This document shows, in pieces, positions 1 to 38,390 of a stretch of 38,390 nucleotides of DNA. The stretch is from a virus: positions 1 through 38,390 of IMG/VR virus record IMGVR_UViG_3300045999_005420; one strand, given 5' to 3'. The position numbers and the translations under genes are program-made. The first letter of the stretch is position 1; every line of letters starts with the position of its first letter. The notes below the pieces were generated by a model. That model searched no databases, had not been told where the DNA came from, and saw nothing but the letters and a program-made list of their open reading frames with translations.

Positions 1-127
1 TGGCCTTCTCGGCTCCGAATCGCTCCGTAAGCTCGGCCTTCGTCATATAGACGCGCCGTCCGACCCACCGCACCTCAGACCATTCACGGGACGGGTTAGT
101 CAGCCAGTCTTTCCATGCAACGTGGTC
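1..127. repeat. Left copy of 127-bp terminal identity (circular closure)
   Basis: Bases 1-127 are identical to 38264-38390. The repeat lies inside the portal reading frame, which continues seamlessly across the junction. This is what a circular contig overlap looks like; 127 is also a common assembler k-mer length. It is most likely an assembly overlap of a circular or circularly permuted genome rather than a true terminal repeat. Confidence 0.95.
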
Positions 128-685
128 GCACTGGACTTCCTCGTAAACGACTTCCTCTGTCGCTTCCGGCGTCTCGACCTCTCCAACCTCATCACGGTCA
201 GCGTCTTCCTCACCCTCGCCTAGCTCAATGTCCTGTTCAGGATTGATGCTCCGCATATGCGGGATGTAGCGCACCCACACTTGGCCACGGCCCGGCAGGA
301 GATAGTCCAGAACGCAGAGCTTAACGCGCCCGTCAAAATCATACTGATCGAGGCTGAACCCTAGCGCCCGTTCCAACACATCGGACGCCACCTTGCCTAC
401 GGGGTCTTCATCCCGATACCGGCGAGAGACAAGCGGGACCGGCTGCTTGGCATAGATAGCAGGCTGAAGCGTCTGGACGTTGGACCAGAGGATAGCAAAG
501 CGACGGCGCGAGAAGTCCACGGACGGACGGCCAGCCTGGTTCCGGTTCTCGTTCTTGAACCGGCGCACGATGATGTCGCCAGCCCGCCACCACGGCTGAA
601 GCTCTTTCTCAGCGAGGTTGATCTCGTCAATCCACTTGGTGACGAGGTTCACACCCTCTTGATTTTCAGGTTCGGTGGGAAGCAT
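1..685 (-). CDS. Portal protein, N-terminal part (continues at 38263)
   Basis: This is the N-terminal 228 codons of the portal; the gene is split by the window edge and continues from 38263 to 36861, giving 695 residues in total. The ATG at 685 follows a GAGGGG ribosome site and reads MLPTEPENQEGVNLV. The N-terminus is rich in Trp/Arg helices (WWRAGDIIVRRFKNENRN) followed by a wing-like segment with LPGRGQVWVRYIP, a pattern seen in P22-type portals. A very acidic insert (about residues 155-180) precedes the VRWVGRRVYMTKAEL segment that joins the other part. Portal dodecamers form the DNA entry and exit vertex and dock terminase. TerL lies 60 bp upstream in the same operon. Confidence 0.9.
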   Translation of the reverse strand, partial: MLPTEPENQEGVNLVTKWIDEINLAEKELQPWWRAGDIIVRRFKNENRNQAGRPSVDFSRRRFAILWSNVQTLQPAIYAKQPVPLVSRRYRDEDPVGKVASDVLERALGFSLDQYDFDGRVKLCVLDYLLPGRGQVWVRYIPHMRSINPEQDIELGEGEEDADRDEVGEVETPEATEEVVYEEVQCDHVAWKDWLTNPSREWSEVRWVGRRVYMTKAELTERFGAEKA

Positions 686-745
686 AGCCCCTCGCAAGCG
701 TTAGCGGGACAATAACTTGCGCGAGACGGCTTGTCGATAGAACGT

Positions 746-2335
746 CTATGCGCGTTCGTAGGCGCTTCTAACCGGCTGGCTGGCTAGCAAGTCATCCCAC
801 GTCATGTCTTGAACGCCACGGATCGGCCCCTTGTCCTCAGCCTCTGGCGGCAGCAACGCCGGATGCACTTCATCCAAGGCGCGGCCCATCAGCGACAAGT
901 TATCAACGTCGTCGTCATGCTTGCCAGCGGGGAACTTGAGATACTCGGCCACAATCGCGTCGCCCTCTGGCCCCTCCGGTATGTGAACCATTCCCATTGC
1001 CGCCCGTGATTGTGCGCCCCGCGCTCGCGTTGGTTTGTCCTGGATGCTTGGCATCCATTCCAGACGGCAACCAATCCCGCGCTCTTTCATCCGACGTTTT
1101 AGCATCGGCTCGATTGCCTTCTGAATCACGCCAGCCTCGCCGAACCACGCAGCGGGCTTGTGCCGTGCCACTAGGTCAATCTTGGCTTCAATCCATTTGT
1201 CTGCCGTCTCTTGCGCCTTGTATCCGCCCGGCAGCAGCCACATCCCGCCTTCATGGTCCACACCCCAGACCCGATGCACGGTCCAGTCTCCGCCGTCCTC
1301 GGTCACGGCGTAGTCAGACGTTCCGTACTTGCGCAGTTTCTTTGGCAGGCTTTCCAGCTTGTATCGCGTGAAATACTCCCGTTTGAAGAACGTGCCGTCA
1401 TCCGGCGACGGGCTTTGCTGATACAGCGCGGACCATGTGCGGGCATTGGCCTTAAACGTTTTCCAATGCCCCGACGAAAACCATTCCGGCCACAGAAACT
1501 CTCCCACCTTACGGCCTAGCGGGTCATCTTCCTTTGCCTCAGCGGGCAGACAAAGCACTTCCCACACATCGCCATCACGGCACAGGATCGGTCCTGATTC
1601 ACCGTCATAGCCTTCTGGCAGGATTGCTCCCGCTAGATCGTCTTCATGCCAGCGCGTCTGGATCAGCACGATGCGTCCACCAGGCTTGAGGCGCGTCTTC
1701 AGGCTATCCTCGAACTCCTCTTTGGTGCGCTTGCGGATCACCTCGGAATCCGCCTCTTGCCTGCCCTTGATGGGGTCATCCACCACGATCAGGTCGCCAC
1801 GGTTGCCGGTAATGCCGGAAAGGATACCGCCACCCATCAGCTCGTTTTCGTTAGTCAGTGACCACTCGTCAGCCGCTGCGCTTTCAGAGCCTAGCCCACA
1901 GCCAAAGATGTCGCTGTAAACGGGCTGCTTAACAATCGACCGCGCTCGCCTGCCAATCTTGCGGGCGAGGTCGCTGGCATAGGTTGCCACAATGACGTTG
2001 CGCCGCTTGCGCTTGCCCATGAACCACACAGGGAAGATGACACTAGCGTAGGTGGACTTAGCCGAACCGGGCGGCATGAAAACCATGAGCCGCGTTATGT
2101 CCCCACGCTCAACAGCCTCCAGCTTTTCAATCAGCAGCCGGTGATGCGATGCGGGTGGCTGGCGTATCGGCTGATACAGCAGGCTCTCGGTGTCCGCGTC
2201 ATCGTCAATCGGCGCACCTGGAATGTCGATCAAGCCGCAAAAGTCTAGCAGGCTTCTCCTGCCTAGCTCGCATTGCGCCGCCCGAACGTCAGCCGCGCTG
2301 AACTGGAATGCTGGCGAGAGCGCGAAGCTGGTCAT
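746..2335 (-). CDS. Terminase large subunit (TerL)
   Basis: DNA-packaging motor, 529 aa, combining an N-terminal ATPase and a C-terminal RNase H-fold nuclease. Visible motifs: a Walker A-like loop MPPGSAKST at residues 87-95, Walker B DLIVVDDP at about 181-188, a coupling-type segment QTRWHEDDLAG at about 226-236, and nuclease acidic residues in TSDYAVTEDGGDW (D341, D350) and in KHDDDVDNL (about 472-480). The length is normal for the family. The start overlaps the end of the small subunit by 47 bp, and the portal follows 60 bp downstream, which is the standard packaging order. The protein acts at the portal vertex to translocate and cut DNA. Function is secure; whether packaging is headful or site-specific is not visible. 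Confidence 0.96.
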   Translation of the reverse strand: MTSFALSPAFQFSAADVRAAQCELGRRSLLDFCGLIDIPGAPIDDDADTESLLYQPIRQPPASHHRLLIEKLEAVERGDITRLMVFMPPGSAKSTYASVIFPVWFMGKRKRRNVIVATYASDLARKIGRRARSIVKQPVYSDIFGCGLGSESAAADEWSLTNENELMGGGILSGITGNRGDLIVVDDPIKGRQEADSEVIRKRTKEEFEDSLKTRLKPGGRIVLIQTRWHEDDLAGAILPEGYDGESGPILCRDGDVWEVLCLPAEAKEDDPLGRKVGEFLWPEWFSSGHWKTFKANARTWSALYQQSPSPDDGTFFKREYFTRYKLESLPKKLRKYGTSDYAVTEDGGDWTVHRVWGVDHEGGMWLLPGGYKAQETADKWIEAKIDLVARHKPAAWFGEAGVIQKAIEPMLKRRMKERGIGCRLEWMPSIQDKPTRARGAQSRAAMGMVHIPEGPEGDAIVAEYLKFPAGKHDDDVDNLSLMGRALDEVHPALLPPEAEDKGPIRGVQDMTWDDLLASQPVRSAYERA

Positions 2336-2720
2336 CTGTCAGTGAGCCTACATCAAGCCGGTTGTCTGTGCGAATAGGCTGGCCATCCGGGCCGCTATGT
2401 TCTTGCGCCTGCACGTCTTTCCAACCGTGATTGTTCTTCAAGTCGAAGATGATGCCCGGCGTGAACGTGGCTTTATCGGTCAGCCGTTGCTCAAGCCAAT
2501 CGCCAATCCGTAGCTTGGCCCTTTTGACCGTGCGGGAAAAGTCAGCGCCATAACCAGCATAGTTGCTGAATGTCTCACGGTCGTCAAAGCCCAGATAGTA
2601 GCTTAGGCCTGACAGCGTAGGTCGTTTGCCGTCGTCACTGCAAAGCGCGAAATAGCCCTCTACCTGATCGGCAAAGGACTTGTGGTCGCTGTACAGGCGC
2701 GGACGGCCAAAGTCGTCCAT
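2289..2720 (-). CDS. Terminase small subunit (P22 gp3-like)
   Basis: 143 aa. The sequence MDDFGRPRLYSDHKSF, then SGLSYYLGFDDRETFSNY and a basic helix KRAKLRIGDWLEQRL, followed by GIIFDLKNNHGWKDV, matches the P22 gp3/DNA-packaging small-terminase type, which recognises the packaging start on phage DNA and stimulates TerL. It has a helical N-terminal DNA-binding region and a flexible C-terminus that overlaps the TerL start by 47 bp. The ATG at 2720 lies behind an untranslated leader of about 119 bp that contains a hairpin (2816-2836). Identity rests on motif recognition and on position in front of TerL. Confidence 0.88.
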   Translation of the reverse strand: MDDFGRPRLYSDHKSFADQVEGYFALCSDDGKRPTLSGLSYYLGFDDRETFSNYAGYGADFSRTVKRAKLRIGDWLEQRLTDKATFTPGIIFDLKNNHGWKDVQAQEHSGPDGQPIRTDNRLDVGSLTDDQLRALASIPVQRG

Positions 2721-2815
2721 GTGTCCTCAGTCTGGTTTGCGTCTAGCCTTATTGCCTTAGCGCGGGCTTAGAGCGTGGGGATGATGCCTTAGCGGGGTTG
2801 GCGGGTCAAGTGGTT

Positions 2816-2836
2816 GGCGGGGCCGAAGCCCCTGCC
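2816..2836 (-). terminator. Hairpin with UUCG loop between early genes and terS
   Basis: On the minus strand, GGGGC and GCCCC close a TTCG loop, extended by GGC/GCC around one bulged A. No T-run follows, so this is at best an attenuator or an mRNA-stabilising hairpin. It sits just after the stop of the 56-aa gene at 2840 and upstream of terS, where separation of early and late transcription would be useful. Downstream, the decamer CGCTAAGGCA occurs twice in the terS leader. Confidence 0.35.
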
Positions 2837-2839
2837 GGT

Positions 2840-3010
2840 TTAGGAGGCCCAGTGAAGGGCCTCGCGCTTCGCTTCGTAGTTCGTCAGGTTGAGGCCCGTC
2901 CGCATCCCGTTGGCTTTGCAGAACTGCTCGATCGCGGCGAACACTTTGCAGCGGCCCGAATAGGTTTCCATCAGGGCGGGGATTTCGGCGGCGGTCAGGG
3001 GGAAGGTCAT
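2840..3010 (-). CDS. Small hypothetical protein (56 aa)
   Basis: The ATG at 3010 is chosen because an AGGAA ribosome site lies about nine bases upstream; longer readings start inside the conserved leader element. The product begins MTFPLTAAEIPALMETYSG and ends REALHWAS. It is soluble and probably helical, with two Cys. I do not recognise a family. It is preceded by leader element A (3033-3090), so it probably has its own promoter and is the last gene of the leftward early arm before terS. Confidence 0.6.
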   Translation of the reverse strand: MTFPLTAAEIPALMETYSGRCKVFAAIEQFCKANGMRTGLNLTNYEAKREALHWAS

Positions 3011-3059
3011 CTGCTTAGTTCCTGCCGGGTGCTGCTTGATTGCCGCGCCCCGTTGATTT

Positions 3060-3088
3060 GTTATCCCACATAGGCAGATCTTACGCAA
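3060..3088 (-). promoter_or_regulatory. Leader/promoter element, copy A
   Basis: Bases 3033-3090 align without gaps to 3628-3685 with 47 of 58 identities. Read leftward, a TTGCGT hexamer (3083-3088) is separated by 17 bp from GATAAC (3060-3065), a spacing expected for a sigma70-like promoter. The intervening ATCTGCC and ATGTGG are also conserved, which is unusual for a plain spacer and suggests an operator or a specialised factor site. A start at about 3053 would give a 43-nt leader to the ATG at 3010. Confidence 0.5.
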
Positions 3089-3127
3089 TAGGGAAAATGC
3101 ACGATGGACAAAAAAAGATTCCTGGCT

Positions 3128-3298
3128 CTATTTCAAGCCGTGCTGCAATGCCATGCGGATAGCTACAGCAGCCGGGCCGCTAGGGCCTAGCTTGGCGTAG
3201 TTCTGCGCGGTCTTGGGGCTGACCATGAGCCACCGGCCGGCCGCTTGTTGCGACAGGCCGAGGGTTGCGAGGGCTGCGCGATATTCAGCGGGGGTCAT
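3128..3298 (-). CDS. Small XRE/Cro-type helix-turn-helix protein (56 aa)
   Basis: Reads MTPAEYRAALATLGLSQQAA, then GRWLMVSPKTAQNYAKLGPS, then GPAAVAIRMALQHGLK. LGLSQQAAGRWLMVSPKTAQNYA is a minimal helix-turn-helix of the XRE/Cro kind found as tiny phage proteins, with AGRWL as the turn region and SPKTAQNY as the recognition helix. It starts at 3298, overlapping the upstream gene by 14 bp. Likely a DNA-binding regulator or terminase-proximal accessory factor; the target is unknown. Confidence 0.65.
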   Translation of the reverse strand: MTPAEYRAALATLGLSQQAAGRWLMVSPKTAQNYAKLGPSGPAAVAIRMALQHGLK

Positions 3299-3449
3299 GC
3301 GGCGTCTCTAGGGCCAGAATGGCGGAGCGGACAAGAGCCAGCCACGGGCCAAACGGCTCGAACACTTCTCGTCCAGCGCAGTGCCATTGGCTCAAAATGT
3401 TGCCCTCGCTCACCCGCAAGGCGGCGAGGGCCTTATCTGCCGGGGTCAT
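3285..3449 (-). CDS. Small hypothetical protein (54 aa)
   Basis: Starts with ATG at 3449, sharing ATGA with the stop of the upstream gene, and ends at 3285 within the next gene. Reads MTPADKALAALRVSEGNILS and continues QWHCAGREVFEPFGPWLALV, ending LETPHDPR. Its opening MTPA matches the next gene. No family recognised. The tight overlaps on both sides argue that it is translated by coupling. Confidence 0.5.
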   Translation of the reverse strand: MTPADKALAALRVSEGNILSQWHCAGREVFEPFGPWLALVRSAILALETPHDPR

Positions 3450-3604
3450 GCAGCCCCCTTTGCGCGGAGGCTTTCGTAGAGGTCGGAAACCATCTGGTCG
3501 AACTTGTCAGCACCGCAGATGGCCTTGATTGCGTCTTGAGCGGTCATGCCCGAGACCATCAGGCGGGCGATCTGGACGGTGATGGCGGCGTTTGCGGTAA
3601 TCAT
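3446..3604 (-). CDS. Small hypothetical protein (52 aa)
   Basis: The ATG at 3604 gives MITANAAITVQIARLMVSGM and then TAQDAIKAICGADKFDQMVS. I prefer this start to an earlier one at 3727 because the upstream stretch is the conserved leader element B. It is helical with no recognised domain. It opens a three-gene chain (3604 to 3128) linked by ATGA and 14-bp overlaps. Confidence 0.55.
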   Translation of the reverse strand: MITANAAITVQIARLMVSGMTAQDAIKAICGADKFDQMVSDLYESLRAKGAA

Positions 3605-3654
3605 CTTGTCGGTTCCGTTCCGGCTAGTGCTTGATTGCCCTGCGCCGATGAACC

Positions 3655-3683
3655 CTTGTCCCACATGGGCAGATGTTACGCAA
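3655..3683 (-). promoter_or_regulatory. Leader/promoter element, copy B
   Basis: Second copy of the 58-bp element (3628-3685). Leftward TTGCGT at 3678-3683, 17 bp, then GACAAG at 3655-3660. The conserved distal part TGCTTGATTGCC (3628-3639) lies in the 5' leader of both downstream genes. The -10-like hexamer is weaker than in copy A. Expected start at about 3648, 44 nt before the ATG at 3604. Confidence 0.45.
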
Positions 3684-3711
3684 TACCCCTTGAGCGTTTT
3701 TTGCGTATTTT

Positions 3712-4281
3712 TTATTCCGCCATCCATTCGCCAGACAGCGCTTTGAAATCAGGCCGCTCCGTAAACGGCTCCCGCCACATAGCAGGCTCAACCCAACACA
3801 CTTTGTTATTCGGGAACGCGCCTATCGTGCCGTCATCCATCTCCATAACGTGCAGGTGTTTGTGTTGCTCGCTCATGTCGGCCAGCGATGAGCCGGTGAA
3901 GTCGATTGAGAACCGATACCTGGCACCGCGCCGATCCGGCAGGATTTGTGCCTTCATGCGGCGATTGAACTCAAACGCATGGACGCCGAACTCGCTTGAA
4001 AAACAATCCCACGGCTGAACGTATGTGTAATCGACTGCCTCATTCGGAGAGCGGGGCTTGTCGGGTATTTTCCAGCAAAACGCCTCAATCGGGGCGAGGA
4101 ACCCAGCCCCCGCGCCATACTCGGTCAGGACGCATTGGAACTCTAGCGACTTGCCCTGCACCACACGAAGGCCGTGAATGATGCACGGGAGATACTGACC
4201 ATGACCGTCCTCTAGGTCGCGCGTGTATTCCTTGCGGATGTAGCCGGAGAAAAAGCGGTCGAATGAGCCGATGATATACAC
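3712..4281 (-). CDS. Hypothetical protein (189 aa)
   Basis: Starts with GTG at 4281, behind an AAAGG site six bases upstream, and reads MYIIGSFDRFFSGYIRKEYT. It is rich in aromatic residues and contains PWDCFSSEFGVHAFEFNRRM and a C-terminal half with KHLHVMEMDDGTIGAFPNNK. No signal peptide or membrane segment. I do not recognise the family. About 96 bp separate it from the gene upstream. The stop is followed by an A-rich stretch without a hairpin, then leader element B. Confidence 0.65.
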   Translation of the reverse strand: MYIIGSFDRFFSGYIRKEYTRDLEDGHGQYLPCIIHGLRVVQGKSLEFQCVLTEYGAGAGFLAPIEAFCWKIPDKPRSPNEAVDYTYVQPWDCFSSEFGVHAFEFNRRMKAQILPDRRGARYRFSIDFTGSSLADMSEQHKHLHVMEMDDGTIGAFPNNKVCWVEPAMWREPFTERPDFKALSGEWMAE

Positions 4282-4377
4282 GGCAAGCCTTTCATGGGTT
4301 GAGCGGGGCGCGGCGGGCCAGTGACTTCCCGTGATCCGCGCCCACCAGTCCCTCTAACTACTGGCTGCTCAATGGGG

Positions 4378-4557
4378 TTAGCGCCGCTCCTTGGCGCGTT
4401 GAAACTGCCGCATGAACGCACCCGGCGGATCGTCATGCTTATCAGCAATGCGAAACACTGGCATTCCAGCTTCCGCACGATGGGCAAGCCACTTATCGCG
4501 GGCCTTTTGGCTTTTCTCGCAGGCGTAGGTGCGGACTGCGGTGATCGGGTCATTCAT
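4378..4557 (-). CDS. Small hypothetical protein downstream of ninB-like gene (59 aa)
   Basis: The ATG at 4557 overlaps the stop of the NinB-like gene by 8 bp, so translation is probably coupled. The product MNDPITAVRTYACEKSQKAR DKWLAHRAE... ends in the very basic MRQFQRAKERR, typical of a small nucleic-acid-associated or nin-region protein. No family recognised. Confidence 0.55.
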   Translation of the reverse strand: MNDPITAVRTYACEKSQKARDKWLAHRAEAGMPVFRIADKHDDPPGAFMRQFQRAKERR

Positions 4558-4945
4558 TAGGCTGGTCGCTCCAAACGATACCATTGCGGTTGCCCCATTC
4601 AAAAACCAATGACAGCAAGCCGGTGAATTCTTCTTTGCTTAGGCTGGACGAGGATCGGCCTAGCCCGACCATTCCGGTGCCGTCCAGGTTTGGGACCATG
4701 CGCGTTTCACGGTCCAAGGCGTCCATAAACAACAGCTTGTAATCGTCCGGCGAGAGTTTGAGGCCGTGATAATCTCGCTGTCTGGCAATGTCACCAAGCG
4801 CGGCCCACAGGGCGCTGTTCTGGTCGATGCTTCGTGTCGGGCCATGATAGACAATCTTGCTGCCTAGAGGGACGCCCTGCGCCCACTTGCTGGCACGGTC
4901 TCGGTCAGCTTGTGAACGCAGGGTGATGACGGCACGGTCAGACAC
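4550..4945 (-). CDS. ninB: NinB/Orf-like recombination protein
   Basis: 131 aa, starting at GTG 4945. The segment TRSIDQNSALWAALGDIARQ, followed by LSPDDYKLLFMDALDRETRM and a C-terminal FTGLLSLVFEWGNRNGIVW, is the NinB family pattern (IDQN, W-x-x-L-x-D-I). Lambda NinB/Orf binds ssDNA and helps load recombinase, substituting for RecFOR. Here it lies directly behind an ERF annealing protein and a small SSB-like protein, forming one recombination module. Length is close to lambda NinB. Confidence 0.8.
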   Translation of the reverse strand: MSDRAVITLRSQADRDRASKWAQGVPLGSKIVYHGPTRSIDQNSALWAALGDIARQRDYHGLKLSPDDYKLLFMDALDRETRMVPNLDGTGMVGLGRSSSSLSKEEFTGLLSLVFEWGNRNGIVWSDQPNE

Positions 4946-4948
4946 GGC

Positions 4949-5239
4949 TTACCACGGGGCGTTGTCGTCGAACGGGTCAATACGTCCAGCCGGGCCGCTA
5001 AACTCTCGGTTATTGATCGGGGCCTCAATCTGGCGAGCGGGCTTAATCTGACCGCCAAGCATCGTGCCGTATTGACCCTTTGCCCAGACGGCCACGTCCA
5101 TCTTCACCACGTCGCCGGGCTTTGCGCCATCAGGAATGACGACAAGCGCGGACCCTTTCCAATCCGGCCCCTTTTCGTTTTTCTTCTCGCGCTCTTTGTA
5201 GATCGTGAGGTCGCCGGGTCGGGCTTCATATCCAGCCAT
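4949..5239 (-). CDS. Small SSB-like protein with acidic C-terminal tip (putative)
   Basis: 96 aa: MAGYEARPGDLTIYKEREKK, a lysine-rich strand, NEKGPDWKGSALVVIPDG, then MDVAVWAKGQYGTMLGGQIK. This alternation of short beta strands resembles small OB-fold ssDNA-binding proteins of phages. The last ten residues, IDPFDDNAPW, look like the acidic tip of bacterial SSB (DDDIPF) that recruits partner proteins. It overlaps the ERF stop by one base (TAATG) and precedes ninB by 3 bp. The SSB role is inferred from the tail and the neighbours. Confidence 0.55.
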   Translation of the reverse strand: MAGYEARPGDLTIYKEREKKNEKGPDWKGSALVVIPDGAKPGDVVKMDVAVWAKGQYGTMLGGQIKPARQIEAPINNREFSGPAGRIDPFDDNAPW

Positions 5240-5934
5240 TAGGTCAATGCTCCAAGTTCGCGGCCACGCCGATCAAAGGCGTCCCGCATTTCAATGCGCC
5301 AACCTTTCGGGAGAGCGCGGATTTGGTCGTCATGGTCTTGCGCCCACGTTCGCCATTCTTGCGTTGTGGTCAGCACATCAACGTCTGCCAGCCAAACGTT
5401 GAAATGGTCGCCCCATCCTTCCTTTTTGGCTTGAGCCGCCGACATTCCAGAACCCTCAGCCTTGTACCAATCGGGGCCTTCGGGGTGAACGCTGATTGAC
5501 GGGTTTTTCTCGACCTTGAGGCCAGACGCTGCGTTGCCGTCGTCATCCTCAACCGGCGCAAGGCCGAGCATAGCCATGAGCGCAAAGCGCCTCCCGTATG
5601 TCGTTGCTGACCCCGCCTCATGCGGGGACCATTTGGTCAGCGGCATATCGAAATCAGTCTCGATCCACTCGCCGCTTTCGTGAACAATTCGCGTGGTGAT
5701 GCAAAGGGTCTTGGCCTCCGTGTTTGTCGCACCAGGCCCCTGAATGACGCACAAGCCGTTATCAGACAGCGCATCGCGGCTGGCCTCGATACAGTCGGCA
5801 AGCGTCGCGTATTTTGCCGCCTTGCCGTTCTTTTTGAACCCGTCGTTTTCAGTGGTCTTTGCCACTCCCTCCATCGCATTGACGGCGGTAACCAGCGCGG
5901 GGCTGATTTTGGTTAGTGTGTCGCTGCTTCGCAT
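5239..5934 (-). CDS. erf: ERF-family single-strand annealing protein
   Basis: 231 aa. The ATG at 5934 is chosen over an upstream GTG-type reading because GGAGGAA lies eight bases before it. It contains the ERF core: KKNGKAAKYATLADCIEASR, then DFDMPLTKWSPHEAGSATTY followed by GRRFALMAMLGLAPVEDDDG. ERF proteins form rings that anneal complementary strands and can circularise terminally redundant phage DNA, as in P22. The C-terminal part (after residue 130) is less conserved and carries a WGDHFNVWLADVDVL helix. It is followed immediately by SSB-like and NinB-like genes. Confidence 0.88.
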   Translation of the reverse strand: MRSSDTLTKISPALVTAVNAMEGVAKTTENDGFKKNGKAAKYATLADCIEASRDALSDNGLCVIQGPGATNTEAKTLCITTRIVHESGEWIETDFDMPLTKWSPHEAGSATTYGRRFALMAMLGLAPVEDDDGNAASGLKVEKNPSISVHPEGPDWYKAEGSGMSAAQAKKEGWGDHFNVWLADVDVLTTTQEWRTWAQDHDDQIRALPKGWRIEMRDAFDRRGRELGALT

Positions 5935-6134
5935 TTGGCTTCCTCCATTGCCTTGTCGTATTGTTGCAGGGCGGTACGACAATCGCGGACGTATCTCGCT
6001 GCGTCAGGGCCGGGTTTGTGCTGGAACGATTGCAGCATCACACGGACACTGAGGCGCGTGGCCGGTCCGTAAACGCCGCCACGGTCTAGCTCTAACTGGC
6101 CGTTGTGAAAACGGGCAAGCGGCCGGTCAGTCAT
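5913..6134 (-). CDS. Small hypothetical protein (73 aa)
   Basis: Starts at ATG 6134, overlapping the upstream gene by 8 bp, and runs 22 bp into erf; it carries the erf ribosome site inside its 3' end. The product MTDRPLARFHNGQLELDRGG continues VYGPATRLSVRVMLQSFQHK and ends EEAKCEAATH. Probably a soluble alpha/beta protein. No family recognised. Confidence 0.55.
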   Translation of the reverse strand: MTDRPLARFHNGQLELDRGGVYGPATRLSVRVMLQSFQHKPGPDAARYVRDCRTALQQYDKAMEEAKCEAATH

Positions 6135-6321
6135 CGGACTTCACCGCTACGGCATTGCCCAGACGGGCCGTTGCCCTCCAGAGCCGATCAAGCTGGTCGG
6201 GTTGCAGATCGGTCAGGCGCTCAACGTTGCCGATTGCGACGGTCAGAGCTGACATTGTGGCCTCAAACGTAATCGTCTGATTGCGAAGGCCGCGCATGGA
6301 TTCGATGATGTCGGTCATCAT
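6127..6321 (-). CDS. Small hypothetical protein (64 aa)
   Basis: ATGATG at 6321/6318, with the first sharing ATGA with the upstream stop. MMTDIIESMRGLRNQTITFE ATMSALTVAIG... is predicted helical with an amphipathic pattern and an acidic C-terminus. No family recognised. Member of the chain of overlapping early genes 6987-5239. Confidence 0.5.
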   Translation of the reverse strand: MMTDIIESMRGLRNQTITFEATMSALTVAIGNVERLTDLQPDQLDRLWRATARLGNAVAVKSDD

Positions 6322-6497
6322 TCAAAATCCGCGTATTTAGCAGCGTCGCGGGCGCGGTCTGCCATATCGGCTAGGCGGTCGGTCATGGCGTCGTAAGCGT
6401 TAGCCTCGGCCAGCGCCTGCGCTTCATCCTCGCCCATGCCTTGCTCCTCATACAGGCTGGCGAGACGTTCCATTTCCTCGATATAGAGTTCTTTCAT
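6318..6497 (-). CDS. Small acidic helical protein (59 aa)
   Basis: ATG at 6497 (ATGA overlap with the 108-aa gene upstream). MKELYIEEMERLASLYEEQG MGEDEAQALA... is a strongly acidic, almost entirely helical protein with heptad-like spacing, as in small phage antagonists of host enzymes. No specific match. Both ends overlap neighbours, supporting expression. Confidence 0.55.
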   Translation of the reverse strand: MKELYIEEMERLASLYEEQGMGEDEAQALAEANAYDAMTDRLADMADRARDAAKYADFE

Positions 6498-6820
6498 TTC
6501 GCGGATCCCGTAATGTCAGCGGCAATGGCGAGCCATCCGGACGGAGCCGACGCTTTGGCTTCCTCAGCCAGTTCGGCCAAGCGGTAGTCAGTGGCCACCG
6601 CGATCAGGTAGCGGGCCGATTTCGGGAACGCCTCGCGTTGTTCCTCCAGCCAGTTTTCAAGGTCTTCCTCCGCAATGGCAAGGGCAACAGCCCGTTCTGC
6701 TATTGCAAAGCCTTCGTCCTGATACTCGTATGCGCCGGGCCAGTCGCGGCAACGAAAGCCGTCGCCGTTCTCCATCGCGTACTGGTCAAGTGCGTTGTCG
6801 AGTTGCGTTTGGATAGTCAT
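6494..6820 (-). CDS. Hypothetical early protein (108 aa)
   Basis: The ATG at 6820 is favoured over GTG 6823 because GGAGG lies seven bases upstream. The product is acidic, contains WPGAYEYQDEGFAIAERAVA and a helical run EEDLENWLEEQREAFPKSAR. No recognised domain. Its start codon shares one base with the upstream stop, so it is the second gene of the leftward early transcript. Confidence 0.6.
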   Translation of the reverse strand: MTIQTQLDNALDQYAMENGDGFRCRDWPGAYEYQDEGFAIAERAVALAIAEEDLENWLEEQREAFPKSARYLIAVATDYRLAELAEEAKASAPSGWLAIAADITGSAK

Positions 6821-6987
6821 CACATTGCCTCCATGCGGCGCTGCATTTCGTTGTTGAGCGGGCGGATAAACGTCAGATAACGCTGCGTCATATCCAAGTC
6901 GCCAGCGGCGCGGGCCACACGGGCCTTGGCCATCAACTCGCGCTGTGCGGCCAGAAGGTCGGTGTTGGTCATTTCTTCAATCGGCAT
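6820..6987 (-). CDS. First gene of leftward early operon, small protein (55 aa)
   Basis: ATG at 6987 follows GGGAGAG. MPIEEMTNTDLLAAQRELMA KARVARAAGD... is a small, helical, charged protein of unknown role. It is the promoter-proximal gene, about 17 nt after the expected transcription start of the promoter at 7011-7039, so it should be among the first phage products made. Promoter-proximal small proteins of phages are often host-takeover factors; that is inference only. Confidence 0.6.
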   Translation of the reverse strand: MPIEEMTNTDLLAAQRELMAKARVARAAGDLDMTQRYLTFIRPLNNEMQRRMEAM

Positions 6988-7010
6988 AACGTCTCTCCCT
7001 TGTTGCCACC

Positions 7011-7039
7011 ATAAAACACGGCACCCGGCAAACCGTCAA
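7011..7039 (-). promoter_or_regulatory. Leftward early promoter
   Basis: Read leftward: -35 TTGACG (7034-7039), exactly 17 bp, -10 TTTTAT (7011-7016). The predicted start at about 7004 leaves a short leader with GGGAGAG before the ATG at 6987. This is the best sigma70-type promoter in the control region and drives the 6987-to-2840 early genes. Confidence 0.65.
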
Positions 7040-7041
7040 GC

Positions 7042-7068
7042 TATTATTTCGCTCGACACCGCGATTTA
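7042..7068. promoter_or_regulatory. Candidate operator and rightward -10 in the divergent control region
   Basis: An imperfect inverted repeat, TATTTCGC (7045-7052) and GCGATTTA (7061-7068), with arms matching 6 of 8 around an 8-bp centre. A rightward -10-like TATTAT sits at 7042-7047, overlapping the left arm; I see no good -35 for it. The repeat lies between the leftward -35 and the first rightward gene, a Cro-like protein, so it is a natural site for autoregulation of both arms. Confidence 0.4.
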
Positions 7069-7105
7069 TCTCGCCTAGCCTTGCCGCACATTCAGGGAGA
7101 AACGG

Positions 7106-7318
7106 ATGAAACAGGAACAAGTAGTCAAGGCTATCAAGCGGCTGGTCGGAGACGAGCGGCAGAAGGAATGGTGCGCGAGGAACGGCGTCAATCAAACCGT
7201 CCTGAGCGACGTTCTGCGAGGGCACAAGCCCCCCACGCAGCTTCTCTGCGCCCTCGTCGGCGTGGATAAGGTTGTGACCATCAAAACCTCATACCGGAAA
7301 GCGGAGAACGCATCGTGA
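7106..7318 (+). CDS. Cro-like helix-turn-helix regulator (70 aa)
   Basis: ATG at 7106 follows GGGAGAA. MKQEQVVKAIKRLVGDERQK then EWCARNGVNQTVLSDVLRGH and KPPTQLLCALVGV. WCARNGVNQTVLSDVLRGH is a helix-turn-helix of the Cro/XRE type (NQTVLSDVLRG as turn plus recognition helix). As the first rightward gene beside a divergent promoter with an inverted repeat, it is the likely switch regulator. No larger CI-like partner was found. Confidence 0.7.
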   Translation: MKQEQVVKAIKRLVGDERQKEWCARNGVNQTVLSDVLRGHKPPTQLLCALVGVDKVVTIKTSYRKAENAS

Positions 7319-7605
7319 TTGCCTTTATCAAGCGCATCCTCGCCCGCCTCGATTTCAATTACGAGCGCCAGCAAAAGGAATGGCATGACCACCTTAACCG
7401 GCGAGACGCTGACCACGCTCAATGGCTGGCGGAACAAGCCGCAACGTCGAAAGCCCGCCGCCTTGCAGAGATTGCACGGCAAAGAGACGCGCTTAAGGAA
7501 AAGCTGGCAAAGGCCGTGCGGGACAAGAAAGCCCGCGCTCCGATATACCAGGCTCTCCGCGCTCTTTCGGTTGCTGAACTGCGCGTGGAGATGGGGGAGA
7601 AGTGA
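7315..7605 (+). CDS. Coiled-coil hypothetical protein (96 aa)
   Basis: GTG start at 7315 shares GTGA with the upstream stop. After a short hydrophobic N-terminus (MIAFIKRILARLDF) nearly all residues are charged and alpha-helical: QQKEWHDHLNRRDADHAQWL and IARQRDALKEKLAKAVRDKK. This suggests a coiled coil, possibly anchored at the membrane by the first 15 residues. No family recognised. Confidence 0.55.
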   Translation: MIAFIKRILARLDFNYERQQKEWHDHLNRRDADHAQWLAEQAATSKARRLAEIARQRDALKEKLAKAVRDKKARAPIYQALRALSVAELRVEMGEK

Positions 7606-7973
7606 CCGCCGCCCCGCCCCGCCCGTCAATGACCAAAGCCCGCCGCGTCCGCATCTTCGTTAAGGAAGAAGGCCGGTGCCATCTGTGCCGAGAAAAGATC
7701 AAGATTGGCGAACTGTTCGAGGTAGAACACGTCATACCGTGGGCGCTCTCACAGGATGATTCAGACGATAACCTGAAAGTCGCGCATACGATATGTCACC
7801 GCCAACTTAAGACGGGAGACGACGTTAAGCGGATAGCCAAGGCCAAGCGCCAAGGCCGGGAGACAGGCCAACAGGCCAGACGGGCAATCAAAGGCGGCTC
7901 GATACCATCCCGACCGTTTCCAAAGACCAAAACCACATGGCCAAAGCGGCCTTTCAAAAGGGGAGACACATGA
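7602..7973 (+). CDS. HNH endonuclease
   Basis: 123 aa (GTG at 7602; an ATG at 7629 is an alternative). It contains a zinc knuckle CHLC (residues 26-29), the HNH core EVEHVIPWAL (41-49) and DDNLKVAHTICHRQLKTGDD (about 55-74) with the second Cys pair partner region ICH. HNH enzymes nick or cut DNA with a single metal ion. The C-terminus is a basic Pro/Lys tail. It could act in packaging, as several phage HNH proteins do, but here it sits in the early arm, which favours a replication or host-DNA role. Confidence 0.8.
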   Translation: MTAAPPRPSMTKARRVRIFVKEEGRCHLCREKIKIGELFEVEHVIPWALSQDDSDDNLKVAHTICHRQLKTGDDVKRIAKAKRQGRETGQQARRAIKGGSIPSRPFPKTKTTWPKRPFKRGDT

Positions 7974-8338
7974 GACAGACAGTCGCCAACATCCTGCGCG
8001 AGGTCGCCGTAGAGCATGGCTTGACCATTGCAGCGTTGACCGGCCCAAACCGGCGCACACACATCACCAAGCCGCGTCATCAAGCCTATTACCGCGCTTT
8101 CACCGAATGCCCGCACCTCTCTTATCCAGAGATTGCCCGGCGGATTGGTGGTCGTGACCACACAACCATCCTCCATGGGGTCCGCGCCCATTGTGAGCGC
8201 ATTGGGCAGCCATACAAGGAGGCCGTTCGTATTCGGCGCGAGGGCGGTCCTGCCTATGCTTTCTATGCGCTTGCGAAGGGTTACGAGCGCACCATGACCA
8301 AAGCCCGCGACGGAGGCTTCTATGCGACAGCCGCGTAA
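7970..8338 (+). CDS. Stand-alone DnaA domain IV-like DNA-binding protein
   Basis: 122 aa. The ATG at 7970 has AGGGGAGA just upstream and shares ATGA with the HNH stop; an earlier ATG at 7937 is less likely. The first 80 residues match the C-terminal DNA-binding domain of DnaA: TVANILREVAVEHGLTIAAL, then KPRHQAYYRAFTE, LSYPEIARRI and the signature GGRDHTTILHGV (60-71), which in DnaA reads the DnaA box. No AAA+ ATPase domain is present. It may bind DnaA-box-like sites to control replication or transcription, or compete with host DnaA. The 40-residue C-terminal tail is not part of DnaA. Confidence 0.85.
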   Translation: MRQTVANILREVAVEHGLTIAALTGPNRRTHITKPRHQAYYRAFTECPHLSYPEIARRIGGRDHTTILHGVRAHCERIGQPYKEAVRIRREGGPAYAFYALAKGYERTMTKARDGGFYATAA

Positions 8339-8708
8339 TTGGTTCACGTCCGTTCAGGACAACACCATCCGCAAGATGAAAAAACTTGGATTCACGCCTG
8401 CCGAGATTGGCGAAAAGCTAGGCCGCACGGAATACGTCATCCGTGAACGCGCCAGAACGCTTAACATTAGCTGGCACAAAGACCTCGGCAAAAGCATCCT
8501 TGCCACAACCGCGCCAACTGGGTTTGATCGGGACAGGGATGCGGAAGCTAAACACCGAGACGCTGACCGGCGCTTTGTTATTGCGCTTGCGGAGGCTTTC
8601 CAGCGTGGTGACCATCTGCCAGCGGTGAAACCGGAGCCGAGACGTACCAGGCCCGTCCCCGCCAAGCCTCACCCGCTCTTTACCGTTTGGGAGGATGACA
8701 ATGCGTAA
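8322..8708 (+). CDS. HTH-type hypothetical protein (128 aa)
   Basis: ATG at 8322, overlapping the upstream gene by 17 bp. The N-terminus NWFTSVQDNTIRKMKKLGFT PAEIGEKLGRTEYVIRERAR reads as a helix-turn-helix of the kind in small GcrA/SANT-like phage proteins (FTPAEIGEKLGRTEYVIRERA). The rest is charged and ends in a Pro-rich tail. Likely DNA-binding; target unknown. Confidence 0.6.
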   Translation: MRQPRNWFTSVQDNTIRKMKKLGFTPAEIGEKLGRTEYVIRERARTLNISWHKDLGKSILATTAPTGFDRDRDAEAKHRDADRRFVIALAEAFQRGDHLPAVKPEPRRTRPVPAKPHPLFTVWEDDNA

Positions 8709-8865
8709 GCCGCCGGGCCATTGGACCCCAGAGGAAGACCGCATGGTCAAATCAGGCTCGCTTGCCAAGCGTTCTGTTGCAGACGTGGCAAAGACGCTTA
8801 ACCGGCTGGAAAAGAGCGTCATCATCCGAGCAAGGGTGATAGGCTTTCCGTTTCAAACATCATGA
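8701..8865 (+). CDS. Myb/SANT-like small DNA-binding protein (54 aa)
   Basis: ATG at 8701, overlapping the upstream stop by 8 bp, and ending with ATGA shared with the ParB-like gene. MRKPPGHWTPEEDRMVKSGS LAKRSVADVAKTLNRLEKSV with HWTPEEDRMV resembles the first helix of Myb/SANT domains, and ADVAKTLNRLEKSVIIRARV forms the helix-turn-helix. It follows the same design as its neighbour at 8322, so the two may be paralogous. Confidence 0.6.
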   Translation: MRKPPGHWTPEEDRMVKSGSLAKRSVADVAKTLNRLEKSVIIRARVIGFPFQTS

Positions 8866-9572
8866 CAAACACACAAGGGGAAAACGTGACACTTTCAAAC
8901 GATGCCGCAAAACATTTGACGGCGATCCTTGCGGAATATGAGGCGCTGGACCTTTCCGCAAAGGTCGATTGGCTTAACGCTATTCGCACCGAGCTTCACA
9001 ACGCTTCGCCATTTTCCACGGAACCTGTGGACCTTGTTCTTTGGGAACGGTCGGAGGGCGTGACCGCTAACGATTATAACCCAAACAGCGTTGCGCCGCC
9101 GGAAATGGAACTGCTGCGCCTTTCTATCATGGCGGACGGCTATACGCAGCCGGTCGTGACGCACTTGGACGATGACGGGCGCGTGGTTGTGGACGGCTTT
9201 CACCGGACGCGGGTTTGCAAGGAAAGCCCAGACGTTATGGCGCGGGTGAATGGCTATCTGCCCGTAGTCACAATCCGCGATCAGCAATCCGACCGCAGCG
9301 ACCGAATGGCGGCAACCATCCGACACAACCGAGCGCGCGGAAAGCATAAGGTTGACGCTATGAGCGATATTGTTTTGGAGCTTAAGCGCCGAAACTGGTC
9401 AGACGAAAAAATTGGGAAAAACCTTGGCATGGACCCCGATGAGGTTCTGCGTCTTTGCCAAATCTCAGGCCTTGCGGAAATGTTTGCCGACCGCGCTTTT
9501 AGCGAGGCGTGGGAACCTGGCACCATCAATGAAGACGATAACTTGACGGTCGAAATGGAGGAAATAGCGTGA
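8862..9572 (+). CDS. ParB/Srx-fold protein, IbrB-like
   Basis: 236 aa. ParB-like core: YNPNSVAPPEMELLRLSIMA then DGYTQPVV and VDGFHRTRV (110-118, the D-G-x-H-R box). It continues with MAATIRHNRARGKHKVDAMS and a helix-turn-helix NWSDEKIGKNLGMDPDEVLR (178-197). This arrangement is that of IbrB-type ParB-domain proteins, which occur next to IbrA-type PAPS-reductase proteins; the IbrA-like gene lies two genes downstream here. ParB/Srx folds bind or hydrolyse nucleotides (CTP, ATP) or cut DNA. The precise reaction of IbrB is not established. Confidence 0.8.
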   Translation: MTNTQGENVTLSNDAAKHLTAILAEYEALDLSAKVDWLNAIRTELHNASPFSTEPVDLVLWERSEGVTANDYNPNSVAPPEMELLRLSIMADGYTQPVVTHLDDDGRVVVDGFHRTRVCKESPDVMARVNGYLPVVTIRDQQSDRSDRMAATIRHNRARGKHKVDAMSDIVLELKRRNWSDEKIGKNLGMDPDEVLRLCQISGLAEMFADRAFSEAWEPGTINEDDNLTVEMEEIA

Positions 9573-9964
9573 GCCGCGTCTATCACCATCATGACAAACT
9601 AGAAGAATATCACTGCGGCTTGTGGCGCATCACAACTGGCGAAGAGCGAAAGAGTTATGTCGATAAAAGCTTAGAGCTTATGCGCGACACGCCACGCTTT
9701 CGCCGGGCAATGGAAGAAGTGATTGAGCAATGGCCGTTTGCCAGTGAACACAATCTCAGCGCGCAGAACATTAACCGTTTGGCGTGGCTTGGCCACGCTG
9801 GGTGTTGTTTAGCAGTTTCATCGCCAGAAGATTGCACACGTGCCGCATGGCATTGGTTGTCTAGGGCCGAACAAGACGCGGCGAACGCTGCCGCCGCCGA
9901 AGTCGTCGCGCTATGGGATGACACTACTCACCCGACGCTTTTTCCTATGGGGCCGAAATGCTGA
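9569..9964 (+). CDS. Hypothetical protein inside the ParB/PAPS-reductase cassette (131 aa)
   Basis: GTG at 9569 shares GTGA with the ParB-like stop, and the end overlaps the PAPS-reductase start by 7 bp. HHHDKLEEYHCGLWRITTGE, then a helical C-terminal part NRLAWLGHAGCCLAVSSPED and AAWHWLSRAEQDAANAAAAE. The Trp/Cys pattern (LAWLGHAGCC) resembles short helical C-terminal modules of phage proteins. No named family recognised. Position between the two cassette genes suggests a partner or specificity subunit. Confidence 0.6.
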   Translation: MSRVYHHHDKLEEYHCGLWRITTGEERKSYVDKSLELMRDTPRFRRAMEEVIEQWPFASEHNLSAQNINRLAWLGHAGCCLAVSSPEDCTRAAWHWLSRAEQDAANAAAAEVVALWDDTTHPTLFPMGPKC

Positions 9965-11202
9965 AAGAACCGATTGGCCTCAACGTATTGGAGGCGGCGC
10001 GTGAGCGCATTGCATGGACTTTTGACACCTTTCCGCGCGTCTATCTTTCGTTTTCGGCGGGAAAGGACAGCACGGTCATGCTTCACCTTGTGGCCGACGA
10101 AGCTCGGAAGCGAGACCGCAAGTTTGGCCTGCTCCTGATCGATTTGGAGGGGCAATACAAGCTTACTATCGACCACGCGCACCGTTGCGTTGAGATGTAT
10201 GCGGACCTGATCGACCTTCATTGGGTTTGTTTGCCTATCCACCTTCGCAATGCCGTTAGTGTCTATGAACCGTTTTGGAAATGCTGGGACGCGGAAGCAA
10301 AAGACGCTTGGATTAGGCCGATGCCAGATTGCGCTGTTAGCGACACCGCCGCCTATCCGTTCTTTTTTGACGGCATGGAGTTTGAGGAGTTCGTTGAGCT
10401 TTTTGGGGAGTGGTATGCCAACGGTGAAGAAACGGCGTGTTTTGTTGGCATTCGCACGGATGAAAGCCTGAACCGCTTTCGCACCATTGTCCAAAGCAAG
10501 AAGGTCACAAAGGACGGCAAGAGATACACGTCGCAAGTCACCGATCATGTTTTCAACGCCTATCCGATCTATGATTGGCATTCTGCGGACCTTTGGACCT
10601 ATCACGCGCAGAACCCGGACAAGCCGCACAACCGGCTTTATGACCTAATGCTTAAGGCGGGCGTTCCGCTTGGGCATATGCGGATTTGCCAGCCGTATGG
10701 AGACGACCAGCGGCGGGGATTGTGGTTGTTTCATCTGATTGAGCCGGAAACGTGGTCGCGTGTTGTGGCCCGTGTAAACGGCGCAAACGGCGGTGCTCTT
10801 TACGTTCAAGAGTGGGGCAACATTAACGGCTATCGTGGCATCACCAAGCCCGCTGGACACACTTGGAAATCGTTTGCCGACCTTCTCGTTATGTCTATGC
10901 CGCCAAAGACGCAGGAGCATTATCAAAACAAGATTGTGCTTTTTCAGCGGTGGTGGATGCAGCGAGGCTATTCGGACGGCATTCCCGACGAAAGCCCGCA
11001 TGAACTTGAAGCGGCTCGCCGCGCTCCGAGCTGGCGACGGGTTTGCAAAAGCCTCCTGCGAAACGACTATTGGGGCAAAGGAATGGGCTTTAGTCAGCAC
11101 AAGTCCGACGCTTACAAAAAGTATCTCGATCTTATGCGCCGCCGCAAAGATGCGTGGGGCGTCAAGGGTTTGCAAATGGACTTGTTAGATCAAACCGCAT
11201 GA
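9958..11202 (+). CDS. PAPS reductase-like/DUF3440 ATP-pyrophosphatase (IbrA-like)
   Basis: 414 aa. N-terminal PP-loop SFSAGKDST (31-39), with Ala in place of the usual second Gly of SGGKDS; then GLLLIDLEGQYKLTIDHAHR, GIRTDESLNRFRTI (164-177) and NAYPIYDWHSADLWTYH (200-216), the hallmark blocks of DUF3440 proteins. The family uses ATP to adenylate a substrate and transfer sulfur or reduce a sulfo group. The C-terminal third (TWKSFADLLVMSMPPKTQEH, WRRVCKSLLRNDYWGKGMGF) is specific to the IbrA type. Function in phages is unproven; a nucleic-acid or nucleotide modification is a reasonable inference. Confidence 0.85.
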   Translation: MLKEPIGLNVLEAARERIAWTFDTFPRVYLSFSAGKDSTVMLHLVADEARKRDRKFGLLLIDLEGQYKLTIDHAHRCVEMYADLIDLHWVCLPIHLRNAVSVYEPFWKCWDAEAKDAWIRPMPDCAVSDTAAYPFFFDGMEFEEFVELFGEWYANGEETACFVGIRTDESLNRFRTIVQSKKVTKDGKRYTSQVTDHVFNAYPIYDWHSADLWTYHAQNPDKPHNRLYDLMLKAGVPLGHMRICQPYGDDQRRGLWLFHLIEPETWSRVVARVNGANGGALYVQEWGNINGYRGITKPAGHTWKSFADLLVMSMPPKTQEHYQNKIVLFQRWWMQRGYSDGIPDESPHELEAARRAPSWRRVCKSLLRNDYWGKGMGFSQHKSDAYKKYLDLMRRRKDAWGVKGLQMDLLDQTA

Positions 11203-11236
11203 AAAAAGCCCGGCGCGGATTGTTCACGCGCCGGGC
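11202..11236 (-). terminator. Leftward-facing intrinsic terminator behind the PAPS-reductase gene
   Basis: Two perfect 10-base arms, GCCCGGCGCG (11208-11217) and CGCGCCGGGC (11227-11236), around a 9-base loop. Six A residues (11202-11207) flank the left side only. On the minus strand this is a GC-rich hairpin followed by six T, a textbook intrinsic terminator; on the plus strand no T-run follows. No leftward gene ends here, so it probably blocks antisense read-through of late transcription coming from beyond 14951. Confidence 0.7.
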
Positions 11237-11267
11237 CAGTCTAGCCGCCATGACAAGGGGAGGAAGC

Positions 11268-11753
11268 ATGACAGCAGCGAACATCATACCGTTTCCCATG
11301 CGTGAAGCAAATACGTTTGACGAGGCATGGCAGGCTCGCGCTGGTCAGATGCGTAAGCGCGGAGACGGTCGCGACAAGACCCGCAAGCTATGGAACCGTC
11401 ATGCCGCCAAAGTCGGTCAGGAGCGGTTGCTAGAGGCTCTGCGGGGCTACCTGCGGGAGAAGGAACCGACGTGCGGCTTTTGCGGCCTAAGCGTCTGGCT
11501 GAACGGCGAGAAGTATGACCACTGGCTTCCGTCTGCGGAGGCTGTAGCGAAGATCGAACGCCCGCCCTATCCGCAACGTCCTGCGCTGATCCTGGCTCTC
11601 GGTGAGCCGTTCGTGGTTAGCTACATTGACCCTGCAACAATACACCCGGACGGCTGGATTACGCCAGCTACTGAATACGCGAAAGGCAAGCTGCGAGAGC
11701 GAGGCCGTGATTTGAAAGCGGCAGGGCTTGCGGGCATTCGGTCGAAAGCGTAG
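11268..11753 (+). CDS. Hypothetical protein with Cys-x2-Cys motif (161 aa)
   Basis: The ATG at 11268 is preceded by AAGGGGAGGAAG; earlier in-frame starts lie in the hairpin. MTAANIIPFPMREANTFDEA, then basic helices QMRKRGDGRDKTRKLWNRHA and LLEALRGYLREKEPTCGFCG followed by LSVWLNGEKYDHWLP. The single CGFC pair and basic helices suggest nucleic-acid binding. No family recognised. It is the last gene of rightward operon 1, 80 bp before the terminator. Confidence 0.65.
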   Translation: MTAANIIPFPMREANTFDEAWQARAGQMRKRGDGRDKTRKLWNRHAAKVGQERLLEALRGYLREKEPTCGFCGLSVWLNGEKYDHWLPSAEAVAKIERPPYPQRPALILALGEPFVVSYIDPATIHPDGWITPATEYAKGKLRERGRDLKAAGLAGIRSKA

Positions 11754-11832
11754 GCTTTTGATTCGGTGGGAGCCGTTGCCTCGTAAACCGCCGGTCGGCC
11801 TCTGTCTCATGCTCCGGTGGTAAGTGTGAAGC

Positions 11833-11863
11833 GCCATCAATCCTTCGGGGTTGGTGGCGTTTT
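11833..11863 (+). terminator. Rightward intrinsic terminator of operon 1
   Basis: An 11-bp stem (11833-11843 with 11848-11858, including two U-G pairs) closed by a TTCG tetraloop and followed by GTTTTG. It lies 80 bp after the stop of the 161-aa gene and is the only T-run terminator facing right in this area. It marks the end of rightward operon 1. Confidence 0.75.
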
Positions 11864-12168
11864 GCTATGCGGGAGGCTTCGCAAATAGCTGTCGAAACGC
11901 TCAACGGAGATTGAACGTTCAAAGCCATCGAACGATACGCGATCAAAAGGATGTTCATTGACCGCTAATGTTTCGATCACTATTGTCTCAACCGTGGATC
12001 TCGGTAGCGCCTCTGCCTTTGGTATGCGCCCGGGAGAACCGCTCTCCTCCATCATTCCCCACGTTTCTTGTATGGTCCGCGCTTGCCGGGACCCTTTTCT
12101 GCGCAGGATTGCGACCCGGAAAATCTACGGCTTGACGATCAGAATGTCTAGCGTAAGGTGCGCGGTGA

Positions 12169-12226
12169 AGGGGTCGCCGGATTGAACTACGGCGACCCCT
12201 CCTAAATCGGTTCTTGCCAACCGATT
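12169..12226. repeat. Two adjacent perfect inverted repeats
   Basis: First: AGGGGTCGCCG (12169-12179) with CGGCGACCCCT (12190-12200), an 11-bp perfect stem with a 10-base loop. Second: AATCGGTT (12205-12212) with AACCGATT (12219-12226), an 8-bp perfect stem with a 6-base loop. No T-run follows either on either strand. They could be RNA hairpins, protein-binding sites or single-strand-origin-like structures. They lie about 70 bp before the RNA candidate. Confidence 0.65.
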
Positions 12227-12292
12227 GCGTGACGCAGTTACTGTTATATCGTCACACATGACCGCTGGCAAGTTTGGTTTAGGCTCCTCAAC

Positions 12293-12544
12293 CTGGTCGG
12301 TTAACGGCAGCGGGGACGGTGCATGGCTACTGTGGGTCTGACCAAGCCAAGGCGAGTCCGAAAGGGTGAGCGCCGGTCAGCAGGGCGACGCAGCCTTGAA
12401 AGCAGCACCTAACCGAAAGGCCAGCGTCGGCACTTTCGGGTCTGTAAGCGCCGGTCGGCTCCATTGAGCTTGTCTAGCCCCAGACTGGAACGCCCCGAGT
12501 TGTTTTGGTTTTGGCCAAACGCTTGGGAGTGTTCCTATGTCTGG
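12293..12544 (+). ncRNA. Candidate structured RNA (about 250 nt, unassigned class)
   Basis: Nested helices found by eye. Helix A: 12293-12303 with 12410-12424 (CTGG and TCGGTTA paired around a 4-nt bulge). Helix B: GGTGC 12318-12322 with GCACC 12405-12409, directly stacked. Inside B are two adjoining hairpins: C, CTGACC/GGTCAG (12338-12343, 12375-12380) then GGCG/CGCC and a GAAA tetraloop at 12360-12363; and D, CAGGGC/GCCTTG (12381-12398). Hairpin E pairs 12426-12431 with 12450-12455. Hairpin F (12480-12544) has about 25 bp. Several pairs are G-U, which would be mismatches on the other strand, so the RNA is most likely rightward. It ends 107 bp before operon 2 and may be its leader or an independent RNA. 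I cannot assign a known class. Confidence 0.5.
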
Positions 12545-12569
12545 TCACACCAGTCTCACCATTGAGCTT
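12461..12569 (+). repeat. 11-bp direct repeats flanking hairpin F
   Basis: CCATTGAGCTT occurs at 12461-12471 and 12559-12569, bracketing hairpin F (12480-12544) almost symmetrically. This may be part of the RNA architecture or a footprint of insertion of the hairpin. Confidence 0.6.
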
Positions 12570-12650
12570 ATTAGATAGCTTACAAGCACTTAACGGAAAT
12601 CTGCTCTAAAATTTGGCTATCGCAAAATAGACGTTGACTAGGCCCATGCC

Positions 12651-12857
12651 GTGAGTAAACTCCGACCCATGAAGCAGCCAAACCCGATTGCAGTTCGTCC
12701 CCGCCAAGGCTCCAAGCTGGAAGCCGTCTGGAACGACAACGCTCGTTCTAACAAGGCAATGGGCGAGATTATTCATTCATGGGCAAGCCAGTTTGCTGAA
12801 ATGGCAGCGGCTTCCGAACAAGGGGAGAAGACCAATGGCGTTCCGAATTTCGACTAA
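12651..12857 (+). CDS. First gene of rightward operon 2, hypothetical (68 aa)
   Basis: GTG at 12651 with only a weak AGG upstream; ATG at 12669 is the alternative. A TTGACT (12634-12639), 16 bp, TAAACT (12656-12661) promoter-like pair would start transcription at about 12668, making the ATG at 12669 nearly leaderless; this is uncertain. Product: SKLRPMKQPNPIAVRPRQGS, then KLEAVWNDNARSNKAMGEII. Basic N-terminus, helical C-terminus, no known family. Confidence 0.5.
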   Translation: MSKLRPMKQPNPIAVRPRQGSKLEAVWNDNARSNKAMGEIIHSWASQFAEMAAASEQGEKTNGVPNFD

Positions 12858-13089
12858 TCCAATCGTTGAGATTGGCGACCGAATGTTTGGCGGCGATTTT
12901 ATCCGCCAAAACGACGGATCACTAATTATTCGCGACGACGCTGACGACGCCCGCGACGATATGGGCTTTCGTTTGGTTGTTCCCCGCGTTGCTTACGTCA
13001 AACGCAGCGACCCTTACGACAAGACAGATGCCGAGCAGGAAGCGTTTGCCGCTCGCGTTGTCGCCCTGCTGAACGGAGAAGACCAATGA
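12835..13089 (+). CDS. Hypothetical acidic protein (84 aa)
   Basis: The ATG at 12835 has AGGGGAG upstream and overlaps the previous gene by 23 bp. MAFRISTNPIVEIGDRMFGG DFIRQNDGSLIIRDDADD... reads as a small beta-rich acidic protein ending AFAARVVALLNGEDQ. No recognised family. Confidence 0.55.
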   Translation: MAFRISTNPIVEIGDRMFGGDFIRQNDGSLIIRDDADDARDDMGFRLVVPRVAYVKRSDPYDKTDAEQEAFAARVVALLNGEDQ

Positions 13090-13283
13090 TTGACCGTTCC
13101 GACTACACCGACCACCGCATGAAAGCGGCGCAGGCGACCAGCCAATCCACTCGCGGGTTTGACTTCCGACCGTCTGACGAGCCGCCGATGTGGTTCCGAG
13201 CCTTGGCCGAGGTGTTCCGCCCTCGCTCTCTCATCCTGTTGGCCGTGGTGGCTGGTGTCGTTTCGTTGTGGTGGCTGACGTGA
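13086..13283 (+). CDS. Small tail-anchored membrane protein (65 aa)
   Basis: ATGA overlap with the upstream gene. A polar N-terminal part (MIDRSDYTDHRMKAAQATSQ) is followed near the C-terminus by one membrane helix, SLILLAVVAGVVSLWWL (about 48-64). Probably an inner-membrane protein with its N-terminus in the cytosol. The role is unknown; its place among early accessory genes does not favour a holin. Confidence 0.6.
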   Translation: MIDRSDYTDHRMKAAQATSQSTRGFDFRPSDEPPMWFRALAEVFRPRSLILLAVVAGVVSLWWLT

Positions 13284-13570
13284 GCGCCGACGATACGGAG
13301 GCAGTTGTCAGCGAGTGGCTGGCGCTCGCCAGTGAGGTGTGGCCGCGTTGCGTTCCGGTGTCCGAGGGCGAGATCGAGGCCCTCCGCGCCCTCCTGCTCG
13401 ACTACCAGGAGCGTGGACGGGCGTTGGAGTGGATTGCGACCACTGACTTTCTCCCCGCCAAATCTGCCTCGCCGTGGTCAACCACTGAAAACGAGAATGA
13501 CATGGGGATGGGCATTGTCGCCATCCAAGAACGCGCCCGCGCCACCCTGAAAGGAAAGAGCCATGACTGA
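13280..13570 (+). CDS. Hypothetical protein (96 aa)
   Basis: GTG at 13280 shares GTGA with the preceding stop; longer readings upstream overlap the membrane-protein gene. SADDTEAVVSEWLALASEVW then SEGEIEALRALLLDYQERGR shows amphipathic helices and an acidic N-terminus. No family recognised. Confidence 0.55.
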   Translation: MSADDTEAVVSEWLALASEVWPRCVPVSEGEIEALRALLLDYQERGRALEWIATTDFLPAKSASPWSTTENENDMGMGIVAIQERARATLKGKSHD

Positions 13571-13862
13571 CCTCATCAAACGGCTGGAAGAAGCCGAGGC
13601 AGGAAGCCTTGAACTAGACGTGGCCATTTGGGACGCAATGGGTGGGTGGTCCGTGGCACACCCGCCCGCCTACACCACCTCCCTCGACGCTGCTCTTGCT
13701 CTGGCAGAGCGGCTTGGGTTGGATGGCTGGCGCCTGCTTTACGCAGCAATGTTGAACTGGAAAGCACACGACCCGCGCGGTCCGCTTTCAAAGACACTTC
13801 CGCTCGCTCTCTGCATTGCCATCCTGAAAGCCGCCGATACAGGGAGAACCGCAAATGACTGA
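13563..13862 (+). CDS. Phage ABA-sandwich-like small protein (99 aa)
   Basis: ATG at 13563, overlapping the previous gene by 8 bp. MTDLIKRLEEAEAGSLELDV AIWDAMGGWSVAHPPAYTTS then LDAALALAERLGLDGWRLLY matches the layout of small phage proteins with an ABA-sandwich fold (RLEEAxxxxxELDxxI, YTxSLDAALxL, C-terminal LPLALCIAILKAA). These are common in phages of alphaproteobacteria; their biochemical role is unknown. Confidence 0.6.
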   Translation: MTDLIKRLEEAEAGSLELDVAIWDAMGGWSVAHPPAYTTSLDAALALAERLGLDGWRLLYAAMLNWKAHDPRGPLSKTLPLALCIAILKAADTGRTAND

Positions 13863-14241
13863 CGGATTGGTCCTGGTGCCGAGAGAGCCGACAGAGGCGA
13901 TGATTGTCGCGGGGATTGCCGAGCGCCACGGCCAGCCGGTCCCCGAAGCGTGGTCGCTTGCCACCGCGAACATCTACGCCGCCATGCTCGCAGCCGCACC
14001 CCCTGTTGACGGCTGGCAACCTATAGAGACGGCTCCGAGGGATGGGACTGCGGTTGTCGGGTGGGGCTTTTTGAACAGCCGCAACGACAATGGCCCGCTT
14101 CGTTCCGCTGTTATGGTGGCCCACGTTATGCGTTACCGCAACTACGCCTCTGGCGGCGGAGACTGGGTTTCTGCTTGTCTCAGCAACGTCATCAGCCAAC
14201 ATCCAACCCACTGGATGCCGTTGCCCCAACCCCCCCAATAA
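13855..14241 (+). CDS. DUF551-like small phage protein (128 aa)
   Basis: ATG at 13855 (8-bp overlap). The N-terminal helix LVLVPREPTEAMIVAGIAER is a phage-accessory motif; the C-terminal half carries DGWQPIETAPRDGTAVVGW and ends THWMPLPQPP, the bracketing pattern of DUF551 proteins. Function of the family is unknown. It looks like a fusion of two small accessory modules joined near residue 50. Confidence 0.6.
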   Translation: MTDGLVLVPREPTEAMIVAGIAERHGQPVPEAWSLATANIYAAMLAAAPPVDGWQPIETAPRDGTAVVGWGFLNSRNDNGPLRSAVMVAHVMRYRNYASGGGDWVSACLSNVISQHPTHWMPLPQPPQ

Positions 14242-14498
14242 CGAGAGGACGGGATGATGACGATGCTGGAGAAGATGGGCGCGGTCATTGAGGCTCGCGT
14301 TCGCGCGGCAGGAGCAATCTATGATTACGACGGGAAAGAGATTGCCCGCGCCGCGCTTGAGGCTATTCGGGAGCCGAGCGACACAATGCTAAAAGATTGT
14401 GCATGGGATAGGGCCGACGGCATGAACGGCCCTAGCATCGAGGTTGCGGAATGGCAGTCGGGGATTGACGCCATCCTAAACGAGAGGACGGGATGATG
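14240..14498 (+). repeat. Repeated ribosome-site/start-codon block
   Basis: The 20 bases at 14240-14259 recur exactly at 14479-14498. The block contains AGAGGACGGG followed by ATGATG and forms the translation start of the genes at 14254 and 14493. It suggests that these starts were copied together, by duplication or recombination between small-gene cassettes. Confidence 0.7.
14254..14496 (+). CDS. Small hypothetical protein (80 aa)
   Basis: ATGATG start within the repeated start block. MMTMLEKMGAVIEARVRAAG, then IARAALEAIREPSDTMLKDC and a C-terminal EWQSGIDAILNERTG. The pattern (AARALEAIREPSxxM, W...IDAIL) is common to small proteins of alphaproteobacterial phages of unknown function. The end overlaps the next start by ATGA. 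Confidence 0.55.
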   Translation: MMTMLEKMGAVIEARVRAAGAIYDYDGKEIARAALEAIREPSDTMLKDCAWDRADGMNGPSIEVAEWQSGIDAILNERTG

Positions 14499-14756
14499 GT
14501 TCACTCCGCGCAAGGGCGCTCCGTACCCACCGAGCTTGAGGCCGATTATTTGGACACAATCGTCCGGCTGTGCAGTGCAATGTCCGCGCTCAAAGCCGAA
14601 AACGCGGCGCTGCGTCGTGATTTAGTAAAGGCGCTCAAACCGCGAAACCTGAAGCCCCTGCGGGAATCGTATGCGCGGCTGTTGCACGGCCCTCGGCGCT
14701 CCGACACGAAACGGGATTGCGCCAACGCCATCGCTGAAATAATGGTGCAGAAATGA
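14493..14756 (+). CDS. Small coiled-coil hypothetical protein (87 aa)
   Basis: ATGATG start in the second copy of the repeated start block. It contains a leucine-zipper-like helix LCSAMSALKAENAALRRDLV, followed by a basic region KALKPRNLKPLRESYARLLH. Possibly a dimeric nucleic-acid-binding protein; no family recognised. ATGA overlap downstream. Confidence 0.5.
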   Translation: MMVHSAQGRSVPTELEADYLDTIVRLCSAMSALKAENAALRRDLVKALKPRNLKPLRESYARLLHGPRRSDTKRDCANAIAEIMVQK

Positions 14757-14947
14757 CTGACACTTGGCACACCGAACTGACGCAGGACGGCGACCGCTGG
14801 TCCTTCACGCTGACGCAGAACGGCATCTGGTATAGCGGTGGGAGGAACTATCGGAGCCGTGGTGCTGCGCTCAAAGCCGCTGATTGGCACAAGTCGTGGC
14901 CAGAGCGTCCGTCGATTGCGGATGACTTGGCCGCGCTTGGATTGTGA
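14753..14947 (+). CDS. Last gene of rightward operon 2 (64 aa)
   Basis: MTDTWHTELTQDGDRWSFTL then TQNGIWYSGGRNYRSRGAAL: Trp-rich beta strands followed by a helix, resembling small phage proteins of unknown role. It ends three bases from the end of the leftward Rz1-like gene, with no visible terminator between the converging operons. Confidence 0.55.
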   Translation: MTDTWHTELTQDGDRWSFTLTQNGIWYSGGRNYRSRGAALKAADWHKSWPERPSIADDLAALGL

Positions 14948-14950
14948 CGC

Positions 14951-15232
14951 CTAGAACGGCCACCACCAGCGGCGATTCTGGCTTTCCGCGATAGCCACGA
15001 TTGCCTCCCGCTTTACATCGCACACGCGCAAATCACCGTCTTGAGCGACAATGGCGCGGCCTAGATCACCAACGGTCTGGGCCGTGCTTACGTCCACCGT
15101 AGAGACGCAAGGGGCTTTGAGGCTTTCTGGGATGACGACGTTAGCCGCCCCGGCGCACCCGGATACGCTCAAGGTCGCTGCCGAAACCAGCAGGCAGGGG
15201 AGTATCAGCGCCTTGGATTTGATCGACTGCAC
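14951..15232 (-). CDS. Rz1-like spanin lipoprotein
   Basis: 93 aa. The GTG at 15232 (AGAGGA eight bases upstream) yields a lipoprotein signal: MQSIKSKALILPCLLVSAAT then the lipobox LSVSGC. Cleavage at the Cys would anchor it in the outer membrane. It is embedded out of frame in the end of the Rz-like gene, the classic Rz/Rz1 arrangement. Its mature part (VSTAQTVGDLGRAIVAQDGD) is longer and less proline-rich than lambda Rz1. Confidence 0.7.
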   Translation of the reverse strand: MQSIKSKALILPCLLVSAATLSVSGCAGAANVVIPESLKAPCVSTVDVSTAQTVGDLGRAIVAQDGDLRVCDVKREAIVAIAESQNRRWWWPF

Positions 15233-15503
15233 GTTGCTTGTCCTCTTGCTCTTGACGGATGATGGGGGTTTCCGAGGCGACCTTATCCAGCGCCTTACCC
15301 GTGGCAGCAGCGATTGAAGCCTCGCTCTTTGCACGGCGCGCGTTGCCTCGCTCCACACAATAGGCCAGCGTGAGGCCGACAAAGATTAGCGTGATGACTA
15401 CAGCGCCAATCTGGATAACGCGGGTTCCGAGACGGTCAAGGCCGAACATCAGAGCAAACCACCAAAACCCTCGACGCAACCGCCGCCGTCTCCGATCATC
15501 CAT
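15141..15503 (-). CDS. Rz-like inner-membrane spanin
   Basis: 120 aa. A very basic N-terminus (DDRRRRRLRRGFWWF) is followed by a membrane helix IQIGAVVITLIFVGLTLAY (about 32-50) and a periplasmic helical domain RRAKSEASIAAATGKALDKV. It would pair with the Rz1-like lipoprotein to fuse inner and outer membranes at lysis. The start codon at 15503 has a poor ribosome site; the gene is separated from the lysozyme by the opposite-strand HNH gene. Confidence 0.65.
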   Translation of the reverse strand: MDDRRRRRLRRGFWWFALMFGLDRLGTRVIQIGAVVITLIFVGLTLAYCVERGNARRAKSEASIAAATGKALDKVASETPIIRQEQEDKQRAVDQIQGADTPLPAGFGSDLERIRVRRGG

Positions 15504-15513
15504 CCTTCACGTG

Positions 15514-15540
15514 TTGCCGTCGTTTTTGTTTGTGTATAAA
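15514..15540 (+). promoter_or_regulatory. Private promoter of the HNH moron
   Basis: TTGCCG at 15514-15519, 15 bp, TATAAA at 15535-15540, in an unusually T-rich stretch. The start is expected at about 15547, only two bases before the ATG at 15549, so the message would be leaderless or nearly so. The 15-bp spacing is short, so this is tentative. Confidence 0.4.
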
Positions 15541-15548
15541 CTTGGCAC

Positions 15549-16142
15549 ATGAAAATATCCTCTCTTTGCCAGTTTTGCTCATCCCCCCTTCAAACGACAG
15601 CGCAGCGGCTGGCAGACGGACGGGGGCGATATTGCTCTAGAGCGTGTAACGCCAAGGCTAACTTACTACGGAATGGCGCGACGCGCCACGGCTTGTCAGG
15701 TTCCGGGACATACAACACATGGGCTGCGATGTTGCAGCGGTGTCAGAATCCCAAGGCGACAAAATATTACGCTTATGGGGAGCGCGGGATAAGTGTTTGT
15801 GATGCATGGCAAACGTTTGCCGGATTTGTTGCTGACATGGGCGAGCGGCCCAAAGGCAAAACCCTCGACCGTATTGACGGCGAAAAAGGCTACTCGCCAG
15901 AGAACTGCCGATGGGCGACGCCATCCGAGCAATCCGAAAACCTCCGAACCGTGAAGCCTTTTCTGTTTGACGGTCAAGCGACGACTATCACCGCCCTAAG
16001 CAATCGCACAGGGATATCAAAAGCCACCCTCCGCTATCGCTTGAAGAACGGATGGAGCGAGGCCGATACCCTCACAGTTCCAACGACTAAGCGGAGTAAA
16101 GATCAGCCTCAGCTTTCCGCCGTCGCGTTAGACCAGCCATGA
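15549..16142 (+). CDS. Free-standing HNH-type homing-endonuclease-like protein (moron)
   Basis: 197 aa. N-terminal zinc site C7-x2-C10 ... C29-x3-C33 (CQFC, YCSRAC), a central TYNTWAAMLQRCQNP, YGERGISVC, FVADMGERPKGKTLDRID and YSPENCRWATPSEQ core (about 54-127), and a C-terminal DNA-binding helix-turn-helix ITALSNRTGISKATLRYRLK (147-166). This core is widespread in phages and is annotated as HNH/AP2-type endonuclease. It is the only rightward gene in the late region and its end overlaps the lysozyme gene by 56 bp, consistent with insertion as a selfish unit. Confidence 0.8.
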   Translation: MKISSLCQFCSSPLQTTAQRLADGRGRYCSRACNAKANLLRNGATRHGLSGSGTYNTWAAMLQRCQNPKATKYYAYGERGISVCDAWQTFAGFVADMGERPKGKTLDRIDGEKGYSPENCRWATPSEQSENLRTVKPFLFDGQATTITALSNRTGISKATLRYRLKNGWSEADTLTVPTTKRSKDQPQLSAVALDQP

Positions 16143-16638
16143 TTTTCGAGTCATTTTTATTCCATCTTGCGAACTGTTGCTTTGCAGCCGCGTAATCGCC
16201 CGCCTTGTGAAACCGGAGCAACGTGCTGTCATTCAGCGCCGACAAGCCAACGTTATAGGCAAACGAGACAAGTGCATCGAACTGGTTTTGCGTCGTCACC
16301 GGAGCCATGAGGGCCACGGCCTTCTCAAACCGGCCAAGGTCAGCCTGAAACCGATCATCGGCCTGCTTTTGCGTCCAGACGACACCCTTGGCGATACCAG
16401 GTCCAGTGGACCCCCAGCCAATCGTCCACGGCTTTCCGTCAACCGAGCCGGGGTCGGGATAAGCGGTCAGCTTGCACGATTCAAACGAGTGAATGAGCGC
16501 AATGCCAGCAGGACTAACGCGCTTGCCCGTTGCGGGGGCCGTGGGAGCTAATGCCGCGTTTATGGCATCAACGTCTGCCTGAGACAGCGGAGCGCCCTTG
16601 ATGGCCCTTACAGCGTCAAACAGAGCCTTATTGGTCAT
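16087..16638 (-). CDS. Endolysin, GH24 lysozyme
   Basis: 183 aa. The catalytic region SFESCKLTAYPDPGS ... KPWTIGWGS contains E53, D62 and T72, matching the Glu-Asp-Thr arrangement of T4/P22-type lysozymes. It cleaves the glycan strands of peptidoglycan. An N-terminal helical segment (residues 1-38, ALFDAVRAIKGAPLSQADVD) is extra to the catalytic domain and may bind the wall. There is no signal peptide, so release needs a holin; candidates lie immediately upstream. ATGA overlap with the gene at 16635. Confidence 0.93.
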   Translation of the reverse strand: MTNKALFDAVRAIKGAPLSQADVDAINAALAPTAPATGKRVSPAGIALIHSFESCKLTAYPDPGSVDGKPWTIGWGSTGPGIAKGVVWTQKQADDRFQADLGRFEKAVALMAPVTTQNQFDALVSFAYNVGLSALNDSTLLRFHKAGDYAAAKQQFARWNKNDSKIMAGLTRRRKAEADLYSA

Positions 16639-16940
16639 GTAGTCGTGCTTCCTGCGTTGACTTGCGCCACATCCACATCACGGCGAGCGCGGGTTGTGTT
16701 GATGGCTTCGATTGCTTTGGCACCGTAAAGCGTCGCCACTCCAAGGAAATAGGCCCCTGCAAAGATAGCCCCGTCGTTTCCGTTCTCAACCTTATTGGCA
16801 ATGACCACCGTTGCGTGAGCCGCAGCGTATGAGGTCGCTATAATGGCAAACGGCCTAGCGAGGTCGCCAATGAACGCCTTGATGCGCTCCGACATTGGAA
16901 CGGGCGGCACTTGAGTTGCGGTTACGGGGGTGTCCGTCAT
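16635..16940 (-). CDS. Putative holin (two membrane helices)
   Basis: 101 aa. Two membrane segments, ARPFAIIATSYAAAHATVVI and GAIFAGAYFLGVATLYGAKA, separated by a short polar loop, with a charged C-terminus (TTRARRDVDVAQVNAG). Placement next to the lysozyme with ATGA overlap and its size fit a holin, which triggers lysis timing. No specific family recognised. Confidence 0.6.
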   Translation of the reverse strand: MTDTPVTATQVPPVPMSERIKAFIGDLARPFAIIATSYAAAHATVVIANKVENGNDGAIFAGAYFLGVATLYGAKAIEAINTTRARRDVDVAQVNAGSTTT

Positions 16941-17125
16941 GACAGCCCTAGCACCTTCGACACCTTCGGAAGCAGAATCATCAGCACAGCGCCCGCACCA
17001 CCGGCCACGCCGTAAATCCAGATGTTAGACCTCAAAGCAGCGTCTAGTTTGGTTTCCACCGCCTCCACGCGGCGGGTCAGTTGCGCTACCCGCTCGATCA
17101 CCACGGGGAGGGTTTCGTCGCTCAT
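16937..17125 (-). CDS. Small XhlA-like membrane protein
   Basis: 62 aa. An N-terminal coiled coil (IERVAQLTRRVEAVETKLDA) precedes one membrane helix IYGVAGGAGAVLMILLPKV. This order is that of XhlA/haemolysin-like lysis-accessory proteins, which cooperate with holins. ATGA overlaps on both sides. Confidence 0.55.
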   Translation of the reverse strand: MSDETLPVVIERVAQLTRRVEAVETKLDAALRSNIWIYGVAGGAGAVLMILLPKVSKVLGLS

Positions 17126-17610
17126 CGGCTAACATGCGGCACAGCAACATCCCGCCTCCGATTAGACAACCACTGGCGAACAATATCCAACCCATGACCG
17201 GCCCCGATGAATCCGAGGGTGAGAAGCTGGACGATGAAAAATCCATTGACCGCCACAACATAAGTATAAAGTCCCGCCTCGGTGAGTTCGTGAAGCCGCC
17301 ACATGGCAATCGTGACAGCATGAAGCATGAGTTGAGCGACCAACGCGCAAACCATCACGATTTTCCACGGCTCAGGGTTTTGTTTCCAAGCGCGGTAAAT
17401 CAACACCGACAAGGCCAGATCGAGGACCGGAGCGGCTAGCATAACTTCTGGAAAGCCGAAAAGCTCCACCAGAAGATTGTTGACGACAAACACGACGGAC
17501 AGCAGCGCGCTCACCCCCATGAGGTCAGCGTATCTGCGAGGCCGAGAGACGTAAGCCCAATACGACAGGGCAAACACGCCGATCATAGCGACCAGATACC
17601 AGTACATCAT
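17122..17610 (-). CDS. Polytopic membrane protein (162 aa)
   Basis: Four to five predicted membrane segments, e.g. YWYLVAMIGVFALSYWAYV, LMGVSALLSVVFVVNNLLVE, IVMVCALVAQLMLHAVTIAM and YTYVVAVNGFFIVQLLTLGF. Ends with a basic tail (LSNRRRDVAVPHVSR). In the lysis cassette, but larger than most holins. It could be a holin, an antiholin or a superinfection-exclusion protein; no family recognised. Confidence 0.55.
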   Translation of the reverse strand: MMYWYLVAMIGVFALSYWAYVSRPRRYADLMGVSALLSVVFVVNNLLVELFGFPEVMLAAPVLDLALSVLIYRAWKQNPEPWKIVMVCALVAQLMLHAVTIAMWRLHELTEAGLYTYVVAVNGFFIVQLLTLGFIGAGHGLDIVRQWLSNRRRDVAVPHVSR

Positions 17611-17852
17611 GGCTTCACAGGGTCGTTCGGGTCATTGACCGGCGGCTTGTTCGTCCCGCCCGAGAAGGCCACGATGTTACCGCCGTCGTTAGCCACGCTG
17701 GCGATGTAAGCCGCTTCCGCAGCGCCTAGGGCATCATGCAGAGCCTTGGTCGCTTGCACGACGCGCTTGGACGCTTGGCGAGCATCCTTTGCCGCGTCCT
17801 CAAGCTCGATAATAGCCGCGCCAATGGCGTCAATGTGAACCTGGGCCGTCAT
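17607..17852 (-). CDS. Small helical protein after the tailspike (81 aa)
   Basis: ATG at 17852 after GGAG. MTAQVHIDAIGAAIIELEDA then KDARQASKRVVQATKALHDA is amphipathic helix; the C-terminus is a Pro/Asn-rich linker (NKPPVNDPNDPVKP). It might be a tail-needle or tailspike-associated helix bundle. Not recognised. Confidence 0.5.
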   Translation of the reverse strand: MTAQVHIDAIGAAIIELEDAAKDARQASKRVVQATKALHDALGAAEAAYIASVANDGGNIVAFSGGTNKPPVNDPNDPVKP

Positions 17853-17855
17853 GGG

Positions 17856-20800
17856 TTATCTCCGTTGAACGTTTACGCGCAGATTGCCGGATGCGAGGTC
17901 AATCGTCCCCGCCGTGTTGTTCGTGATGGTCACCGTAACGGTATTTGCTGCACTGACACAGCCCGTGGCCGTCAAACCGCCCCAACCCGCCGCCCCGACC
18001 GTCTGTGCAAAGCCAACGCCAGAACAATAGTCGCCCCCGCTGCACGTCACGGTGACAGTCGTCGTCGTGGTGGCCCCCGGCAAAAGCGACGGCGGATCAT
18101 AAACGACGCTGGTCTCGAACGTCGGGACGTAGGCATAAGTGCCGCCCGTAAGCAGCGTGGGAAGGCCCGGCGTGGATTTGATGTAGAGCTTGCGGTCTGC
18201 ATCGCTAAACCACAGCGCCGCGTCCTGACCCTCTTGCCCGCCGGGAATAATGACGGGGTTGAGGAACTGAGCGCCGGTCGAGAGCCATTGAGCGGAACCG
18301 TCCGTCTGAGCGCGGCCAACCCACAGCATCGTCGGGTCGCCCGTCATCACCATGTAGCCGTGACTGGTGTCGATGGTCGGAGCGACCAACGAAGGGGTAA
18401 GCGCGAGCGCCCCGTCGTTGTCGTACAGGTACATGTTATAAATGGTGCTGTTGGCCAGCGCCGGGCCACCGGATTGACCGTTTGTCGTATTGAACGCCGA
18501 CACGCCATTGTTGGACGTGGCCTGAGCTTGAATCCACTCGCCGGTCATGGACGCAACGCCGGTTCCCGAACCGTTTTGCGGGCCACGGAGCCGGAGCGGG
18601 GTTTTTGCGCCTTCACCAAACGACTGGTTAGGCCGCAAGGTCATCAAGGTCGCGGAGGTCCATGACAGGTTCATATTCTGCATGACCTGATCGAACTGAA
18701 TCCCGACAAAGCGGTTCTGTCCGAGGTGGTCAAAGTCATCCCAGAACGTGCCACGAACGCGCACGGTGTTAGGATTGGAGTTGGTGCCGGTGTATTTGAA
18801 CGCGATAGCTGGGCATTCACGCGCCCTGACTTTCGTGTTCTGCCAAAGCACCTGCGTAACGACAAACTCGCTAGCGTCGAAGTCCGCCAAGCGCCATTGC
18901 GAGAGACCAAACGGCTTATTGCCGTGGAACTGACAGCCGAAGAACAGATAGTTAATGCCGCCGCGAACGAACAAATGGCGACGGTAGCTGTTCTCCCACG
19001 TCACTTGCTCACAGATCAGCCCGATGCTGCCACCCGCCCCACCGGGGACGTACTGAGCCACGTTCTGATTAACCGTGAAGCCGCACGATTGCAGCTTGAC
19101 CAGTTGGCCCTTGCTGCTCATGCCGCCAGAGCGAGGCTCATAGTAAGCCACCTCGCCAATCGCATCGCTGGCCAGCGTGTATTGAGCCGTAACACCAGCC
19201 CCGCCACCCGTCGCCGTGCTAGACGCCGCCGTGGCTGTGATGGTGTAGGTATTGGCGTCAATCACGACGTTGATGCGATATTGCCCGTTGACCGTCACAC
19301 CACCGACAGCAGACGCTCCGGCAATAGTAACCAACGCGCCAGCCGCTGCACCGTGACCGGTATGGGTGACCGTGACAGTCGATGACCCGTTGACCGTCGC
19401 CAGCGGATTTGTACCCAAGGCGACCGGCGCGGGAAGGCCAGAAACCCACGTCCCCCACGTTGCCGCGCTGACTGCAACCGGCACGGTGTCATCGGTAAAC
19501 AGACGGAGTGTGGTGCTGGTCGGGGACGGCCCCACGGTATAAACGGTGTCATTGGCCTGCCACATCGGGCTTACCATGACGACAGCGCCGCCACCGCCCG
19601 TTGCCGTGCTGGTCGCATCCGACGACGCGATAATGGTGAACGTGTTGGTAAGCACCGAACTGATCGGATAGCTACCCGACACGGTAATGCCACCCGTAGC
19701 GGTCGCGCCCGAGAACGTCACCACATCCCCGACAGACAGGCCGTGAGCCGTGTCCGCAATCGTGACAATGGGCGAGCCGCTTGTGGTGCTGATCGGATCA
19801 GCGCCAAGCGTTTCCGTCTTGAGGACGCCGAACATCTTGATCTTGATGCGGGCGTTAATCGTGACACCTGCGCCACCACCCGTTGCGGTACTCGTAGCAT
19901 CCGAGCCGTGCGTGATGATGATGCTGGTCGGGTTGGCCTGCTGAATGACGTAATCGCCGCTCAGGGTAATGCCACCGACTGCGGTTGCGCCGCTGATGCT
20001 GATTTGCTGGCCAGCGATGTAGTTGCTGGTTCCTGTGAGCGCGATGGTGACGCGAGCCGAACCGTTGACGGTCGAGATGGGATTGTTGCCCATCACCCGA
20101 ACCGGCACGAACGGATGCGCCGTGGCAGTCGGGAACGTCTGCGGCATTTGGTTGAGGTTGAGCGTAAGCGTCGCCTCGCCCGCGACATCTGCCAGATTGG
20201 TGACGGTGAAATATTCGTTTCGCCCGCATCCCTGAATGAAGACGTTGCGTAGTTGGGTGAACGAGCCTTCATTGCGCCCGGTCGCGCCCGTGGCGTCGAA
20301 GCCGAACCCGTATCCACCCGTACCGCAAGCCTCAATCCAGACGCTATCAAACGTGGCACAGTTCCAGCCGTCATCGACAAACTCGCCGTTGACCATGCGG
20401 ATTGCACTACCGGTCAGCGCACGGATATGAACCTGCGAGAACTGAAGCTGGTAGCTGTTGAAAATCTCAAACGCGGATGAGTTGGCAACACTACCCGCGC
20501 CGACAATAGCAAGGTTCTGGACCCGCATCCCCATCTGAGCGCGGAAGGCATACGGAACCGGATTGGTCACGTTGCAATAGAACATGGCATTATTGGCCAC
20601 GCGGCATTGGATGCGCGTCTCCACCATGCCGTCACCGACAAGCCACATACCCGGCGCGAACGCTCCGACAGCCTTGGCAGGGTTCACGTCAATCCATGCA
20701 AACGGCTCAACGCGGATTTGCGAGGTGATGAGGTAATCCCCGCCAGGGACATACACCGCGCGACCGTGAGCAAAGTTGATGGCATTACGGAAAGCCACCG

Positions 20801-21080
20801 TGTCGTCTGCAATCCCGTCGCCAACCGCGCCAAAGTCCTTGACGTTCACCATGTCCGACATTTTGGCGTCAATCGGACGCTCAACCGAGCCGGTCGGGTT
20901 GGTCAGTTGCCGGAACAAGATAGACCCGGCGGCATCGTCCAGAACGTAGTCACGGACAGTCGATGCCGGAACCTTCTTCAACGGACCGGGCGCACGATAA
21001 GCTGCCAGCACGTCCGTTCCGACAACGGGAGCCGTTAGCGCGGTAAGCTCAGGATAGGTCTTGCGGGGCGTGAGGGCCAT
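17856..21080 (-). CDS. Tailspike with right-handed beta-helix, three inserted repeats
   Basis: 1074 aa. The N-terminal capsid-anchor-like segment (KTYPELTALTAPVVGTDVLA) is followed by a pectate-lyase-fold signature NVKDFGAVGDGIADDTVAF (79-97) and a beta-helix (about 100-330). Three homologous beta modules follow at about 333-410, 429-500 and 558-633, each with T-x-G-x-x-V-T-I ... SGATAVGG or SGATATGG ... TSTATGGG. The C-terminal third (HGNKPFGLSQWRLADF, VYDPPSLLPGATTTT) probably forms the trimer cap. Such spikes bind and often hydrolyse surface polysaccharide; the catalytic residues are not identifiable by eye. It shares TAATG with the upstream gene. Confidence 0.88.
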   Translation of the reverse strand: MALTPRKTYPELTALTAPVVGTDVLAAYRAPGPLKKVPASTVRDYVLDDAAGSILFRQLTNPTGSVERPIDAKMSDMVNVKDFGAVGDGIADDTVAFRNAINFAHGRAVYVPGGDYLITSQIRVEPFAWIDVNPAKAVGAFAPGMWLVGDGMVETRIQCRVANNAMFYCNVTNPVPYAFRAQMGMRVQNLAIVGAGSVANSSAFEIFNSYQLQFSQVHIRALTGSAIRMVNGEFVDDGWNCATFDSVWIEACGTGGYGFGFDATGATGRNEGSFTQLRNVFIQGCGRNEYFTVTNLADVAGEATLTLNLNQMPQTFPTATAHPFVPVRVMGNNPISTVNGSARVTIALTGTSNYIAGQQISISGATAVGGITLSGDYVIQQANPTSIIITHGSDATSTATGGGAGVTINARIKIKMFGVLKTETLGADPISTTSGSPIVTIADTAHGLSVGDVVTFSGATATGGITVSGSYPISSVLTNTFTIIASSDATSTATGGGGAVVMVSPMWQANDTVYTVGPSPTSTTLRLFTDDTVPVAVSAATWGTWVSGLPAPVALGTNPLATVNGSSTVTVTHTGHGAAAGALVTIAGASAVGGVTVNGQYRINVVIDANTYTITATAASSTATGGGAGVTAQYTLASDAIGEVAYYEPRSGGMSSKGQLVKLQSCGFTVNQNVAQYVPGGAGGSIGLICEQVTWENSYRRHLFVRGGINYLFFGCQFHGNKPFGLSQWRLADFDASEFVVTQVLWQNTKVRARECPAIAFKYTGTNSNPNTVRVRGTFWDDFDHLGQNRFVGIQFDQVMQNMNLSWTSATLMTLRPNQSFGEGAKTPLRLRGPQNGSGTGVASMTGEWIQAQATSNNGVSAFNTTNGQSGGPALANSTIYNMYLYDNDGALALTPSLVAPTIDTSHGYMVMTGDPTMLWVGRAQTDGSAQWLSTGAQFLNPVIIPGGQEGQDAALWFSDADRKLYIKSTPGLPTLLTGGTYAYVPTFETSVVYDPPSLLPGATTTTTVTVTCSGGDYCSGVGFAQTVGAAGWGGLTATGCVSAANTVTVTITNNTAGTIDLASGNLRVNVQRR

Positions 21081-22120
21081 TATGCGAATCCAGAGACAGA
21101 GATTTCAGCGGGGTTCTGCGTGGTCCAATAGATACGGACCGAGCCAAGAGCCTTGTTATCGTAGCCCTCTACGCTGCCGGTCGGGTTCAATCGGCTGACA
21201 TGAACCGCGTAAGTCGTTGCGGGGAGTGCGTTGGTGAAAGTAATATCGGCATAGGCAATGCCAGCGCCTTCGGTCACGTTAGAAATGCTGGCGACGTTGA
21301 GCGCACCGGCAATCGTAGGGGTGGAGCCGTTCACGCTGGTCGAGGTGATGACGCAGCCAAAAGCCCGCCCGTACCCCGCTTGAAACGTTCCCGCGCCGGT
21401 CAGCACCTTGTATTGGTCGCCAGCCGCCGCAACGGGGACAAGGCCCTTGGTCCCGCCCGTCGATTGCGTGGCTCCGACCACCACCGGCAGCAACGTAGCG
21501 GCCTGCGTTCCGGTCAAATCCTCGACAACGCCAGTGCCAGCCGTGACCCGCCCCTTGAAGGTAGCAGTTGCTACCGTGGCAAGTTTGGCATTGGAAAACG
21601 ATGCATCCGGCACCGTGATGGTGCCTGCAAACGTCTGAGGCGCGTTATACGTCCCAGTCGCATTGACGGTCAGAACGTCACCAGCCGCATTGCCAAGCGC
21701 CACGTTACCGTTGACGGTCAGCGCCTCGCCAACGGTCAGGCTCAAAGCTACCGCCGCGTTGTCGCCAACGCTTAGAGCAAGCGGGATGGTCGTTCCGGTT
21801 GGCGTAATCAGGAAGCCTTGGACACCACCGACCGCAATAGCCAACTGGTTAGCCGCTGGCGTGTAGAAGCCGGTGTCCGTGTCCCCGATGATAGAGAACG
21901 CCGGAGCCGAGACGGTGCCGCCGGAAAACCGGATGCCTTGCACAAACGGGATCGGAGCCGTGGCCGTGGTCTGACCATCGGACGCAATGGACTGCGTGAT
22001 GGCCGTGGACATATCGGCAAGCGTGGCGTTCCAGTCATCCGAGAGAATAGGCGTCTCAGGAGTGGCCGGGTTCCATGTGTTTGAGGGGGGTGAGTATGAG
22101 CCGCTGCCGTTTCGGGGCAT
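21080..22120 (-). CDS. Tail fiber-like protein
   Basis: 346 aa. MPRNGSGSYSPPSNTWNPAT then LSDDWNATLADMSTAITQSI is the usual opening of short podovirus tail-fiber proteins. A repetitive Thr/Ala/Gly/Val-rich shaft (TVGEALTVNGNVALGNAAGD, LTVNATGTYNAPQTFAGTIT) follows, and a beta-rich tip. No signal or enzyme motif. Lies between the ejection-type protein and the tailspike, sharing start-stop bases with both. Confidence 0.75.
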   Translation of the reverse strand: MPRNGSGSYSPPSNTWNPATPETPILSDDWNATLADMSTAITQSIASDGQTTATAPIPFVQGIRFSGGTVSAPAFSIIGDTDTGFYTPAANQLAIAVGGVQGFLITPTGTTIPLALSVGDNAAVALSLTVGEALTVNGNVALGNAAGDVLTVNATGTYNAPQTFAGTITVPDASFSNAKLATVATATFKGRVTAGTGVVEDLTGTQAATLLPVVVGATQSTGGTKGLVPVAAAGDQYKVLTGAGTFQAGYGRAFGCVITSTSVNGSTPTIAGALNVASISNVTEGAGIAYADITFTNALPATTYAVHVSRLNPTGSVEGYDNKALGSVRIYWTTQNPAEISVSGFA

Positions 22121-24469
22121 TTAGTCCTCCTGTCCCGCCGCGACCGCTACGCCCGCACGAACACGGTTAGCGCCACGGGGGCGATTGATTGCGCTGGTCA
22201 GTCGGGCGCTAAACTCATCCGAGTTGGCCATAAGAAGATCAGCGAGGGTTTCCGCGTTACGGCGAGCCGTGAGGTCGTCAATCCATCGTCCCGCGCGACC
22301 AAAAGCGCCCGTGGGATTGGTGATGGTCTGAGCCGCGCTCGTGGCCAGGTTCCCGCCTTGCAGGTTGCGGATAGCCTCTTGGTTAAACGCGGTTTCCGAC
22401 CCGGCGCGAGCGCGCTGGCCAGTCGCTTGCAGCACCTCGACAAGTTGCGCCATCGGGTCAGACGGCATGGCCTGCGGAGCGTTAGGATTGAGCGGCGGAA
22501 ACGCCAACGGGCTAGGCGGGGGCGCGGTCACGTCGATAGCCCCCATCACCGTCCGTCGCTGTTCTGGATTGCCAAAAGCGCGAGCGGCGAAGTTGGCACC
22601 GCCAAACTGGTTGTCACCCGTGGCCAGCGCCTGCTGTGCTTCCATCGCTTGCCGAGCCAGATGCTGACGAACGAGCGGACCGCCCACAGTCGGGTCAATC
22701 TCGCCCATCAGGCCAAGCGCTTGCGCCGTTTCAGCGGCTTGCCCCTCAAACGGTTGAGCGGGGAACAATGCTTCGGTTTGGCCAACAAGGTTAGGCTGCA
22801 CATCGGATTGACCGGCAATAGTGCCAATCGGCCCACGGCGAAGTGGGTCAACAAAGGCCTCACGTCCCGTTGCTACCGTTTGCCGAGCCGCCGCAAACTC
22901 TGGCGAAGTGCGGGCAGAAAGCTGCCTTGCCAATGCCGCCGCTTGGTCTCGCGTTGCTGCAAGCGTGTTATTGCCGGTCGGGTTCATCACACCCGGTCGC
23001 GCTTGCTCTCCCATCGTGTCGAGTTGCTGAATGACACGATTGACCGTTGAAAGGTCTTCCGGCCCGCCCGTCACAAGAGCCGCAAGCTCTGGATTGCCCA
23101 TAAGCTGCTCCGACGCCGCGCTATACGACGGATTAGCTTGCAGTTGGGCGAGGTCAGCGGGGTCAAGCGTTTGACCGGGCAGTTGGTCATAAAGCGGCTG
23201 TGCGCTTTCGTTTACGCGCCGCCGCATAGTATCCAGAACGCCGGTCGCGGCTTCTTGAGAGCGCCCCGCTAATTCCGAAGGCGAAACCGTAGGACCAAGC
23301 CGGTCTAGCTCCGTTCCGATAGCGCGTTCCACTTGCGCCGGACGTTGGCCGAACATCGGAGCCATGCGCGAGGTTTGGCCTTCGACCACCCGCTGCAACC
23401 GGCCAAGGCCAGTCCCGCCGCTCGTCACTTGTTGCAAGGCTTCCGCGTTCGTCAGGTCAACGCCGAGCAGCCCGCCTCGTTGACGAAGCGCAGCCGCCAT
23501 TTCCAACTGTTGCGGGGTCACGCCCTCAGCCGCACCGCGCAAGGCAATGTCCGCACCACCACGAAGGCCGGTGACGGCTCCAATGCCTAGACCACCGCCA
23601 AGGCCACCAGCCAAACGTGCAAAGCCTTCGCTTGCCGTATCCCGACGCCCGCCGCTCATGCCCCGTGCAATCTGGCCAGCGGATTCACTGGCAACAGCAG
23701 GGACAAGCCATGACGCTAGTTTGGTGCCAGCACCACCGGGAGCGACGCCACCGGGCAGGAACTCGCCAAGGGTCCGTGCATACTCACCCGGAACCGTCTG
23801 CGGCTGGTAGTAGTCGTATCCGATTTGGTTGCGGATGCCCTGATTCATCCCCTCGCCGGTCGGGAGGTTGCGAAGCATACTGGTCGGGCTTCGCAGGTTT
23901 TCGGGGATCATTTGGTAAAGCGAGCCGGGCAGGCCAACCATGCCCGTGACGCCCTCGACTACGCCGGTCGGAAGCGACTTAGCCATATCGGTCGGCACGT
24001 CAGCGTTTTCCTCGACGAACAGGCCGGGCCGGATTTCTTGGGTACCAGGTCCGCCCGCATTCGGTCGCGCATCGGCCATCATCCGGCGCACTTCGCCGTT
24101 GCCGAGCTTCACATACATCCCCGCGTTCAGATAAGCGCGGTCTTCTGCCGGAAGCGTGTTGAGGTCGATAGGGTCTAGCCGCGTTCCTTGATTGCCGAAC
24201 ACGTTGCGATTAGCCGCCGCTTCTTCCGCGCCGATGGTGTCAATCGGTGCTTGCGGGGTGCCGACAGCCTCGAAACCGGGCCGCATCGGCGGATAAACGC
24301 CGTTATCACCCGGCGCTAGTTCTGGCTGAAACGGCGCATCTGGGCCATCTTGCGGAACGGATGGGCGAGGCGTAGCGGCAGGGTCGTTTGCCCAAAACGG
24401 CGCTGGCTCGCGCTGCTGGCGAGTGGGAGCCGCAATCGGATCATTAGCCCAAAACGGTTCCTGCCTCAC
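22121..24469 (-). CDS. Large internal virion / DNA-ejection protein
   Basis: 782 aa, mostly helical, Ala/Gln/Arg-rich, with a Pro/Asn-rich N-terminus that carries a repeated PFWANDP motif (residues 5-11 and 24-30). A glycine-rich, membrane-seeking segment (ARLAGGLGGGLGIGAVTGLR) is flanked by helices, as in P22 gp16-type ejection proteins that cross the host membrane. GTG start, GTGA overlap with the upstream gene. Assigned from size, composition and position rather than a motif. Confidence 0.6.
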   Translation of the reverse strand: MRQEPFWANDPIAAPTRQQREPAPFWANDPAATPRPSVPQDGPDAPFQPELAPGDNGVYPPMRPGFEAVGTPQAPIDTIGAEEAAANRNVFGNQGTRLDPIDLNTLPAEDRAYLNAGMYVKLGNGEVRRMMADARPNAGGPGTQEIRPGLFVEENADVPTDMAKSLPTGVVEGVTGMVGLPGSLYQMIPENLRSPTSMLRNLPTGEGMNQGIRNQIGYDYYQPQTVPGEYARTLGEFLPGGVAPGGAGTKLASWLVPAVASESAGQIARGMSGGRRDTASEGFARLAGGLGGGLGIGAVTGLRGGADIALRGAAEGVTPQQLEMAAALRQRGGLLGVDLTNAEALQQVTSGGTGLGRLQRVVEGQTSRMAPMFGQRPAQVERAIGTELDRLGPTVSPSELAGRSQEAATGVLDTMRRRVNESAQPLYDQLPGQTLDPADLAQLQANPSYSAASEQLMGNPELAALVTGGPEDLSTVNRVIQQLDTMGEQARPGVMNPTGNNTLAATRDQAAALARQLSARTSPEFAAARQTVATGREAFVDPLRRGPIGTIAGQSDVQPNLVGQTEALFPAQPFEGQAAETAQALGLMGEIDPTVGGPLVRQHLARQAMEAQQALATGDNQFGGANFAARAFGNPEQRRTVMGAIDVTAPPPSPLAFPPLNPNAPQAMPSDPMAQLVEVLQATGQRARAGSETAFNQEAIRNLQGGNLATSAAQTITNPTGAFGRAGRWIDDLTARRNAETLADLLMANSDEFSARLTSAINRPRGANRVRAGVAVAAGQED

Positions 24470-25977
24470 TGTTTTGTCCTGCGAACGCCGTTAGGGTCGA
24501 TGTATGGCGCACCGCTTGCGAGCGCATCGTATTGCGCTTGCGTAGTAACCCGAGGGGGCGATCCGTCGCCACCGGCAGGCGCAGAATCCCACCCGTATGC
24601 CTGACGAACAGACGGCGGGACCACATCATCAAACGAGCCAGCGCCAAACGTGCGTTCAACAAACTCGCGACGCCCCATTGCTTGCTCACGAAATAGCGCG
24701 TTTTGCGTTGAATAAAGGTCTTCACCAAGCTTGCTTAGTTGCGACCGGATTTCTGGCGAGAACGCACCATTTGATCGCAGGTATCCCATCAATCCTGCAA
24801 TGCCGCCCTCTAGGCCTTGCATCCGAAGTTGCAACGCGACATCGCCTTCACGGACCACACCGTCGTCAATAAGCCGCTGAACACCGTTAATCGTTGCAAC
24901 GTCACCCGCGCCGTTTTGCGCGCGAAGGCCAGCGCGAACCGATTGGATGTTGCGATTAAGACTAGTCGCTTGGTCAAGAACCGTTTTGACTTGGTCTTGC
25001 AGCCCCTTGATTGCCTGAAACCGCGCAGTCGGGTTTCCGCCAAGGTCTTCGCGGCCACCAATTTCTGGAACAAGTGTTCCGTCTGGCAATCGCCTGTAAC
25101 CCGCCGTTGGCGTTTGAAGGGCTGACGCGACACCGCTTGGGTTGATTTGATATGTCGTGCCTTCGACCATGCCGTAAGGGTCGTTAGGGCCAGCCACAAC
25201 GGTTCGCATTCGCGCCAACTCAGGAACGCCTTGCTCACCAAACAATGGCGTTGGTGGATTTGCGCCGGTCGGGTCAACCAAATATTTGACACCGTTTTGG
25301 TCAACGACTTCTTGCCGTTCAGCGGACGGACTCGCCATCCGCATCTCAATTTCGCCAAGGACGCCTTGCGCCCATGCAATCTGTCCAGCGTCGCCACTCG
25401 AAAGCGCACGGCGGATAAGCGTTTCCTCACCCGGCGTGATGCCGAGCGGATTACGCGCCGGAGCCGCAGGCGGGGCTTGCGGGGCCACGGGAGCCGGTGC
25501 GGGAGCCTGCGGCATAGCCGGAGCGTCGGCCATCGGCATCGGAACGGGAGGAGCAACCGAAGCGACCGCCGGGGCAGCGGGAGGCATTGGAGCACCGTCA
25601 ACCGGAGCCACGGGAGCCGACATTGCCTCAACAGGTTGCTGCGTGTTTTGAATCGGCGCGACCATTGGAGGCGGGGGAGCCGCGCCCATCGCTTCCGGCT
25701 GCGGCTGGTTTCCACCGAGCAACGCGGCCAGCTGCAAGTTAAGCGCATCCGATTGGCTTTGAACCCGCGCTGCGCCTTCTTCCCGCGCCGCCTTCTCCGC
25801 GCGATTAGCACCCCATTGCGTGATGCCTTGCGCGAGCAATCGAGCGCCAAGCTCTCCGTAACCGCCTTTGATTTCGGTTGGCTGGCGTTGTTGTTCCAGC
25901 ATCTTGGCCAGCAAGGCGCTACGCCGCATCGCGGGCGTTTCAATCATCTGCGGGGCTGGCATGGGAGCGCGGGCCAT
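24466..25977 (-). CDS. Internal virion / DNA-ejection protein
   Basis: 503 aa. N-terminal helices (MRRSALLAKMLEQQRQ, GARLLAQGITQWGANRAEKA), a long Pro/Ala/Met-rich linker (about residues 90-175), and a helical C-terminal domain ending TTQAQYDALASGAPYIDPNG. The ending AQYDAL..GAPYIDPNG is frequent in podovirus ejection proteins. It fits the P22 gp20 position. The linker suggests a flexible protein packed inside the head. Confidence 0.6.
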   Translation of the reverse strand: MARAPMPAPQMIETPAMRRSALLAKMLEQQRQPTEIKGGYGELGARLLAQGITQWGANRAEKAAREEGAARVQSQSDALNLQLAALLGGNQPQPEAMGAAPPPPMVAPIQNTQQPVEAMSAPVAPVDGAPMPPAAPAVASVAPPVPMPMADAPAMPQAPAPAPVAPQAPPAAPARNPLGITPGEETLIRRALSSGDAGQIAWAQGVLGEIEMRMASPSAERQEVVDQNGVKYLVDPTGANPPTPLFGEQGVPELARMRTVVAGPNDPYGMVEGTTYQINPSGVASALQTPTAGYRRLPDGTLVPEIGGREDLGGNPTARFQAIKGLQDQVKTVLDQATSLNRNIQSVRAGLRAQNGAGDVATINGVQRLIDDGVVREGDVALQLRMQGLEGGIAGLMGYLRSNGAFSPEIRSQLSKLGEDLYSTQNALFREQAMGRREFVERTFGAGSFDDVVPPSVRQAYGWDSAPAGGDGSPPRVTTQAQYDALASGAPYIDPNGVRRTKQ

Positions 25978-27122
25978 TAGAGCTTCCCGTAATCAACCAT
26001 GAGGAAGCCCGTCCAGTGACGGACCACCGCATCAATGCCAGCCTTAAGCACGTCTTGAGCCATCACGCCGATGTGACGCTTGCGGCCCCACACATAGCGA
26101 TACTCATAAACCGGCAGGCCGTTAGCCATCGTGCCAACGCGCTTGATGTCGCGTTTAAGGCGGCGGTCAGACGGTGTTTGCCGCGCTGCTGTAATTGCGC
26201 CACCCGCGCCAATTGCCGCACCGCCAAGTTGGAACAGGCCGCTCATAAGCGCGTTACGCTGGCCCATTTCCGCCTGATAGTTGCTGTTTAGCTGCTGCTG
26301 CGCCAACGCATTAGCGCCAAGCACATCCGTCTGGCCAACGCCGGTCGGGCTGTATTGGATGCCCTGCGGCATACCGACTTGCCCCGTGCCTAGCAGAGCT
26401 TGAAGCTGCTGAAGCGGCTGGTTCTGGATATACGCCCGCTCTTGCAGGCCCTGCGTCCTCGCCTGATTACCGAATGTCCCGCCCGCAATAGCGTTCTGAA
26501 TTGCGCGAGATTGCTCCGCACCACCGGCTTGGATGGCTTGGTTTGCAGCCTCTCCGTATGCGTCATTTCGATCTCTAGCAAAATCAGATCGAAGGTTTCG
26601 CGTTGCCTCGCTATTCGCTCCAAGGCCCTGCGCGGCAAGACGTGCATCTTGCGACCTCTCAAGCCGCTGAAACTGCGGGTCAAGGCGACGAGTCTGGCTC
26701 GCATAAACCGAATCCTCAAACCGTTGACGGTCAAAGTCTGGCGCGTTGAAACCTTGCAGGTCAGGCAGGCCTTCGGTGTTAAGGCCTTGGCCAAGCGCCT
26801 GGTTTACGCGACCAATCTGCTGGCCAGCCGTGTCGAGGGCGCTACCATAAACGCCGGTTGAGCGGTCGTAGTTCTGCTGCTCAAGCGGGCTGAGGGACGT
26901 TTCTTGACGATAGCCGCCGGGTGCCGAAGGGTCAGCGATATAACGAACCGAGCCTTGCGGGCCGGTCGTATTGATCATGTTCAGCCGCTGTTGTTCACGC
27001 GCCGTTGCGGTGTTCGCCGTGGATTGAGCGTTGGCTAGTTGGACCGGATCGGGAGCGGCGGGGGGGCGGGGCTTGCTAATGGGGAACGCTCCCGAGACAC
27101 GTTGAATCTGTGTTGCGACCAC
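25977..27122 (-). CDS. Virion protein with C-terminal S74-type chaperone domain
   Basis: 381 aa. The N-terminal KPRPPAAPDPVQLANAQSTA then NTATAREQQRLNMINTTGPQ is the typical opening of a podovirus internal/tail protein. The C-terminal 64 residues (318-381), SDRRLKRDIKRVGTMANGLP, VYEYRYVWGRKRHIGVMAQD and VDYGKL, form an S74-type intramolecular chaperone, a domain that trimerises and often cuts itself off. GTG at 27122 has no clear ribosome site; an ATT at about 27079 follows GGGAG and is an alternative start. The reading frame overlaps the GNAT gene by 88 bp. Confidence 0.7.
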   Translation of the reverse strand: MVATQIQRVSGAFPISKPRPPAAPDPVQLANAQSTANTATAREQQRLNMINTTGPQGSVRYIADPSAPGGYRQETSLSPLEQQNYDRSTGVYGSALDTAGQQIGRVNQALGQGLNTEGLPDLQGFNAPDFDRQRFEDSVYASQTRRLDPQFQRLERSQDARLAAQGLGANSEATRNLRSDFARDRNDAYGEAANQAIQAGGAEQSRAIQNAIAGGTFGNQARTQGLQERAYIQNQPLQQLQALLGTGQVGMPQGIQYSPTGVGQTDVLGANALAQQQLNSNYQAEMGQRNALMSGLFQLGGAAIGAGGAITAARQTPSDRRLKRDIKRVGTMANGLPVYEYRYVWGRKRHIGVMAQDVLKAGIDAVVRHWTGFLMVDYGKL

Positions 27123-27523
27123 TCAGAGGCCAGCAAGCCGGATATGATTGTGTCGTCGTCACCATAGCCGAATCTCACAGTCCCTTCGTGCTTAAAGCCG
27201 AATTTCTGTAGGAACTGGCGAGCCTTACGCAGCTTCTTCGGCGTGAGACTGGTGATCCGATTGCATCCAAGTTGGTCGAATGCGTAGCTAAGTATGCCCG
27301 TGACGAGGTTAGGCGTCAACCAGTTCGCCCGTGTAGCGGCAAAACTGACCTCGATGTTACGGTATTGGGGCTGATATGCGTTAAAGACCACGCCGCCTAT
27401 GAGATTATCATGCTTATCGACCACCCCGATGGCCTCGCATGGCCCCCAGTCCAGTCCATGCCCTATCTGGTCCGCTACCCATTGAGCGACTAGCGGAGAA
27501 AACGGGCCGGAGACTAGCCTCAA
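27035..27523 (-). CDS. GNAT-family acetyltransferase
   Basis: 162 aa. The TTG at 27523 (TTGA overlap with the upstream stop) gives MRLVSGPFSPLVAQWVADQI, the usual start for this GNAT type; a GTG at 27577 is less likely. WGPCEAIGVVDKHDNLIGGV, NIEVSFAATRANWLTPNLVT and FLQKFGFKHEGTVRFGYGDD are the GNAT core strands and acetyl-CoA-binding loop region. The last 25 residues, rich in Ser/Pro, extend beyond the family and overlap the next gene. GNATs of this kind occur in podovirus structural operons; the substrate is unknown. Confidence 0.8.
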   Translation of the reverse strand: MRLVSGPFSPLVAQWVADQIGHGLDWGPCEAIGVVDKHDNLIGGVVFNAYQPQYRNIEVSFAATRANWLTPNLVTGILSYAFDQLGCNRITSLTPKKLRKARQFLQKFGFKHEGTVRFGYGDDDTIISGLLASEWSQHRFNVSRERSPLASPAPPPLPIRSN

Positions 27524-29205
27524 AGCTGCCCGCCGGTCTGGTTCTGATACTTCACATTGAACGCGATAATCTCGCACGGCGCGTTGGTGTTGCGCGTGAA
27601 CGATGCCGCGACGATGCCCTCGCCGTAAGACACCAAATCCACGTCATCAACGCCAAGGTCGGTATAGATCAGCGGAGGCGGTAACACTCGCAAGCGCACC
27701 GCTCCGCAATAGCCAATGCCCGTAACGCTGGTCCAGCTATCGCGCGTCTCAGTGCTAGGCGACCACAGAGCCACATCCCACAAGCCCGTGTCCCATTTAC
27801 CGCCCGTCGTGGTGATGGTCGTAGGAACGGCAGTCGGAGCGCGTTCTTTGAAGTCCGTCACAATCTCCACAGCCGGAGCAAGGTCGCCCGCGATCCGCAG
27901 CACGGGTTGCAGCATCTCAAATTTCTTGAGGCTTCCGCGTGAGCCGAAGTAGTTGAACGCCGTCTTGATGTCACCGACGATGCCGCCCTCATTATCGGCA
28001 TAGCCCACGTCCCATAGATAGACGCCGTCCGAACCGCCAAAAAGCATCTGGTCATTGGCGACGGACCAACAGAAGGCATTGATGCCCGTAAACCGGCACC
28101 AGGCACCCGTCTGGACATTCTGGACGTATTGCTCCGACCGCGTGAGGCTAGCCGTGGGCACGTTGAAGATTGCCAGCGTCCCCTTCGTATAGAGAGCGCC
28201 TTCCCATCCAAAGTTGCCGCGATAGCGTTGCGTGGCCTGCTGAAATGCGTTCTGGATACGTTGCGTCAGAGCCACAAGGTTCTCTTGTGCGCGGTCGAGT
28301 TTCAGGGCCTGCGAGAGCGGCACCACCCCGTCCGTGGTCAGCAGAACAAGGTCCGAGCCGTATTTGATGAGCGACCGGCGCGAGAGAGGCAGGCCAAGGT
28401 CATACACCCCGACAAGCGCCCAGTTGTTAGCGTCCGAGGGGTCTAGGCCCTGATAGACAGCCACCTGACCTTGTGTCGTCACCCATACCGCTAGATCATC
28501 CGCACCGGAGCCGCCATCAAGCGTCCAAGTGGCTTGGCAGAGGATTGAGCCGCCCTTGTCGAAGATAGGCCCGAGGTCTAGCAGATTAGCTTGCCCTTGA
28601 ATGGCAAACGGCTCAAGGAACCAGACGCGGAGGCTGTCCTCTTGCACAAAGAACAGACGCCCCTTGTGGTCCATCACGTCAACCAACGTGCGCGGGTCAA
28701 GCGTGATGACGCCAGCCGTCCCCGTGATGGTCGTCGATGCAAACGACGTGCCGTTGTAATAGATCGGTTCTACAGCGCCGTTAGCCGCGACCAGGAATGT
28801 CCCCGCGTCGTTGGAGAAGTTCAGCCATTGCCAGCGAGCATTGCCCGCGTTGGTGAACACCTCAACCGGCGCATCGCCTTGGTTGCTAATGTCAAAGATG
28901 CTGCCGCCACAAGCCGCGAAAATATCGTCCGCCAAGGCCAACGTCTGACCGCGCCAGACAAGGATGGATTCAGTCGGGAGGACTAGCCCTTCCTGCCACG
29001 GCACATAGCCCTTACGCAGTTCCACATAGCCCGCGCGAGGAATGAAGTTGTCCAGAATAACCGCGTTTTCAGGCGGCATATTGGCCAGCGGGGATTGAGC
29101 ATCCCACCCGCCAACCGGAGCCGGAACCGCACGGCCAATCGACACCCGCTGTTGAGAGACCGACTGTAGAGGCTGGCGACCGTATCGCTGTGCTGCCTGC
29201 CTCAT
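27520..29205 (-). CDS. Tail hub / packaged-DNA stabilisation-like protein
   Basis: 561 aa. The ATG at 29205 is chosen for its ATGA overlap; a GTG at 29217 is alternative. It is rich in beta strands with repeated blade-like patterns (SILVWRGQTLALADDIFAAC, GGSGADDLAVWVTTQGQVAV, VLLTTDGVVPLSQALKLDRA), suggesting a propeller. Position after the gp4-like adaptor and its size resemble P22 gp10-type tail-hub proteins. Assigned mainly from position and fold pattern. Confidence 0.6.
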   Translation of the reverse strand: MRQAAQRYGRQPLQSVSQQRVSIGRAVPAPVGGWDAQSPLANMPPENAVILDNFIPRAGYVELRKGYVPWQEGLVLPTESILVWRGQTLALADDIFAACGGSIFDISNQGDAPVEVFTNAGNARWQWLNFSNDAGTFLVAANGAVEPIYYNGTSFASTTITGTAGVITLDPRTLVDVMDHKGRLFFVQEDSLRVWFLEPFAIQGQANLLDLGPIFDKGGSILCQATWTLDGGSGADDLAVWVTTQGQVAVYQGLDPSDANNWALVGVYDLGLPLSRRSLIKYGSDLVLLTTDGVVPLSQALKLDRAQENLVALTQRIQNAFQQATQRYRGNFGWEGALYTKGTLAIFNVPTASLTRSEQYVQNVQTGAWCRFTGINAFCWSVANDQMLFGGSDGVYLWDVGYADNEGGIVGDIKTAFNYFGSRGSLKKFEMLQPVLRIAGDLAPAVEIVTDFKERAPTAVPTTITTTGGKWDTGLWDVALWSPSTETRDSWTSVTGIGYCGAVRLRVLPPPLIYTDLGVDDVDLVSYGEGIVAASFTRNTNAPCEIIAFNVKYQNQTGGQL

Positions 29206-29396
29206 AGCGCCACCCACGTTCCAGCACGGTTCTGATAACCCTGCGACCCGACATAGAACAGACGGCCTTCCGGTGAAAGCGTGGCCGAGGGAAGCGACGA
29301 ACCATAACCCGTGCCATAGGTCGCCAGCAGCGTGTTGAGCTTCTTGCGCTGCGTCTCCTGGTTCTTCGTGTCAGCGATGGTCAGGAAGAACGTCAC
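29202..29396 (-). CDS. Small virion-associated protein (64 aa)
   Basis: GTG at 29396 (GTGA overlap). TFFLTIADTKNQETQRKKLN then TLLATYGTGYGSSLPSATLS and RLFYVGSQGYQNRAGTWVAL. A short beta-rich protein between two tail-connector genes; similar short proteins occur at this place in podoviruses. No function known. Confidence 0.5.
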   Translation of the reverse strand: MTFFLTIADTKNQETQRKKLNTLLATYGTGYGSSLPSATLSPEGRLFYVGSQGYQNRAGTWVAL

Positions 29397-30091
29397 CCCG
29401 GAAACCCGCCCATCTGGATGTTAGTGGCCCATCCATAGTAGTCGCCGCCCGTCGAATCGATGACAGTGTTTCCGCCATCCCGCGCCATGCGTTGCGTCTT
29501 CTCGCTTTGGTAAGTTCTAAAATCTTCGCTATAATCAAGCCCCTTGGACTTCAGGAAGCGCCAGCGAAGGCCAAGCGGAAAGAGCTTGTCATCAAGATAC
29601 GTCTCGTCCGTATCGGCCAGAAACTCAGCCTGCGGGACACCAGCCGCCGACTTGGCCCATTGCCGCGTGATGTATTCATAAGCAATCTGCTGGCCTGCAC
29701 CCGGCGTCGGCGTAACAAGGAACTGACCGTCACGCTCAATGAACGCCAGAAACACCCGATTGAGTTGAGGCTGCGCTTGGATAGCCTGCCATTCTTGCGG
29801 GGTAATCGGCCCGTAGATGTAGCGCATCGTCGTCCGGTTAAAGAACGAGTTAGCCACGAAATGATCGAGGTCAGACGGGATTGCGCTCGATTGAACCGCG
29901 CTTGCCACCGTATTGAACAGATGCTGCCTCCGCATGATTTGCCAATCATACGAACCCGCAAGCTCATCTCCCTCCTCATTGGCGAGAGCGTAAAGCTGCT
30001 GGACTTGCGTATCAGTCGAGTTGACCACTTCGGTTGGCACCGGAATGGAAAGCAGGCGACAGGCTCGCTGTACAATCTGCAAAAGGTTCAT
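29393..30091 (-). CDS. Head-tail adaptor, P22 gp4-like
   Basis: 232 aa. MNLLQIVQRACRLLSIPVPT then VNSTDTQVQQLYALANEEGD and ELAGSYDWQIMRRQHLFNT is the hallmark N-terminal helix pair of the podovirus tail accessory/adaptor proteins. In P22 the gp4 dodecamer closes the portal after packaging. The C-terminal FLKSKGLDYSEDFRTYQSEK is also typical. GTGA overlap with the following small gene. Confidence 0.75.
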   Translation of the reverse strand: MNLLQIVQRACRLLSIPVPTEVVNSTDTQVQQLYALANEEGDELAGSYDWQIMRRQHLFNTVASAVQSSAIPSDLDHFVANSFFNRTTMRYIYGPITPQEWQAIQAQPQLNRVFLAFIERDGQFLVTPTPGAGQQIAYEYITRQWAKSAAGVPQAEFLADTDETYLDDKLFPLGLRWRFLKSKGLDYSEDFRTYQSEKTQRMARDGGNTVIDSTGGDYYGWATNIQMGGFPG

Positions 30092-30094
30092 CGG

Positions 30095-30391
30095 TTAGAC
30101 CTTCGGAGGACGGCCCCGCTTTTTAAGCGGCGGCTCAGGTTCAGCAGGTGAAGCAACACCGCCGGGACCATCCACCCCGTCGTGATCAAATGCCTCAACG
30201 GGAGCGTTATTAAACGCTTCCTTGAGGTACATAGCATACTCAGCGCCATGCGTTTTCTTGTCGGCTTCGGTCGCAACTCGCGGACCGATCACCGACGACG
30301 AATCCGCCTGATAGCGGAACATCAGGAACTTGCCTTCCTTGAAGAAGGTCGCGCCCGGCTTATACATCACGTCTCGTTCAAGCCCGCTCAT
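30095..30391 (-). CDS. Hypothetical protein with AT-hook-like C-terminus (98 aa)
   Basis: ATGA start overlap at 30391. N-terminal MSGLERDVMYKPGATFFKEG KFLMFRYQ..., a helical middle and a Pro/Glu-rich tail that ends KKRGRPPKV, an exact AT-hook core (RGRP flanked by Lys). An AT-hook could bind the minor groove of packaged DNA. No family known. Confidence 0.55.
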   Translation of the reverse strand: MSGLERDVMYKPGATFFKEGKFLMFRYQADSSSVIGPRVATEADKKTHGAEYAMYLKEAFNNAPVEAFDHDGVDGPGGVASPAEPEPPLKKRGRPPKV

Positions 30392-30642
30392 TGACGTTTC
30401 CCTTCGTTAAAAATGGCGTTGACTGAGGCCGCAACCAAAGTTTGAACGACAGAGATTCGGTCCTCAACTGTTTCTACAGAGCGACCCTTGGCAGCCGGTT
30501 CAGCGGCTGCAAAAATCTCATACCCGGAATCCCGCACGGCCAAAAGGGCGGCGCGGGCCATTTGCATAGCGGGAAGCTCTGGCCCTTTATGGTCCAGCTC
30601 AGCGTTAGCAATCGCGCACGCCATCCTTTCCAACACAGTCAT
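30388..30642 (-). CDS. Small hypothetical protein (84 aa)
   Basis: ATG at 30642, ATGA overlaps at both ends. MTVLERMACAIANAELDHKG, then PELPAMQMARAALLAVRDSG, the helical style of the small ERM-A-A-I phage proteins also seen in operon 2. Unknown function; may be a head-associated helper by position. Confidence 0.5.
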   Translation of the reverse strand: MTVLERMACAIANAELDHKGPELPAMQMARAALLAVRDSGYEIFAAAEPAAKGRSVETVEDRISVVQTLVAASVNAIFNEGKRQ

Positions 30643-31160
30643 GCCACGGCCCTTTCTGCTTTGCTTTCAACCGCCAGCGCCAGCTTTTCTTCAAGCTCAC
30701 GGATACGCTGTTCCATCGCTTGCAGGGGCTTCTCCGCGTCGGTTTGCTCGATGAACCGTTGAGCCTTGGCACGGAGCGCGTTGCCGCCCATCGGGATAGC
30801 CTTGGCAAGTTGGCTGTCAGACAAGCCCGCAAGCTGTTCCACCGTGCGGATATGGACGCTGTTAAGCTCCATCACCTGACTACGGCCCACGCCCGCCCAT
30901 TCATCCAGCGGAGTGCCGCTTTCAGGGGCTTCCATGTTGGCCTTGAACGCAGCGTATTTGGTCGGCCAACGCTCGCGGTGTTCGTCCTTCACGCGCACAT
31001 CAACAATGTTCTTGTTGTCGCCCGGCACAATGAGTTCAACGTATTCCTCATCATTCCAGACCTCACGGCCTTCCTTGGCAGAGAGGAAGTTGTTTCGCAC
31101 GGCCTTGATGTGGAAACGCGGGATGACCCTATCCCGTCCGTCTGGCGCTACATAATCCAT
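30639..31160 (-). CDS. Hypothetical protein with helix-hairpin-helix and coiled coil (173 aa)
   Basis: N-terminal half beta-rich (RVIPRFHIKAVRNNFLSAKE, YVELIVPGDNKNIVDVRVKD). The middle WAGVGRSQVMELNSVHIRTV EQLAGLSDSQLAKAIPMGGN resembles a tandem helix-hairpin-helix (xxGVGxxxxxxLxxxxIxTxxxLAxL), and the end is a coiled coil (RIRELEEKLALAVESKAER). Such proteins are widespread in podovirus structural operons. Role unknown, likely DNA or head-associated. Confidence 0.6.
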   Translation of the reverse strand: MDYVAPDGRDRVIPRFHIKAVRNNFLSAKEGREVWNDEEYVELIVPGDNKNIVDVRVKDEHRERWPTKYAAFKANMEAPESGTPLDEWAGVGRSQVMELNSVHIRTVEQLAGLSDSQLAKAIPMGGNALRAKAQRFIEQTDAEKPLQAMEQRIRELEEKLALAVESKAERAVA

Positions 31161-31739
31161 CTATGTCCTCCGATACACAGTGTCATTTCCAATCCGCATC
31201 ACGCGAGAATAACCGGGCAGGTCGGCTTTGTGGCCAAGTCCCTTTTCTTCAAGCACTATGATAGGCGAAAACTTCTCGATTGTCGCTAGTGCGCCTTTGA
31301 TGGCGTCCGCCTCCGCACCTTCAATGTCCAGCCAGATCAAATCGCACTGATCGAGGCCAAGGCTATCAATGGTTCGCACGGCAACAGCCGAACCCGGAAG
31401 CGTCTTATGTGAACCGCAGTTGTCAGTGTCTATGCGGAGAATGCCGCACATTCCCGGCTCCGAACCAAGGGCGGCTTCAAAAACCATGACGTTTGGCACG
31501 TTCACGTTCCGCCTTAAGCAAAGCCAATTGTCTTCGTCCGGCTCAAACGTGATGACCCGATCAAACACCTTGGACAGCGCCAGCGGATACACCCCGACAT
31601 TGCCGCCAGCTTGAACGCAAACGCGCTTCTCTGCCACCAACGGCAGGACGGCTGGCATAGCAGCGGCGCACTCACTGACCACCACCGCACGGCACCGCAC
31701 GTCAAAATCAGGCCACCAAAGGCCGTCAATCTGTTTCAC
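31161..31739 (-). CDS. FkbM-family methyltransferase
   Basis: 192 aa; GTG at 31739. SAM-binding motif I is VQAGGNVGVYPL (42-53) with Asp-like E66 following VITFEPDEDN; the FkbM signature LIWLDIEGAEADAIKGAL (134-151) follows. The usual D-x-G-x-N-x-G has Gln/Ala in place of Asp/x (VQAGGN). It methylates an unknown O-linked or sugar substrate. Together with the glycosyltransferase two genes upstream it may modify a surface sugar or virion glycan. Confidence 0.82.
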   Translation of the reverse strand: MKQIDGLWWPDFDVRCRAVVVSECAAAMPAVLPLVAEKRVCVQAGGNVGVYPLALSKVFDRVITFEPDEDNWLCLRRNVNVPNVMVFEAALGSEPGMCGILRIDTDNCGSHKTLPGSAVAVRTIDSLGLDQCDLIWLDIEGAEADAIKGALATIEKFSPIIVLEEKGLGHKADLPGYSRVMRIGNDTVYRRT

Positions 31740-31909
31740 TTTGCGAAACCCCGCTCATCGTACAAATGCCGCTTTGCATCGACCGGCGCAAAGAAATCAG
31801 GCCGCTCCACGATCAGCAAGTCTGCGTCTGTCACGTCGTCGGGGAACCACGTCTTTCGCGCCCATGCGGCGCGGCGGTCGTTGTCGTTGCGCTTGTCGTA
31901 TTGGTTCAC
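31736..31909 (-). CDS. Small basic/acidic hypothetical protein (57 aa)
   Basis: GTG at 31909 follows GGAGG and shares GTGA with the upstream stop; its own stop shares GTGA with the FkbM start. MNQYDKRNDNDRRAAWARKT then WFPDDVTDADLLIVERPDFF. Very charged. Probably a translationally coupled partner of the sugar-modification group. Not recognised. Confidence 0.6.
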   Translation of the reverse strand: MNQYDKRNDNDRRAAWARKTWFPDDVTDADLLIVERPDFFAPVDAKRHLYDERGFAK

Positions 31910-33339
31910 GCTAACAACCTCCCCATTGCCGGAATCAGCCCCGACCCGTGGGCCACAATCTTCACGCCACGGTCCTTGAGGTATAGCACCTGCTGCTGAA
32001 ACTCCATTGCCTGCCGGATCATCCAGCGAGCGCAGGTGTATGTCTTGTCAGCCAGAACCACGTCCATCGTGGCTTCCCCGTCGTTGAGGCTCTGCGAGTA
32101 AGCGTGATGCTTGCCTTCCGCATACGAACTGTCAAAGCCGTAAAGGTGGATTTTCTTGTATCCCGACAGCCACGCCAGATTGATAGCGCGAAGGCCAACA
32201 GTGCCGCCACCTGGAACCAGAACGCACGGCTTTTGGTTAGGCCCTTCGTCAAACCACGGCTGAATAATGTCCATGAGTTCTTCACCGGAACCCATCGCGT
32301 TATGCCAAAGCACAACGTCATGCCCCGAAAGCGCATCAAACACGCACGGATGAACCTGCGAGGCGAGGAAATAGCGCACGGACATTGGCGCATCCTCCAC
32401 CATGTGTAAATTTTCTTCCCGCGCATCCAGCATGACGTGAGCGTCTGGCGTGACAGCCCGTTCCGTCAGATACCGCAGCGCATTGTTGACGCTGATAATC
32501 TTAGCGCCTCGCCTGCGATGGTCTTTAATGGCCTGCACACTGTCCGAAAGCGAGGGACCGCCTCCGACGATGACGCAAGCCTTGTCCTGATCCCCGAAGC
32601 CGGAGAACCACGGCAAGTCACGCTGCACGTTGGCCCGCACGTTGGCGTAGGCAAAGTCATGCGTGACGTTCATACCCTTTAGCTCTGGCATGGCCGTGTA
32701 GCCGCCAACACGCCACACACCGGGAACCCACCCGTCCGTCACCTCATGCGGCTTGGGCTGTCCATGAAAGATAACCGCCTTGGCCGTCTCAGGAGGCCAT
32801 GCGACCGCATCCCGATAGGACACAAACATATCAGCGGGGAACGTGTCCCACTTGCTGATTTGCGTGATCCACTCTTGATCCCCGCCGTTCACTTGGCCAG
32901 CGGGCAGCAGGCCTTGCAGCGTTTCGGATTCATACTCCATGAACTCCGGCTCAAACCACGTCCAGATTTCGTTATGTTCGCCATGACGCCACCGCATGAC
33001 GCTGCTGTTGTAGGTCGGCCAATGCCAGTCCTGAATGATGCCGTGGGGCAAGTCCTCAAGCCTGCCGGTCACGCATACGTCGAGGTCCATATATAGAACC
33101 TCATCGCCTAGCTCCCACGGCATCGCTTCTTCGCAGAACAGATAGACCTTTTGCCACCAGCCCGGCAGTTCATCACTATGCTCGATGGCCGTGATGCCGT
33201 CCGGCAGTTCATCCGGCTTGTCAGTCAGGCACCAATGCACCTGCGGTTCCGCTAAATGACGGGCTATGCCGTCATGCAGCTTCGTGACGTATTCAATCGG
33301 GTATTTGTCCCCGACGCGGACGCTAACAACGTTAATCAT
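31906..33339 (-). CDS. Fused glycosyltransferase and MptE/DUF115-like protein
   Basis: 477 aa. The N-terminal half (1-250) is GT-A-like, with VLYMDLDVCVTG (82-92) carrying the D-x-D motif that binds a nucleotide sugar, and GGDQEWITQISKWDTFPADM further on. The C-terminal half begins CVIVGGGPSL (256-264), then AKIISVNNALRYLTERAVTP DAHVMLDARE (to 308), and KKIHLYGFDSSY, which matches MptE-like/DUF115 (6-hydroxymethylpterin kinase-like, motility accessory factor) proteins. DUF115 proteins often act in glycan or sialic-type sugar transfer. It starts just after a strong terminator. Fusion of these two domains is the notable part. Confidence 0.75.
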   Translation of the reverse strand: MINVVSVRVGDKYPIEYVTKLHDGIARHLAEPQVHWCLTDKPDELPDGITAIEHSDELPGWWQKVYLFCEEAMPWELGDEVLYMDLDVCVTGRLEDLPHGIIQDWHWPTYNSSVMRWRHGEHNEIWTWFEPEFMEYESETLQGLLPAGQVNGGDQEWITQISKWDTFPADMFVSYRDAVAWPPETAKAVIFHGQPKPHEVTDGWVPGVWRVGGYTAMPELKGMNVTHDFAYANVRANVQRDLPWFSGFGDQDKACVIVGGGPSLSDSVQAIKDHRRRGAKIISVNNALRYLTERAVTPDAHVMLDAREENLHMVEDAPMSVRYFLASQVHPCVFDALSGHDVVLWHNAMGSGEELMDIIQPWFDEGPNQKPCVLVPGGGTVGLRAINLAWLSGYKKIHLYGFDSSYAEGKHHAYSQSLNDGEATMDVVLADKTYTCARWMIRQAMEFQQQVLYLKDRGVKIVAHGSGLIPAMGRLLA

Positions 33340-33350
33340 CGCTTTCCTCC

Positions 33351-33386
33351 AAAAGCAAAACGGCCCCCGACCGAAGCCGAGAGCCG
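33351..33386 (-). terminator. Leftward intrinsic terminator after the capsid/decoration genes
   Basis: On the minus strand an 11-bp stem (33376-33386 with 33361-33371, including several G-U pairs) encloses TTCG and is followed by TTTTGCTTTT (33360-33351). It is well formed and lies between the decoration gene and the glycosyltransferase fusion, so it should lower expression of the downstream late genes relative to capsid. Confidence 0.8.
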
Positions 33387-33432
33387 CTAAGCTATCACCT
33401 AACCCCAGTGGAGGCTAGGATCAGGGACAGAC

Positions 33433-33720
33433 CTAGAGGGCGGTGCGCTTGGCCCAGAAATACTGGCCCGAAGCAACGCCACCCGTCGTGTTGACGGTCC
33501 AGCCAGCCGAACCGGCATCCGACGACGCAGAGCCGCTGGTGCCAATCAGGATGGTCTGGGTCGAGGACAGAGCCTCCGAAGCCCGCACATACAGATGCGA
33601 GCGACCGTCGTTAGCGTTGATGCGCGTATTGAGCGCAAAGGCCGGGGTCGAAGCCTTGTCGTCAAGGTCAATCCCCAGAGTCGGAGTGGTCGAGAAGACC
33701 GTAGCAGCAGTCGATGCCAT
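33433..33720 (-). CDS. Small capsid decoration-like protein
   Basis: 95 aa; ATG at 33720 behind AAAGGAG. MASTAATVFSTTPTLGIDLD then SSTQTILIGTSGSASSDAGS and WTVNTTGGVASGQYFWAKRT. Compact, beta-rich, Thr/Ser/Ala-rich, no Cys, immediately after the major capsid gene. These features fit a head decoration or cement protein. A terminator follows, so capsid and decoration are the most strongly transcribed late genes. Confidence 0.65.
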   Translation of the reverse strand: MASTAATVFSTTPTLGIDLDDKASTPAFALNTRINANDGRSHLYVRASEALSSTQTILIGTSGSASSDAGSAGWTVNTTGGVASGQYFWAKRTAL

Positions 33721-33743
33721 GTTAGTGGCTCCTTTCTAGGGGG

Positions 33744-34718
33744 TTAGCCGGTCTGGAACAGAACGCCTTGAAGGAAGGCGTTGGAGAGCGTCATGTTGCC
33801 AGCCCAGACGATAGGCTTGACCATAGCGTCCTGGTTGATCGAACGCACTTCTTCCAGCGGAACCATGTTGCGGTCCTTGTGAGGACGCCAATGGATATAG
33901 CCGGTGTTGAGGAAGTACATATGGTTGGCCGGGCAAGCCCCGCCGTAACCGCCGTCAAACACCACGTCGGTTCCCTTGTACTTCAGCGAGACATAGCCCG
34001 CATCTGCTTCATTGGGATTGGTGACGCGCTGAATGTCCTGAAGCGACGACTCGTAAAAGCCGAAGTAGTTGTCGTCACACAGGATCAGGTCAGGCTTGTC
34101 CGTACCGCGCGAGCATTGGCGATACAGCGTGTTCATAAAGCGGGTGATGTTGGCAGCCGAAGCAGCCGAACCGCCGTCCGAGGTCGCTTGGAACTTCTGG
34201 TTTTGCCAGAACGTCCAAGTTGCCCGGTTGATGCCGCCGACAGTGCCAGTGGTGGGGTCATCCGCCACAAGCAGTTGCAGGCCACCGATTTGCTTGCCGC
34301 CCGACGCAGTACCGTTGGAGTAGAGGTCTTCGGCCACACCGTTCTGCATGGTTTTCTCGGCGTTTTTGATACGCGAGGCCAGCAGGTCGATGATTGCGTC
34401 AACGCCGGAGTTTTGCAGTTGTTCGAGACCGCTCATGGTCACGTTGACGGCAATCTGCTTCCAGTCAAACTCAGCAGCCGTGAACACGTCGCTAGGCGAG
34501 ATGTTCAGGACTTCGTAGCCCGAATAACGCTGATAAGTGACGTTCTCAGCGTATTCCAGCTCTTGCAGGATGGTGCGACCGCCAGACACCGGCTTGATGG
34601 TGCCGCGACGGTTCATACGCGACAGAATCGCGTTGTTGTTGGTGACGTTATCCGCCAGCTTGCCCGTGCGGTTACGCAGGGTAGTGGCGGCGATTTCCGA
34701 AAGATTCGGGGAGGTCAT
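33744..34718 (-). CDS. Major capsid protein
   Basis: 324 aa; AGGAGAA ribosome site. MTSPNLSEIAATTLRNRTGK, then GGRTILQELEYAENVTYQRY, VFTAAEFDWKQIAVNVTMSG and the C-terminal FQTG. Middle part SRIKNAEKTMQNGVAEDLYS then FYESSLQDIQRVTNPNEADA is the profile of HK97-fold coat proteins of podoviruses. It lies between scaffold and decoration genes. Length (324 aa) is modest for the class, and no cleavage domain is obvious. Confidence 0.88.
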   Translation of the reverse strand: MTSPNLSEIAATTLRNRTGKLADNVTNNNAILSRMNRRGTIKPVSGGRTILQELEYAENVTYQRYSGYEVLNISPSDVFTAAEFDWKQIAVNVTMSGLEQLQNSGVDAIIDLLASRIKNAEKTMQNGVAEDLYSNGTASGGKQIGGLQLLVADDPTTGTVGGINRATWTFWQNQKFQATSDGGSAASAANITRFMNTLYRQCSRGTDKPDLILCDDNYFGFYESSLQDIQRVTNPNEADAGYVSLKYKGTDVVFDGGYGGACPANHMYFLNTGYIHWRPHKDRNMVPLEEVRSINQDAMVKPIVWAGNMTLSNAFLQGVLFQTG

Positions 34719-34728
34719 TCATGTTCTC

Positions 34729-35751
34729 CTAGGCCGAACCGGCGACTTCTTGGAAAGCCGCGCGAATGTCGTCCTCAATTGAGCCGTTGGACTTGGGTAT
34801 CGGGGACTTGCCCGGTGACCCGGTGACACTTACAGCCGCCCTTCGCGCTTGCGCTGCCTTGTCCTGCGTGACGTTCGCCGGTGACGGTTGCGCGGTCTGC
34901 AACAGTGGGCGAATGTCTGGCCGCATCCAGCAAGCCATCTCGTAGGCTTCCTTCAGGTCCGACGCTTTGCCGTTATGCAAGAGGACCGCCATATCATCGC
35001 GGACGTTCTCAAAATACAGGTTGGCGGGATCGTTCTGGAAGGCCTCAATCTGACTGACGATTGGCGCGGTCTGCGCCGTCTGGACTTGGGATTGCAGGAC
35101 TTGGAGTTGCTGCTTGAGGGCCGCAATCTCTGGGTGGCTGTCTCGCGCGGGCTGGGCCTGGTATGGCTGTCCCTGCGGCTGGGCCAATCGGCTTAGATCG
35201 ACTTGATAGGACTTGGCCAGAAATTGAATGCCCTGCGCCGCGTCTTTCTCAAGAAGGTCTTGAGCCGCTAGAAGCGTCCGAATCGCTGTCGTCTCATCCA
35301 TCCCTTGCGCGGCCCAAATGGCTCTGCGTGGGGCGATAAGCTGTTCTAGCGGCTCGAAAGCCTTTTCTCTTTGCGACCGCTCACGAAAGCCTTTCTCAAC
35401 ATCCGTCTCCCGTTTCAGAATCTCTTTCTGAATGTCGGGGTCCAGCGTCGCAAACTTGGCCTTGCTAGCGGGCGTCCAGCTTGCCGGAGGACGGATGGAC
35501 TCTTGCGGAGTTTCCACCTTGAGCGGCTGGTCGGGAGTATCTTGCACCGTTTCAGGCTGTTTGGCAATAAACTTGCCGTCAGGACCGCGCTCGCGCCCGT
35601 CATTGGCCTTCTCGGTGTCGTCTTGGGGCGTTTCTGCCTCTGTGATGATTGCTTCCGGCGCAACCACCACTTCCTCAACGGGTGCAGGCTCAGGGGCGTT
35701 ACCGCTCACCTCTGCCATTGCCGCCCGGATGTCGTCTTCCATATCGCTCAT
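34729..35751 (-). CDS. Scaffolding protein
   Basis: 340 aa. Highly charged, helical, Gln/Glu-rich (KQQLQVLQSQVQTAQTAPIV), with no globular core and a basic C-terminus region. It is immediately upstream of the coat gene. A motif is repeated at its two ends: MEDDIRAAMAEV (residues 4-15) and EDDIRAAFQEV near the last 15 residues; a related DIKTAMDQV ends the preceding gene. Scaffold guides coat assembly and exits before DNA packaging. Confidence 0.82.
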   Translation of the reverse strand: MSDMEDDIRAAMAEVSGNAPEPAPVEEVVVAPEAIITEAETPQDDTEKANDGRERGPDGKFIAKQPETVQDTPDQPLKVETPQESIRPPASWTPASKAKFATLDPDIQKEILKRETDVEKGFRERSQREKAFEPLEQLIAPRRAIWAAQGMDETTAIRTLLAAQDLLEKDAAQGIQFLAKSYQVDLSRLAQPQGQPYQAQPARDSHPEIAALKQQLQVLQSQVQTAQTAPIVSQIEAFQNDPANLYFENVRDDMAVLLHNGKASDLKEAYEMACWMRPDIRPLLQTAQPSPANVTQDKAAQARRAAVSVTGSPGKSPIPKSNGSIEDDIRAAFQEVAGSA

Positions 35752-36077
35752 AGTCTGGCCTCCACCTGATCCATTGCCGTCTTGATGTCCTGCTTAAGTT
35801 CGCGGTCAGACAGCACAGGCCGCGCCTTTGGTTGAATCTTCTCTGACCCGACAATCTCGCAACCAGCGTCACGCACACCGCGCTCATAGGCAGAGCGGGA
35901 ATCGTACATCTGCCCGTTGGCGTGGTTTAGGATTGCATCCATGCCGTCTGCCCGAATGTACGGCATGGGCAAGTCAGAGCGGGCTTTGCGGAACTGCTCA
36001 AGACAAGTGCGCGGCCATGCGGCCACGTCGTGAATGTCGCCGCATGACTGACACTTGCGATAAGTCGCTCGGCTCAT
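35748..36077 (-). CDS. Zinc-finger-like small protein (109 aa)
   Basis: ATG at 36077; ATGA overlap with scaffold. The N-terminus has CQSCGDIHDVAAWPRTC (C-x2-C ... C), a probable zinc site. The C-terminus SDRELKQDIKTAMDQVEARL resembles the terminal motif of the scaffold. Perhaps a partner or regulator of scaffold; no family recognised. Confidence 0.6.
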   Translation of the reverse strand: MSRATYRKCQSCGDIHDVAAWPRTCLEQFRKARSDLPMPYIRADGMDAILNHANGQMYDSRSAYERGVRDAGCEIVGSEKIQPKARPVLSDRELKQDIKTAMDQVEARL

Positions 36078-36081
36078 TCAG

Positions 36082-36861
36082 TTACCGATTGTTCGGATTG
36101 AGAAGCATGGCAAACGCATCAACGTCCAGCGACCTCGCGTTCGACGATGTTGGAATGATGTGGAAACCCGGCAACAGCGACGTGCTGTCAATCGGCATAT
36201 TGCCCGCGACTTGGATTTCCGTTCCTCCGTTAACGGAAAAGCCCAGAACCGTTGCGCTCACGCGGCGCAGTTTGAGCGTAACCCAAGCATCAGCCGTTGC
36301 CGCAACGCCCGTGTCCGTGCGCGTCTCTACGTTAGTAACCCGGCCCACGCCAAACCAGTTCGTATCAGCCGTCAGCTTCTCAAAATACGCACCATTGATT
36401 GGCGGGCTAACGGTAAAGTCATTGGCCAGACCAATGCGAACGTCCACGTTGGCAACCGTGGTCGGCTTGCGAACCACCCAACTGATTTCATCCAACTGGT
36501 CAAATCGCATATTGACAGCAGTACCACCGCCACCCGGAAACGCCGACGCAATGGCGTTTGCAACTCCCGTTGACGTGCGACGGCAAATACCTGGGTGGTC
36601 TTCAGCAGCCGCCACCAGATTCCATGTGCCATTAGTGAAGCCCCATCCAAGCTCACCAATCTCGCCCGATTCAGTCGAAGCGAACAAGAACTCATCAAAA
36701 AACGCCGGAGCCGTGGAAAGGTCCGTTACCCCGCCAGCGCCCGAGATGTAGCGAGCCGCAGCCCGTCGCACGACTTCATTGAACGGAAGCCCAGACACGT
36801 CACCACCGAGATACATTGCAGCCGCCTCATAGAGCATTTCGTTAAGGGTTTGGTCAGTCAT
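36082..36861 (-). CDS. Virion fiber/lectin-like protein
   Basis: 259 aa; the ATG at 36861 shares a base with the portal stop (TGATG). A helical N-terminus (LNEMLYEAAAMYLGGDVSGL) leads to a beta-rich C-terminal domain (TNGTWNLVAAAEDHPGICRR, RIGLANDFTVSPPINGAYFE, FGVGRVTNVETRTDTGVAAT) that reads like a jelly-roll/lectin fold. Likely a head or tail fiber by position between portal and scaffold. No enzyme motif. Confidence 0.6.
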   Translation of the reverse strand: MTDQTLNEMLYEAAAMYLGGDVSGLPFNEVVRRAAARYISGAGGVTDLSTAPAFFDEFLFASTESGEIGELGWGFTNGTWNLVAAAEDHPGICRRTSTGVANAIASAFPGGGGTAVNMRFDQLDEISWVVRKPTTVANVDVRIGLANDFTVSPPINGAYFEKLTADTNWFGVGRVTNVETRTDTGVAATADAWVTLKLRRVSATVLGFSVNGGTEIQVAGNMPIDSTSLLPGFHIIPTSSNARSLDVDAFAMLLNPNNR

Positions 36862-38390
36862 CACGCGCTTCCTTGAGGCGTCGGATCACGGGCAAGCGCA
36901 GCCGCCTTAACCTGCAACTCCTGCCCTTTCAGTTGAAGTTCAGCCGCTCCAAGCTGGCCTTCCATTTGCGTCCGTTGCTGCTCGATTTGAGCCTGCATCT
37001 GCGCCGTCTGTGACTTCATCTGCTCAACCTGCATGGCCGTCTCATCGGGAGGCGGCGGGCCGGGAGGCTGGGCAGGCGGCTGTTCACCGGCAGTCTCGAA
37101 CACCTTGTCGATCACGTCCTCCATCGAGCGCGAGACGTTGAAGGTGCGAGCGCCTTGTTTGAGGATTTCAGCGAAAAGCGGAGCCGTGTAGGGCGCAGTT
37201 GGGACAATCCCCGCCGCTGCCGTCAGCAATCCCACCGTGGCCGTGGTGAACTCCGTAAACGCCATCTTGGCAGCGTTCTCATCCGGCTCGACGGTCGAAT
37301 CCGTCTCAACATCAATGCGGAACGAGCGCAGCGCATCGTTCTTCAGCAAGGCCATAACGTCCTCCCACGTCGGCTCTTGCATAAGCTCAAGCATCTCAGG
37401 AGGCGGCTCGATACCGGGCGGGATTGGCAACTGTTGCGCTTTGGCCTGCTCAATCATCGGCATGATCTGCTCGATCTGGGCCTTTTCAGCCGCAGTCAGG
37501 AGCTTCACGTTCGTCATCGCCTTGAGCGTATCAATGCTGAAATGCTCTGCGATAATCTCGGCCTTCAAACGAATGGCATCACGGCAGAACCGTTGCAAAT
37601 CCCTCTGCCGGTCGCGAACACGCAACGAACCCCATTGGCCTTTGAGCCGCTGTGCCGTCGCCGTCTCATTCGGGTTGCTCTCACCACGGATGATGTCTGA
37701 CAGGCCGGTGATCTGGTAGATGTCGTTGAGGATTTGAGCGCGGGTCTCGAAGCATCCCTGCAAGACCTGGATCACCATATCGATTGGCACCCAATCGATC
37801 AGACCCTTGACGCCGCCCTTCTCTTTCCAAATGTCGTAGGTGTCGATTGGAATGAGCTTGTTCTCATTGCCCGGCGAGAACACCAACTGAAGCTCTTTGT
37901 TCGCCTCGCCTGCATACACACCCACCATCCGCAGGGCTTCTTGCAGTTTGCCGATGCGGGCCGTCAGGTCGTCAAGCTCCTCAGCCTGATCCTGATACAT
38001 GATGTAATCCGCAACCGGGATCGTGCTGTCATTGGCCGTCGTGGCATTCAGCGGAGGCGGGCAGGGGAAGAAGCCTTGCAGGCCTAGCGGGTCTTCACGC
38101 TGATCCAGAACGCCGCTCGTTACGCCCTTCGCAATCCAATAGGCCGTCTTGCTCGGCTTGTCCCAAATCTCATAGACCTCGCCCGTCTGATTGGCTTGGC
38201 GCTGTGCGTCTTCGGCTTGGTCATTGCCCGAACCCGTCACCGTCTTGGTGATCGGGACTAGCTTGGCCTTCTCGGCTCCGAATCGCTCCGTAAGCTCGGC
38301 CTTCGTCATATAGACGCGCCGTCCGACCCACCGCACCTCAGACCATTCACGGGACGGGTTAGTCAGCCAGTCTTTCCATGCAACGTGGTC
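36861..38390 (-). CDS. Portal protein, C-terminal part
   Basis: The portal continues here from position 38263 (equivalent to position 0 of the left end) to the stop at 36861; 38264-38390 repeats bases 1-127. It has the core VLQGCFETRAQILNDIYQIT GLSDIIRGESNPNETATAQR, with ITGLSDIIRG and E-T-A-T-A as the most diagnostic pieces of P22-type portals. The C-terminus is a long coiled-coil, Gln/Pro-rich barrel (TAMQVEQMKSQTAQMQAQIE). Full length is 695 residues, close to P22 portal (725). Ends with TGATG overlap into the fiber-like gene. Confidence 0.93.
   Translation of the reverse strand, partial: DHVAWKDWLTNPSREWSEVRWVGRRVYMTKAELTERFGAEKAKLVPITKTVTGSGNDQAEDAQRQANQTGEVYEIWDKPSKTAYWIAKGVTSGVLDQREDPLGLQGFFPCPPPLNATTANDSTIPVADYIMYQDQAEELDDLTARIGKLQEALRMVGVYAGEANKELQLVFSPGNENKLIPIDTYDIWKEKGGVKGLIDWVPIDMVIQVLQGCFETRAQILNDIYQITGLSDIIRGESNPNETATAQRLKGQWGSLRVRDRQRDLQRFCRDAIRLKAEIIAEHFSIDTLKAMTNVKLLTAAEKAQIEQIMPMIEQAKAQQLPIPPGIEPPPEMLELMQEPTWEDVMALLKNDALRSFRIDVETDSTVEPDENAAKMAFTEFTTATVGLLTAAAGIVPTAPYTAPLFAEILKQGARTFNVSRSMEDVIDKVFETAGEQPPAQPPGPPPPDETAMQVEQMKSQTAQMQAQIEQQRTQMEGQLGAAELQLKGQELQVKAAALARDPTPQGSA
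38264..38390. repeat. Right copy of 127-bp terminal identity
   Basis: Identical to bases 1-127; see the left copy. Reading through 38263 into the left end restores one intact portal frame. Confidence 0.95.

What the first reader, a model, noticed from the sequence alone, without database searches (positions are those of the whole stretch)
12293..12544. Compact multi-helix RNA in a gene-free gap between the two rightward operons
Helix A (12293-12303/12410-12424) and helix B (12318-12322/12405-12409) stack directly, and inside B two hairpins (12338-12380 with a GAAA tetraloop, and 12381-12398) abut without spare bases. A third hairpin (12426-12455) and a 65-nt long hairpin (12480-12544) follow. 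Many pairs are G-U, which favours + strand transcription. I do not know a class with this architecture. It may be a leader controlling operon 2 or an independent phage RNA.
Basis: partly seen in the sequence, partly recalled or inferred. Interest (0 to 1): 0.78.

Follow-up and report, generated by a model that had tools for sequence, protein, structure and literature searches.

The report
Phage RNA carrying one word twice
A gap in this phage genome encodes a folded RNA that is a distant, larger relative of an Rfam family of unknown function found in many phages and in some transposons, and its members carry the same 6-9 letter "address word" twice, a feature we have not seen described and that makes its function testable.

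Summary
There is a real structured RNA at window 12292-12570 (+ strand). A model built from nine relatives, with the window held out, finds it at E 9e-16. Its consensus fold keeps 93% of pairs in 12 divergent relatives, with 73 double-compensated cells against 24 in shuffles. The RNA extends about 25 nt further 3'.

It is a divergent, longer member of the superfamily of Rfam RF02932 ("Betaproteobacteria-1", function unknown; 20 bits against a 49.4 cut-off). New features:
- Every intact member examined closely carries a 5-9 nt word twice: R1 in a loop after GGCUCC (12463-12471) and R2 after the closing CACC (12561-12569). The word differs between members, but R1 matches R2 (7.1/8 against at most 4.3 in 10,000 permutations).
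- Where R1 and R2 differ by transitions, R1 has the wobble-capable base (18 to 1).
- The class occurs in phage early regions.
- In Burkholderiaceae chromosomes, 7 of 27 RNA places listed lie within 5 kb of a Tn7-like TniQ gene.

The mechanism is not established. Most likely it is a mobile-element ncRNA whose two words bind one complementary nucleic acid.

The parts
12132..12159 (+). promoter-like CTTGACG..16 nt..TAAGGT upstream of the RNA
   Evidence: conserved in relatives L011 and partly L019; sequence reading only, not scored by the scan
12170..12199 (+). hairpin GGGGTCGCCG..CGGCGACCCC between the first operon and the RNA
   Evidence: conserved in L011 and L019
12292..12314 (+). P1 hairpin GGUCGG-UUA-ACGGCAGCGG, most conserved block
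   Evidence: 97.9% of cells paired in 12 relatives; shared with RF02932
12324..12349 (+). P2 (12324-12328/12345-12349) around invariant ACUGUGGG (12329-12336)
   Evidence: invariant block; matches the second RF02932 hairpin; pairing by eye in relatives, permutation test not decisive
12338..12380 (+). P3 (12338-12343/12375-12380), forming a pseudoknot with P2, enclosing P4 (12351-12354/12371-12374) and the GAAA loop
   Evidence: all 10 P3/P4 pairs of the consensus have double-sided compensatory changes
12381..12400 (+). variable hairpin
   Evidence: same position, different sequence in relatives
12413..12439 (+). P7 hairpin
   Evidence: 7 of 7 pairs with compensatory changes
12446..12462 (+). 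conserved AAGCGNCGG-N-GGCUCC box before R1
   Evidence: nearly invariant
12463..12471 (+). R1, first copy of the word AUUGAGCUU
12480..12559 (+). long 3' hairpin and CUCAC (12555-12559), which pairs with GUGGG 12332-12336
   Evidence: long-range helix 100% paired in 11 of 11 sequences with letters, 3 of 5 pairs invariant
12561..12569 (+). R2, second copy of the word AUUGAGCUU, directly after CACC
   Evidence: homology with L011 ends just after it

Best explanation
SHOWN: window 12292-12570 encodes a + strand noncoding RNA of the RF02932 superfamily in a larger form (pseudoknotted P2/P3/P4 core, P7, a loop bearing R1, a 3' hairpin, then R2). Members show the same short word in the R1 loop and in the R2 tail. 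The word changes between relatives in both copies together. INFERRED: the RNA is a selfish or regulatory ncRNA of mobile elements (phage early regions, Tn7-like transposons). Its fold presents two copies of a short address that base-pair with one and the same complementary nucleic acid, which matches R2 exactly and R1 with wobble. By this pairing it regulates or targets that partner. The partner is not identified. (The identity part alone: about 0.95.)
For: Homology and fold. RF02932-type members: loop-loop pairing 113/113 paired at two free positions against at most 61% and 71% in shuffles; G-U preferred on the + strand at a third. R1=R2. New alphaproteobacterial members found by the 5' model alone (L293-L295) also carry it. 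Concerted change: L034 against L055, L266 against L239. Transition asymmetry 18:1 (31:0 at position 1). Context: primase, repressor and HNH genes upstream, replication genes downstream; TniQ/TniB next to chromosomal copies.
Against: No complement of the word is enriched near the RNA or in phage contigs, so the partner is unproven. The R1 word also partly pairs with its own upstream box (GCU/AGC, UUCC/GGAA), which could favour G in R1 and mimic the asymmetry. The repeats might be kept alike by slippage across the hairpin. In phages the RNA usually has no terminator behind it (2 of 101), so a cis role inside the transcript is possible. No transcription data.
Confidence: 0.4

Rival explanations
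1. Cis-acting early-transcript element, for example processive antitermination like HK022 put or Bacillales EAR: the RNA folds behind RNA polymerase just as R2 fills the 9-bp RNA-DNA hybrid, and alters polymerase or mRNA fate downstream.
For: In about 40% of loci the RNA starts within about 20 nt of an upstream stop codon, in the early region, with no terminator after it; in L025 it follows a Cro-like gene; downstream genes are unrelated.
Against: Chromosomal copies have their own TATACA(T)-type promoter and several read towards tniQ on the opposite strand, not into a cargo operon. Does not by itself require R1=R2.
Confidence: 0.25
2. Part of, or attachment site for, Tn7-like transposons: TniQ recognises the RNA or its gene, and R1/R2 take part in target choice.
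For: 7 of 27 listed RNA places in RF02932-positive Burkholderiaceae genomes lie within about 5 kb of a TniQ match (G258, G260, G308, G309, G340, G357, G368); L330 shows a TnsB-like protein, TniB and TniQ and a TnsA-like upstream frame; sporadic, often multi-copy distribution.
Against: Phage copies, including the window, have no tni genes beside them; the side and orientation relative to tni differ (L330 against L331); transposon ends not located.
Confidence: 0.15
3. Antisense sRNA with two identical seeds against an mRNA of host or phage.
For: Short words shown in a loop and a tail, with wobble allowed.
Against: Complement not enriched in phage loci (5 against 6 in control); words are diverse.
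Confidence: 0.15
4. R1 and R2 are kept identical only by replication slippage or gene conversion and have no paired function.
For: Short direct repeats flanking a hairpin are prone to template switching (general knowledge); both copies change together in close relatives.
Against: Kept at exactly the same structural places across alpha- and betaproteobacterial elements, with directional differences.
Confidence: 0.05

Closest known systems
Rfam RF02932 Betaproteobacteria-1 RNA
   Same: P1 block GGUCGG..ACGGCAGCGG, P2 around CUGUGGG, P3/P4 core; many phage and Burkholderiaceae copies score 70-110 bits; those copies also carry R1/R2 beyond the Rfam model
   Different: The window scores 20 bits and relative L031 36 bits, both below the 49.4-bit cut-off; it has an extra GAAA hairpin in P4, an extra variable hairpin and P7, and is about 280 nt instead of about 200
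HK022 put RNAs / EAR (antitermination RNAs; from general knowledge)
   Same: structured RNA inside early or long operons
   Different: no sequence relation tested; duplicated variable word not known there; standalone chromosomal copies
IS110 bridge RNA, TnpB omega RNA, CAST guide RNA (from general knowledge)
   Same: structured RNA of mobile elements with a variable, element-specific sequence
   Different: word repeated inside the RNA itself; no adjacent nuclease, recombinase or Cas gene recognised in phages; no target found

Membership tests
RF02932 Betaproteobacteria-1 | score above the curated gathering cut-off (49.4 bits) | tested here: not met
   20 bits, E 0.3; none at gathering; group-B relative L031 36 bits, E 0.0037
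RF02932 Betaproteobacteria-1 | common ancestry with RF02932 (shared conserved blocks and fold) | tested here: met
   model of window-type RNAs finds RF02932-type loci at E 5e-8 to 5e-3, including loci fetched by an unrelated 3' pattern
window-type group (L005, L007, L008, L010, L022, L027, L031, L033, L082) | match of the held-out window to a covariance model of the group | tested here: met
   65.8 bits, E 8.7e-16, one copy in the record
RF02932 superfamily as described here | matching words R1 and R2 after the box and after CACC | tested here: met
   AUUGAGCUU twice in the window; truncated chromosomal copies lack R2
Antitermination RNA (put-like) | makes RNA polymerase read through terminators in cis | not testable with these tools
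   needs a reporter assay
RNA guide of a transposon or nuclease | adjacent effector gene and a matching DNA target | tested here: inconclusive
   TniQ/TniB next to chromosomal copies but no effector beside phage copies and no target found

The most novel reading that the evidence does not exclude
A Cas-independent guide-type RNA shared by phages and Tn7-like (TniQ) transposons: the R1 loop is a short programmable guide that pairs with the exact complement of R2, and the word is the element's own address.
Probability: 0.1. Interest if true: 0.92.

Novelty: new variant of a known kind. Interest (0 to 1): 0.62.

Why it matters
A widespread, highly structured RNA of phages and transposons has been catalogued only as a 120-nt motif without a function. 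The part left out of that motif carries a duplicated, element-specific word that evolves in concert. That points to a base-pairing or recognition function, gives a direct mutational test (swap both words against one), and links the RNA to TniQ-type transposons.

Tried and rejected
- Energy of the fold alone: not significant.
- Rfam at gathering and tRNA search: nothing in the window.
- BLAST against phage and plasmid records with the window RNA: nothing convincing.
- Complement of the word in cis (5' region, upstream, downstream, whole contigs): no consistent site.
- R2 as mere flanking target DNA of an inserted element: disfavoured because words change in both copies while both flanks stay similar (L266 against L239).
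- Downstream terminator marking an sRNA end: absent in 99 of 101 loci.
- P2 permutation test in the window group: not discriminating.
- Literature search for RF02932 or Betaproteobacteria-1: no held paper.
- Search for repeated transposon ends around chromosomal copies: none found.

Full report
WHAT IS THERE. The gap between the two rightward gene groups holds no ORF of 60 aa or more and no Rfam match at gathering threshold. Folding energy alone is unremarkable (z -1.8). At a permissive threshold the only informative match was RF02932, Betaproteobacteria-1 RNA (20 bits, E 0.3). It covered blocks that looked conserved: GGUCGGUUAACGGCAGCGG and CUGUGGG.

HOMOLOGUES. Pattern scans on these blocks gave the window-type group in viral contigs (L005, L007, L008, L010, L011, L019, L022, L027, L031, L033) and one Hyphomicrobiales MAG contig, L082. 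They also gave many RF02932-type loci in phages and in Burkholderiaceae chromosomes. Those scanned pass RF02932 at 71-104 bits. A covariance model from nine window-type sequences, with the window, L011 and L019 held out, finds the window at 12292-12388 with E 8.7e-16, once in the record. It also finds most RF02932-type loci tested at E 5e-8 to 5e-3. So the two groups are one superfamily, and the window belongs to a longer, divergent branch.

STRUCTURE. On 12 window-type sequences the consensus fold has 92.8% of cells paired (shuffles 74.0%), 73 double-changed cells (24.1) and covariation score 0.502 (0.161 +/- 0.021); no shuffle of 500 reached any of these, and slid versions fall to 33-56% paired. 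This supports P1 (12292-12299/12305-12314), P3 with P4 (12338-12343/12375-12380 and 12351-12354/12371-12374), P7 (12413-12419/12433-12439) and a long-range helix 12332-12336/12555-12559, mostly invariant. P2 (12324-12328/12345-12349) would make P3 a pseudoknot; it follows the RF02932 structure, but my own permutation test of it was not decisive. In the RF02932-type branch a loop-to-downstream pairing outside the nested Rfam structure is 113/113 paired at two positions left free by the search pattern, against at most 61% and 71% in shuffles. At a third position 100 of 113 sequences are U-G, which fixes the strand as +.

THE REPEATED WORD. After the box GGCUCC the loop shows R1. After the final CACC comes R2, with the same word. 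The window has AUUGAGCUU at 12463-12471 and 12561-12569. Over 42 distinct R1/R2 pairs of the main type, 7.12 of 8 positions agree, against a mean of 3.38 and a maximum of 4.33 in 10,000 permutations. Branches with other boxes (GAUUCC/CUCAAACC, AACUCC/CACC, GCGAYG/GCUC) show the same rule by inspection. Three new alphaproteobacterial loci found only by the 5' model (L293, L294, L295) have it too. Close relatives change both copies together: L034 against L055, L266 against L239. Where R1 and R2 differ by a transition, R1 has G or U and R2 has A or C in 18 of 19 cases outside position 1, and 31 of 31 at position 1. That is what is expected if an exact complement of R2 also pairs with R1 by wobble. 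A caution: G in R1 may also help it pair with its own upstream box. Truncated chromosomal copies lack R2.

CONTEXT. Phage copies lie in the early region. Upstream neighbours include DNA primases, Cro-type repressors, HNH endonucleases and methyltransferases; downstream ones include replication initiation, ParB and Nin genes. In about 40% of loci the RNA starts within about 20 nt of an upstream stop codon. A terminator follows in 2 of 101 loci. A subset of freshwater phages has a long terminator-like hairpin directly before the RNA. In the window a conserved hairpin (12170-12199) and a promoter-like sequence precede it, and operon 2 has its own promoter-like site. In Burkholderiaceae chromosomes the RNA has its own conserved TATACA(T)-like promoter and is sporadic: 17 of 150 genomes, up to four copies. 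Seven of the 27 RNA places listed there lie within about 5 kb of a TniQ match (G258, G260, G308, G309, G340, G357, G368). With about 50 TniQ matches in about 145 Mb, about 0.1 such places would be expected; this is my estimate, not a tool output. L330 shows a TnsB-like protein (weak matches only), TniB, TniQ and, by reading, a TnsA-like frame upstream. Neighbours include defence-like genes.

HOW IT MAY WORK. Shown: RNA identity, fold, two matching words, mobile-element context. Inferred: both words meet one complementary strand. I favour a mobile-element ncRNA with a duplicated pairing address (0.4), over a cis-acting early-transcript element (0.25), a transposon-linked targeting role (0.15) and a double-seed antisense RNA (0.15). 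No complement of the word was found in phage sequences, so the partner may be the complement of R2 itself (template strand or antisense transcript), a short-seed RNA, or a host nucleic acid.

NOVELTY. The family exists in Rfam without a function, and its 120-nt model stops before the repeat-bearing half. New here are the longer window-type branch, the R1/R2 rule, the extra loop pairing and the link to TniQ transposons. No held paper mentions the family. That the repeat is undescribed rests on those searches and on my own knowledge.

Noticed in passing
window 8862-9572 and 9958-11202: ParB-like protein followed by a PAPS-reductase/DUF3440 protein; from memory this pair resembles IbrB/IbrA.
   Followed up: no
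L329, L330, L331, L332, L324 (Burkholderiaceae chromosomes): Tn7-like tnsB/tniB/tniQ genes next to RF02932-type RNAs, with defence-like neighbours; no CRISPR-Cas gene was looked for systematically.
   Followed up: partly
L311, L312, L316, L320-L323, right after the RNA: Cluster of hairpins with repeated AAGGAUNUGC / GCAUAUGC motifs, perhaps transposon-end sites or a further RNA.
   Followed up: no
upstream of the RNA in L175, L177, L193, L225, L230, L266, L285 and others: About 90-nt hairpin ending in T6-T7 directly before the RNA; in L230 and L193 a 5' segment could pair with the hairpin's inner part, like an attenuator.
   Followed up: partly
L287 3209-3784: Six phage tRNA genes between a primase gene and the RNA.
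   Followed up: no
L204 1656-1745: C4 antisense RNA (RF01695) in a contig that also carries RF02932.
   Followed up: no
L030, L036, L040, L041, L047, L050: Third branch of the RNA (E about 9e-12 with the window-type model for L030 and L036) with a different 3' half in which no GGCUCC/CACC repeat was recognised.
   Followed up: partly
Burkholderiaceae copies L071, L074, L104 and others: R1 and R2 are each followed by a local complement, so the words may be sequestered in chromosomal copies.
   Followed up: no
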